From positions 19,904,001 through 19,968,000 of the forward strand of contig OX485809.1 in NCBI GenBank assembly GCA_950295325.1: a stretch of DNA of 64,000 nt. Reading direction: 5' to 3'. Under the pieces are notes generated by a model that was not told where the DNA came from, made no database searches, and saw only the letters and a list, made by a program, of their open reading frames with translations. Position numbers and translations under genes: made by a program. The DNA comes from Polytrichum commune (lineage: Eukaryota; Streptophyta; Polytrichopsida; Polytrichales; Polytrichaceae). Shown one piece after another: positions 1 to 64,000 of the stretch; the stretch's first letter is position 1; every line of letters begins with the position of its first letter.

Positions 1-920
1 ACAGAACAAACATTAGTATTGTTTTAGGTGATGATGACGATCGTGATATGGCTGATGCCCCCAAGTTCTACTAGAGGTGCCATTTGTGCCAATAGACAAA
101 TGTGGGTAATGCAAATGCGGATCCAAAGTGGTTGTCATTGAAACCCAAGAGAAACTTGAGTCCACATTGTCTTTGGAAAGGGTATCCCCTAACCCTTACA
201 AAGTATATATCCAATTCGACCTATCCTCATGTTCCTCAACAACATTCACAACAACAATAATTTAACAACCTAGTGTCGGTACTAGGGTTGTCTATACTTT
301 CTTCATTAGATTCACAACATGTTTTCGTTATGGGGAAGAATACATCAGTTGCATTGATTTTGGATAATGGTGTCGATCAACACCATATTATGGAGGACAT
401 GTGGATTCTTCAAAAGATGATATATATACACCTTTGTTGAAATCTATTATCATTTTTTCGTACAATTTTCGTAATGATGTAATCTAAAATTGTGGATGAT
501 ATTGTATTGCAAATGTCTTTAGGTGATTGTAATTTTCACCTTATAGTTGCATACCTTCCAAAGGGCTACCCATTCTTACTATCTCCTCACCTCTCAACAT
601 CATTGTGGAGTGGAATGCATATTCAACTTCCCAAATTGAGGCCCTTTTTGAATTTGGTAATGCTTACCTTCACGAGGATGTTTGCATGCTTGTATTCCTA
701 CACGAAGTAAAAAAGAACTCATGTATAATATAATGATTTATGTGAAAACTTGTGATCTTGTCATTGCAAAGGATTGATGAAGCATCAACAAGTTGTTGCC
801 ATGCTCTGGAGTTGACAATATTCTTATGGTTTATGATAAATATTTTCTTGTACATTCTTCCTTATTGAAATATTTATTACGTGTTAAGTTCAACCTCGTG
901 TTGATATATTCTAGAGAAAA
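1..920. other. Unassigned intergenic sequence
   Basis: AT-rich sequence with short broken reading frames only. A weak stretch near 490-570 could be read as old LINE endonuclease sequence, but I cannot support that. No tRNA, rRNA or intact gene is visible. Confidence 0.4.
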
Positions 921-921
921 A

Positions 922-1047
922 AAGGAAAAAAAAGAAGAAGAAAAACAAACGTTGGGCAATCCGACGTGAATTTGAGCCTGTTGGCCCTACCATGCTCAAG
1001 AAATCCCTTGGTGCAGGGTGGGGTTTACTCCCTACATTGCGGTGGGT
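922..1047 (-). repeat. Truncated tRNA-derived SINE, 3' part
   Basis: Read on the minus strand this matches the 3' body of the SINE copies near 59.8 kb and 61.6 kb, sharing the blocks around TTGAGCCTGTTGG and CTTGGTGCAGGGTGGG. The promoter-like 5' half is absent, so the copy is 5' truncated at about 1047, where LINE-derived sequence begins. The tail is pyrimidine/purine-rich and not the ATTT repeat seen in the other copies. Confidence 0.6.
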
Positions 1048-1099
1048 GGGCTCTTGTTTGTAAAACTATATGAAATAAATGAAGTAATAATACATTATG

Positions 1100-2625
1100 T
1101 TGATACCTATTTACTTTGTGTGTGTGTGTGTGTCGGGGGGGGGGTATTGGTTCTTGTTTATTGTCGAGTTTTTTCTTATTAAGTACTAGGTATGTGAGAT
1201 ATTTGATGGCTATTTGGTGGATAGCTTTCATTGTTTTTTTATAAGTGATGTGGGGACATGTAGGTTCATAAGGAGTTCTATGCTTCTTGTGTGAATGGCT
1301 TTACCCTTGCAGTGATAACTATGAGGGGTCTAATATTCCAGTCGTGTGCTCTTATTACGTTTATTAACGGGTTGTTTTTGTCTTCTTTTGTTTGTATTGC
1401 TTGGTCAAGGAATCTATCATGCGTAAAGGTGAATTCAATAATTTGGATGGCTAGGTCTGGTGTAGGTATTAGTGGACCATTTTGTTCATATGCAACGCCT
1501 TGTATGTAAACGATATCCAATCTTAGTTTTGCAAGGCATTTACATCGTGTGGGTGTTGCATGTGCAAATTAGTACCCATGGCGGGATGGTGTTGTCTCGG
1601 TGGTTGTCGTGTTGGTTACCAACATTAATGAGTGTAAGATGTCTAGTGTATACATTTGATTTTAGTAGGTTGGTGAGTTGGTGGGTAGTGGCATTGTGTC
1701 TTGCGATTCTTAGGCCTTTAAGAAATTTAATGTTTCATAGAGAGAGTGAGCGTGGCCAAGTATATTTGTCGTTCATTTCGCATAACGTGCAATTGGGGTT
1801 GGGGTGTGTGTGTGGCTAGAAGAGATCTTTTCTATGATTGCCCATGTATTGGGCGAATCAGAACTCGAGGAGTTGTGTGATTTGGGCGTCCATAGTTTGT
1901 GGGGTTTTCCAAAAGTAGTTAGACAATTTGTGGTGAATTTTCTCATTGGAGAGCCATTTTTCACATATGTTATGGTTGCTTCTTTTGTGAGCCTATTGTG
2001 TTATGTTTTTATGAATGTATATGTTAATTATTATGCATGTTAGGCTAGTGTTTGAGGGAGGTTTAGCAAATCTATATGGTATGGTGTGGGCTACATGTAT
2101 GCGCGGTATAGGTGTTATGGTGCCTTTTGAGGTGCCATCAATTCCCAGTGAGTCGGCCATGTCATTTCCTTTAATTCATGTGTGAGCTCTAGCTTTCTGG
2201 ATTGTTATTTTGTGTCGGAACCATGTTATGTATTGAACTATAGATGTTATTAACAATTTGTCCAGGTGATTGTGTTGGGAGGATGGGCGTCTTATGTGAT
2301 TGTTAATGAGGTAGATGCTATTGAGGCTATCCATGAAGACATATATGTCGTGATTAATTTCTTGTGTGTTGGCAAGTGCTAACCAAATAGCATATAGATA
2401 TGCTCTAACAATGTTTTGAAATCTTGGGAGTCTTTATGCTATTTGTATGTTGTTGAGTTGGCTATATATTGATGATCCTGCGAGGTTTCCGTTTCCTTTA
2501 CCATATGGTGGGATAAAGGATCCATCCGAATGGATGCTTTGGGATGGGTTGTATTTTTGTGGTTGGGGGCTATAGAGCTTAGTTGGCATTGGGTGGGTTT
2601 GTGCTAGGGGTGGCATGGGTAGTGG
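1100..2625 (-). mobile_element. LINE remnant: RNase H and C-terminal domain
   Basis: Read on the minus strand, broken frames give the end of a non-LTR retrotransposon polyprotein. First comes an RNase H-like region: SDGSF (first catalytic Asp, about 2525), then LYAIWLALANTQE with the expected catalytic Glu changed to Tyr (RAYLYA), then FMDSLNSIYLINNHIRRPS (catalytic Asp, about 2310). Further on is a segment with LDIVYIQG and IIEFTFTHDRF, then PLINVIRAHDWNIRPLIVIT (about 1300-1400), and the extreme C-terminus IHQIAIKYLTYLVLNKKKLD (about 1160-1230). A second copy of the same family lies at 41.5-42.8 kb on the plus strand, which confirms the homology. Stops and frameshifts make this a dead copy, and the reverse transcriptase part is not present. 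Confidence 0.7.
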
Positions 2626-2639
2626 GTAAGATGTCTTGG

Positions 2640-5600
2640 GGGAATTTGTCCTTTTGTTCGATTCTAATTATATTTTTGTTTTTAGACTCGATGATTTTGC
2701 ATTTTAGTTTTTGTTCACAAGATGAGATCATCAACTTGTTATGTGTTTCATAAGTGCGAGGGCGTGCCGGAGGTGGATGTTGGAGCCATTGACATCTTCT
2801 TTAATCTAACCAATTCTTCAACTCAACTCGTGAACAAATAAGGCCCTTAGAGGGGTGGTCGGGAGAAGAACTCTAAATCATTGCAAATTTTTAACCAAAC
2901 ATTAACTAAACTTAAAGTTGTAATTATTGAGGCCTATGCATCCACATGTGATTATATACCATAATGCCAATCAATCACATTTCATTGCTCATTGTCTATG
3001 GTTTTTGTGTTTAATGATTGATTTTGATGTTGTATCCAGTGCTTCCATTCATGCATGTAAGTGTAGCATTCGCCACCTTCTGGATTTGGAGAGTGATTTT
3101 TTCATATTCGATGTCATTTTGTCTCCATTACATAAGGAGGCCCCTCTCCTTACATAGAGAAGTGTACCTCACAGTACATCCCTCATGCATGAAAATAAAC
3201 ATGTTCAGAAGGTTGCAAAACATTCTCGCATTAGTAAGTTTGATTGTCATATGATATTTGTAATTTGTAATGTAATGTAATGTAACAGTTGCATATGGTT
3301 ACACTTTCAAGTATCTTATATTTCTATTTCATGTGAATAAAATCGTGAGTCAATTGCAATCATTGTCTAACTTGATGTTGTTTCCTTCGCATATTGAGAA
3401 TGCGGCATGAGTTATGGCACCTACATTGACATCGGTCACTTGCCAAAACCCTAGCGGTCGGTTTAGTTGGCAGATGTAGATGGCAAGGCAGAGAGTGGTA
3501 ACGAAGATGGTAGCAAGAATGGACAACATCATGGTTAGTCTTAAACATTATGATTGGATTTGTGTGGGTTTGTTTTCGTGTTATGCCATTCTATGAATAA
3601 ATAATAATTAATAGACTTGGTTTTGTGTGCCAATATTATTTTCCCCTACCATCATTTAATTGGACATATTACTCGCGTCCATTGCACAATTTGCATACTT
3701 GATGTCATTTGCTGCCTTTAGATGTATTGGCTGTTTTTTTATTTAGTCCCACTACGTAACACTCTATTGATCATGATAAAACAATCTAAAATGCATATGA
3801 AATTGATTGGTGAATGAAATAACCATATGGATTATTCATACCCGTGCACATGGTCCATCTTTTCATGACTAAGAAATCACAATTTTAAGAAACATGTGAA
3901 CCAAATACCATTTGACTTTTCTCCGTTAGCATATCATGTCTTGTTGGTGTTCTCAAGGTCATGCCTAACCACAAAACACTCAAACATGTTTGTCCGATTG
4001 ACTTGATAAACTAGACCCACTTGCCTAAGATGGGAATATCGTTACAAATTGTGCCAATCTTCCGTACAACATGATGAGACGTTGATAATTTGGTGACCTT
4101 TTCATGCCTATCTAGGAAGTTTCGTGCTTCAAGTTAATGACACATAGAATTGTCAACTCGGTATAATTTATGCACATTCCATATAGTGGCCTCGAAAACT
4201 ATCCACCTATGGGCATGATTCCAAAATGCTTGAAAGTCAACAACATCTTGGACACCGCTATAAGAAAATAGAAAAAGGAAGTTAAGTGGATTTTGTTTTC
4301 CAATGCCTGCCATAAGCGGTGCAACACAATAGACTGCTTCTGTTATACTAGGTATACTAACAATATGTTAAACAAAGGACCCATGTCTTTATATTAAGCT
4401 TTTCAATTTAATGTGAGAAATGCCTCCACCATATATACAAATTATACACCATTAATTAAATGCTCCTTTATTGTATATAATATCCACATTCATTTTCCAA
4501 TGAGAAAGTTATTGAATGTTTTTCTTCCATATCATGTAACTCAACGTTTGTATGAGACAAACAAAGATAAAAGCACAATAACTTAGCCACGATCTAGAGA
4601 GATATAAACTAAAGGAAGCCCATGAGAGCTCCAAGAGTCTATAGTTTCAAAAAACCTATGACCCAAATGGGCTAAATCCAAACCCTAACAAGAACACACA
4701 TGATAGTCATTGAGGACTATGGCCATATGAAAATAATGAATGTGGTATTCGTGAAAACATCACATGGTATGCAAAAATGTCACAAGTGTCGTTTTCTTGA
4801 ATACAAGGAAGGTTGGCTTCAATTGGTATTTGCATGCAACTTTCACCAATTCCATCTAGATGTATTTACAAAATACTAATAATGTGTGCAAGTGATAACG
4901 AGGAAGACGTTTCTTCTATTATTATGAATGTTATGTTCTTCATCGTTTCTTCCAACACTCTTGATAGCAATCAAAACATAACATTCATGATATAAACACG
5001 TTTCTTATTTTCTCTATGAATTTGTACCATAGATGCCCATACAAAAACTAGTTCATAATGTAATTTCTTCCAACTTTGAAGTGCACTCCACAAGACTGGA
5101 AATTGTGTCAGCCCCGAAAAAAACATCACGTGTGAATATGATGTTTTCAAGAATATTGTGTTAGTGGATAAAAATTTGAAGAGGATAAAACTAACACATC
5201 TATTGTCAACTTTTTCTCTAAACCTTAGGACCCTTTTTGCTACATCTACCTTTATGTCATAAACTTTATCAAGCTTTTTATATGTACACACTAAAGAAAA
5301 CAATAGATTACCTTAAAGTATTTTATATACGTGAATGCCCCTTCTTACATTCACGTTACTTTGTACATGATATGAAGAGTCCACCCCCAAGGCATTGACC
5401 TTTAATATATAAATAGAACAAACTTGCAACCCTACACAAACAATGACCATGACAACAACTTATATTTTTTCAAGTGGTGTTGGTTTCATTGTCAATTGAA
5501 CCATGCCAATCTTACATGTTATGGTCCACTCAATCATCGGGTGAACCAGTCAACCAATAGTATATGAGCAATAAGGGTTCAATGAGTCTAGCGGGGGAGA

Positions 5601-5822
5601 AAACAAAGGGCTCTTGAATCATTGTTAAACTATGTTCGTATTCCAAGATGAAAGGGGCACCTATGATGTCTCCACCAACACAAATTATGGTGAACACATT
5701 ATTTGGAAGAAAAAAAAAATGCACTAAAACTTGGTATGTATATTGACCGTGTTTACATTTATTTGCAATATTAAAATAAAATATTGAAAAACTTGTTTGA
5801 ACTTTATTGGGTGGCTATGGAC
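2640..5822. other. Gene-free repeat-derived stretch
   Basis: About 3.2 kb without a supportable gene. A short piece near 2850 (GGTGGTCGGGAGAAGAAC) resembles the end of the hAT MITE family described elsewhere. The rest is AT-rich with short frames and no recognisable domain. Confidence 0.4.
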
Positions 5823-5830
5823 CCCCAAGG

Positions 5831-6058
5831 CAATGCCCGGGAGGTTTTAGGGACATAATTGGTCAAAACCCTAGCGATTTCAAGACCAACCCAGTTACAT
5901 GTTGTGATCTTTTGGTTTTCCTTTACTAATTTGAGGTATATTCTATAGATTCTTCTAAAACGATTGGTAATACTCATGAAATGTTCAACTTTTAACTGGT
6001 TATTTCTCAAACTCAACCGGTTCATATGTAATTAGTGGTCGGTTCTCCAAGTTCATTG
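5831..6058 (-). mobile_element. hAT-type MITE, copy 1
   Basis: A 228-bp element belonging to a family with ends of type CARTGRTCGGGGAG. It is flanked by 8-bp near-direct repeats, CCCCAAGG at 5823-5830 and CCCCAATG at 6059-6066. The body contains the family signature AACCGGTTGAGTTTGAG, here in reverse. Ends beginning CA-TG plus an 8-bp target duplication are typical of hAT elements. It is too short to encode a transposase. Confidence 0.8.
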
Positions 6059-6267
6059 CCCCAATGCAATCGAATGTTGAAACCTAAATACGCAAACATC
6101 TACATAGTAAGCCATTATAGCGTACATGCCATGCAACCGAGTTGGCCATTGGTTCACGATTATTTCCTTAGTGTTCTTAGTTTCCTTTGTCGGTGTGTAC
6201 ATAAGTTCGGTCATTGGATAGGTCTATCTCGTGGCCTATCTTGCAAGCCTCAACTTGGAGTCACTAA

Positions 6268-7153
6268 GGGCCACTTCACACACAGGACTGAGAGCCCATG
6301 ACCATTGCACTTTCAAGCACTCTCATTGGTGGAAAAGGCGGAGCCGAGCCAAGTTCGCTTAACACTACACTTGACGGACCAACGGAGTAAATGAACGCAA
6401 GATGGATTTAAAGTCCGCACGGATTCCTACATGGCATTAAATGGATCATGTTTCACAGTCACATGGGTTATTTTTAAAAATCATCTCTTGGAGGTAGGCT
6501 TAAGGTAGGGGTGGCTATTTCCGTCCAAATTTCATATGTGCCTAGTTGGGATGCTGAAACTATTTTTTTATAAATTTTGAGCGCTCTGCAAAGCTGGTGC
6601 AAGAGCAACTATGAAAAAATCAAAAAAATTCAGCATGTTTATGATTTCCTACAAAATTTGAAAGGAAACCTTGTAGAGTGACCAACACTCACACATAGGG
6701 TACGTGGTATATCCACAGGGTGGATTTCTAAAACCGACCGCTGGCAGCCAATGAAATGCTGGCAGCGCTGTGAACGGTAAAAACACCTTGATAGGTGCTT
6801 TTGTAAACCCAGGTAAAAACACCTAATAAGGTGCTTCCGACATAGGGGTCGACTTTAGGACCCGCACGGAAATAGCCACCCCTACCTTAACACAAAACCA
6901 AGAGACCATGACACTACGAATGCTCACAACCGTTGATTTATTCTATTTTATCATGTGCGAGAACCCACGTGAATAGAAATTCATTGAAATAGCATTTGGT
7001 TGAGGGTCCGGTTACATGTGATTTCACACTACACTTGAGGGTCTGTGACCACACCATGATTTTGGAGGTGTCTTGGGCCGGCCTTTGGACACTCTCTTTT
7101 TGTGCTCTCCCAATTTCATGGTCACGGCTCTTGGCTTGTGCGTGAAGTGGCCC
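6268..7153. mobile_element. PIF/Harbinger-type element PH-1
   Basis: Inverted ends GGGCCACTTCACACACAGGA and, at the other end, GTGAAGTGGCCC. Left flank TAA, right flank TAC, close to the 3-bp TWA duplication of Harbinger elements. A sister copy sits at 52898-53399. Subtracting the nested insertion at 6504-6886 and its 4-bp duplication leaves 499 bp, matching the 502 bp of the sister copy. No transposase frame is present, so it is non-autonomous. Confidence 0.8.
6504..6886. mobile_element. TTAA-flanked element nested in PH-1
   Basis: A 383-bp insertion with inverted ends GGTAGGGGTGGCTATTTCC and GGAAATAGCCACCCCTACC, flanked on both sides by TTAA (6500-6503 and 6887-6890). The empty site is visible in the sister Harbinger copy near 53128, where GGTAGGCCTAACAC runs uninterrupted. 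A TTAA duplication is the hallmark of piggyBac-like elements, so a piggyBac-type MITE is the best reading. The internal sequence codes for nothing recognisable. Confidence 0.75.
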
Positions 7154-7159
7154 TACATG

Positions 7160-8714
7160 TCGTGGAGGAACCGATGTAGACTGTTAATGTTGTCTACATA
7201 ACTTATTAGATAGTTTCATTTTACTGACATGGCTGCGTCGAGTGCTTTATGTTTATAAAACTGTCAAAGAGGAATTAGTACTGTAAGGTGCTTTTTGCCT
7301 CATTTTTTGATACCCAACTAAGATTGCCACGTGGGATTTGAGCTGTTTCCAGCAATAAGAAAACGACACGTGTGAAACAGCGAGAATGTAGCATGAAGCA
7401 CTGTAAGGTACTATTTGACTGTCTGGCTGATTACTTTAGGAAAAAGGGTGTGCCTGCCTACTACGGGGCTCCCTCAAGCGCTCGTGCCCGCATGACACGG
7501 TGGCACGGCGCCCCGCATCTGCGTGCCAGCTCACCACCAGCAGGCGCCAGCTCACCATCGTCCTCAATCATGCCCCCGAAAAGTTTAATATTTTCCACTG
7601 CCGCTTCGCCATGGACTCGCTCCTGCATTCCCTGGAAGGCCAGGCCTCTTTCTTTCTTTCTTTCTGTCTTTCTCTCTGTCAATGCGCGCCCAGCGCTCTT
7701 GTTATTGTTGTTGTTGTTGTTGTTTGCATTAGCATTTCTCACTGCATCCTCCAAAACCCTACACCACCTCTTGGAACCCTTGCGACCAGGATCTGTGGAA
7801 GGCGCGCTCTGTGGGTGCACTGGTAAGCTCGCACACATCGATTTGACACGCCTGGACTGACAGAGAATCGTGTGCGGAATATATGCCCGTGGACATGGAT
7901 TGGGGAGTTTGGGGGCCTGCGGGAGATTCGTTGTTGATCGGTTTTTACATGGGCCGCTGGATTGGTATGGGAGGTTGCATGTATAGCAGAGAGAGAGATA
8001 GATAGATAGATAGATAGAGAGAGATATATACTTGTGTGCGAGATTTGTATAGTTCTGTAGCCTTGGATTAGTCCGGTGGTTTGGCCATTAATCTTTCATG
8101 TGTCGAGGGCATGTGGAACTCATGCATGGTCTGTGTATGGTGGCGTGGGAGGTTGCGGTGTGAACGATAATCATGTGTGAGGTTTATAGTTGTGGATAGT
8201 CGTGGACGTTATTGTTGCGGAGTCTCAGTTGCCAAACCCTTGTGTCGAGGATCTCAGTCTGTTCTCCGAGTCATGATTGTTCTATGTCATGTCCCTGGGG
8301 TCATGGATGGGCTGGATTAGGACATGGGAGAGAACCACGTCTGAGATTTGTACTTCTGTGGTCACGGGTTGCAGAGTTTAGGGTATTAGGGTTAGGAGGC
8401 ATGGCATGGTGATGGGATAACATTCGTTGCACAATCGCCTTTTTTTGGTTGTTCTCCCTCCATGAGGATCGTGGTGAAATTGATGTGGGTTTTGAATTGT
8501 GGTTCAGGTGCGGGGTGATGGAATTGTGAAGTGTCGAACGGAGAGGTGCATGCGCATTGCGATTGTGGTTGTGATGCCTAAGAAATGAGGGTTTGGAGGT
8601 GATTGATTGCAATGGGGTTGGGAGGCCGGAATGCCTGTGGGTAGTAGTAGCGTGGTGGTGTAGCTCAGGGGTTTCTGCTGTAGGACTGTTTGTGCAGAGT
8701 AAAAGAATTGAGCT
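7160..8714 (+). promoter_or_regulatory. Promoter and leader region of the DeSI gene
   Basis: The DNA upstream of the DeSI start is locally GC-richer and carries three simple repeats: CTTT-type at about 7645-7680, TTG at about 7699-7724, and GATA at about 7989-8025. Long open frames on both strands (for example 7372-7860 +) have low-complexity composition and no family resemblance, so I treat them as chance frames in an untranslated leader or promoter. No TATA element or transcription start can be fixed from sequence alone. Confidence 0.4.
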
Positions 8715-11021
8715 ATGGCAGAGGTGACACTGCATGTGTACGACGTAACCAACAGTATGAACGAGCGTGCAAACTCGGCCATTTTCAACCTTAATAAAAT
8801 ATTTCGCGACGGCATTGGTCTTGGTGGTATCTTTCATGGTGCAGTTCAGGTGGGTCTCTTTAACTAAATCCTGACTCCTTCATCAACTAGAATTATGAAT
8901 GCTTAAAGATGATACTTCACAGATTTTCTTGAGCAGAACGCAGTGATTTCTTCACTCTGCATTAGTTCTCAATGTCACAGCCATGCCCTGGAATTTCTAT
9001 GTCAATTTTGTGAGAGGTGTGATCTTAGCACATCTTTGTGTATGCTGGATACACTAGCGCCTGAGGTGTGGGACCTGCCTTTTGGTCTAGGGCTTTCAAT
9101 TTCTTGCTCTGGAGGATATAGACGATAATGATTTTTCTCTTCGTGCCACCACCATCAGTAGGTCATCTTGGCACGTTCTACTATTAAATATATGAGTTAG
9201 TTGATTGAAGGTAAACATTATGACAAGCTGACAATGTCTAGCCTCACAGGATGGTAGCACTTCTATGTAGGAGAAGATACAGACTTTTGTTCTGTTTGTT
9301 TTGCCCCTGACAAGGCTTACCTGTACTGGTCATTTCTGAGAGCAATCTCTTGATTATCGGGATTTTAGGAACCCGCTCTTGAGGCTATTAAAATTGTGCT
9401 CTCCCAAGTGTGCTTGAGAGATGTTCATTGCCATGGGCATGTGCTGATTTAGTTTACAGTGAATGTCCATACGTGGGGTTAAGTTGTGGCCATCAACAAG
9501 AAGGTGCTAGCTTACTAATGAGATTGAATGTGCTGGATTGCTACTTCCGTTTCCTGTGAAGCCATTAGAATGGTATAGAGGTGGTATTTGGTCCAGTATG
9601 ATATCTTGTCATGGCATAAATTCTCAGTTGTAATCCTGCACTTGATTTTCCAAGGAAATTGGAATTTGCAATAATGTGGTTGATGGTTATTTAATGAATG
9701 GGTTATTCTGCTTTTGCCTACATCGGCATCTTAAATTTTATTCAGACTCTGAAATTGTCTAAACTTGTACGGAGTTTGCTTCCAGGTGAATGACCTGGAA
9801 TGGTCATTTGGGTTCTGTGAGAATGGGAGTGGCGTCTTTAGCTGTCAACCGAAGGCAAATCCTATGTACAAGTATAGGGAAAGCGTGCCGTTGGGAACTA
9901 CAGAATTGTCAAGATCAGAGATTGAGAGAATCTTGATTGTTCTCAGAAGAGACTGGCCTGGTGCTTCTTATGATCTCCTGTCTCGAAATTGCAACCATTT
10001 CTGTGAAGAATTCTGTTTGAAGCTTGGTGTTGACAAGCTGCCATGTATGTATTGATATCTTATACCCTTCTTTTCTGCACATTATTCATTGCTGGTTTTT
10101 GGGAGTTGAGTGTCTCAAGAACATGGATACGTGTTCATTGTTTTAAAGATTCTGGTTAATGTCAATCGGCACAGAAGTTGGATACTGCTAGATGAGAGTT
10201 TATGTTTTCAATACTGATTTATTGTGCTGGTGGGACAGTGTGGGTGAACAGATTTGCAAATGCTGGCGATGCTGCAATTGAAGCTGCTGAAATTGCAATG
10301 GAACGGGTATATATACAAATAAATAAGCAACTATGTAACTATACATACATATATTGTTATTCTGTCATTTTTTTTCCAGATATGGTCTCTCTCCACGTAA
10401 GGTTTATAAAGTTACAGACAAGGGAAATATGAAGTGTACAGCTGATGAGAAGTTCTTGGCAGCTGTAATCTTCATTTTGCCCTTGTCTGTAATTCAAAAT
10501 CTTAGGTGGGGGAAGGCCCTATGTGAATATTTTTTGGAAATCCAGAAAATTTGAATCATTTCTCCTGTTCCCGATTGTGAGTAAATTCTTTGGTCTTGAG
10601 AGCTGATGCAGTTTACAAATCAAGATGCAGTTGAGGCTTGGTGAGGGAGTGATCATATTGATTCGTGGGTGATCATTCTCAAATTATTAATCTTCTGAGA
10701 AGAACATGTGCAATTTTTATTGAATTTAGTTTTGGTTCTGATCTACAGTTGAGGCAAGCAAAAGCAGAGGTGGTATCAGTCAGTAGCAAGGCTATGCGAT
10801 TTGTTTTTGGGCCACCAGCACCAGCATCACCAGGTAGCTCAGATGCTGCATCTGGCGACTCTCCTGGTAATTTAAGTCGACGCTTTGCCTTCATGGGAAG
10901 TCCGTCAAGGTTACTTGCAAGAGGTTCACCAACATCATCTGAGAATGGGAGTAGCGGGCGGTCTAGTGGACAAAGTAGTGATTCGTCAGAAACTCCTGTT
11001 ATTCAGCTACCCTGGAAATAA
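8715..11021 (+). CDS. DeSI-like (PPPDE) deSUMOylating isopeptidase
   Basis: Four exons: 8715-8849, 9786-10044, 10239-10306 and 10749-11021, all joined by GT-AG introns in consistent phase, giving 244 residues. The PPPDE domain covers about residues 1-155. It starts MAEVTLHVYDVTNS, carries the catalytic His in GGIFHGAVQ (H41) and the catalytic Cys in SRNCNHFCEEF (C114). The FGFCENGSGVF and NPMYKYRES blocks are typical of plant DeSI proteins, and WVNRFANAGD closes the domain. The last exon adds a Ser/Gly/Pro-rich tail of about 80 residues, presumably disordered. Members of the family remove SUMO (some ubiquitin) from substrates as papain-like cysteine proteases in cytosol or nucleus. Both catalytic residues are present, so it should be active. 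Start chosen because the conserved domain begins at this ATG. Intron 1 (936 bp) is the longest. Confidence 0.92.
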
Positions 11022-11600
11022 ATTCAGATTTATATGTTATATAATTTGGAACCCCACAGTCTAAGGACAAGTTCAAGATATGTCATATCATGTTTTCAAG
11101 GATGGCAAGTGACTGGCTGCTATGCCCATCATTATTTGGAGGGGTTACGTTATTGTGCAATTCCATCCAAGGTGGGTGGATTTGATCAATTTGTATCGGT
11201 AGTCACAAGAGTCTTGTTCTTGCCCACTTGCTGTAAACAGCTTAGTGAAGGCAATAGCTGGATACATCACATCAGTAGGTGCGGTTTCAACATTTTTTCT
11301 TTCCTGTCAAGTGATGGTAATGTAAGATTGGCTTTGAATCAGGAACTGACAGACACTTTTTTTCTGTATATTATCTTTCGGTTTAATAAAAGAAGACAAT
11401 TTTGTTTACCATGATCTAGAATTCTTGGGTTAGGTGTTGTCTTTTGATTGGTTCTCTGGAGTTTGTGAAGAACTTTGTGTTGGTCATTACAGGCCTGCCT
11501 TCCTTAGACATGGGTAACAACAAATTATTGGTTTGAGCGAGGAGTATCGTGTTCCTGTGCCAGTGGTTTCTTGAGTTTATAAACTGCAATGCTTAGTCTG
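11022..11600 (+). other. 3' flank of the DeSI gene
   Basis: Probable 3' untranslated region and downstream DNA. AATAAA-like motifs occur near 11384. A long open frame from 11034 has no family resemblance and starts just after the stop codon, so it is not reported as a gene. Confidence 0.35.
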
Positions 11601-12790
11601 TTCCTGATGTGTCCACTGCGAAATTGATCAGCAGCACTGGTTATTTTGGAGGAACTGACTTAAGAAGGACGTCACCCCTTAAGTTTTCAGTTGACTCCAT
11701 TGAAATGGCAACTGAAGGGCTGCAACTCTGGTTAGAGGACGGCATTATTTGTATTAAACATATGCATTTATTTCTTTTGCATAGGAAGTTGGAGAATTGA
11801 TGATTTGCTGTAGTGCAGATGGACGGTCTATTGGTGCTCCATCACAAGTTGAAAAATATCTCTCAGAAATGATGTAAGTTGATTTTTGGGGTGTTGTATA
11901 GCATTGTCGAACATATTTGTGCAATTCTAGGTACATAGTTAGTATGCTATGGATATATGGGGATCATCTATGTTCAATTCCTAAATCTGAAGTAAACTTT
12001 TGAATACATTTGTACCTATCTTACCACCATTTTGGAAGTTATGAATATTTTGATTTCTCTACATTTTCGTCATTGATTATTGGAAATGGACACCTAGCTG
12101 ATGCAAAAGCCTAGGTCAAAATTGGCCAAATTTTTCTCAGGCCAAAGGCTTGATGTACTTCTAATTGAGATGATTCTTGTTGTTAGGCAATCTTGAAACC
12201 TTTGCAAAGACATCCTACAATTTAAAAAGGCCCCAATGTGCTTCCATCTTGTTACATGATTATATTTCCACAAAAATTGCTCACCTACTAAATCTGTGAT
12301 TCCCCCCATATAAGTTGCCTACACTGACGATAGGAGGAGGACTACTGAAGATTAGAATGACTGATGGAAATGAGAAGTTGAATGTTATGGTTTCAAGATA
12401 TCAAACTTGTTGTTAGTAATTAGTGTGAGTAGCAGTACTCAAACGCCCTAATTTGTTGATGGTGAATGAAACTGTGGTTTGTTTACTTGTGTGTCGATTG
12501 GACAAGGTACTTATTACATGTCCACCAAATTCTTTGGTTCATAAGAAAGTCATGGACACTGCTTATGGCTAGCAATTCTCAATCCATAAGAATGTAACTA
12601 TGTGATGAGTTGGATGGCAATAATTTTGAGACTCGTAATGTCAGGCCCGGATTTGGAGCTTCAACATTACAACAATTATGGAGGACTGTGTTTCGGAAAC
12701 CTCAACCCTCTGATCTTGGTGGAGGTGGGCACTCAAGGGGTGACCCCCCAGGGAGACCACCGGGCTCTACTTCAGAGAATACCAACTGCC
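11600..12790 (+). other. Exon-like fragments of an unidentified gene
   Basis: Two stretches look like real coding exons. The first is 11785-11873: an acceptor TTTTGCATAG, then a frame reading EVGELMICCSADGRSIGAP and QVEKYLSEM, then a consensus donor GTAAGT. The second is about 12610-12798: LDGNNFETRNVRPGFG, STLQQLWRTVFRKPQ, ending in a Gly/Pro-rich tail and a TGA stop. I recognise neither. They could be the 3' exons of one gene downstream of the DeSI gene, alternative 3' exons, or relics of a duplicated gene. No start exon is visible between them and the DeSI stop. Confidence 0.3.
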
Positions 12791-13002
12791 CATGATATCC
12801 AAGGAGACCTAGAATTAAGATTTAGAATTGAAAAATTGCTGTATAAGATGTGCCATTGAGTCTTAACATTATCAACCCCTAACTGTTTAATAATCTACAC
12901 TCTTTCCTTTTTAAGCTAATTTGGTGAAGAATCTATCTGGGCACAGAAAACATGTAATTTTTCTACGTACTTTCCTTTTTGGCTAATCCTGTCAAAGCTG
13001 GC

Positions 13003-13227
13003 CAGTGATCGGGGAGGTTTTTGGGCATAATCGGATGAGATCCTAGTGTTTGCAAGTCCAACCGGTTACATGTTGGCATTCTTCAGTTTTCCTTCATTAA
13101 ATTGGGTATATTCTATAAATTCCTCTATTATGATCGGTAATTTTCCTGCAGTCTTGAACTTCAACCGATTATTTCTCAAACTCAACGGGTTCATCTGTAA
13201 CTAACCGTCTGCTCTCCCCGATCATAG
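13003..13227 (-). mobile_element. hAT-type MITE, copy 2
   Basis: A 225-bp element flanked by a perfect 8-bp target duplication, AAGCTGGC, at 12995-13002 and 13228-13235. Ends are CAGTGATCGGGGAG and CTATGATCGGGGAG (inverted). The body matches copies 1, 3, 4 and 5. The perfect duplication proves the boundaries and the hAT class. Confidence 0.92.
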
Positions 13228-13235
13228 AAGCTGGC

Positions 13236-14607
13236 CCTATTAAGTCACTTATATATTGAGTAGACTATTCTAATTGGTTGAATTCTGTAATGTAATTAAA
13301 GATTTAGGTTCAAAAGTTCAGCAACTACACAATTTGAACATTTGTATAAATTTCTGGGAAATGTCGGGATGATGGGAGTTGAGATAACTCTCTTGATGAG
13401 ACCTAACTTTGACAGAACTTGACCCCTAAATCCTTGACATGTAAGTTATCACTTAACCCCCAAATCCTTGAAAGACCCAAAAATGACCAATTTTTGAAGG
13501 TTCTTGTTTCAAATGAGACTTTTGACTTTTTTGGACGGATAACATTTTTGCCAGCATTTATGAATTTTATTTTATATCCAACGTCCCAAATTCCATTGGA
13601 TTTGGACTAAACCTCATGATACACTAGGAAATGTGTCGCATTAAGAAGACAACACTCATATATTCTTGGAAAGCTATAAACATTTGAAAGGATTTAGTCA
13701 ATTTCATGTTTCAAAAATCTATCGTTGGGATTGGTATTTGGAGTTTTTGAAGTTACTTAAAATACATTAGGTGAGATTGGATGTATAATGGAGTAATACA
13801 CATTGCAAGGACTCTTAAAAAATCACATTTGATGAAAACATAAAAAAATGCTTGAATGATTAAGGCAACCAAATTTATATCTTATTTGGACAAATAACTT
13901 AGTACTTGAATCACCCCACCCACAACTTTGATTCCCCACAAGATTTTATACAAGCTAAGTCCAAATTAAGAATTCAACATCTTGTGTAACTTCTGTAAGT
14001 TACCATCATGCATTGTGGATGAAATAAAATTATCATTAACCCCATCATTTGAGGTCAATAAAATGATGTTCAATGTTGCCCTAACTTTGACAGGCTCTTA
14101 TGATTATATATAAAATTAAGTTGCTTTGAATTTGCCTTCGTAACATTATTTAGATGAGAGACAATGTTGGGTGGCATCATGAATATGTCATGTAAGGTGT
14201 TAATATCATACCTTATGGATGCTTGTCTAAGTAGATTCAACTTAATAAATTGTGCGTTATTTGGGTCAAGGATTGTCATTGAATATTACGCCTTCGGTAA
14301 GATGACTTTATAGAAGTGCAAACTCAACTTCATGAAGGTTTCAAGTTACTTAATGAACTTTTCAACCAATGTTACCGAAGTGTTCTACCAATTTCATGAA
14401 CCTTCTCAATTAGTTCATGATTCTTCTAAACCGACTTGACATGTGCCACATGTCAATTTCATGATAGTGGACTTGTCTAGCAACTTCATTAAGCTTTCAA
14501 ACCAATTTCATAAATATTTTCACACTTTGTGGTTTTTGTATTCTCAACCTCTTGCCTTCTTGTTTCGCATTCTTTGCCTTCTTGTTGTTCATTGGTTCCT
14601 CTTTGTT
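13236..14607. other. Gene-free stretch
   Basis: AT-rich sequence with no supportable gene. Short frames such as 14443-14730 have no domain and lead into a dispersed repeat. Confidence 0.35.
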
Positions 14608-14741
14608 GGCTCTGTCTATAGGACAGAGACTATGCATCAACTTCTTTGTTTCAAGAGCAAATTTCCTAACCACTTTGTGTTCACACTTGGACGTTACTTG
14701 TTCTTGTTATTTTTGATCCACTTTACTTAATGTGGATGTTA

Positions 14742-14772
<31 letters not shown>

Positions 14773-15018
14773 AGTGCTCCCTAAAATGCATTGAAAGAAA
14801 TCTAGTTAACTATAGTTATTTTGGCAAATCTTGATTATTTAAAAAAAAAATCAGGTGATAAATGAGTAGGTTCAATCCTTGACCCGTATTTGAGAAGAAG
14901 GTGCACAAAATCCAAGAAAGGTTTGGTATAGTGAATAGCCATGGATTGGCATGAGCAAAGTAATCAGCTATAATTGTAGTCTTTCATAGCAAAGGACAGA
15001 GCCTCACGGTTCTACCGT
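14608..15018 (+). repeat. 411-bp dispersed repeat, copy A
   Basis: From GGCTCTGTCTATAGGACAG to TCACGGTTCTACCGTT this matches 44466-44876 in reverse orientation at the same length (411 bp). It contains a TA microsatellite at about 14748-14772 and a repeated GGCTCTGTC motif near both ends in inverted orientation. I do not recognise the family. It may be a MITE with short inverted ends, since the other copy sits inside a Harbinger element. Confidence 0.75.
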
Positions 15019-15204
15019 TTTCTTTTTATTCTATGTTTACATGGAATCCTCTAGCCATGACGCTGATTTTTCTTGGTCTTTCATTACAGTTTCTCAAACC
15101 CAAACGCAAGAAGTGTCAGTTCTTCTCCGATCTTTGATTATTGTACATCAAAAGAAGCAACACAAATCCAATGTAGTTGGAATACGCAATCTCGTGGATT
15201 TGAG

Positions 15205-15430
15205 CAATGATCGGGGAGAACCGGCGGTTAGTTACAGATGAACCGGTTGAGTTTGAGAAATAGCCGGTTGAAGTTCAAGACTTCATGCAAATTACCGATC
15301 GTTTTGGAGGACTTTATAGAATATGCCTCAATTTCATAAAGGAAAACCGGAGGATGTCAACATTTGACTAGTTGGACTTGCAAACACTAGGATCTCAACC
15401 GATTATGCCCAAAAATCTCCCCGACCACTG
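15205..15430 (+). mobile_element. hAT-type MITE, copy 3 (reference copy)
   Basis: A 226-bp element with a perfect 8-bp duplication GATTTGAG at 15197-15204 and 15431-15438. Ends CAATGATCGGGGAG and CAGTGGTCGGGGAG (inverted). The best-defined copy in the window; it contains AACCGGTTGAGTTTGAG and GGACTTGCAAACACTAGGAT, which recur in all other copies. Confidence 0.93.
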
Positions 15431-15803
15431 GATTTGAGTGTATTGTGGTTGTGGATTTGATGTGTGGGAAGAGTATTGGTTGCATGAGCAGAGCGTACAA
15501 CATATTTGGAGTGTGGAGTTGGTCATGGGGAGCGAGCAAAATAATCGTATTCATGATGTACCATTCTTTGTAAAATAAAGTTTTGTAGTTCATGAAATTG
15601 TTTTTGTGAAGTTATGAATATGGGCACCAAATGATGAAATTGTTCACAATATGTAGGGAAGTTAGTTGAAAGTTCAAGTTAAATTGGTTGTCTACATAGT
15701 GAACTTGGTTCAATATTCCAATAAAGTTGGTTGAACCTTGTGCTAAATTGGTTTGGAAATGGACTTTCCAAATCTATGAATTCATCTTACCAAAGGAGTA
15801 CTA

Positions 15804-16173
15804 GGGCCGGTTCACACAGGGTCCCAAGTCCTAAGTCCCAAGTCACTTGAGGTCAATCTCTGCAATCTCAACCGTTGAGAGCATGGAAGTTGGGACTTAT
15901 CACTTCACACGGGGTCCCAAGTCCTAAATCCCTACTATGACATGGATGCTTACATGACAACACGTTTTGGAGGTGAGGCTTGGGACTTCTGTTGTGAGTT
16001 GGATTGAGCAAAAAGCTAGACCCAACTCTCAACCAGGTCCCATTAATATTTTTGCATAAAAGAATCAAGATCCGACTTTAATGATAATTAACCATATTTT
16101 AATGGTTACTTGAGGCTCACAAGTTGGGACTTAGCCTCCACGTTGGGACTTTAGACCCCGTGTGAACCGGCCC
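15804..16173. mobile_element. PIF/Harbinger-type element PH-3
   Basis: A 370-bp element with inverted ends GGGCCGGTTCACACAGGGTC and, at the right end, ACCCCGTGTGAACCGGCCC. Flanks are CTA (left) and TTA (right), one base from a perfect TTA duplication. The internal block GGTCCCAAGTCCTAA is repeated several times. Non-coding. Confidence 0.8.
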
Positions 16174-17817
16174 TTAGAATGGAACAACTGATAGCAAGTG
16201 AATACTATTGGGCCACTACATGGAAATTGAAGTTCATTATATGGTCAATGGAATTTCAAAAAACTATACAAAGAATAAGTGGGTAAAAGTGGAAATACAC
16301 AAGAGATGATGTGCTTTTGGACAATAAAGGCTTAAACTAATGCCTACTCTTGCAAGCATCCATCTAGCATTAATGTGCACAATCTCTTTGGTTTGGGTGG
16401 AGTCCAATACTAAGTTATTCAAGAATTTTTTGCTCCCAATCAGGGCTGGTGTTCCTCCAACTAAAGTGATAAATAAAATACCTGCAAATAGTGTGGGTTA
16501 CTGTTTAAAGACTTACATGAGGAAAATAGCAGCTCCTACAGTAATTCCAGAACTTGAGGGAATAAATGAAAGCATCATGTATACTGATATAATCCTTGAT
16601 CATTACTTAAATGCCTTGATAATGTTGAAGGTGGAGCATTACATTGCTTGTAGTCAATAAAAATGCAATGAAAGAGGCATAAGAAACAATAAGGTTAGAA
16701 TATGGCCACAATGTTGGTATGAGAGGGATAAGAATCATCCCATATTGTTTGTATGAACCAAGGAAAAGAAGGAAAACAATAAAAGGCAAAGCAAGGAGAG
16801 CATGAGACCATCTTACTCCAAGTATTGTTCATATGCCTTTGTGTATGTGTTCTTGCTTGTGGAATCTCATTCGTAGTTTCATTGACTTCCAATAGATAGG
16901 TACATGAGACCAAAATCTAGGCCTGGGCTTCATGGTGTTTAGGTAAACTCAATCGTCATGGACGATGGGACACTAATGAAAATAAGATCCTAGAGGTTGA
17001 GGGCCAATTAATATCAACTAAATATATAGACTATGGTATACACATCTTAAAGATTAGTTTTTAAGTGGTAAGGGTTTTTGCCAAAAGATAATCTTTGGTC
17101 ATGTGCATAGAGCAAGATTATGGTTAAGTTTGCTGCTTGAGTGGCAAGATTTAGTTGAAGATAGAGCACTTTGAAGTCTACTAGGAACATGGGAACATTT
17201 TGGGAGTCAATTCACAACCTATACACATTTTGGAGACATAGAGGGTGGTTGTTCACATGGTGTAATGTTGTTAGATTAATCATGTTTCATTGAACATTGG
17301 TTGAACATCGTGACATGCTTTATCTAGGTCGCCATTGTCTTGTCATTGAACTCTAATATGTTATTTAGACATTGTTCTTTTGAAACATATTTACAACCCA
17401 TCATTTATTTCACAACGAAAAATTGGGGAGAAAACATATAATTGGTTGTATGAAGATGTACTCAAATTGTTAAGCTCATGATATCATTGCATCAATGATT
17501 CTTGTTTGTAGATCGTGATTGACATGTGGTAGATGCATGAACACAATCCGTGCTCAACGGCACATCATGTGGGGTAAGTAAGTTTGATATGGATTGCGTT
17601 TCAAATGGATATCATTGTCAACCTTGAGAATTCACCTCCATGGATTATGATATTTCATGTGCTTAACCTTATTTCAACATTGAAATTCATCATGCCACAC
17701 ATTTGCTTTGGACCTCCTTAAGATGTGAACAACTAACTCTTAAGTAACATGTTCTTTGCACATGCTTATTTCCTCTATCACACCTATTCTCCTCGAAAAT
17801 ACCTACCATATATTGGG
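16174..17817. other. Gene-free stretch with a dispersed repeat
   Basis: No gene supported. Positions 16625-16900 match 51075-51345 in the same orientation, including GGCAAAGCAAGGAGAGC and TTGTTTGTATGAACCAAGGA. This may be LTR-derived sequence, but no LTR boundaries, primer site or gag/pol frames are visible at either copy. Confidence 0.5.
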
Positions 17818-18330
17818 CATGGGGGGCCATTCACGGTTGGGGTACTACTTTTGGGACAAAGGACTTAAGGACTTTGTCGCATTGATCTTGGTTTTTATCA
17901 TGATTTACTATTATTTGATCAATAAATTTTACATAAATAAGTAGATAGTTCATAAGCTTTATCAAGAAATATTTTTATTATTATTTAATAATGACCCTAA
18001 ACCCTAAACCCTAGGCCACATCAGTGGCATTTTTTTTCTATTTAGGTGTGCATTGGTGGTCAATTATTTCCTGTTATGCATCTTGGTACCTTGGTAAAAG
18101 TGTCATGTGTCCATTCATATAATTGTTTTTGTCCAATTCTAATACTAGACGTTCCTTTTACGTGTGGCCGTGAGTATATGTATATTTGGACATGTTTGGT
18201 GCGACATGTAAAGTTGGGCAATTGCTATTCAATACATATTTGGTTCTATTGGTACACACTTGAACGATGAGTGTGAGGAAAAAATTTGGGATCGTTTCGA
18301 TTGATTCTTGTTGTCCTTTTCATTCCTTGA

Positions 18331-18390
18331 TCCGGGGGGTGCTATCATGTGAGCGGTGAGCAATGAGCGGTAAGTTTTGAGAAGGGAGGG
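18331..18390. repeat. Inner inverted repeat of the 10.1 kb block, left
   Basis: Contains ATGTGAGCGGTGAGCAATGA, a degenerate repeat of the GTGAGC motif. Its reverse complement is matched at 27610-27675 (ACCGCTCACTGCTCACTGCT). Spacing from the outer repeat is about 480 bp here and 210 bp on the right, so one arm has gained or lost sequence. The repeated motif could be a transposase binding array. Confidence 0.6.
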
Positions 18391-18659
18391 TGGAAAAAAT
18401 ATTTGGAATTACACCCAATATTATCCTATAACCGTGGTATTTTGGCATAATTGATTGCATATTTCTCTATAATATTAGAAGTGGGTAGTGCAAACAAAAT
18501 GCAACGAACCTAATGAATTTATTACGATTCAGCTTTCAAAATCAATAACCACAAGATTGGCATGAGAGTTTCATGATGAATCTCAACATTGTTGCTAGAT
18601 TCAACACAACAAATGCAAACACATTTCAAGTATTGAGAAATGAATTGATGGAGGCGTTT

Positions 18660-18674
18660 GGGGGGGGGGGGGGG
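18660..18674 (+). repeat. Poly-G run
   Basis: Fifteen consecutive G residues, the longest G run in the window. A similar run of 13-14 G lies near 62699. Liable to length error in sequencing. Confidence 0.9.
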
Positions 18675-18893
18675 CGGACTAAATTATTTGGGCATATCGT
18701 TTATGAATAAGAGGAATTTGCTCACATAAAATCAGTCTCCACTAGTTGTGGTAATTCAAAAATAATGCAAAGAGTGGCTTCAATTTTATTTTTGTTTTTA
18801 TTGGAATGCCAAATTCAATGTCATTTCACATTTCAAACCAACCATATCCAATCCAATCCAATCCAACATATGGCGGATGGTATTTTCAACTAT

Positions 18894-20950
18894 CTAAATG
18901 CCTCCATTGTCCTCTGATGCCTCTAAATGAAAGAACATCTCCACATTGGAATTAAACTTGCGAGACTTTGGCCGACGTGTAGGTGTTGATGTGGTCACTT
19001 GTGCAAGAGCAATGCTCTCCGCATATACAGGAAGCAACAACGACCTCGGAGGAGATGACAATTGCTCCATCATCTTGCCAACACTGCATTTAGATATACA
19101 CAATGAGGGTTAGTAACTTTGACGATATACAAGTTCACAAATAATCATAAATTCCAATAGGTTGGGCAAAACTCACGTACTCAAACGTGATTTCCTTGCT
19201 ACTTTGCGAGAAGGTTCATCCTCCTCCAATGAAGGTGGTTGTGATGATTGATCAACTACGGGATTTTGAGATGAAAGCTCGCGAAGCGGTTGAAGTATCT
19301 TATTGAAGATTAGATCATCTGCCTCATAAGCAACAAGATGGCGTCCACTTTTACGACATGCGTGGACAGAGGCACCTGAAATGAAAAATAAAAAAATAAA
19401 AACAGAATATGTTTTATAAGCATTATAATGCATTGGATAAAAGAAAGTTTATTGAATCATTAAGGTAGAAAAATTGAATGTTGATGGTAGATATTAAGAT
19501 TGTAAACCCACCGGTAGAAGCTATGACATCAATGACTACCGCTCCAGGCTTACATAAAGCCTCAATAAACATCTGCATTAAGATAGGATGTTTTTCACGA
19601 GCTCCTCGCCAACGCACAAAATCATTCATTAGTTGAGTTTTTTCAGGTGTGTAATTAAAATAAACATCGTCTTCGCCAACACATACACCTTGTTTTTCGA
19701 ACTTAAGATTTTTGTTGAATAATACTTTGACATGTGTATTCTTTTCACGGCAATATAACAAGATTCGGAACTTGCGTGACTGCCACAAACAAACAACATA
19801 CACATATTAGTTTTTTTAAAATTTATTTTGCATAAATCCAAAATCCATTGAAAATGTTGAGAAGAAAAATTGTATTTACTGTGGCAGAAGCATCGATACC
19901 AGAGCACAATTTCATGCCATTTATACCCCACCAATCTTTTAATAAAGTGAAGCCGTAAGCCGTAAGTGATTGGAATCTTTTCTTTGTACAACCTAGATGC
20001 CTCATCAGTAGCAACCACCACCTCTCTCTGTAGATAAGAGTCATAAACCAATAGCAATTACACACTTAACATTCTTAAAATCAAACATAAAAAATGAATA
20101 AAATTTAAATTTGTAACTTATAAACCAAAGTTGCAAACACATCGATCGTCAAAGGGTACCACGTAGTCCTTGATTTTTTTTTCACGCAATTTGCGTAGTC
20201 TTTAGAAGAAATAAAATCTTTAAATTCATCAAGCTTCAAAATGCCTATATTTCGTATGCGATGAAGCTTGTGGGATAAACTGGTTTTCACTTTATCGTTC
20301 TCAGTGCATATGATATGCATACAACAAATAAATCATTAAAAATGAATTTGAAACAAAAAATAAATACCAAATAAAATGTTAGGGTATGATGATTATTACT
20401 GACCAGTTGACATCATTCATAGCATCGAAGAGTACTCCGACCGAGCCTTTTGGATCCAAAAAAATGCAATTCACTGAATAATGCCATCGTTCTTCATCAG
20501 AATGATGGCGTTCAATGTGGCGTAACCACGCCGTCACTCGATGGTTACCCTCCCAAACATAAAACATTTTACCTTTAAATTTATACAAATCTTTGTCCTT
20601 ATCCAATTCTTTCTCACAACGATGATTTGCATGTTGTCAATATTGGTCCCAAGAGCTAACTGTCTCATCCGTAACATCAAGAGAAGTACCATCATTTTTG
20701 GCAATCGACACATACAAAACACGATCTCCTTCCATGTAACCATTGAAAAATTCAGTCTCTAATAATTGAACATTACCCTCAAGGATTGGTTTAACCAATG
20801 GTAAACCACAAGACGACACAATGGAACACAAAATCGCGATTTCGCATATGGGATCGCCCGCAGTTGGTTAATGATAGAATTAAAATCCGTTTTTTTCAGC
20901 CTACGGGCATCATAATCCTTGTCTTCCAAACCCTGAACATTAACATCCAT
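18894..20950 (-). pseudogene. ParB-like / DNA-methylase-like protein, decayed
   Basis: Six exons on the minus strand: 20950-20400, 20299 to about 20112, about 20037-19882, 19779-19512, 19375-19177, 19083-18894. Phases agree at the exon 1-2, 3-4, 4-5 and 5-6 joins; the end of exon 2 is unresolved. Exon 1 encodes TAGDPICEIAIL, NGYMEGDRVLYVS and MFYVWEGNHRVTAW, the last resembling the D-G-N-H-R core of ParB/Srx domains. Exons 4-5 encode KPGAVVIDVIASTG joined to ASVHACRKSGRHLVAYEADD, which fits motif I of N4/N6-type DNA methylases (PG-x-x-V-x-D...TG...E-x-D). No catalytic DPPY/SPPY motif is visible, so methylase activity is doubtful. Lesions: a frameshift in exon 1 near 20870-20880, an in-frame TGA at about 20637, and a 7-bp duplication TTACGGC at about 19952-19965 that shifts exon 3. 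The C-terminus is Ser/Pro/Arg-rich. The domain calls are mine, by motif only. Confidence 0.5.
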
Positions 20951-22499
20951 ATAACAAAGAAAAATAATTAGAAACCCATTGAACTAACTTTGTTGAACTC
21001 ACCAAAACAAAATTGGACAACATGTTCATAATATGCTATGAATTCTAACAATGTACCTCTACTAAACAAAGCAAATCTAGCACATATCAACACGTGACCA
21101 ATTGAGCTTGGAAACACTATGATCAAGTGTGACTATCTCCAAAAACCTCCCTAGTTGAGTTTGAAAAAATAACAGATTGGAGGTCAAGACTTTAGAGAAT
21201 ACTAACAGATCCACTTTAGATAAATCTAGAAAATATACTTGCAACGAATGAAGCAAAACCTAAGATATCAACGTGTAGTCTGTTGGACTAGGAAACCCGA
21301 GGATCGCGACAGACTATGTCCAATTGCCTCCCAGTTGATTTTTCTCAAATTGCAAGTAAAGTTTGAGATTTTTTGAACACTCACGTATGCATTTTTGCTG
21401 AATCTAACAAATATACTTGAAATGAGAAAAAAAAACATGTAACCTGTGGGACTTGTAAACACTAGGATCGTGACACACTAGGATCATTTATATGCAATTA
21501 GTTACAAATGAACCGGTTGAGTTTGAGAAATAACCAGTTGAAGTTGCAGGAAAATTGCCGATCATTTTAGAGGCCGGAATAGTTGATAAAAAAATGATCT
21601 AGGAACACAATATCCACAAGTGCCTTGAGCTATTACACTACCCTCGTCATAATTACAATACAGGTCCTCTTGAGTCATGATAGAGAATTACAAGGAAAAC
21701 TCACCCAGAGACCTACAGGTTTACCACATGAGTTTGTAGATTTACATGAAGCGGACTCATGTACAACTATGAGATATTAGCTTCATAGCCAAGTACAACT
21801 ACCAGGAAGCATCAGTTTGTATTTTGAGATTCTCTTGCAAGGTTAACTACTATTGGTTGTGGCTCTCACTAAATAGAGAGAGATAGAGAGAGAGAGAGGC
21901 AACCCCAGCCCCAAGCTAGCTCCATTGCTCTCTATTTTCAGAGAAACAGAGTTCATCAACGGGATGAGGACCCCATCATGTCGCCATAAAGGAGGGGATT
22001 GGAAAACCATGTGTGAATTTGACTCCAAAATGAAAATTGACAAATTTCTTGAATGTTGTCAATTCATGCGTTAAAATGGTATGCCATAATTTGTTTGCTT
22101 CGCTTATGATAGATTGGTGACTCGAAAACTTTCAGGTTGATTTGTGAGTCATAGAATTGCAGGGAAGTGAAGTGTGCATCACTGCATTGTGCTATATAAT
22201 GGCTCCTTCGCTAGTTGATGAGAAACTAACATTTATGAGTATGAACATAGTTGTGTGAGCTACTTTCAAGTTTTAGGTTGATAAGTATTTAGAATTGCTA
22301 AATCTGAACTCCAAAAAATCAAGGCCAATTTACCTCAAAGAAGTTTCTCAACTATCTATGCTCACCATATCAAGATTTAAGCACTGCCCCCCCTCCCCCC
22401 AGTCCAATTTGACATCAACTGCCAAAAGTCTGAAATGGGCCCAATTTCCATCAACTGACCTTATTGTATTCATCCCCAATCACTGCTGCACACACCCTA

Positions 22500-22600
22500 A
22501 ACCCAAAAACTTGGCAGAATTTTGTCAGGTGTACCTTCGGCAACGAAAGTACACCTGACGGAATTCTGCACTTGCAAAATTCTGCCAAGTTTGTGCAACC
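22500..22600. repeat. Composite hairpin with nested palindrome
   Basis: Outer stem AACTTGGCAGAATTTTG pairs with CAAAATTCTGCCAAGTT. Inside it lies a second palindrome, TCAGGTGTACCTTCG, loop, CGAAAGTACACCTGA. The outer stem alone, without the inner palindrome, occurs at about 23366-23390. Confidence 0.8.
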
Positions 22601-22934
22601 TTCTTTCTTCTTGGCAAAATTTGAAGGCAGGTTGCGTATCGGTTTCTTGACAATGTATTTTAAACTAGCAGTTGCTTTTCATATTGACTTAACTTGCTTT
22701 ATTTTCAAGATATGCTTCTTAACAAAATTTTGGAGCTGTCTGGAGAAAATTTGACAAGAATCTTTTTGCTCAACATAACTGAGAATCAACTAACTGAAGA
22801 TGTCAACTTGTAACCTGTTGGATTTAGGATCACTAGGATCTTGACCAACTAAGCCCCAAAACTTCAAGGGCAATGGTTTAATCAGTATTTCTCTTAATAT
22901 CTCAAGAAATTGCATACAAACGTACCATAAAGAC

Positions 22935-23030
22935 ATAATTGTGCAAGTGCAAAATACTGTCAGGTGTACTTTCGTTGACGAAAGTACACCGGACATAATT
23001 CTACACTTGCAAAATTCTGTCTTTATGTTG
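22935..23030. repeat. Second copy of the nested palindrome
   Basis: TGTCAGGTGTACTTTCG, short loop, CGAAAGTACACCGGACA, flanked by CAAGTGCAAAATACTG and ACACTTGCAAAATTCTG. Nearly the same hairpin as at 22500-22600, so it is a repeated unit and not a chance palindrome. Confidence 0.8.
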
Positions 23031-23199
23031 CTGTAAGTATGGGGGAGGGGGTGATCACCCCCCCCACATCGGGCGTTTGCCTTCATTTACAATTTTACTA
23101 GTGCAGCTCAACACAAACCTAAGGTCATCATTATGTGTATAAATGTAAGAGCCTTCCTTATGATTCTAGCAACTCAAAGGGTACTACTTATTTTCTAGA

Positions 23200-23204
23200 A
23201 ATTC

Positions 23205-23249
<45 letters not shown>

Positions 23250-23272
23250 AACGTCGCTATGAACGCTTGGCT

Positions 23273-23315
<43 letters not shown>

Positions 23316-23344
23316 AGCTTCAAATTCCGAAAGACTAAAGGATC
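23200..23344 (-). rRNA. Fragment of 25S (LSU) rRNA gene
   Basis: Reverse complement reads as the highly conserved peptidyl-transferase region of nuclear LSU rRNA, including AAAGTTACCACAGGGATAAC, CCAAGCGTTCATAGCGACGT and GATGTCGGCTCTTCCTATCA. The match starts at GATCCTTTAG and stops sharply at GAAGCAGAATT. Only about 145 bp of a gene of over 3 kb, with at least one difference from the usual plant sequence (GTCTTTCGG for the usual GACCTTCGG). A dispersed pseudo-fragment, not a functional rRNA gene. Confidence 0.93.
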
Positions 23345-24371
23345 TGCTGCAAAACCCTAAACCCAAAAACTTGGCAGAATTTTGCCAAGTTTTTGGTTTT
23401 TTTGGTTTTTTTGGTTTTTTTTGGTTGTTTTTGAGACAGAAGGCCAACCGCCAACGCCAAAATGAATAAATCAAGAAAAAAGTTTTTGGGTGATCAAGGC
23501 CAGTGAGAAGCATAAGTCTTTCAAACCTGTGCTGAGTGATCTAATGCAGCTAGAATCAAGAAACTTTGTTTTAGTAGCGTTTTATTTATTTATGAGGTAG
23601 ACAACAATCCAGAGTGGAATTTTCTAGGTATTGGTGTTACTTGGCACATCTACCTTGTAATCTGTAAATTTCATAAGTGATGCAGAAATTTTATGTGTTG
23701 AGTGAATTGGGGATGGGTACTGATGGAATTCTCTAGGCTTTGGGCGATTGGCACGGATGTTAGAAGTGGCGTCGTGTTTTTTGGGGGGAGTTTTTGAGAT
23801 TGAAGCTAGTATGTCATAATTTGTGAATATCATTAGCATAGCTAGAATCAAGGAACTGTGTTCTGGTAGCGTTTTTATTTATTTATGAGGTAGACAATAG
23901 GGTTGTTCTGATGCTATCTGATCTTGATGGGGATATCCACAACTATTTGTTTTCAGTTGTACTTTGCCAAAAATGTTCTATCATTATAGCATAAAACCTT
24001 CTTGCTCGATATTATGTCTTTCCGACAATGAAATGAAACTGACCTAATTAGGATTGACTATGCCCAACAATTTCTCGAGCACTGATTAGAGGGGGGAGGG
24101 GGAGGGGGTGATTGGACCTCCATCCCTCAAGTTGACAACATATAACCTATTGGACTTGGAAACACTAGGATCTCATCAACTAAATGTAAAATCGGGGTTT
24201 GGGGGAGAAAACCTGGATTGGAGAGGTTTTGTCCGCTTCTCCATCATCCCCCTCTCTGTTGCTATCCTCCTTGGCATGATGCTTGCCGTCCTCCTCGCCC
24301 TCTCCTCCACTTTCTTCTTCTTCTTCTTCTTCCTCCTCCTTCAATTGACTACCCTTATTGTTATAGAGGAT

Positions 24372-27286
24372 GTGAAGTATTTGCCGTCTTCTTTCAATGG
24401 GGATGTCATTTTCATTTTGCCGCCGGTCAAGACTGGAATTCCAAATGCTTATGGCAAGGCAATGGATGGCATGGACAAGATTTACGATGGGCATGCCTGG
24501 TGCAGAACCAAAACAACAAACATTCAGAATGAATTTGGTTTGACTTTTCGGAGGTCTTCATGAGTTGGTTATCTCCAATGCCTTAACGATTCGTATGAGT
24601 ATCTTTCACGAAATGGTGGAGTTCGTAACTTTACCGAATGGATCGGTATAACACCCACTCCTTTCATGGTTGGTACTGAACCACCAGAGAAATCTAAGGT
24701 TGAATGCAACGTTTGCCATGCCGCTCCTATATGCCTTGATGTTTGCTATGCTAAAATTATATACGTCCATTCACAATTGTCAAGCATGTTGCGTGTTTGT
24801 ATCCACTTGGGTGTTCATAACCACCCTGTATCTACTGGAATGTATCGTGAATCATTAGACATGGCTTATCAGTGTGTGGCAATGAGGTGGCTAAAACTCC
24901 AACCGCAAAGAACTCAGCTATTGTTATGGCTGCCAGTAAACAATTTTTGGTAGATTACCTCCTCAAATCCCTTCTCCTAGGAGAAAAAAACCATCTTCAT
25001 GGAACATCCTTGGAGGTGGTAATGGATAAATTCTCCACTTTGGCTTCCCCTAACTGTAGGAACTTCGTGGCGGGTTCCAAACGTTTCATTCGTAGTGGGA
25101 TGGGTTCCTTGGATAGCATCATGACATTGAAAAACCACTATGGATTTAAATATGTACATGATAGTCGGTTTTCAGGGCAATCCAAAGATAAGGTCTTTGT
25201 GTTCAAGATGTCTGTGGATCTTGCTGGAAGCGGAGTCGATTTGGTGAAACGCATGGAGTATGGAGGAGACATGGAAAATTCGTGGATCATGTTTGACCAT
25301 GTGAAGCGTTTACGAGACTGGACTACAATGGCATGTCATGTCTACGATAACAAACATTGCAAGGTTCTCACAATAGCATGTTGTGATATGCAATCGGAGG
25401 ATGCTCGGGCCTATATCATTTTTTGGGAAAATTTAAATGTTGTCATGTTGGAGAATGGTGTTCCCAATGTCAATTTCAAAGGATTCATGGCGGACAGTGC
25501 CCAAACAAATTGGATTGTTGTGAGGAAGATTTACGGGGATGGTGACCCATCTGTTCCCCTCGAGGGTCGCGAGCGTAGATGTTTTTTTCATTGGTCTGCC
25601 AATTTGGATAAAATAACACAAAAACACATCCGACCTTCATTGCAGTATGAACACAAACAACTTTGTAAAGATTACAAGGATGCCAAAAGTTTGGAGGACG
25701 CCGACATCAAATACCATGTAATACGAGCATGGTGGTTGTCATCAGGGGCAACCACCGAGGAGGGCATGTACAACTTGTCGGAATGGTTGGGGTTTTACCA
25801 TTATCGATATAGACAATGGGAAGGTCACATGCTCATTGTAAGTTTTTCCTATACACAAGTGTCCCTCCTTTATTATTGATGAAATTGTTGTGTCAGTTCA
25901 TTTTTAAACTAAAAATATATTCCCAATATGTATTGCAGGATCTGACTTTGGATCAACGTGCTGAGATGCCAACTTGCAACCTAACAAAAACAATACATAA
26001 CAAGTGGTTGCAACAATCAAGGAGAAAAATGACATGTTTGTACGAGGCAACCGTGGATGACATGATCCGCGCATTCATGCAGATCGCAAATTATCGTTCT
26101 TGGCTTAAAGGGGGCTCTTCAGGGAAAGGGCCAGATCAAGCATCATTGAAGCTCAAAGCTGCAGCACACACCGGTGATCCCAAGCTTCTTGCAGAGGCAA
26201 TGAGGTCATACCCTGGGACAGAGGATCTTAATACAAGGAATTGTGCACTGGAGGGCTCTGAGTTGTTTGGATCAACCAAGAGGAAACTAGACTTACCACC
26301 TGGATCTGAGTATGATTCTTATCGTCCTGACAAAGTGAACTACTCCATCCCTCATCCTAATACAAGGTCAACGAGGGCACGCATAGATGATTCCTTCAAG
26401 CATGATGAGAATGTGGTGTCTCACACCACTAATGTGTTGGAGTCAGAGTGTCATGAATCCCAATGGCATATTTCACGATTGCCTTATCCGTCCAAGAAAG
26501 AGTGTCAAGCATTGTAGGCAAACACTGGACATCCATGTAGGGCTAAAGTTGGGAAAAGTACACATGGCACACTTGCGCCAACATACACATGCATGAAGAA
26601 GGAATACCGTTCCAACAACCACGTTCCAACAAATTTTTGGTTTTGTGCAGATGACATTAATCGATGTGTGAAGGGGAGCAAGAAGAAATGGGTGTTTGAT
26701 TGGCCAAATCTCCCTAAGGTGTGGCCGGTGAAGGTTGGTACAAACCTTACACGGGAGGAGGTGTTTGCATTGGAAGATGTTGGGTTTCAACTGCAACAGA
26801 AAGAGGCATTGTCACCACGTTGTCGATTGAGAACAATGACAAACCTCCCCATCCCTCGTTCACATTTCCGTGTTCCTCCAAACCCAGATGTGCATCCAAA
26901 TACACGGTTTTCCAAGGCAGTTCGACGAAACATGGCAGCACCATTATCAGAGCACGTTACATATGGATGGGTACTATGTGGTTGGTGTGACTCCCATTCC
27001 ATACCTTGGATACGGATGCATCATAACCATAGTTTCCAAAGAGGAGAAGACGTACCTTATCTCCATTGCAAATATCCCGCAATGCACTTGCCCGGACTTT
27101 GCGAAAATGTTGTCTTTGGCAGTGGGAAAGAGGGGTCAGTGGGTTTCATGCAAGCACTTGTATTATGTGTTCAGGTATTTGTGCAAAGTTGACTACACCA
27201 CTGACAAGTTCATTCATGTACCGACATTTAGCTACAATGAGGTGATGCGACTTCTTGAGCTTGCGGGTGTTGCAAAAAAGGTGTAG
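24372..27286 (+). pseudogene. MULE-like transposase with SWIM zinc finger, decayed
   Basis: Two main exons joined at intron 25838-25938 (GT-AG, phase 0). The N-terminal part has a GCM/WRKY-like zinc-binding segment (CNVCHAA... then HLGVHNHPV, about 24711-24830). The middle has a transposase-like core, with SWIMFDHVKRLRDWTT, IACCDMQSEDARAY and FKGFMADSAQTNW supplying candidate catalytic Asp residues. The C-terminal part has a SWIM finger, CTCPDF...VSCKHLYY (about 27080-27160), in the expected CxC...CxH form. Lesions: TGA at 24561-24563 where a Cys is expected, a 1-nt frameshift at about 24881, TAG at 26515-26517, and a frameshift at about 26955. Together these would block a full product of roughly 900 residues. 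Upstream sequence is MITE-derived, so the true start is unclear. It could also be a domesticated FAR1/MULE-type gene, but the stops argue for a dead transposase. Confidence 0.75.
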
Positions 27287-27609
27287 TGGCATAGGGGTGA
27301 AGGGCATGGATGCAATTATTCATCATTTCTACATATATAGAAATATTTGTGTACATCCATATGAAATGTATGTAGTACAAACTGATGGTACAACTAAATA
27401 GATGTTTGTCACAATAAAGTGCTCGACATTTCAATGGCGTACTTGACATGTCAATAAAATGCCTATCACCGTGGATCATCAAACTTCTTGAATTCCATGG
27501 TAATAGGGCCGAGTTCAATATTTTTTTTCCCACAATGTTATTTTCATAATATATAATCCAAATATTTTGGAATATTTTCTTTTCAAATCCTATAATTGGT
27601 CATTTTTTT

Positions 27610-27675
27610 TCTGACTGCTCACATGTTACCGCTCACTGCTCACTGCTCACATGCTAGCTTCCCTCTCCTTGATCC
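27610..27675. repeat. Inner inverted repeat of the 10.1 kb block, right
   Basis: Contains GCTCACATGTTACCGCTCAC and further GCTCAC units. It is inverted relative to 18331-18390 and lies about 330 bp beyond the SWIM gene stop. Confidence 0.6.
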
Positions 27676-27922
27676 TAAGGTGAACAATTAAGACAACACT
27701 CCTGAATGTCCTTTAAGGAATCAAAAGGATATCTTAGATGACCCTATTCCTTCTAAATTAACTTTGTCAGTGTACTCAATATGGAGTATGAAATGTAGGT
27801 ATGATCCAAAATATGCTTCACAATACAAATCTAAGCATACCAAGCATGTGAAGTTATCCAAAAAAGTCCGTTTTCCGTTAGACGGCCAAAAGTAGTACCC
27901 CAACCGTGAATGGCCCCATGGG

Positions 27923-28790
27923 GTGGCTATTCAATGCATGTGGCGTTGATAACTACACTAGAGATAAGATATAATTGTGTGGGTTTTGTCAACATTGTGG
28001 CGATGAAAAATTGGGGTTGGTTCCAATCAACTATAACTCCGTTGATATTGGACAACTAGTTAAAAGTACCTTTATATCCCATGAGTGTTTTTCTCTACTA
28101 CTATTTTCATTTTTCATACCAATAATTAACTTCTACCAACTTCGGTTTACAACTTTTCTCTTACCTATGAATGATTGCACATTTTACTTTTCATCCATAA
28201 ATTTATCACAATATGTAATTTTTATTTACATTGTACTTGAATTTTTACATTCCCATTAGAGGAGAAAGTGTTATAATAGTGGGCCTCAAGTTTAGGGACT
28301 TTTTAGTGAATGCCCCTTCCCCCAAGAAAACTGCTCGACTGTACTTCCTTGTTCTTCGTGGCATGTAACATGCTACACATGAAATCAAGACAACAAAATC
28401 ATTGTTCAAATATTTGGTGCCAAATATGCAGCATGCCCCACCAAACCAATGAATGGGGAGAACCGACTCTTACAAATAATATAAAGGGTCCAATCTAAAG
28501 TATGATCTTTCGATTTATAATCTAAAGAGATCTAGTGATGATATTCTCGGTTGCCCGGGCTTATGGGTGGAAATCAAATTAGTAAGAAGCATTTCATTTT
28601 CACTCACCAATTGAGGCTCCTTTGAGACCTATTTGACTCCCCCCCCCCCTTTTCCTCTTCTAATGATATGAAGGGTTTCTAACATTTTTTGTATGCACAA
28701 ACTTAAATAAAAGGTCATATTTTATTTCTCTACCCAAAAATCATATTCATTTGGAGATATTCTTCACTCTCCATTGTCCAACTTTGAAAC
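27923..28790. other. Gene-free stretch
   Basis: AT-rich DNA between the 10.1 kb block and a LINE fragment. A C-run lies near 28640. No coding or repeat family recognised. Confidence 0.35.
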
Positions 28791-28794
28791 ATGC

Positions 28795-29605
28795 TAATTG
28801 ATTATCAAAAGAAGCCTTCATTCTGTTACATTCATCATTAAGAATGCAAACCTTGTTCCTCAACAATCTAGTTATCCTGGAATATCATCTCGCACAAAGC
28901 TAAGGCACAAAAAGAAGCTACCTTCCTCTGGTCAATCATTCATAAAGCTGTGGCGGTTAATGAATGGTGTGGGAAAATTTCGACGAAAGTTGACAAAAGT
29001 TGCCCTCATTGCAGCCCGCAATCAATGGAATTGCTTGAACACAAGTTCTTTACTTGTCCACTCGCCAACATGGGTGGCGGTATGTTGCTAATATCATTTG
29101 GCAACTCTTCGCCAAAGAGGGAACCCTAGCCCAAGGAATCCATGATGCAATGCCTTTTTGATCAACCTCGTTGCAAGACATTGAAACAATTCAGTCGTAT
29201 CTGGTTCTTCTTAAGGAGTGGTCTCATGTGGATTATTTGGCGGCAAAATAATGATATGGTTTTCAATACTTTACAATGGCCTATTGAGAAAATGCACTAA
29301 GTCATATGGGATGCCTTGCAAGATTACGGTAGGATCGAGTGGAAACTAACTCTCTCGGACTTGGAAAAAACCCTGGACATCGCCTACGAAGATGTTCTTC
29401 AAGAATTTGACTTGATTTGGGGTGTCAAAGGTGTCATTGTGACCCGCAACAACTTAGTGGTTACTTGAAAGGTTAGACCCCAGATGGGCATTTTTTGTTG
29501 ATTTCCCCTCGGGCTGCGTTGTTTCTCTTGGGGTGGTTGTATTTTGTTTCCCTCTGCAATTGAATTCTCAATTTGTGCCAAATAAAAAACAATTAAAAAA
29601 CATGC
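28795..29605 (+). mobile_element. 5'-truncated LINE with zf-RVT domain
   Basis: In broken frames the plus strand reads FLWSIIHKAVAVNEWCGKIS, CPHCSPQSMELLEHKFFTCP (the zf-RVT zinc-binding motif C-x2-C...H-x4-C near the end of plant LINE reverse transcriptases), YVANIIWQLFAKEGTLAQG, GLMWIIWRQNNDMVFNTLQW, IWDALQDYGRIEWKLTLSD and DVLQEFDLIWGVKG. A frameshift lies near 29157 and an in-frame TAA near 29298. The 3' end is A-rich (about 29580-29605). Only the last part of the polyprotein survives. The C-terminus differs from the RNase H LINE copies at 1.1-2.6 kb and 41.5-42.8 kb, so at least two LINE lineages are present. Confidence 0.75.
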
Positions 29606-31935
29606 TAGTTCCTGACAACGATGCTCTTCTAATATGAGCATGGCATGAATTTAATCTCATGCAAACTGTAACCTCCGATCTCATTCTTCAGTATTAAATT
29701 TGTACATTCTTGACAAGTTGTCTCTTTCAACTGCACCTCAATGAAATCTCTTATTACAATCAAAAGAACACAAACTCTCAGTGTAATCAAGTCAGGTTGT
29801 CCGTCTGCTATAGTCTGCTATAAATTCCAATAATACGCTCACTGTATGGAAATTAGGGTGTTTTTAAGTATGAATGTTGTGTGGATATATTGATACATCT
29901 GTCCACAAGTCAATATTACTAGCATCGTGCTTTCGCAAAGTAGAAAATTCACTTGGAATTTGCTCGTGCAACATTCAACGATTGTTTATCACATGAGCAT
30001 AATTTTCAGCTACAATTGCTGAAATTGTACAACTCAGATGCTAAGATGTTCATGGGCATAAGATTGATACAAAGCTTGAGCTAAAGACTAGAGAGGAAGA
30101 TCATGTCGACACAAAACACAGAAACAAACCAACACACATATCATGGAAAAATCATTTGGCGGCAAGCATGACGACATGGCAAGGTGAATGAAGGGAAATG
30201 TGGAGGGAACTTTGAGACCACTGCATGGGCAACGTTCTTGAAACTTACTTCCTCCACTGTAGGATGCAAACAATCTCCACCACTCATTTAGATTTTGGAT
30301 TTGCCTTGCACATGGTTCTTCCTACATTGATTATCCTATTTAGTGTGTGTGATAGTAATTCCTGAAACACGCACTATTTTTCGAAATCTCAAAATTTCCC
30401 AGGGTTGAAAAATTTACGTGATATTAAATTCATGAATAAATACTCATTTAGGATACATTTCAAGAAAATTAGTGTGTGCTCGAAGGTGCTTTGAAGCTCG
30501 AGGTAAGTGACGAGACACTTTGGGCTCCTGAAACCCTAGATATTTTGGTGGCACTAATGTTATGGCGTAAAAAAATTTAGTATCATCTTCGCTGATTTTC
30601 CAAATGCACTATTAGCCAGCCCTCACTAAATGGGATAATCAGTGTAGTCTCCCCTCTCTAATGCTCTCAAAGGGATGGAGCCTTTGGTAGGCCTCCTTCC
30701 TCTCCTAATTGTCGATGCACCTAGGAGGTAACTTCATGGTTCCCAGTCAAATTGGGTTTGTCCCAATTATAACTGGAAGTAGTTGATAGGATAAAAGTTT
30801 GTGCCTTTTGAAGTGTACAACTTATTGCACTCTGCAGACTACTTGCGGAGGGAATATCGTTGGACCTGTTCTTCCGAATTCACACAAAGACAGAACATTT
30901 GACAAAGTTCTGTTCATTAAGACACACTGCAAAGACCTGTTAAAATTTCTTCACACAAAATGTGTAAAGAAGTGTGCTCCCAGCACCACTATCCTAGTGG
31001 TGATAGATTGTCTATGAGTCACCCCACAAATGCAGAAGATATGAATATTGATACCGAAAACAGCAAGCTCAACTGTCATGTTTCTCATCTGGATTTCTAA
31101 TGCTCTCATGTAAATTTTATTTATTATCAGACCACTACATATGCTGAAATCAAAAAATGTTCAGAATATATGCACTCACCTTGATGGAGCTGCTAGACAA
31201 CCTGTTTTGAAAAATTGCAGGACGTCTTGGGGATTCCTTTGAAGCATGGAATGAATACTACATCCAACAGCTTTAACACACAACATGCAAGGCAGTTGAT
31301 GGATCTATATAATAATAATAAATCACATGTGTCTCTCTATAGCAACAATTGCACTTGGAACGTGCTGGGGCTGACCATCAGAGTAGTGTTTCATCAATTT
31401 CAGACTCCTGTGCAAAACAATGAGGGCTTCAGCATCCAAGCCTTCAGGGAGCAGCAATGGGAGTATTTATAGTGGTCTCGCGTGCCTGACTGTGAACTTT
31501 GTTCTGATGTCACTAAATCAATCACCTCCTAAGTTAACATTCTTAAGCGTGTATGTTCTCTTTCTATTCTAGCTTCAATAATGAATTTTCAAGAATCAAG
31601 GTCCTTGATTACATGTATGAAATGCAAGCATAGTCAAGAGCCAAACTCGCATTATTTGACACTTCATCGTTGCCCATCTTTGAACACAAAGCCTTTTCCC
31701 ATCTATCAAGATTCAAATTAAAGACCTTGCCAGAAGAATCTCACCGATTATATATTTTCCAAGATACTAATTAGGGAGAATACCCAGTACAGCACTTAAG
31801 AATGTCATGAACAAACTGGGGTTCCAAATGTGATGCTAAAGTTAAACCCATAGCACAGATTATGAATGAAGACTTAGAGACTTGCACATCATGTGAACTC
31901 ACATCTACAATAGACATTAAGTTGGAGTTTTGATA
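29606..31935. other. Gene-poor stretch, possible decayed coding sequence
   Basis: Base composition is more mixed than the flanking AT-rich DNA, but no frame can be tied to a family. The stretch near 30790-31480 has open frames of 70-85 codons on the plus strand and an acceptor-like AAAAATTGCAG at about 31220. I could not assemble exons from it. Confidence 0.3.
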
Positions 31936-32340
31936 TCAATTGCATGATATGAATGTGCGTATGCCTTCTCCATATAACAGAGAAAGCCAATTGTTCACAC
32001 CTGTAGCTCCAGGAATAGAGCTGCAATAGAGGATTCTACAGTCCCAGAGCAAAAATGGGACGCCTGCAGCTGCTCCAATTTTCGCCTTCTTTCTCCACTT
32101 TTCAAGGCTGTACCTTTGACTACCGATCCTCCTCACTTGCAAACCTTGTGGAATTGAGATTGAATTGATTACAAGCCTGAGGTTGTTCAACCACACTGCA
32201 TCCTTCTGGATACGCGGACAGATGTTCTCCTGCACTAGGAATGGCAGTAAGAAAAGCAAAACTTCTACATTGTGTGAGCATGCCCAACAGGTTGCATGGA
32301 TTACTACGACAATAAGCAGTGCAAGGATGAAACAGCACAT
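31936..32340 (-). other. Unassigned 134-codon frame, two hydrophobic segments
   Basis: On the minus strand an open frame begins MCCFILALLIVVVIHATCWA, has a second hydrophobic segment VEVLLFLLPFLV, and ends in a basic then polar region (LEKWRKKAKIGAA). It lies just 5' (plus coordinates) of the tandem repeat at 32350-33120, whose units encode similar hydrophobic stretches on the same strand. I do not recognise it. It could be the last exon of a gene using repeated exons, or chance. Confidence 0.25.
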
Positions 32341-32349
32341 TGAGGTATA

Positions 32350-33120
32350 TAACTACAACTGAAATTACACAAACTCTGACAATGGAGGTAAGCAATGACC
32401 AACATAGCTACAACAGCACAAACAATATAATCCCACACCCAGAGATGCAAACATGACCTTCTTTTAAACATACATGGTCAGTGAGAATGGTCTCATACAA
32501 ATGTAGACATAAATTCCACACATAAACTCTGACAATGGAAGTAGCCACTATCAACAAAGCTACAACCGAACAGACACCGTTTTTCCACACCTTGACATAA
32601 GGAAATCAAAGAATGCCTGGTCTGCGAAAGGGAGCTCGGATACATTCGAGAGGTTCTATTATACAATTGGTTGTGAGATAATGGTCTTTTAACCTCATGC
32701 AAATGTAGACATAAGTTCTTCACATAAACTCTGAAGGTTGAGGCAACAACGACCAATATAGCTACAACAGAACAGACGCTGTAATTCCACGCCCAGACAA
32801 GGAGATCAAATAACGCCTTGTCTGCGAAAGGGACATCGGATACACAAGTGAGGTTCGATTAGACAAAAATGGTCTGTCAGAATGGTTTTTTAACCTCATA
32901 CAAATGTAGAAAAATACCCCAGACATAATGTCTGACGCTGGATACAACAATGACCAATATAGCTACAACAGAACAGACGCTGCATTCCCACACCCTGACA
33001 AAGGAAATTGAAGTTTGCCTTGTCTGCGAAAGGGAGCTCGGATGTAAACATGAGTTTCTATTATACAAATATGGTCTGTCTGAATGGGTCTTTGAACGTC
33101 AAATTCCACACAGAAATGGC
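32350..33120. repeat. Tandem repeat, about four diverged 190-bp units
   Basis: Four units share AACTCTGACAATGGA-type starts, CAATATAGCTACAACAGAAC, CCTTGTCTGCGAAAGGGA and TACAAATGTAGACATAA. Read on the minus strand, each unit has an acceptor-like TTTCGCAG, then a hydrophobic frame such as VCSVVAILVVVASTFRVYV, then LCLHLHE before a GTTAAA site. Frames differ between units, so coding function is uncertain. The array lies just beyond the NSRP1-like stop codon. Confidence 0.75.
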
Positions 33121-33160
33121 TGTAGATGACATGACAGACTTCGCACATAACCTTCAACCC

Positions 33161-34165
33161 TTAACCTCGTTGTCGTTTTCGGGCCAAATATCGCTCTCTG
33201 GCAGCAGCCACGGGGTCTACAGCAGGGACAACTTCTGTTGGGCTAGGCAACGAGGGCTTGACCTCAACAGATTCCTCGAGTGGTCTTTCACCTATATTTC
33301 TTTTTGATTTATCTTGAAGACTTGACCTTGAGGCATTGACACCATCCTCATCGGCACCATCCTTCCTCTGCAATTGGCTATGAGGTGATAAATTAGGGTT
33401 ACGACCTTTCCTGATTTCATGCTCTCCATGACTAATTTCAGAGTCCCTTTCCTCTTCTCTTAACCCTGTGCGATTTTGACCTAATTCAGCAGCCTGTGCA
33501 GTACTTGGAGTGGCCTCCGGCTGCTCAGCCTCCTTCGAAGTTGGGGTAGAGGACTTTTCCGTTTGTGTACTCAAATTCCTTCCACCGAAAGCTTCATTGT
33601 TCTTGAGCAAATTCCTGTAAAAGTCACTCATGTCACTCTTATTGCCCACCTCATGTTTCTGCTCACGCAATTCCCTAACCCTTTCTTCCTCCAACCACTT
33701 GGCATCCTCCATCAGCTTCTTTTTATATGCACTGGTAACAAATTTCTCTTTATCACCAAACAGATGGTCTTCCTTGGCTCTCTCCTTTGCAAGCTGCCTC
33801 TCATACACTATGTCATGCTCCCGAGCTCTCTGTTTCGCTTTCTCCATCAACTTGCCTATGTACTTGGGCTCACGTTTGGCTCGATCCTCTTGAATGGGTC
33901 GGGCTTGGTTTCCTTTCATTTGATCATAAACCCCATCATAGTCGAATGCGGATGGATCCTCCTCCAAGGCCTTCTTGTACTGTTCTTCCACATCTCGCAT
34001 GTTGCGTTTCTTCCCAGCTTGTTTGGCTATGTCATCCTCGACCGTTTTGCCATCATCCCCCCCATCAAACCGAAAGGCGGATGCCACCGCAGGCCTGGAT
34101 GCTGGCTTCTGGGGTTTAATCTGCAACTGCAATCCATACTGCTTCTTCTTGTTTCCCACCTCCAT
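33161..34165 (-). CDS. NSRP1-like (DUF2040) splicing regulator
   Basis: A single uninterrupted frame of 334 residues. It begins MEVGNKKKQYGLQLQIKPQK and contains the DUF2040/NSRP1 core at about residues 45-175: KKALEEDPSAFDYDGVYDQM, YIGKLMEKAKQRAREHDIVY, ERQLAKERAKEDHLFGDKEK, FVTSAYKKKLMEDAKWLEEE and DMSDFYRNLLKN. A charged low-complexity region follows, and it ends AARERYLARKRQRG, the usual basic C-terminus. The core is predicted as a long coiled coil. In animals NSRP1 is a nuclear speckle protein affecting alternative splice-site choice; plant members are little studied. The frame lacks introns. It lies head to head with DPH2, with 1.2 kb between start codons, and the upstream side contains diverged tandem duplications. 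Confidence 0.9.
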   Translation of the reverse strand: MEVGNKKKQYGLQLQIKPQKPASRPAVASAFRFDGGDDGKTVEDDIAKQAGKKRNMRDVEEQYKKALEEDPSAFDYDGVYDQMKGNQARPIQEDRAKREPKYIGKLMEKAKQRAREHDIVYERQLAKERAKEDHLFGDKEKFVTSAYKKKLMEDAKWLEEERVRELREQKHEVGNKSDMSDFYRNLLKNNEAFGGRNLSTQTEKSSTPTSKEAEQPEATPSTAQAAELGQNRTGLREEERDSEISHGEHEIRKGRNPNLSPHSQLQRKDGADEDGVNASRSSLQDKSKRNIGERPLEESVEVKPSLPSPTEVVPAVDPVAAARERYLARKRQRG

Positions 34166-34195
34166 AGCTGGCTCAACTCCCCTTGTGCAACTAAA

Positions 34196-34700
34196 CCCTA
34201 ATTTGATCCCGCCTTACTCTTCTTTAATTTCCTTTCCTTTCCTTACTTGCAAGTCAAGTGAATGTAGCATAAGAAGGACAAGAACCGGATCATGCACCTA
34301 AATCACGGAAAAATTGCACTAACTAACTTCACTTCGGACGCGACCCATCGCACTGACCCATCATAGTCTTGTTTTGCAAGTCACAGTAAATGGAAGTAGT
34401 AGAAGGAAAAGAGCGAAGAGAACAATAAAGATCATTGACCAAGTTCAATTGCACTCACTAACTGCATTTCAGACTTTCGCACTAACTCGTTCGGAATGTA
34501 GAGAAAGCTTTGGATCTTCAATTGAGGATGATGTTCCCCTAACCTGAACCCTAATCTATTCTTACTCTGTTTTCCTTTTCTTGCGAGTCAAGTAAATGTA
34601 AGCAGTAGAAGAAAAGCAGCGGATAGAACAGCAGGACTATGCACCAACTCAGTCACCTGTGTCGGAAAAGAATTGCACTAACGAACTTCACTTCGGAGTT
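34196..34700. repeat. Diverged tandem duplications upstream of the NSRP1-like gene
   Basis: Three related blocks share the motifs CCCTAATYTRATC, CTTGCAAGTCAAGTGAATGT, AGCAGTAGAAG and AATTGCACTAACTAACTTCACTTCGGA. Copies begin at about 34196, 34370 and 34550. They cover the promoter or leader of the NSRP1-like gene, so upstream elements or start sites have been duplicated. Confidence 0.6.
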
Positions 34701-34783
34701 CGGACCCATGAACAACTGAAGCTTGGGATCTTCATCAGTTCAGGACGTTACCAATAGGTCTAGAAGTAGGATCATTTCCTTTT

Positions 34784-35194
34784 TCAGGGCTTGCCTGCGT
34801 AATACCCTGAAGCATGGATGAACTTTACTGAAAGTCGTATGTTTCTGATGGATGGATGAGAAAAGCTACTGTAGTTCTCTTGGGCGAAGGGTTTAGGGTT
34901 TAAGGGTGGAGTGTGAAACTCGTCGTCCTTGTCATAAATGTGGAAGAAGTCAGTGTATAGGTTGTGCGGCTGATTCGGTGTGAAGAATTGCGGTGATTGT
35001 TTAATCCAATTCAGGAACGGAAGTCTGTGAATCGATTGCTGCAGTAGAAATTCTATCGGTGTGCAAGAAATAGAAAACAGGGTCGGGTTCAGAAACATGT
35101 GATTGATCTCATCAATCACAAAGTCGAGAGCTTCATTGTTAATATTTTCTTCGTGTGATGTATTCAACCCTGCTCTGATGTGAGATCGATTCAC
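34784..35194 (-). other. Open frame without ATG between NSRP1-like and DPH2
   Basis: A 136-codon frame containing EALDFVIDEINHMFLNPTLF and PFLNWIKQSPQFFTPNQPHN. Its composition is protein-like, but no ATG lies near its start and I recognise no family. It could be an exon with a missing 5' partner or an untranslated leader. It occupies most of the shared upstream region of the two genes. Confidence 0.2.
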
Positions 35195-35367
35195 CGTGGA
35201 GATTGGTTCAGGCAGCTATACAGTCGTTGTTGGTATATGTGTTTGTGAAAAGGGTGAGGAATTGCAGGAAGGCAAGTGAAGCTGGAAATCAAATTTCGGT
35301 ATGAGGGTAGATTCAGAAGCTAGCGCGTGATACACGATGTCGTGATGGTGTGCTTGTCAATGAATTT

Positions 35368-38300
35368 ATGGTAGTTGCAATGGGGGTGGATGTGGGAGAA
35401 CACTACGAGATTGCAGCCACCGCTTCCTACATCCTTACCAGCGGCTTCACCAGAGTAGCACTACAATTCCCTGACCAACTCCTTCAAGTCAGCGTCGAAG
35501 TTACATCACTGCTCCGTTCCGCTCTATGTCGTGGAAACGATTATGTTAACATATACGTGATGGCAGACACAACCTACGGCAGCTGTTGTGTTGACGAGAT
35601 TGCAGCGGCACATGTGGATGCCCAGTGTATTATACATTATGGTCACGCATGTCTGAGTCAAACTTCTCGCCTTCCAGTTTTCTTCGTGTTCGGCAGAGAA
35701 CAGATAGACACACATCACTGCAGTGAAGTGATTGTCGCCTTCAATTCTCGACCCCTTTTGGTTCTCTTTGCATTCCAATATGCACACGCAGTACACTCCA
35801 TCCGAACCGAAGTACTTGAAAACATCAAGGATGATGCTTGCAAACATCAGGTTGTCTTTGCAGAGATTCCGAGACGTGAAATGGAACCCCTCGTGGACAG
35901 AAATGGGACTTCCAAGAATGAATGTGCTGGTAAATTGAAGGAATCTCCTTGTTGTCAAAAGGGTGGGGATGGAATGCAGACATTGTTGGATGGATGCAAC
36001 CCATGTTGCAGTTCAATTTCCAAAGTAATTTCGTCTCATGCAGAGGATTTGAAGCAAGAGAGGGTGGCCAGTTCACAGGAAGCTGGGAATCTCATTCAAT
36101 ACAGCACAGGAGGTTTGAAGTGGTTCCTTCCGAAGGATGTTAACATGGATGACTACACAATTGTTTGGATTGGGGAGGAAGGCGCAGGTTTTACAAACTT
36201 AATGCTTACATACAACAAACACCCTATTGTCAGGTAAATCTTGACCCTTGACGTCTCAAATTACAACAAGTGGCCTAATTAAATGCTGAGTCAGTGTCCA
36301 TGCTCAAACATCCGTCATGGTTTACTATCTTCACAGTGCTAATTCACCTTTTAAGCTAATAGTTCGCTCAACATCTCTTCAACTCACATTTCATCCTTGT
36401 AGATCTTGATGCAAGTTCTATCGAATATAAACAGAAGGTTAAATTTTGCAACCCTATGTTTGATAGGCATTGAATCAATGTTGTAGTTTGATGTGATAGA
36501 AGCCTGATAATGCTACAAGCAATTCTCTTGAACATTGTCACTAATCGTCGAGCCATTTTTTAGCAGCAGCTAGCATGAAATGCATAGCCTTACTATGGAT
36601 GAGTATAGATACCTGTAGTTTGTTATACGATCCACACACAGGAGTGCAAACCAACCAGATGTGAAGCAATAATTGTGTGTTATGATTGTGGACTTTTTTT
36701 AATTGTTGTACTAGGTATGACACACAAGAGAAGGTGCTTGTGAAGGATCTGCCAAGCAAGAGCAGGGATTTAATGCGGCGGTATTATCTCGTTGAGCGTG
36801 CAAAAGAGGCGAGTATTGTTGGGATTGTGGTGGGCACCCTTGGTGTTGCTGGCTACAATGAGGCAATTCAGCGTGTCCGAGACATTGTGGCATCAGCAGG
36901 TCAGATGTTTTTCCTTCTCTGAACCATACTCTGGGAAGGATTAAAGTTGAGGTAGTGGATACTTTGTCTATCTTCATGTTTTGTAGTAATTGAGTATCCA
37001 TAAGGCACTTGAGCACCCCCAACTTTCCAAAATTGGATGTGGATCAACAACCTTGCTATGATTTCTTGACTCATGGATTTCTTTAGGTTTCCTCCTTATA
37101 CACCACAATGGGAATTCCATGTACTGCACATACGACTTAATCTCATTTGTCTTATGCTGTTATATTCTCTGGCTGTACCACAAACAATGGAGTTATGCCT
37201 TAACTCAATGGGACTTTTTGTTGGGAGTTGGTTCCCTATAGTTTCTCATGGGTTGTTTTATATGCATTGTTAATCAAATATTTCCACTTCTGGTGTATGC
37301 TCGATGGTAGTATTTGAATTTTAATAAAAAGGAACCTACTTGATTCATTGAGGGCCGAGCTCACTTTAGCACCTCTTGGCATGCCAAAATGAGTTTGACC
37401 CTCAATGAACTGATATAGAATGTTCTTGTTTAAACCTCCATGTCACCTCCAGGAATGCACCAAAAACTTACCGAACATGGAAGGTGTTGTATGCAAATCA
37501 ACAAACTTCCCACCAAATGTCATGTTGAGTTAAAGGATAAGTCTAATAATGGTGTGCAATTTGTCATGAAAGCAAATCTTGGGACTGAGCTGCAGACGAT
37601 TATTCCTGACAAGGTGACATGTTACCAGGCAAGAAGTCATACACGATGGTTATGGGAAGGCCCAACCCAGCAAAGTTGGCAAATTTTCCAGAGTGCGATG
37701 TATTTGTACTCATTGCATGTGCACAGACGATACTTCTGGACAGTAAGGAGTATCTAGCACCTCTTATCACACCCTTTGAGGCTGAGTTGGCATTTGTTGA
37801 AGGGAGGGAATGGACTGGAGCCTTCAATCTGGAAATATGCCAGGTGCCACAGCCAACAAAAGAATCCCTGGACACCTCAACTGAGAGTGGAGCAGGTCTG
37901 CTACAGTCCATATATTAATTCCTCAGTGCTTGTACATGCACATCCAGTTATAACTGTGTGAGAAATCCTTGAAATTAGTAGTCTGTGGTTTGTGTACATA
38001 TCTTTTGAATTAGTTGGCATACTTCAAAAAATTCATTGTGACCATGCAAGCAGCTGTGGATTTTATGCATTTGTATGTGTATATGTATTAATTCACATTC
38101 GAATGAGATTGCAGAGAATGATGATGGCAGAGAATCAAATGCGATCATTCTCTCTGAAGAGCATGAGCATGCCCTTCAGTTACATTCTACATCCTCATTA
38201 GCTGTAGCAAGCTCTGGGCGTGCAAACATGGGAGCAAGGTCAAGTTCAGAATATTTAGCGCTTCGAAGTTACCAAGGTTTGGAAATACACACCTCAAAGG

Positions 38301-38416
38301 TTGCATCCTCAAAGGTTGATTCAACAGAGGAGGATGTCGTGCCTGCCAGTCATGAAGTAGTGGAGGGTCGAATTGGTCGGGCTGCGGGATACTGGAATGA
38401 AGCTCCCAATCTGTAG
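35368..38416 (+). CDS. DPH2: Diphthamide biosynthesis protein 2
   Basis: Four exons, 35368-36233, 36715-36899, 37629-37895 and 38115-38416, with GT-AG introns and matching phases. They sum to 1620 nt, 539 residues. An ATG at 35380 would give 535. DPH2 pairs with DPH1 to form the Fe-S enzyme that transfers the aminocarboxypropyl group of SAM to the modified His of elongation factor eEF2, the first step of diphthamide synthesis in the cytosol. Visible family blocks: FTRVALQFPDQLL, ADTTYGSCCVDEIAAAHVDA (cluster-ligand Cys region, C73/C74), IIHYGHACLS, TIVWIGEEGAGFTNLMLTYN, MRRYYLVERAKEASIVGIVV, VGTLGVAGY, KKSYTMVMGRPNPAKLANFP, ECDVFVLIAC, and the C-terminal RSYQGLE and GRIGRAAGYWNE. No lesion is seen. 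The gene faces away from the NSRP1-like gene, so the two may share a bidirectional promoter. Confidence 0.95.
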
Positions 38417-39465
38417 ATGCTACAAGGTTTGCTTATATGGAATCAGTAAACTCTTTATCAAACAGCTTACAGTATTGCTGCCTTGTTCAATGTAGCTCCC
38501 TTTCATACAACTGCCTTCCAAGAACTAATTCATTTTTAAGATAGCACTACTCAAACCTCAACATGTCACAAGGTCTTGATTACCTAGTCAAGTTATTCAG
38601 ATGTCAATAACACTCCCAACTCCAGTTCAAATTATGATGGAGCAGGGAGGTTTTCTAAGCGCTTGCAGTCCTGAACTGCTATGGTCTCCCAGAGTCTACT
38701 TTGTTGCCATCTGTTACATTCACATTACATTTGCCATTTTCTGGCATATCTTTGCACTGGGAAATTGCAGCTTTTGTCAGGACAGTAAAGATGGCTGTTC
38801 TGAGAAAAATATTTAATCTATTTCACATGCATCCTTATTAATGTTGTGTTTATATTACATGACTGGTGATTCAGTGCTTCGCTAAGATCCTTGGCAAAAG
38901 TCTTAGAAATATTAAGGTGAGAATATGACTCTAGCTTTGGAAACGTTAAATAGGCAGACGCTACACCTAATTATCTCCTCCCCGCATCTTGCTACTAAGT
39001 TAGGGCAGGAAACTATTATTGACATTTGTAGGAATTACTCTGACTCAGGTTCCAGGTCTCGCAACTTCAGCTCCCATTCTGCCAGTTTGCAATAGGCATG
39101 CTTGGTGATCTGTTATACTGAATTGGCTTGTGCAATTGCGTTGCATACAAAATACAGGATATGTTATTCTTCCTTAAGCTGCAAGTCTGTTAGTTAGAAA
39201 CAATGGTGGTTTCTTCTTGGTAGGTGGAGTTTCCTGAATTCATGCCAGCTTCTCATCTCCAAGCTCCATTGCCACTTGCACATTGTACTTGGCTCCAGTG
39301 TATGTGCCAGTTATTTAAGCCGGAAGTGTTGCTTCGTCAACTCAATATGGTCATTAGCTTGCTCATGCATTCTAAGCTTATACAGCAGTTTTCGGTGACC
39401 AATGGGAACAGGAGTCTAGGGTTTAGGCCTCTCACAAGTCACTCCTTTCTTCCTTTCTTTTGGTT
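38417..39465. other. Intergenic, DPH2 to S1 gene
   Basis: No supportable gene. Open frames at 38601-38816 and 39224-39502 show no domain. The first few hundred bases are probably the DPH2 3' untranslated region. Confidence 0.35.
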
Positions 39466-39922
39466 ATGGATCATTGGTCTGTACTTAGAGCAATACTTAT
39501 AATTGCGACATGGGCAAGAATGGTATTAATTGCAAGCCAGCAGGTGCAATGTGGACATCCTGAACGACATCTACGTTCCCATCGTCCTGCACTGCAGATC
39601 AGGCAACAATGATCTTGGCGTGAAACAGCTTGCACCGGGCACCACCTTCCACTTTGACTTCAACCCCAACGAGGTTGGGACCACGCTCTTCTACTGCGTA
39701 TTGAATTGGGGATATCAGATGCAGCAGATTGATGTGTGGTCGGGCGAGGATTATGATGATAAACTAGATTGTGCCAAGGTGGGCGATTGTCTGTGGAAGG
39801 TGACCACAACCAGATTCTATTTGACGATTCAGCCGGACACAGATCAATTCAGCTGGACTATCAGATACAATGTAGATGGTGCTAAAACCGTCGCTTTAGC
39901 TGTCAAGTGGATCTACTACTAG
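39466..39922 (+). pseudogene. S1 self-incompatibility-like (SPH) secreted protein
   Basis: The frame 39530-39922 encodes the S1/SPH fold: CNVDILNDIYVPIVLHCRSG, DLGVKQLAPGTTFHFDFNP, TTLFYCVLNWGYQMQQIDVW, then DCAKVGDCLWKV, ending VKWIYY. The four Cys (LHC, FYC, DC, DC) suit the family's disulfide pattern. This frame lacks an ATG, and a stop (TAA, 39527-39529) lies just upstream. In another frame an ATG at 39466 begins MDHWSVLRAILIIATWARMV, a credible signal peptide, which runs into the mature domain one base out of frame near 39541. Either the copy carries a 1-nt frameshift, or a 5' exon uses the acceptor AGCCAG at 39540. Related proteins are small secreted factors, including poppy PrsS, but most are of unknown role. 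Confidence 0.7.
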
Positions 39923-40422
39923 CTTGATAAAGCTGTTAGCAATTGAAAAGGAATTTCAAGCAAATTGAAAGGGAATTCTAATACACCAAAGTATGCCGTA
40001 TGCAAAAGTTATAAGGTTCAAAGTTTGATTGGTAGATGACCCAAAACCAATATGGGAACATGATCTTAAGGTGTTGGGCATTCTCATAATCAATATATAC
40101 TTATCATGCAAGATTTTATAGTGTCGGTTTTAGCACCATCGACCTTATCTGATGAGCCTGGTTGAAGTTCACAAGAGAAGTATGATGATGTTGTAACCAT
40201 TGCATTGTTTCTTCATTCTTGGATGTGATACGGAAGTTAAGCTAAGCTCGGTGAAATTTCCTGGAAGGTGTGAAGTTGTCATCAAATCTCAATGGCACTC
40301 TGGGTTGTAATGTGCATTTTTAACTTTTGAAGGACGAGTATGTATTGCAGATTCTAAGAATTCTTATAAAAGCATGTTACTAAGGAATGTGGTCAATATC
40401 TTGTGAAACATACAAACTGATA
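39923..40422. other. Intergenic, downstream of the S1 gene
   Basis: Probable 3' flank of the S1 gene running into a MITE. Nothing else recognised. Confidence 0.35.
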
Positions 40423-41017
40423 CAATGAATGGGGAGAACCGACAACTACACTAAAAATGATATTTAGTGTCATATGGTATTTTATGTCACTATGGTAACT
40501 TTTTGGATGACATTGCTTATGAATGAGTTTATAAATACTATCATGGACGATGAATGAGTTCATCCATTGGCCAAAACCATGCCTTTTCTTGTCAGCAACT
40601 TGTGCTGAAATATTGTCATGGATGATTGAAATTTAGATGAAAAATCACTTGGTAAGTGATAGTAATTACAACACTGGAAATCTATAATCCCCCAAAAAAT
40701 TTACAAGGAATAACAAATAATGGTGGGTTAACATAAAGTGTTGGTGACACTATACCTCTGTTTACAATTAGCATTTACCAAGACAATTAGAATTGGTGAC
40801 ACTAGATATCATGTTTAGTGTAGTCACAGATGAACTGGTTGAGTTTGAGAAATTGAAGTTCAAGACTTCAGGAAAATTACTGATCATTTTTAGAGGAATC
40901 TAGAGAATATATCTCAAATTAGTAAAGAAAAACTGAAAGATCTCAACCTGTAACTGGTTGGCACTTGGAAACACTAGGATCTCGACCAATTATGTCCGAA
41001 AATCTCCCCGGACATTG
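40423..41017 (+). mobile_element. hAT-type MITE, copy 4, split by a TA MITE
   Basis: The outer element starts CAATGAATGGGGAGAACC and ends CTCCCCGGACATTG. It is flanked by AACTGATA (40415-40422) and GACTGATA (41018-41025), matching at 7 of 8 positions. A 372-bp TA-flanked MITE (40449-40820) sits after the first 24 bp. Without it the element is about 221 bp, as in the other copies. Confidence 0.85.
40449..40820 (+). mobile_element. TA-flanked (mariner-like) MITE, copy 1
   Basis: A 372-bp element with ends CACTAAAAATGATATTTAGTG and CACTAGATATCATGTTTAGTG, flanked by TA on both sides. Each end is itself palindromic (CACTAAATAT...ATATTTAGTG). Other copies are at 43086-43457, 47982-48332, 48417-48798 and from 63947. 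Internal blocks TGTCATGGATGATTGAAAT and AAGTGACAGTAATTGCAACA are shared. The TA duplication suggests Tc1/mariner mobilisation. Confidence 0.85.
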
Positions 41018-41025
41018 GACTGATA

Positions 41026-41482
41026 GCTGGATAGTATTCATCTTGTTGTATTTTACCTTTAATGAGCCAGTCCCTTCAAACTCATATTGCATAGCATATG
41101 GGCCTTGGGAGCCTAAAATTTACTTCAAATTAGACACCTATGACTTGAGGTGTATGTCGTTTGATGTGCCTCCAAGAAAGGATACCAAAAAGACATGTGT
41201 TCAAAACAGATTGGATTGTGTGTTTAAATTATGATAACCATTCTAGACTCAACAATCAACATAATTGAAGGGGGGAGGGGGGTCTATATGACCATTCAAA
41301 AAGCACATGAGCTCCGAGAATTTTTGAGAAAACCAATTATAGCCTTGATTTGAAATTGCTTGTGTATTTCATATCTAGGAGTAGGCTAGTCTAAAAAGTA
41401 ACTATTTAAGATCCATCTACCTTATACAAATATAGGCCTTTATAGATCACTCTAATGTCCTATATAATGTTCCTTCATACCG
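41026..41482. repeat. Dispersed repeat, also at 56.8 kb
   Basis: Positions 41190-41300 match 56810-56920 (AAACAGATTGGATTGTGTG-like, then TATGATAACCATTCTAGACTC and CAACAATCAACATAATTG). Family unknown. The rest of the stretch shows nothing recognisable. Confidence 0.5.
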
Positions 41483-41672
41483 TCAAATGAACACGACATA
41501 GAAAACATTGCTAGTTCAAGAGTATATAGTCCATATAATGACCTTTGTACTACAGACAGACTCCTTAGACTACCAAACATATTACACGCAGAACTCTACG
41601 CTCTATTCATAGCCCTCACCGCTACAAAAGATCAATCGCAAAACATGTGCATATTTATTGACAACCTTAACA

Positions 41673-41708
<36 letters not shown>

Positions 41709-42815
41709 TTGATAATCACATTTGCCACCCCTCATCCCAACACAACCACCCCAACAAACTACTTATCTCAGTCATAGTTCACCAAATTCTATGGATCAAA
41801 TATAACATACCAACACAAAAAATTAGAGCACACACTAGAATCTTGGGCAACGAAATCACAGACCAACCAATAAACAAAGGAACCACCCATAACAAATGAA
41901 TCCCCACACCCCACATTCACATCACACACACCATCTTTCATTGGCTCAAAGGAATCCCAACAAGCGAACATGACAAAGAAATCTACAACCTCCAAACATA
42001 CATAAACAAATACCACCGCGAACAAGAACTACTAATTAAACTCCAAATTCACATACATTGACAAATGGGTGTCTAATGAGAAATTCAATCAAAAACTCTC
42101 AAACTACTGCTCGAGAGCCTCATGCATATGCACAAATTACACAAACCTTAAAATGCCAATATGCCCAATACATGAAAAACCACCAAAAGAACATCTTCTA
42201 GCCACTAACATATCCCAACCCAAACTGCACACTTTGCCCAAACCATGAATTGATACGTGGCCACACCCACTCTCCACTTGTACCCACTCACATATAAAAA
42301 GCCTTTGCATAGCCTCACACAACAAAGCAAATACCCCACACACTCCAAGCCGACAAACACACAACTGGCCCCAAGACATCACAATCCCAAAATGGTGAAT
42401 ACAAAGCACATGCATGGCCTAGCTAAGACCCCACCTATTATGTATACTAGAGGGCCCATAGATAGCCATACACCCATCCCCAAACCCATCAGATACCATA
42501 CAATTCATAGAATTCACCTACTACCATGATAGATTTCCAAATATTGCCACAAAAGGGAAGGGAACAAAATAACCTCATAGAGATGTTAAAAAATGCAAGA
42601 TGAATTATTCACCCCCTTGTTACTATCACAACACGGGTATGAGGAGCCGTACACATACAATCGCTCGAAGCCCCAGAAAAACTCAAATTACCCCCTCAAG
42701 AAGTCAAAAACTCATGAAACACATACATCAAATAGCCATAAAATACATCACATACCTTGTCTTAAATAAAAGAAAGTTCAACAACAACCAAGCCCCAATT
42801 GACATGCCCCCATGA
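41483..42815 (+). mobile_element. LINE remnant with RNase H domain, copy 2
   Basis: Plus-strand frames read LPNILHAELYALFIALTA (catalytic Glu present), MCIFIDNLNNTYI (catalytic Asp), then a TA microsatellite insertion at about 41675-41706, then HICHPSSQHNHPNKLLIS and KIRAHTRILGNEITDQPIN (the RNase H C-terminal His-Asp box). The extreme C-terminus IHQIAIKYITYLVLNKRKF is at about 42725-42785. It is homologous to the minus-strand copy at 1.1-2.6 kb. Stops interrupt it repeatedly. Confidence 0.75.
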
Positions 42816-43085
42816 ACCCAAACATGCACACCTAACTCATCAAAAACTCACAGATGGCCCCTCCCCCCCTTTGAAACTATAACTCAAAGGAGCCGACCTT
42901 CTAAAAGGTAAGAAGTACGCCTACCCTACCACCTAATAAAATGGGATCATGGTAAGGAAGAACGGGCTCCCATTCACATCGGTGCAAATAAAAAGCACCA
43001 ATATTATTTTTATTTTAATTACTCTATATAGTAAAACCCTAGCCCCTACCATGTAGGGGGGAGGGCAAACCAACCCATACACCGC

Positions 43086-43457
43086 CCTAAATATGATATT
43101 CAATGTTACTAATTCTAATTGTCTCACTCAATACTAATTGTAAAGTGCGGTATAATGTCACGAACACTATAATGTTAACCCAACAATATTTGTCATTCCT
43201 CGTAATTTTTTGGGGGGATTATAGATTTACAGTGTTGCAATTATTGTCACTTACCAAGTGTTTTTTCATCCAAATTTCAATCATCCATGACAATGTTTCA
43301 TCACAAGTTGTTGACAAGAGAAGGTAGGGTTTTGGCCAATAGATGAACTCATCCATCATCCAAGACATTATTTGTAAACTCATTCACAAGAAGTAACATC
43401 CAAAAAGTTACCATAGTCACATTAATTACCATATGACACTAAACATCACATTCAGTG
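43086..43457 (-). mobile_element. TA-flanked MITE, copy 2
   Basis: About 372 bp, inverted relative to copy 1. The right end ACATCACATTCAGTG is followed by TA. The left end is eroded (CCTAAATATGATATTCAATG). Internal blocks match the other copies, including TTATAGATTTACAGTGTTGC. Confidence 0.75.
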
Positions 43458-44046
43458 TAGTTCCTTATTGAATGACTGCAGCCCTACCTCCAAAGTACCA
43501 ATGTACGGGTTGTTTCGTCCCAACCTACCAAGTAAATGCAAATACTTTCACATGTGAATTTACTTCCGCATATATGAAGAAGTTGGCATCCACAAAACTG
43601 GTCATGCATCTGTAGATACTGCAGTCAAACTAGAGAATTTTTACATACATGATACTATAGTTGCAGGTTTTGAACCTTGTAAGTCGCTCGAATGGATCAA
43701 CAAGTCTCCCACAATGCAAGAAAAAAAGGCTCGCAGAGTGAACAGCTAGAGCACCCTCTCAAACACTTTTGAGTGGTTCTACCTCAACATAACATTATTT
43801 AGATTCATAACAATGTTTTGTGGGACCGACAATATTCCACATAGTATTCCCAAATATTCCCCACATTCAGTCTGAATGTTATGAAATTAGTGATTTATTT
43901 GGATTATTTATTTAAAATTTTAAAAATATGTATTGTTCAGTGAGGGAGTAGGAATATGACAATCAATGTTTCTCCCCAATTGAGTTGACAGACAGTTTAG
44001 TGGCAACATAGCTTTGTTGATTTTGGGGATTACATCGCAAACTTCA
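43458..44046. other. Gene-free stretch with MITE fragments
   Basis: Holds a half copy of the 84-bp mini-element near 43510-43535 (GTACGGGTTGTTTCGTCCC) and a piece related to the MITE at 53520-53644 near 43798-43880 (ATTCATAACAATGTTTTGTG). No gene. Confidence 0.5.
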
Positions 44047-44160
44047 CAATCAAGGAGAATCGGATAAGCGGTTAGTTACAGATGAAGCACTTGAGTTTGA
44101 GAGATAACCGGTTGAAGTTCATGAATTCAGGGAAGTTACCAATCATTCTACAAACATTTA

Positions 44161-45103
44161 GGGGCGCTTCACACTATGGCTGAAGGTTGAGAGGCCGTCG
44201 ATTTCCACCAATCAAATTGCAAGAAACCCAAAGTTTAGCCTCTCGACCCTTCACACTATGGCCAAACTCCAAAGGCCGTCGCAATTTAAAATGATTACTT
44301 TTTGAAGGAGGTGATGGACTCTCGAAGGAAGTTTGGGTCGGACGGGAATGGAAACCCAAACTACAGTCGAGAGGCCGTTGTTTTTTTTCCATTAAAAAAT
44401 CAATCATTGACAAGATCTTGGCCGTTAGATTGGAGGAATTAATTATTTTGAGCAAGGAACAAAACAACGGTAGAACCGTGAGGCTCTGTCCTTTGCTATG
44501 AATCGAAAGACTACAATTGTAGCTGATTACTTTGCTCATGCCAATCCATGGCTATTCACTATACCAAACCTTTCTTGGATTTTGTGCACCTTCTTCTCAA
44601 ATACGGGTCAAGGATTGAAGCTACTCATTTATCACCCAATTTTTTTAAAATAAATAATCAAGAACTGCCAAAATAACTATAGTTAACTAGGTTTCTTTCA
44701 ATGGAGCACTTATATATATATATAACTATAGATAACATCCACATTAAATACAATGGACCAAAAATAACAAGAACAAGTAACGTCCAAGTGTGAACACAAA
44801 GTGGTTAGGAAATTTGCTCTTGAAACGAAGAAGTTGATGCATAGTCTCTATCCTATAGACAGAGCCAATAAAGTGGGATGCTCCTTTGGGTTTGGACTTT
44901 GGAGTCGAGAGGCCGTGGGAGTTCATGGCCAAGGGTTTGGACTTTGGGCTTGGCCTTTGGAGGCTTCACACTATGCCTAGCCGAAGGCTCCACTTACTAT
45001 ATTTTATTGGCTATTTTCAGCTCATTTCTTTGGACTCTCGACAAAGGTTGGCCACCCAATCCCACAGCCTCTCGACTTGGACGACCATAGTGTGAAGCGG
45101 CCC
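44161..45103. mobile_element. PIF/Harbinger-type element PH-4
   Basis: Inverted ends GGGGCGCTTCACACTATGG and CCATAGTGTGAAGCGGCCC with a perfect TTA duplication (44158-44160 and 45104-45106). Total 943 bp, of which 44466-44876 is the 411-bp dispersed repeat. Inserted into hAT MITE copy 5. Confidence 0.88.
44466..44876 (-). repeat. 411-bp dispersed repeat, copy B
   Basis: Reverse-orientation match of 14608-15018 over its full length, including a shortened TA microsatellite. It lies inside PH-4. Confidence 0.75.
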
Positions 45104-45284
45104 TTATAAAACATAGCCAATTTCATGAAGAAAAACCGAAAAGATGTCAACATGCAGCACTGGGATCTTGAGCGATCATGCCTGAGAATCTTTGTGGACA
45201 CTGAAGCGATGCTCGATTCAAAGGTGGATGAGAGGATGTATTTAGTATTGAAGACGTGTATTGAAGCTGTAGTGTACAATTGAA

Positions 45285-48200
45285 CTAATTGAGGTTGAGC
45301 TTGAGAAACTCAGAAGCAGCAGCTAAGGCACTAGCTGTAATAGCAGTGCGGACGATCTTGTCTTGGTTGAGCCTCGTGTCCGAAACAGACAGAAATGCCC
45401 CTGTTAATGCGCCTCCTAAAGCAGCATTTTTCTGCACAAATAGCACATGATTTTGGCCCACTTTTTTTGTAGTAATTATAGTACGGGTGCGCCCGATGGC
45501 CCTGGGCTAGATCCCATCGATTTGGGCGAACCAACCCATACATTCGTTTCTTTTGGATGCCTAAACCCTTGCTTCCAATGAACCAGTGTACGGGTTGGTT
45601 TGCCCCAACTGATCACATCTACACACCCCAGGCACGCCTCTTTCACTGCCCGAATGAAAGTCCATGCTCCATGTCCTCTCTGCTTGACTTCGAAAATTAA
45701 AGTTGCCCTTGCATTCTCGAAGGCCGATTGTCCATGTAACCCATATCGAGTGCACTTCGTCTTCGAGGTCCATAATCCAATATACATGTTCACTTCCATT
45801 GAGAGAATAAACAATTGATTGGGATTTCATTTCCGAAGTGAAACCGTCAATAAAGCACTGAGGTTGTAATTCTTGTGACTTACCATTGAAATGGTCTTTG
45901 TCATTCTACTTAACTGTGATTTCTCAATGAAAGTGAACATGTGCATATTGGATTTTGGACCTTGAAGATGAAGTGCACTCAATATGGGTTATATGGACAA
46001 GCGGCCTTCAAGAATGCAAGGGCAATTTTAGTTTTTGAAGTCGGGCGGAGCAGGCAGGGAGCATGGGCTTCAACCGGACAGTGAAGGAGGTGTGCCCCAG
46101 GGTGGGCCCTAGCCCTAGGTAGATGTGATCTAGCCTGGGCGCGCCCAATGGCCATAATCTAACGCAATTTTTTATTTATTGAAAAGAGATTATGCATATC
46201 ATCAAAGAATTTTGTAAACCATTTGTTGGTCTCTATGATATTTTCGGAATGACGTGGATGTTAATGAATGTTTCTCACTCTCAACATGCATTCTTCCGGT
46301 TCTACGTTTGCACATGAATCTAAATAGGAAGTGAAGAGACTTGAGTCCCTTGACATGAATCCGAATCTTCAAAAATGAAACTTGAATGTTTGTTCTTGTA
46401 TGCATATTAATGTGTTCGAACTCAAGCCTGAAAAGAAGGCAAATTAGGTTACCCAGTCATGTTTGCCTCGGACCTTCTCCATTGCATAACCAAAACCTGC
46501 ATACATGCCCGCAACCAAACCTGCATGCATGGTAGTCATTAAGAACATATCAAATCCTTCCTTATGTTATAGCAGTGAAAGTTTTCACATAGACGAAAGT
46601 TGATACGGTTAATACATCCGATATGTAGAAAATTGCAACAATGTCGTCTAATAAATTAAGATTTGTAGAAAATATCTGGAGCACATTTTGAGTGGATTGC
46701 CTAAAAGGTGAATTCAAGAACTTTTGCATAACAACCCATACTTTGTGCTAAAAGAGTGAAACAACCATATTATGAAAAATGGCTTACTAGATTGTCATAT
46801 TAATCAGTGAGCCAAGTTCATGACCGTTAAGCTTGTATCAATTTGTAGAGCTTGCACATTTTCAATAGTATTAGGGTGAGTTTTCATGTAGGCCGCTCGT
46901 CCACTAGATTCTAGATAACAATGGGTCAGAGGTGTTCCCATGTAGATAAGCACAAGCCGACATCCAACCAGGTTTTGATGGTCTGCTAGAATGTGGAAGG
47001 TTTGGACACGGGACCACTGAGATTTTCATGTGTCTGCTAAAGAATATTTAACCTACAAATACCGGTCACCGAAGGATTGAAGACCAGTTTTGGATGGAGG
47101 AGGAGGAGGAGAAGGAGGTTAATAGGTGGTCTTGAATATGAGAAGATGGGAGCAACTAGTTGGCGCATACAAACCATGCCCTTAGATTCCTTGTACATTT
47201 GGGCAGGTTTGTCCTTATTCACACTAAAATCAAGTGGGCAAGTAGCCTACATGGAAACTCACCCTTAGACTTCCATGCACCCAATAAACCACTTGTTACC
47301 CTACAAGTGCCGGTCACCAAAGGATTAAAGACCGGTTTTAGGGGGAGGAGGAGGAGGAGGAGGAGGCTTTAACCTGGAGGAGGAGGAGGAGAAGGTTAGT
47401 AGGTGAACCCATATTTGAGAAGATGAGAGCAGCTAGTTGGCACATACATCCCTACCCCATCATAATATTTCATCTACACTTGGACAAGTTTGTCCTTATT
47501 CCCACTACAATTTGGTGGACAAGCAAGCTACATTGAAACACTCCCTTAATGTCCAAAATACCATCTAAGACTATACTATCTGTGTATAAATAATGAAGAT
47601 GTCACATTTCACGATCTACAATGGCCGCTAAGATGAGGATATTCTCATAAATTCAATTAAAGAAACATAGAAGGGCCGAGGAAGGGATTCTTTGCTAGTG
47701 TCCCTTACCCCATTGGAGGCCCTCTTTGCTGGCCTTCTTGACCTGCAACACACAACTCAACTTTGTTTTTTTTTAATTCAAACATCAAGCTCTACTGATC
47801 CCTATTTTTTGGTCTGATGAAAGCTCCTCAACCTTCGACATTTGAGGGTACTTAGGGTTAGTTTCCATGCAAGCCGTTTGCTCATCAGATTCTAATGGAA
47901 ATGTAGATTTCATCTAGTGAAAGCTACATTTCCATTAGAATGTGGTGGGCAAGCAGCCTACATGGAAACTAATTTTTACTACACTAAATATTGTAATGAA
48001 TGTCATATGATGTTTTATGTCACTGCGGTAGGTTTTCTAATAACACTTCTTATGAATTTTTTTTAAAACATTTTCATCCCAGTTTGGTATATTCTACATC
48101 ATAACGTTTATGTAATGAAATGTTGTCATGGATGATTGAAATCTAGATGAAAATTCACTTAGTAAGTGACAGTAATTTGCAACATTGTAAATCTATAATG

Positions 48201-51200
48201 CCCAACTTTTTCTACAATGAATGACAAATAGTGTTAGGTTTACAATTAGTGTTAGTGACTCTACATGGACAATCTACAATTAGTTATAGGAAGAAAAAAT
48301 AGAATTGGTGACACTAAATACAATATTTAGTGTACTCAAAATGCAAGAATCCAAGATTTAATGACAGGCCAGGTGTCATTATATACACATCAAGGTTTAA
48401 TATTTGTACAGTGCTACACTAAATATGGTATTTAGTGTTACCAATTCTAATTGTCTTACACAATACTAATTATAAACTACAGTATAGTGTCATCGACACT
48501 AAATGTTAACTCAATATTATTTGTCATTCCTTGTAAAATTTTCTTTTTTGGGGGGGGATTATAGATTTACAGTGTTGCAATTACTGTCACTTACCAAGTG
48601 ATTTTTCATCCCAATTTCAATCATCCATGACAATAGTTCATCACAAGTTGTTGGCAGGAGAAGGTAGGGTTTTGGCCAATGGATGAACTCATCCATCATC
48701 CATGACAATATTTGTTTGCTTATTCACAAGAAGTGTCATCCGAAAAGTTACCTTAGTGACATAAAATACCATATGACAACTAAATATCATATTTAGCATA
48801 GCTCAACACTGTCAAGGTAGTAACTCATTCAAACATCGATTGATTTCACTTGAATCCATCCTTCCATATCTTAGAACTGTCACATACGTCCCATAGAAAC
48901 TAAAGTTTAACATTGAAAGTATACGGGCATCAAGTGTTTGTTTTTTGTTTTTGTTTTTAACATTGAAACCCTATGTTCAGAAGGCATTGAACCACATTGT
49001 ATATTGATTTTGATTGAATCAATGTGAAACCGGTGTTGATGATATATCAATGTAGAAAATCATGACATATATAAGGCCCTATTCAAACAAGTGCATGTAC
49101 AAAGCCTGAACAATAATACCCTAGTCAATCTTTCGTCTTCAAACCCCCTCCCAGCCTCCCCCCAGCCCCCAGTGCTTCCACATCATCAGGTTGTTGTGTG
49201 TGCCATCTAGTTCATCGGATGTGGCTTCTAACCTGCCTATAACCCCAACCGAATAAGCAACAGTGTTCCTCCACTGGAGAAGTTTGGAGCCACCCCCCAT
49301 GCAAGACCCGAAACTTCTCCACCATGTCCTCTGAGATGGCTACATTGGTTGGTGACATGGTGGGCTGACAAAGCGGACAAGTCCTAAGTCTGAAAAAGGC
49401 ACCAAATAAAGTTGTTATTTCAGCCAATCTTTGACTTTTGACAATTTCTTGTCCAGGTGCTCATATCAACTGGGCCTAAGTGTTTGGTTGTTATCACTTC
49501 TCCACTGCAAGCTCCACCAACAATAAGACAAGTATTCGAAGTGAAAGTGTTCCTTAGCCTATTGCCGTAGGAGTTGCGTATGGTTTGTACTCAACATCAA
49601 TGTTTGGACTCCATCAGTCACATGGTCCCTTATCTATTAAAACATTGAGTGACATTCAAGTTAAAGATTGATTTTTAGCAATTTGCTAGAATACGTTTGC
49701 AATCTAAATGTGAAACCAATTTGTTCTAAACTATTCCAACTAAAATAAAATGTCGAGATTGAGAATCGTCATATACGAGCGTATCTCTCATCCATCCAAC
49801 ATAAAAACCTGACATCCTGTAAGTTGTGGCCAATTCATCTCTGATGATGTGGACTAGACTAGTTGGGGATCTTTGAAGCTAATTCCGACATCAAAATAAC
49901 CATAAAAAGTAACATCCATGTTACACTATATTTCAAGGCTTTCTATGTTGGATGATTGAGAGCAAAGCTTATGTCCGATAATCCCCTCTCACACTTCAAT
50001 GTACCGTAGCACCATAGCTAGTTCGTGCAAAAATAATTCCCAACTAAAAAACCAAAAAAAATTGAAAATTATGAACCCAATCAAATGAATAAGTGAAATT
50101 TTATATTAGGAAAAAAAACTAATTAATGGAAATTTTGGACTCTTCTAAGCTCCGACAACGTCAATGCGCCATAAGAGGTTGCATGTTGACGCGTTAATGA
50201 CTCGGCGCCCTGCTCACTCAAAGTGGCAAACTCTCATTCTATATCCATCTCCCTCTCCTCCTTGCTAGTAGGGATAAAAGCAAAATCAACCCGTCGTTGT
50301 TTTGGTGCATTTCTAACACTCTTCTCACACATGTCAAAGTGCAAATACATACAGAAAGACCTAACACATATACTTTGCAAAGACAACCAAGAACCACACT
50401 AAGTAAGGTTAACGTGGAAACTTAACTTGAAGGCCAAGAAGCTACCATGAATGAACAAAAAAAATAACAACAACCTACTTCCATTATTACTATTGAACCT
50501 TACCAAAAAAAAGAATTAAAAAAATTAAATACCAGGACTGACAAAATTTCATGAGTCGTTTATTTAGTTGACGGACCTTATTTCTCAAAAAATAATAAAT
50601 ATTCGTTTTGAGGTGCACGGCCCAGCTATGGTGCTTACGGTACTCGTCACCATGACCAACAACAATCAAGCTCAAAAATGAACAAACACCAATTACAAAG
50701 GGAAAATGGAGGCCATCACAAGACCCAACCGTCTAGAAACGGAAACATGAGCAAGGGGAAGATGATGTTACTCACAACTTTCTCGAAGTCTTGCCTTGTT
50801 GACGACTCTGCATCATTGCCAAGTCCACACAAACCACACATCAAGGAACCTGTGGATAATTGCACCACACTGCATAACTGTGTTTTTTTTCTTCCTTTTT
50901 AACCTAGTATATTAACTCCCTCATTCTCCTTGTAAAATGTGAAACCTGTATCATATTGCAGGAAGCTCAACTGCTGTGTGCGGAAACCCTTAGAGAGAGA
51001 TTTGGCATGTTTGGAATTTTGGACTCGAAACACTCATGGTTCATAGCCAACAATTTTAACCAAGGCGAAGTTATGTAGAAGGTAGAGCATTAGATCGCTC
51101 GTAATCAATAGAAATGTAATTGAGAAGGCGTGAGGAACAATAGGGTTAGAATAAGGCCACTACGCTGGTCCGAGAGGGATACGAGTTATCCAGTATTGTT

Positions 51201-53823
51201 TGTATGAACCAAGGACAAGAAGGAAAGCAAGAAAAGGCAAAGCAAGGAGAGCGCGAGACCATCTCACTTCAAGCAATGTTCATATGCCTTTCTGTATGCG
51301 TTCTTGCTTGTGCAATCTCATTTCTAGTCCTATTGACTTCCAATAAGTCAAGCGCCATTTTTGTCTTGAAATTACTAAATAAATAAAATTGGATAGAATT
51401 CGGTATGGAGGGTACATAACAATATTCAGCTAGGGTTGGGTTTGGTGGGATCAAGTCTTGCTTAATGGGTGCATAATTGTCTCCTTCAATCTCAATATGA
51501 AATGGGGGAGGGGTGTCCATAATTATTCTTAAGGTCGAGGGGATAGGTGGTCAACCGAAGTGGATCTCCTAACATTATGTCATGACTGAAAATAATATAC
51601 GATGTCATGCCGTGAATGTTTAGGTAGTCCAACCTCCCTCAAAATGCGTGAACAACATCCTTGACACTTCCACCAAATTTGGAAAGCGACTAAGTTCTAT
51701 CATATAAAGAATGTTATGAACAACCTCTATGGCTTCAACAAGAACATTAATTCAACGAAACCTTCACTTTGGACTTTTAAAGTTTGCATCTCAGTTGAAA
51801 TGGCGATCTTTTTGGTTCATGATTGTGAACCAAATGAGTTAATTCATGAGCCGATCCAACACCCCACATATCTTTGTGGAGACTTTGGAAGTGCCCACAA
51901 TAGGATCGCATACCTTAGCCTCTCACTTTACCTAGCATGATTGACTCATAAGCACCTAAGAGGCCTTGACTAGGCCTCCTCACGCACAAAACATGTATTC
52001 AAAAATGTTCATATCTTAAATTAAGTCATTCATGAAGAGCAATTTTTTCATCAGTTGAATATCATGATGTAAATGAATATTTGGATGCGAATACACATCG
52101 AGTATATTAATCATCAATGTCATACGTATATGGCTATGTCGTCATTGTCATATATTTGTATGTTCTCCTTGACATAAACTAGTGTACCAAAAATAGTTTT
52201 GAGAATGGTTATGAATAGAATAGATGGTTAAGCCTCGTAGAAATGGGTATAGGTACATCAAGACCCTTGGACCTTTCAAGGTTGAATTGTACGATCCATG
52301 GAGCAATTCTAGAACTTATGCATTGGAAGGAGACATAGAAACTTCTATGAGTTAGGTTTACCTTTCCTCATCAGACTATAAGCTTCTTGTGATGCAGCAT
52401 GCGCAGCCCCAACCTGTATTTCCTCACATGTCACGACCACCATTGGACCCTCTTATAGGTTAAGACACGGGCATTAATAATCAACATCAATCAAATCAAT
52501 GGTTCTAAAGAACCTACCCGTGGGTATCAAAGTTATAATATCCTTAAAAAGAAGGTAGTTCAATCCTAAAGGATCATGTAGAGAATCTCCATGCAATCCT
52601 CTTGCATAGAATCTTCTTTGTTGCAAAATATACACTCTACCTTAAACTACATGCATCCACACACATGCATATAGGAAGACATTGAACCATATAGAGCCAC
52701 CTTCATAGACGTCGGAGGAATATTGGACAAACTTTGCAAGTGCATGCAAAAGGGAGATGATTGCAAAGGAATGTGGACTGTCATTTAGGGTTGAGATTCA
52801 CCCGTCAACAAAGCATCACCCACCTGCTCCACAACGACACCATTCATAAAACTAGGGCTCACGTTGGAAACCCTAGAAAGAGGAGGAGAATGTTTAAGGG
52901 CCACTTCACATGCGAGACTGAGTGCCCGTGACCATTAGACTTCAAGCACTCTCATTGGTGGAAAAGGCGAGGCCGGTCCAAGTTTGCTTCACACTACACT
53001 TGAGGGACCATCGGAGTACGTGAATGCAAGATGGATGTAAAGTCTACATGGATTCCAACATGGCATTGAGTGGATCATGGTTTATGGTCACTTGGACCAT
53101 TTTCAAAAACCACCTCTTGGAGGTAGGCCTAACACAAAAACCGGGAGACCATGGCACTCCGAACGCTCACAACCGTTGATTTTTTTCTACTTTATGGTGT
53201 GTGAGGACCCGCGTGAATAGAAATTCATTGAAATAGTGTTTGGTTGAGGGCCCAGTCACATATGACTTCACACCACACTCGAGGGTCCGTGACCACACTA
53301 CATGGTTTTGGAGGTGTCTTGGGACGGCCTTTGGACACTCTCTTTTGGGGCCCTCCCAATTCCATGGTCACGGCTCATGACTCGTGTGTGAAGTGGCCCT
53401 AAGTGACCACGAGCCCTAACCCGAGCTCCTCCTCACCAAGGAACGGGTGCATTGTGCTTCCCATCATGGTCTTCTTTTCTAGAAACAGAGTGAAGACCCC
53501 AAGTTGACATCACATCATTCAGATCCATAACAGTGTTCCGTGGGACCAACATTATTCCACAAAACATTCCCCACATTCAAACTGAACATTGAGAATATTC
53601 CATACAATATTGTCGGTTTCCCACATAAGATTGTTATGGATCTGAATAACGTTATGGGACCATAACAAGAGAAGGAGCAACACTACACTATAATAGAGTA
53701 TAACATTACCCCGGCGATTTTGACGACCCCGTCAAGGGTGGAGTTGAGCACAGGGTTGCCTGTGTCGAGAAGGAAGCTCATGGACGTTGGGGAGGCTCTT
53801 ATAGACAGTCGACCCCTCGTCAT
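45285..53823 (-). CDS. OEP16: OEP16-like chloroplast outer envelope channel
   Basis: Six small exons on the minus strand: 53823-53710, 52413-52362, 50849-50776, 47742-47709, 46520-46453 and 45431-45285. All introns are GT-AG, all phases agree, and the 489 nt encode 162 residues, the family's usual size. Exon 1 carries LLDTGNPVLNSTLDGVVKIA, the OEP16 hallmark. Exon 2 reads VGAAHAASQEAYSLMRK, exon 3 ends RQDFEKV, exon 4 (34 nt) reads VKKASKEGLQW, exon 5 LVAGMYAGFGYAMEKVRGKH, and exon 6 begins KNAALGGALTGAFLSVSD. OEP16 belongs to the Tim17/Tim22/Tim23 (PRAT) family of four-helix channels, linked to amino-acid passage and PORA import in the plastid outer envelope. Exon 3 has an extra segment (LMCGLCGLGNDAES) relative to the pea/Arabidopsis form. 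Start chosen at ATG 53823; the next in-frame ATG is 53781. No lesion seen, although all introns hold repeats. Confidence 0.88.
45482..46150. mobile_element. Foldback element in OEP16 intron 5
   Basis: A long imperfect inverted repeat. The left arm (45482-45805) reads GTGCGCCCGATGGCC, CCATGCTCCATGTCC, AAAGTTGCCCTTGCATTCTC and GAGTGCACTTCGTCTTCGAG. The right arm (about 45905-46150) has the same order in reverse complement. The centre is a short loop. An 84-bp mini-element interrupts the left arm. Open frames of 70-112 codons here are by-products of the palindrome. Confidence 0.8.
45524..45606. mobile_element. Mini-MITE (83 bp) in the foldback arm
   Basis: Ends GGGCGAACCAACCCATACA and TGTACGGGTTGGTTTGCCCC are inverted. 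The same unit is present in the other orientation at 54188-54271 inside PH-5, and half of it near 43510. The opposite arm of the foldback lacks it, giving an empty site. Confidence 0.75.
46874..47264. mobile_element. Harbinger-type MITE, family H2, copy a
   Basis: A 391-bp element with ends GGGTGAGTTTTCATGTAGGC and GCCTACATGGAAACTCACCC and a perfect TTA duplication (46871-46873 and 47265-47267). It contains a GGA repeat near 47090-47120. Lies in OEP16 intron 4. Confidence 0.85.
47268..47546. mobile_element. H2 MITE, partial copy b
   Basis: Matches the inner and 3' part of copy a: CGGTCACCAAAGGATTAAAG, a longer GGA array at about 47342-47396, and a right end CTACATTGAAACACTCCC followed by TTA. 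It directly follows copy a, suggesting an unequal exchange or adjacent insertion. Confidence 0.65.
47855..47972. mobile_element. H2 MITE, short copy c (hairpin)
   Basis: About 118 bp: left end GGGTTAGTTTCCATGCAAGC, a perfect internal stem TTCTAATGGAAATGTAG / CTACATTTCCATTAGAA, and right end GCAGCCTACATGGAAACTAA. The left flank is TTA. A minimal, almost wholly palindromic member of the family. It lies in OEP16 intron 3. Confidence 0.7.
47982..48332 (+). mobile_element. TA-flanked MITE, copy 3
   Basis: A 351-bp element, CACTAAATATTGTAATGAATG to CAATATTTAGTG, with TA on both sides. In OEP16 intron 3. Confidence 0.85.
48417..48798 (-). mobile_element. TA-flanked MITE, copy 4
   Basis: About 382 bp, inverted relative to copy 3 and separated from it by about 84 bp, so the two can pair as a large hairpin in the OEP16 pre-mRNA. 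Left end CACTAAATATGGTATTTAGTG, right end ATCATATTTAGCA, TA on both sides. Confidence 0.85.
50004..50640. mobile_element. TA-flanked element with CCGTAACACC-type ends, copy 1
   Basis: Ends CCGTAGCACCATAGCTAGTT and, at the right, GCTATGGTGCTTACGG, TA on both sides (50002-50003 and 50641-50642). 637 bp, non-coding and AT-rich. The same family as 59135-59462. In OEP16 intron 3. Confidence 0.7.
51075..51345 (+). repeat. Dispersed repeat, second copy (see 16625-16900)
   Basis: Direct match to 16625-16900, including CAAGGAGAGC, GTTCATATGCCTTT and TTCTTGCTTGTG. In OEP16 intron 2. Family unknown. Confidence 0.7.
52898..53399. mobile_element. PIF/Harbinger-type element PH-2
   Basis: A 502-bp element with ends GGGCCACTTCACATGCGAGA and GTGTGTGAAGTGGCCC and a perfect TAA duplication (52895-52897 and 53400-53402). 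Sister of PH-1 without the TTAA insertion. In OEP16 intron 1. Confidence 0.9.
53517..53647. mobile_element. Short MITE in OEP16 intron 1
   Basis: About 131 bp with inverted ends ATTCAGATCCATAACAGTGT and TGTTATGGATCTGAAT. A related, eroded copy lies near 43798-43880. The element ends about 60 bp from the exon 1 donor at 53709. Confidence 0.7.
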
Positions 53824-53987
53824 CTCGGCTTGTGCCTCAACTTCACAAGGCTTCTCACTCTCTGTGGATGGCTCCTCGTTTTTGTTCTGATGCAACCCCT
53901 GATATAGCAATGGCACCTGCGATATGTGGTAGCCATTTAGGGGATTATACAAAGTCAAGTTGAGTGAAGTTAAGTAGGGGGTTCTTA

Positions 53988-54438
53988 GGGCCAGTTTAGA
54001 CTACGGTGAAGGAGTGCACTGGTCAAGAGTTTTAGGGGAATGGAGTATTATGATTGACTACGAAATGGGTTCTTCATCGGCTGGGGGTTTGCACCGCGGT
54101 CAAGGAGACGCTGCAAACACTTTTTGGCTAGGGGAGTTCTCCAGAGGTCAAGTTTCTTGGGTAACCTCGAACCAGTGGACAAGGGTTGGGGCGAAACAAC
54201 CCGTACACTCGGTCCTTGGAGGCGAGGGTTTAGGCATCCAACAAGGAATGAGTGTATGGGTTGGTTCGCCCAAATCTCAGACAAGAAACTTGACCTCCGG
54301 AGAATTCCAACTTGAGGCACTTTCTTTTACTGGATTTTCCACCTTGTCTGTTACACTAACCGATGCCTCAAATAGCTTGTCTTTGGTGGACATTCTTCAC
54401 CGAATGGTGCACTTCTTCACCGTAGTTTAAACTGGCCC
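53988..54438. mobile_element. PIF/Harbinger-type element PH-5, upstream of OEP16
   Basis: A 451-bp element with ends GGGCCAGTTTAGACTACGG and CCGTAGTTTAAACTGGCCC and a perfect TTA duplication (53985-53987 and 54439-54441). It lies only 165 bp before the OEP16 start codon. It contains the mini-MITE at 54188-54271 and shares its right TTA with the next element. Confidence 0.9.
54188..54271. mobile_element. Mini-MITE (84 bp) inside PH-5
   Basis: Ends GGGGCGAAACAACCCGTACA and GTATGGGTTGGTTCGCCC. Opposite orientation to the copy at 45524-45606; the core GAGGGTTTAGGCATCCAA matches its reverse complement. Confidence 0.75.
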
Positions 54439-54441
54439 TTA

Positions 54442-54725
54442 GGGTGAGTTTCATGTATGCTACTCGCCCACTAGATTCTAGATAATAGTGGGTCAAATGT
54501 GTTCTCATGAAGATAACAAAAGCAACCAACCAATCACAATATGATGACCTACTAGAATGTGGAGGGTTGTGATCATGGGCCATCATACTTCTATGCACCT
54601 ACTAAACACTTAAATAGAAATAATTGGTTGGCACATACAAGCAACACACCAACAAAATTTCTTCTACATTTTTCCTTATTCTTATAAAAATCTGGTGGGT
54701 GAGCAGCATACATTGAAAGTCACCC
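54442..54725. mobile_element. Harbinger-type MITE, family H2, copy d
   Basis: A 284-bp element with ends GGGTGAGTTTCATGTATGC and GCATACATTGAAAGTCACCC and TTA on both sides (54439-54441 and 54726-54728). The left TTA is also the right duplication of PH-5, so one element inserted at the duplicated target of the other. Confidence 0.88.
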
Positions 54726-54728
54726 TTA

Positions 54729-57700
54729 GTTCCTAGCAAGAAAACAAATGGCATGCTAAATGCTTGTGCTACATTAATTATGGTAAACATTGTAAGCCAA
54801 ACTAGTATTGAGCCTATTTCCACACTCAAATTGTTGGAGATAATTTTGTTAGTGCACATTGTTTACCAACCCACACCACATCACTCAACAAACAAATATT
54901 GTTCGCCCAATTACAAAATTGTTCTCACATGTTTCATAAGTCTTCTAGCTTACACTACAAATCTATAAATCTTGGGTGATTGTCCTCCATCCTTGGAAAC
55001 TTGTCCTACAACAATAGATATTTTTTGTGCAAATCTATTTGCCACAATGTGGATTGTCATTGGTTTTTCACCAATGCATGACAATTGCCTTGGACTTACA
55101 TGTTGATAGTGCTATTAGTTTAAATCACATAACTTTGAGCAAAGAGTTGGCATGTTGATCTTTGGTCAACTGGATTTATGACAATGTTTAACATCGTTTT
55201 AAGTTCGAGTATTTCTATTTGTTAGATTATAGTGTGCATCTCAAAGATTCCAATGTACTAAAAGCAAGGTCGTATGTGGACAAGTTCATGGTAAAAAGAA
55301 TCCCCTTAAAGTACTAGGAACTTCTCATTAAACATTTGATATGCAATATCGCTTTGAATTGTGAAAAGGTGGTCGGCAATATGATCATCCTTTTTGGCTA
55401 AACAACCTTTGAAATTGGCTTCTTAACCCTAAATTAGCTTAGAAACATGCCCCTCTCTTAAAAGACATGTGGACACTTGGTAGTGTGTGAAATTATTCAC
55501 TTACCCCAAATTGACTTAAGATCATGTCATGTTCACTGGATTGCCCATTGAATAACATTTTTAATCGTCCCAAGGATTTTGAATACTTATAAGTGACAAA
55601 TCATCTCTAAGTTCGTAAATATGTCTAATAATAGATATTTAGTATGTTTTAAGGGACACACAAACACACCATTTTCAAACGAGATTACTTGAATGGATGC
55701 CAATGTAACTATTGGGAAGTCATGATCCACAATAATGCATATGGAAACAACATATTATATTCATTGTTAAGCGATATTCATGCACAAATGTAGGTTTGGG
55801 TGGCAATGACAAATGTGTTTGTCATTGCACATTACATATGCCAAATGTGTTTGGATGGCAATGACAAATGTGTGTTGGGACCCAAACACATGGGCGATAC
55901 ATTTATTTGGAATAACATGGGAATCATATTACTATATCCAAATGAACTTAAGATCATGTTCCTCTCACATAAGACCAATTCAACGATTCAATAACTAGTT
56001 TAGGGTTTTGGATACCACAATGTGATGAATAACCAAGTTCATTAAGATGTTTGATCATGGAATTCTACTACATGTCCTCTTTCAAAGAGAATTACTTGAA
56101 ACCATGCAAATTTGACTAGGTATTTGGAATTCGGCATTATCGATCATGCATGTAAAAACAAACTTCACACTAAACAACATAATGCATGACGATTGATTGA
56201 TTGGGAATAAACACCTAGAAAGTTATAAGTGACCTTGTGCATTTAAAGGTACACACTTAAATGAGTGACATAATATTTTGACGGGATTCTTGGCTATGTA
56301 CTTGGTGGTGAGTAGTGTCAAAAATGCATACCAACTGCAGCATCACTTTATGTCGTTCACACAGAGTGTTCCAAACATGCATTACGCAATTCCCATTAGC
56401 ATGATTGTCCAATGAATCTTGCTACACAACATCCAAACAATAATTTATGAGTTAGTTATATCACATATAAATTATTAATCGAAGACATGTAGAAGCCATT
56501 GCAAGTTGAAGGTGAGATTATGAATACTCTCTATATCATGGAAATTTTCTTTTATGAACAATATTGAACATGAAATTAACATCAAATACCTCATGCTATA
56601 GTAGTGCATGGGATGAACCACACACCTATAGAAAACAAGTTTGTACTTGGATCCCGAAACATGGTTACCATGAATTCCAAGCTTAATTTGGTCATGGAAA
56701 TGAAATTTTGCTATAATAGGTAGACGTGCCTAGATCAAACATTGCAATAATTTGGACACCTATGTATGAGTGATATGTGGTTGGGTGTGAATCCAACAAC
56801 AAACACCAAAATGACATGAGTTTAAAATAGATTGGACTACATGCTCAAACTATGATAACCGTTCTAGGCTCAACAATCAACATGATTGGGGGAAACCTAT
56901 ATCACCACTTAATGAGTGTGAGAATCTTCACTTTGAATGTCTTCAAATAGTATGAGGCAAATGACTAAGAGCACGATTTGGATTTGCTAATTTCATCTCA
57001 CACTAATTGCATGTTTTACATCCTATGAGAAGTCGGTGCACTGGGGAAAATATCCAAATTACACAAGTTCTATCTTAAATACAACAATGTTCACCCAAAC
57101 CACATCCTCCAAATCGGCGTTTGCATGGTGCATGTTGTGCTCCTTAAAAAACAAACCAAGCGAGAATGAGAAAAACGTGCATGAACTAGGCCACCATTTT
57201 GTAAAACCAAGAATGGTCTTGAAGAAAGAAAAAAAAGGAAAGAGAAAAGGTATGCAAGCATACGGCGAGCTTTGCTTATCCGCTTGGCCCCTCCCTTCGC
57301 TTCAAATCGAAAGCAAGCTCACTCTCTCAACGCAATTTCCTCGGTCTCTACCACATGTGCTAAGCTTATCATACAAACTTGGAACTTGGAGCTTGATTTG
57401 CCTTTGAGAACTTTGGAGCTTGAAGAAGTGAAGAGCAATGCAAGTAGCCATGTGAAAGGCATCCATGTATGCCCAAATGCATGCGTTCAAGGGAGAAACC
57501 GCTTGAGTTTTGAACCATCATGGCAAGCTTCACGTTCCCATCAAAGTCACTATTCTCCTCACCCTAAGGTAGGCGGGTCTTAAATGGTTACTTTTTTCCA
57601 AGTAGCCCACTTCTCCTTACAATACAAAAGACACAATTAGTACAATATGGTTAGCAAATCCAAACCAACGCCATAGTCACTTTTCTTGTGATCTTTGGAG

Positions 57701-59134
57701 GTCATATAAACATCTTATTCATTATGAAAGTGATCAATTCTCGTGCTCATTAAATTGTTATAAAGGTGTCTCCAATTATGTTCGCTGTTGAATTCATAAT
57801 GGTTCTCATATTTGAGCACAATGGTTAACGTCTTTGAAACATACGAATTGTTGGAATTCATTCTTGGAGCCACGTCAAACCACACACCACTCAAATACAA
57901 ATGTCTTTATAAAGGAAAGTATTTGAACAAGGGTTGTCTACTTTAAGTTCGGGTCAAGTTAGGCACAAAGTTATAATAATCTATCTTTAAAAAAGGTGAC
58001 ACATGTCGTAAAATATTTGGTTGGGAACGTCTTAAAAGATTGTGACGTGGTAGCTAAATTTGTTGGGTAGGAACATCCAACATTTGCCTTCGCTTCCAAT
58101 TTAAAATATATTCTTAACAATCTTTGTAAGGGTAATTTTTTGTAAAGGAGTCACATCATTGAAAAAATGAATAAATAAAGCACATACATACATACATACA
58201 TACACACATACATACACACATACATACCTCCCTCCCCTCCACACTCCCTTTATTTTCCTTCCTCCTCCTTATGTTGCAATTTTTATAGAATTAATTAATA
58301 AAATAATAATAGTTTTTATTATTTAAATACATTATATTCTATGTAGCTTAGAATTTATATTGACATAAATCAATCAAATAACATTGGAGAATGTTAACAT
58401 AAGTTCAATAGTTTGTACCCAAACGGTGTACCTACCATATCCTTGTTGATGATTACATTTTACCAACACCTTGTTTTTGAGGTTCGCAACATCATGAGAT
58501 GATGGTTTGGTCACTACTCCAACTTTCCTAGCTTCTTCCCTAAACTTCATACCCCTTGTTCTCTCAAATGGAACATAGGGAAAGCTCCTATGGTGATTAC
58601 AACCTTGAGGTGAAGGGGTGAGGGGCGAGGGGCTTGGGTTTGTCCCCCACAACCCATCACACTTAAAGACAATATTACAATGCTTATTTATGTGTCAATA
58701 CCAAAATTCACAAATATATTCTCCCCCACAATATTCCATTACAAAAATAAGTACACTTTTATATTACCATTGTGTTTTGTAACACAATGTATCGCCCCGT
58801 CATATTTTAGTATGTTTTTAAGAGAATGAACAATTAGTGACTTGGATTCTTGTGTAAATTGGGGTTTAATAATTAACATGATTTGAAGATCTAATCATGG
58901 AGGGAGGGGGGCATCGATCCCCTTAGACTGCATCCATGAAGTTGAAACAAATGGCAATATAGTGTTGATCACCTTCATGGAAATTATGTAAAGGGTTTTC
59001 TTTCCAAAAGTAACCTAAAAAAGTGAGAGCATTTGAACAAAGATACGAGTGTTTGGAAACACAAGTTTGTATAACATGGTTCATCTTGGAAATACTTATC
59101 ATGTCTAGAAGTCCATTACTTTCCATCTGTAGTA
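54729..59134. other. Gene-poor stretch
   Basis: About 4.4 kb without a supportable gene. Contains the second copy of the 41.2 kb repeat (56810-56920). At 57270-57580 a GC-richer stretch has a 103-codon frame (HVKGIHVCPNACVQGRNRLS) that may be retrotransposon leader sequence but has no recognisable domain. Also a CATA microsatellite at about 58183-58229. The minus-strand frame at 58374-58652 shows no domain. Confidence 0.4.
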
Positions 59135-59462
59135 CCGTAACACCATAGCAGGTTCATCACCTGGCGAACGAATATTTATTTTTTTTGAAAAAATAAGGTT
59201 CGTTTTCTTAAAATATTTTTTTTTGAAATTCGTTCTTCTATTTTGAGGAAAAAAAATAATTCGTCCTGGAATAGAGTAGATGTACCGGGATGACAACTTA
59301 AATTGATTTTTTCAACAGAGTTTGCTTCACCCAACTTTCTGAATTTTCGTTCTTTTCATAATATAATTTTCCATAATTTCGTTCTTCATGGCCTGGAATT
59401 TCTGATTTTTTTCGTTTTTTTTTTTGGAATTATTTAAGAACGAACCTGCTATGGTGTTACGG
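59135..59462. mobile_element. TA-flanked element with CCGTAACACC-type ends, copy 2
   Basis: A 328-bp element with inverted ends CCGTAACACCATAGCAGGTT and AACCTGCTATGGTGTTACGG, TA on both sides (59133-59134 and 59463-59464). The interior is almost entirely A/T with repeated TTCGTTCTT. Possibly Stowaway/mariner-like. Confidence 0.85.
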
Positions 59463-59728
59463 TATATATATCAACAATGAACATGAAGCAAGGTGGAGGG
59501 CACTACCTATTGTGGTAGAAAACCTTTAGATACATATTTTGGAGGGGAGAAAAAGAGTGTAGTCTTTACCAAAGCACAAATCACTTTAAATGTGCAAAGA
59601 CCTTGTTCAAAGAGATTTCTCAAACTAATGAATGAAAAATGGCTTATGTCTTCTTTGCAATTATAGGATATGTTGATACATGAAATATTGGGTCTCATAC
59701 AAACGTCCAAAGTATCATCTTGAGTTGT

Positions 59729-59991
59729 AATAAATAAATAAATAACAAACGTCAAGCAATCCGACATTAATTTGAGCCTGTTGGTCCTACCTTGCTCAAG
59801 AATCCTCTTGGTGCATGGTGGGACTTGACTGCCCACCTTGTGGTAGATGGGCTCTTGGCTACCTATCTACCTAACTAGTTTTCCCATCAAGTAGTGAGAA
59901 AAAATTCACAGCGAGAATCGAACCGCCAATCACTTCATTCACAAATGCGTACCTCTCCACTATCACCCAATAGTTTAGGGTCATCTTGGGC
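59729..59991 (-). mobile_element. tRNA-derived SINE, full copy
   Basis: A 263-bp element on the minus strand. The 5' part has A-box-like GATAGTGGAGAGG and B-box-like GGTTCGATTCTC about 35 bp apart, the internal Pol III promoter of tRNA-derived SINEs. The body contains CTTGAGCAAGGTAGGACC, and the 3' tail is an ATTT repeat. It is flanked by a 13-bp duplication, CATCTTGAGTTGT (59716-59728) and CATCTCGAGTTGT (59992-60004), one mismatch, confirming retroposition. It needs a partner LINE for its 3' end. Confidence 0.9.
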
Positions 59992-60605
59992 CATCTCGAG
60001 TTGTATTGTTAAAGAGTAGCAAAAGTTGTGAAATTCAGGGAAACAAGCAAATTATCACTAAAAGAATGTTCTATCACACATATGTTCTATAAAAGAACTG
60101 ATCTATTTTATTTTATTTTATTTAAAAAATTTGTTACAAGGGATTGTTGCATATCCTTGGAGCTTGCACATTTTTATACCATTGAGTAGTGTTGTAAAAG
60201 TTTCGTGATAAGCCATAGATCAAAATTTGGATAAATGTTGGTTGTATGCAACACTCAATGAACATTCTAAAATGGTGACATCGGAAAACAATGTGGACGT
60301 ATAATTTAACCAAAAAAAAGAGTTTAAGCTGGTATCCTTGATCTTGTCTAAGTTGATTGAACTTAAATAAGACTTAAAGTTGTTTAGAAATGTTGTCCAA
60401 ACAACTCTATGCGTTGCTTGTGCTCAAAGCTTAACATTCAGCCTCCACACCACCAACCAAATCCTTGCGATGGGCTTGGTAATTGGCAACATGGTCTTCC
60501 ATATGAACGAGGTGGGAGAGGGAGCAAGCTTTATAACACAATTGCATTTTAATGACTTGGTTATTGATGACAAAATTGGTTTCTATTACCTATACAAAAT
60601 ATATG

Positions 60606-61735
60606 ATCCGAGATGATCTTAAACTGTTGGGTGATAGTGGAAAGGTATCCAGTTTTGAATGGAGTGGTTGGTGGTTCGATTCCTGTTGTGAAATCTTCTC
60701 TCTACTTGACAGAAAAACTACTACAATCCTACCTCTATAATACGACACTCGATAATATGACAACCTCGATATTATGACACAAATTTCGTAAACCAAACTT
60801 CCTAGTTCAAATCTACCTCTATACTACGACTATGACAATGTTAATACGACACTCCTAGACCCCCCAAATGTCAAATTATAGAGGTAATAAATGCATTTAT
60901 ATGGTGGGTCCCACACACTTATATATACAAAAATACATAATTTATGTTAAATTCATAAATCTTATACATATGAAGTTTGGATTAAGGAAGTTTAAATGTA
61001 AAATGATGAGAACCATGAGAAAATAAACATGAGAACCATGGGAACTAGGTTCTCTTTCTAAAACCCTATTGACACTCACAACACTCATCAGTTGGTATCT
61101 TTTTCGCAACAGCTCTTACCCTAAACCCTAAACTAACATCCACAAATCTGGATTCGAGGTTTTTAGATCAATTTTTATTTGATTGATGTGTTTTTCATAT
61201 TGTTGGAAAGCTATTGAAATTTCGCTTCTTTTGGTGGTAGTCTTGCTTGATTCCGAGTTGTATAGACAAAGTTATGAGCATATGAAGGTCGCATAGTTCC
61301 ATAAATTGATCGATTTGGTTTTGCAATTTGTGAGGTCAGTTCTTATCCGATTACACCCTTCTTCAAGTCCACATAGGTTTAGTGAGGAGAATTTTCATAT
61401 TTGTAATACATTTGAAAGAATACTCGTTTTTATATATGGCAAAATATCTCAAGTGTGTTTTTATGAAGTACCTCGTTATTGTGACAACCAGGTCCAATTT
61501 GTCATATTATTGAATATGTGACACCTCGACAATACGACCTTTTTCTCGTTTCCCAAACGTGTCATATTAAAGAGGTAGGACTGTAGTTAGGTAGGTAGGC
61601 AGCCAAGAGCCCTCTCACTGCAAGGTAGGGAGTAAACCCCACCCTGCACCAAGAGGACTCTTGAGCAAGGTAGGGCCAACATGCTCAAATTCACATCGGA
61701 TTGCCTGACGTTCGTTATTTATTTATTTATTACAA
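60606..61735 (+). mobile_element. tRNA-derived SINE, copy interrupted by a DNA element
   Basis: 5' part 60606-60720 (GGGTGATAGTGGAAAGG, then GGTGGTTCGATTCCTG as B box) and 3' part 61584-61735 (AGCCAAGAGCCC to an ATTT tail). Together about 267 bp, the family length. The middle is a DNA element. Confidence 0.88.
60721..61583. mobile_element. Pogo-like non-autonomous element inside the SINE
   Basis: About 860 bp with inverted ends CAATCCTACCTCTATAATAC and, at the right, AAAGAGGTAGGACTG, each next to TA. Several CGACAC/GTGTCAT motifs lie near both ends. Ends of the form CAGT..ACCTCTATAA with a TA target resemble plant pogo/Lemi-type elements. No transposase frame is present. The empty site is visible in the uninterrupted SINE (AAAACTAGTTAGG in its sense orientation). 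Confidence 0.78.
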
Positions 61736-61739
61736 CTTT

Positions 61740-63645
61740 GGACGTCCGTATGAGATCTGTATGGAGTGTCAATGCCGAAGAGCTCTTGAGGTTTTGGTTC
61801 CATGAGCTTTTCTTAACGATGGTTTTGGCATGCTTGGTGTATGTTCCACCCTTTGTCAAACTTGGTTTTCATTTGATTTTTTTGGCTTGTGTTGTGCTAA
61901 CGTGCTTCACTCTTTTGCAAATGCAATGCACACAGTCATGTCATTGAGTATGGCATAAGGCATGATGTAATCTTAAAGTGGGTTTGTGATCTTAAATGGT
62001 TCTAGCATACAAGTACATATTCAAGTACGAAATGCATATATCTAAAAGAAAGCCATTTAAGAAGATCTATGAGCACCACGTCAAGAATTTATAAAATATT
62101 CATATTCATTTAAAAAATAACAAAGACCAACTCTCATGGTCCTCATTTGGATTCACTAATGTGTTCATGTAGGTTGTCTTGGATTGTCAAACACCCCTAA
62201 ATATGTTGGAATGATGGAAGTGTCCACTTTAGGCACACTTACCTTAGCCCCTAACTTCCCAAGCAACCGATCTCTGGTTTGATGGATGATTTCTCCCTAC
62301 ATTAAAACACCTAACTCATTCATCCACAATCCAAAATAACTATAAACATTGAGCCAACATGGATATTTATGCGTAGACACATGAGCCATGCAATTTGTAA
62401 ATGGATAGAATGTGTAAAAATATGTCAAAGTGGGAAGTGGTCATGTTTTTGTCAAGTCAGGAGCTCACGTGAGGGCATTAACTCCAATCAATAGTCACCA
62501 CTTCAATGCAAACTTTGCATGAACATCAAAGATCTTTGTTTTGGTAAAAGTGAAATGTGTTTTGATGTTCATGTACAAATGGCCTTTGTGCTCATGTTGA
62601 CCATTTAATTTAACATTTGAACACTCTCATAATATATATGGCATGTGGGATACAAGTAGATCTTAGCGAATATGAGCATGACATTTGGCAAAATCTGAGG
62701 GGGGGGGGGGGGAGATAATTATTTAGAAACATGTGACAATTAACATACTCCAAATGGTTGGCCACGTTTTGGCATGAGAATGTGTGGGGATGCTCAAATA
62801 TTGAAGTGATCTCATCTAGTGGATCACATAAGCCCCCTGCTTGTTTCCAGTTGAATCGATTGGTCAAAGGTCTTTTCCAGGGGATAAAACTTGTCATCTT
62901 TTCGTGCATCACTACATGTAATTCTTACAATCTTTAAATCCCAAGGGTTATTCAAGTCCGTTCTTTCCCCTTGTTATAACCCATCTCCCATGTTTCCAAA
63001 TCCTACGGACAATTTCCATTTTAACCTAAAAACTTGTCCATGAAACCTCACAACCAACATTGAGTGAAATGCACTCAAATCAACCCTTTCATGGGCTTCG
63101 GGAAGTTAAGGGTAAATCTTGTTTGACATGGCTCCTTCCAACGTGCTTTGGTCTACCACCTTGGGCCTATGGTTTAAATGGCTCGCACTCCTTCATCATG
63201 TGGTCTCGGGGGTTGTGTCTATGGTTTTTGGAGCCCTATATTGCAGTGTTGTTGAAGGCAAAGATACAAATTGATGATATTTCTTCTACATGGATTACCC
63301 CAATTAGTGAGGGAGGGCTAATAGTGCATGTGGGAAATTAGTGAAGGTGAAACTAATCTTTTTTTTACCATGAAATTAGTGCCACCAACATATCTAGAAA
63401 GTGTTGTTCATCATGGCCTTGTTCATTGAAAATACTACTCGTAGCAACACTATTCATTGAAAGGATCGATAGTGTTCATCATGGCCCTATTCAATGACAA
63501 ACATGTGTTTGCATATAATTCTTTATATTTTATCACTCTACAAACGTCTTAGAGCATGCACTAATTTTCCTAACATGTATGGTAAATGAGCATGTATTCA
63601 TGAATTTAGTACCACTCAGTGGCAACATAGTGCATGTTTTGGGAA
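61740..63645. other. Gene-poor stretch
   Basis: AT-rich, with a G run at about 62699-62712. No coding or repeat family recognised in these 1.9 kb. Confidence 0.35.
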
Positions 63646-63648
63646 TTA

Positions 63649-64000
63649 GGGTGAGTTTCCATGTAGGCTGCTTTGCCTACTAGATTCTAGAAAAATGATG
63701 GGTTGGAGGTGTTCGCATGTGGTTAAGGACAAGCAATCATTCAAGCACATTCTGGCGGTCTATTAGAATGTGGAGGGTTATGCATATGGGCTGCTAGACT
63801 CCCATGTGCTCACTAAAATATCTTCATCCTACAAATGCGGTCACTGAAGAATTAAAGACTTGGTTTTAAAAGGAGGAGGAGGTATTAACATAAAGGAGGA
63901 GGTTAGTAGCTAGGTGGACCCAAATGTGAGAAGATGAGAGTAGCTACACTAAATATGATATTTTATGTCACTATGGTAATTTTTTCAGATGATACTTGTT
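63649..64000. mobile_element. H2 MITE copy e with TA MITE inserted, cut by window end
   Basis: Starts GGGTGAGTTTCCATGTAGGC after TTA (63646-63648) and contains GGA repeats near 63870-63900. At 63947 a TA-flanked MITE begins (CACTAAATATGATATTTTATG), replacing the expected continuation AGCTAGTTGGC, so it is nested in the H2 element. The window ends inside it. Confidence 0.75.

What the first reader, a model, noticed from the sequence alone, without database searches (positions are those of the whole stretch)
17818..27922. Possible 10 kb DNA transposon carrying a ParB/methylase-like gene and a SWIM transposase
A perfect 32-bp inverted repeat with CATGGG just outside each end brackets two divergently transcribed, intron-containing genes. 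One resembles a MULE transposase. The other joins a ParB-like GNHR segment to a DNA-methylase-like motif. A plant DNA transposon with a methylase-like second gene is not something I know of. A self-encoded DNA-modifying or anti-silencing protein would fit the logic of MuDR/VANDAL second genes, but that is speculation.
Basis: partly seen in the sequence, partly recalled or inferred. Interest (0 to 1): 0.9.

Follow-up and report, generated by a model that had tools for sequence, protein, structure and literature searches.

The report
Plant transposon with methylase-like second gene
Two mobile elements sit one inside the other: a small one was split by a larger Mutator-like jumping gene that carries, besides its transposase, a second protein built like bacterial ParB and DNA-methylase enzymes, and relatives of this gene pair are common in this plant-like genome, which suggests a mobile element carrying its own tool to act on DNA.

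Summary
The 32-bp inverted repeat and both genes are real, but the repeat is not the end of the gene-bearing element. It belongs to a ~760-bp MITE (4-bp TSD ATGG) that was split by the real element, window 18334-27665 (9,332 bp), which has its own short TIRs, a 10-bp TSD (TCCTTGATCC) and TGAGC repeats. Seven of 7 other MITE copies read show the unfilled site. The inner element is Mutator-like: its transposase relative folds like the ISCth4 transposase. Its second gene joins a ParB/sulfiredoxin-fold domain (structure prediction) to a methylase-fold domain (PHROGs E 2.5e-6; hhalign 96.5%). The window copy is broken: internal deletions, stops, frameshifts. In other copies the pair is linked and divergent: 14 of 38 second-gene loci have the transposase within 7 kb, 0 in another arrangement within 12 kb; in a second, abundant lineage 62 of 150 are divergent within 30 kb, 11 otherwise, 77 unpaired. 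Median dN/dS is 0.39 for both genes. Motif IV lacks its aromatic residue in 12 of 12 copies read, so base methylation is doubtful. I favour an element-encoded DNA-acting, anti-silencing or accessory protein. My searches found no print report of this pairing. Function is inferred, not shown.

The parts
17819..17822 (.). 4-bp TSD (ATGG) of the outer MITE, left
   Evidence: 7 of 7 other MITEs read also have a 4-bp TSD
17823..18333 (+). left part of the split MITE (its last 10 bases are the inner element's TSD copy)
   Evidence: joined flanks 95.3-98.7% identical to 7 MITEs
18324..18333 (.). 10-bp TSD TCCTTGATCC of the inner Mutator-like element, left
18334..27665 (.). inner Mutator-like element, 9332 bp, a broken copy
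18334..18384 (+). left TIR and TGAGC repeats of the inner element
   Evidence: 3-6 TGAGC in the first ~110 bases of 13 of 13 left ends read; random 110-bp windows mean 0.106
18894..19084 (-). second gene, last exon (approximate)
19177..19375 (-). second gene, exon with GASVHACRKSGRHLVAYEAD (after motif I)
19507..19779 (-). second gene, exon ending in the SAM-motif region DVIASTG
19885..20027 (-). second gene, fused remnants of two exons; about 1.86 kb (much of exons 3-7, including motif IV) is missing at about 19960 relative to c01
20124..20299 (-). second gene, exon 2 (approximate)
20403..20950 (-). second gene, ParB/sulfiredoxin-fold exon (frame break and stop in this copy)
24357..25839 (+). 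transposase gene, first remaining exon (GCM-like domain and catalytic core; 5' part missing, frame lesions)
25939..27286 (+). transposase gene, second exon with the CxC...CxH C-terminus (stop and frame break in this copy)
27615..27665 (-). right TIR and TGAGC repeats of the inner element
27666..27675 (.). 10-bp TSD of the inner element, right
27676..27917 (+). right part of the split MITE with its right TIR (27886-27917)
27918..27921 (.). 4-bp TSD of the outer MITE, right

Best explanation
A two-gene Mutator-like transposon (18334-27665) inserted into a high-copy MITE. The transposase (gene A, + strand) moves the element. The divergent second gene (gene B, - strand) encodes a ParB/sulfiredoxin-fold domain, a long middle region and a methylase-fold domain. 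Shown: the nested structure, TSDs, linkage of the two genes over many copies, dN/dS below 1 for both, and the fold or profile relationship of both gene B domains. Inferred: gene B is an element-encoded DNA-acting helper. Its ParB part would bind, clamp or nick element DNA, perhaps at the TGAGC repeats. Its methylase-fold part, with an altered motif IV, more likely senses SAM or modified DNA or works in a non-canonical way than as an ordinary N6/N4 base methylase. The likeliest benefit is relief from silencing (VANC-like logic, about 45%); next, direct help in transposition (about 30%); ordinary DNA methylation about 20%.
Against: No activity was measured. No Pfam ParB, methylase, MULE or SWIM model reached its cut-off. 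Foldseek E-values for the ParB model were weak (best 0.075). Four of 7 copies with both ends read lack a TSD. Seven of 15 fetched copies show no substantial gene A in the stretch read (for one of them, c11, gene A lies 20.9 kb away). In the second lineage 77 of 150 methylase loci have no listed transposase within 30 kb. No ParB exons were detected in 3 of 3 amplified derivatives or beside the c03b gene, so the ParB part may not be needed in every lineage. The three phage methylases in the hhalign test were picked from gene B's own best weak hits, so that test is somewhat biased.
Confidence: 0.62

Rival explanations
1. One 10-kb transposon bounded by the 32-bp repeat.
For: The repeat is perfect and brackets both genes.
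Against: 7 of 7 other loci read with these ends are 746-760-bp MITEs; the window's flanks rejoin into such a MITE exactly at a 10-bp TSD; gene-bearing copies start at the equivalent of 18334, not 17823, in the 12 of 15 where a left end was found.
Confidence: 0.02
2. Gene B is a working N6-adenine or N4-cytosine DNA methylase that marks the element's own DNA.
For: Profile matches to DNA methylases; SAM-motif region DV(T/I)ASTGG kept in most copies that hold it; a ParB-methylase fusion is known in Bacillus cereus (PMC5512222 passage).
Against: Motif IV lacks the aromatic residue in 12 of 12 copies that hold it: DLPE or DLPK in 9, other variants in c12, c13, c14, where the three phage relatives have DIPY, DLPY and DPDY. 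The residue that normally stacks on the flipped base (recalled) is thus changed also in a lineage with mostly open frames.
Confidence: 0.2
3. Gene B is a direct transposition helper (nicking, end synapsis or spreading on the ends) rather than an epigenetic factor.
For: ParB-fold domains include nickases and NTP-dependent enzymes (PMC5512222 passages; ParB fold); ends carry TGAGC repeats.
Against: MULE transposition often needs only the transposase (recalled); no ParB part was detected in 3 of 3 amplified derivatives read, though these could be mobilised in trans.
Confidence: 0.3
4. Gene B is a passively captured host or viral gene fragment with no role.
For: MULEs acquire additional open reading frames (PMC6446971 passages) and capture host sequences (PMC13317346 passage and abstract start).
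Against: dN/dS equal to that of the transposase; pairing with gene A also in lineages whose methylase part is only about 39-50% identical; 136 of 150 scored methylase exons of the abundant lineage have no stop.
Confidence: 0.05

Closest known systems
Mutator-like elements (MULEs), plant MuDR type
   Same: 10-bp TSD, transposase fold close to ISCth4 (IS256 family, recalled) with D-D and CxxH, CxC...CxH C-terminus, GCM-like N-terminal domain, a second gene
   Different: no Pfam MULE match; short TIR with TGAGC repeats; a ParB/methylase-like second gene, which mudrB and VANC are not (recalled; not compared here)
VANDAL elements with VANC (PMC5735166, listing; PMC10398659, passages; PMC13317346, passage)
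   Same: MULE with an extra conserved gene; VANC targets short motifs in tandem repeats in noncoding regions
   Different: gene B is ParB/methylase-like; no anti-silencing shown here
Fungal DNA transposons with TET/JBP dioxygenase, and SET histone methyltransferase genes in Phytophthora MuDR families (both from PMC12730594, passages)
   Same: DNA transposon carrying an enzyme of epigenetic marks, proposed to counter silencing; the SET case is also in MuDR elements
   Different: other enzyme classes, other hosts
Retrotransposons with cytosine methyltransferases in dinoflagellates and charophytes (PMC5890265, listing and abstract start)
   Same: mobile element carrying a DNA methyltransferase
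   Different: C5 cytosine enzymes in retrotransposons
Bacterial and phage ParB-methylase fusions (PMC5512222, passage; BFVD match 'DNA methylase' of Mycobacterium phage Vincenzo)
   Same: ParB-fold plus methylase in one protein (for the phage protein inferred from its name and the fold match)
   Different: gene B has a long middle region, introns and an altered motif IV, and sits in a plant-like transposon
Viral mariner elements with methyltransferases (PMC3627910, passages)
   Same: DNA transposon with methyltransferase gene
   Different: Tc/mariner of viruses, accompanied by an endonuclease

Membership tests
MULE | 8-11 bp target site duplication (PMC6446971) | tested here: met
   10 bp in 3 of 7 copies with both ends read; none in 4 of 7
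MULE | transposase with DDE RNase-H-like core of IS256/MULE type | tested here: met
MULE | match to a Pfam MULE or SWIM model | tested here: inconclusive
   no such model among the matches of two window pieces at E up to 1; CxC...CxH seen by eye
MULE | terminal inverted repeats | tested here: met
   23 of 28 positions in the window copy, then TGAGC repeats
MITE (outer element) | short, no room for the genes, shared TIR, constant-length TSD, many copies | tested here: met
   7 of 7 loci read, 746-760 bp, 4-bp TSD; 40 scored of 858 candidates, the window included
ParB/sulfiredoxin superfamily | ParB/Srx fold | tested here: met
ParB/sulfiredoxin superfamily | CTPase, nickase or kinase activity | not testable with these tools
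   needs bench work
amino DNA methyltransferase (N6_N4_Mtase-like) | profile similarity across motifs | tested here: met
   PHROGs 2.5e-6; hhalign 96.5% over 200 columns; Pfam N6_N4_Mtase 0.036, below cut-off
amino DNA methyltransferase (N6_N4_Mtase-like) | motif IV (D/N/S)PP(Y/F/W) or DLPY (consensus recalled; DIPY, DLPY, DPDY in three phage relatives) | tested here: not met
   12 copies hold the stretch: DLPE in 7, DLPK in 2, ADLSQG c12, ANLPGG c13, ADLLEG c14; no aromatic residue in any
VANDAL/VANC | VANC-family protein, sequence-specific loss of methylation | not tested
   no VANC comparison was run; no functional data

The most novel reading that the evidence does not exclude
A whole, very successful lineage of plant Mutator-like elements evolved with a ParB-plus-methylase-fold second protein whose active site was remodelled, making it a new class of transposon-encoded epigenome editor: a ParB-type clamp loaded on TGAGC end repeats that carries a SAM-binding domain and keeps the elements unsilenced.
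Probability: 0.3. Interest if true: 0.88.

Novelty: new variant of a known kind. Interest (0 to 1): 0.62.

Why it matters
Few transposons are known to carry proteins that act on the host's epigenetic marks (VANC, TET/JBP, SET and DNMT examples). A prokaryote-type ParB-methylase architecture, kept beside a transposase in many copies of a plant-like genome, would be another independent solution and a ready test case: the open-frame lineage, the end repeats and the altered motif IV all make direct predictions.

Tried and rejected
Considered and dropped: a single 10-kb element (refuted); a non-MULE superfamily suggested by the 4-bp TSD (that TSD belongs to the MITE); gene B as a passenger. The tandem layout of transposase and methylase exons at C6:35.286 Mb first looked like a second architecture; one search shows the divergent layout to be commoner (62 against 8 tandem and 3 convergent), so this is probably nesting or rearrangement.

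Led nowhere: viral-contig scan with P0001 (0 relatives); Pfam on 97 ParB-exon proteins (no ParB model among the 9 families listed); PDB sequence search with P0001 (no meaningful hit); NCBIfam (weak methylase-like hits only). No MULE transposase structure appeared in the fold lists that I ran. The methylase part itself was not folded because I had no admissible continuous sequence. A genome search with the ParB exon as protein did not complete, so how many copies of the abundant lineage keep ParB is unknown.

Literature behind the claim of no print report: searches (PMC open-licence library only; one search failed); passages seen in PMC6446971, PMC3627910, PMC5512222, PMC12730594, PMC13317346, PMC10398659; listing and abstract start only for PMC5735166 and PMC5890265. 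No paper was read whole.

Counts taken from partial lists: one search used 38 distinct gene-B loci of the 42 matches (4 rows that are second pieces of listed loci dropped; 77 candidates, 40 scored) and 40 of the 41 gene-A matches (961 candidates, 40 scored; one second piece dropped). Besides the 14, two gene-B loci have gene A 20.9 and 28.4 kb downstream in the same layout, and one has a gene A 15.6 kb away in another layout. Searches scored 150 of 1193, 1090 and 1490 candidates. One search listed 120 of 274 proteins; alignment A3 used 97 of those 120. In one search the 16 copies are the 15 fetched plus the window, with c03 exons 7-10 left out because they belong to the other lineage. One search used 12 sequences (9 copies, c03b, L045, L047; 11 after its identity filter); copies with too few residues and L046 were left out.
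Full report
1. What was claimed and what is there. The perfect 32-bp inverted repeat is present at 17823-17854 and 27886-27917. The host genome is held as an unnamed 407.8-Mb assembly of 64 contigs; the seven that I fetched from are 42-78 Mb long. Searching it with the left end gave 40 scored matches (of 858 candidates, the window included); the 39 others start at or within about 20 bases of the repeat's first base. All 7 further loci that I read (L002-L008) are 746-760-bp elements with the repeat at both ends and a 4-bp target duplication (TTTG, ACCT, ATCG, GCAT, CACA, AAAG, ACTC). In the window the corresponding duplication is ATGG. So the repeat marks a MITE.

2. The MITE was split. The gene-bearing part occupies 18334-27665. 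Immediately outside lie two copies of TCCTTGATCC (18324-18333, 27666-27675). All 7 MITEs contain this stretch once, uninterrupted, at the matching place, and the window's joined flanks align to them at 95.3-98.7%. The inner element has its own TIRs, matching at 23 of 28 positions, that run into TGAGC repeats: 3-6 units in the first ~110 bases of 13 of 13 left ends read, against a mean of 0.106 in random 110-base windows.

3. Other copies. A DNA search with gene B gave 42 matches, of which 38 are distinct loci. I fetched 15 of them besides the window, c01-c15. A left end was found in 12 of 15; gene A lies downstream in the divergent layout in 8 of 15 (c01, c02, c03, c04, c06, c10, c12, c13). 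Among the 7 copies with both ends read (window, c01, c02, c04, c06, c10, c13), 3 have a perfect 10-bp duplication (window, c01 with one extra G at its left end, c10) and 4 have none, c04 with a rearranged right end. The window copy is a decayed derivative: it lacks about 1.86 kb in the middle of gene B relative to c01, and 1.8-2.4 kb near the 5' side of gene A relative to c01 and c06, with stops and frame breaks in both genes. c01 itself has a frame break in exon 2 and a stop in exon 5 of gene B and 3 stops over 1132 aligned codons of gene A.

6. Linkage and selection. Of 38 gene-B loci, 14 have gene A 2.5-6.5 kb away in the divergent layout and none has it in another arrangement within 12 kb; by chance 0.02 would be expected for the 40 gene-A loci used, 0.5 if all 961 candidates were real. 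Three gene-A loci chosen because no DNA-level gene B was near all carry a diverged gene B (exons 6-9, 30-58% identical by piece); in these three neither the ParB exons nor the first ~150 residues of gene A were detected. In a second lineage, the methylase exon gave 150 scored matches (of 1090 candidates), 136 without a stop, and the transposase end gave 150 (of 1490). Pairing these lists, 62 of 150 methylase loci have the nearest transposase within 30 kb in divergent layout, 8 in tandem, 3 convergent and 77 none; random placement gives a mean of 3.9 in any layout, maximum 10 in 200 trials. Both lists are top slices, so the true linkage is probably higher (inference). In public data, contig lengths 674,632 and 362,076 occur in both the gene-A and the gene-B lists, which suggests, without proof, co-location in another assembly. 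Median dN/dS is 0.39 for gene B (120 pairs, 16 copies) and 0.39 for gene A (36 pairs); for gene B most pairs of old lineages (dS about 0.4 or more) lie at 0.22-0.35 and their ParB exon at 0.09-0.26. As the copies are decaying, the values are probably upper bounds (inference); pairs share history and are not independent.

7. How it may work. Shown: a two-gene mobile element family whose second gene is kept. Inferred: the second protein acts on DNA. ParB-fold domains are described as nucleases and NTPases, and a ParB-methylase fusion from Bacillus cereus with nicking activity (PMC5512222, passages). In the VANDAL MULEs, VANC proteins bind tandem short motifs in noncoding DNA and cause loss of silent marks (PMC10398659, passages). 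The TGAGC repeats and the lost aromatic residue lead me to favour an anti-silencing or accessory role over plain methylation, at about 45%, 30% and 20%.

8. Novelty. Transposons with enzymes of epigenetic marks are known: TET/JBP in fungal DNA transposons and SET histone methyltransferases in Phytophthora MuDR families (PMC12730594, passages), cytosine methyltransferases in retrotransposons (PMC5890265, listing), methyltransferases in viral mariners (PMC3627910, passages). The MULE survey PMC6446971 does not contain the word methyltransferase in its main text. I found no report of a ParB/methylase-like second gene in a MULE in the searches listed under Tried and rejected; the library holds only open-licence papers. 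I call it a new variant of a known kind.

Noticed in passing
window 23150-23289 (- strand): A fragment of eukaryotic large-subunit rRNA lies inside the element between the two genes (Rfam E 1.5e-14); the 23185-23385 stretch matches three places in copy c01 and two in c03, so it looks like part of the element.
   Followed up: partly
window 22499-23400: Several inverted copies of a sequence with CTTGGCAGAATTTTG, including two 50-base arms, 86% complementary and 2 bases apart, at 22926-23027.
   Followed up: no
L045, L046, L047: An amplified derivative, about 90-94% alike among the three over their long matches, with the same ends: the ParB exons and the N-terminal part of the transposase were not detected, and ~228-bp repeats lie in the middle.
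   Followed up: partly
C6:35.286-35.290 Mb (c03 stretch, L037): A second-lineage transposase with long open frames and methylase exons on the same strand, an exception to the commoner divergent layout.
   Followed up: partly
loci, e.g. C1:71118150: Nine methylase-exon loci give exactly the same score (88.5 bits, 39%) with no stops, hinting at very recent amplification; the DNA of the one tried could not be fetched.
   Followed up: no
MITE family of window 17823-27917: A high-copy ~760-bp MITE with 4-bp TSD and a GGGGCCATTCACGG end; its own transposase source was not looked for.
   Followed up: no
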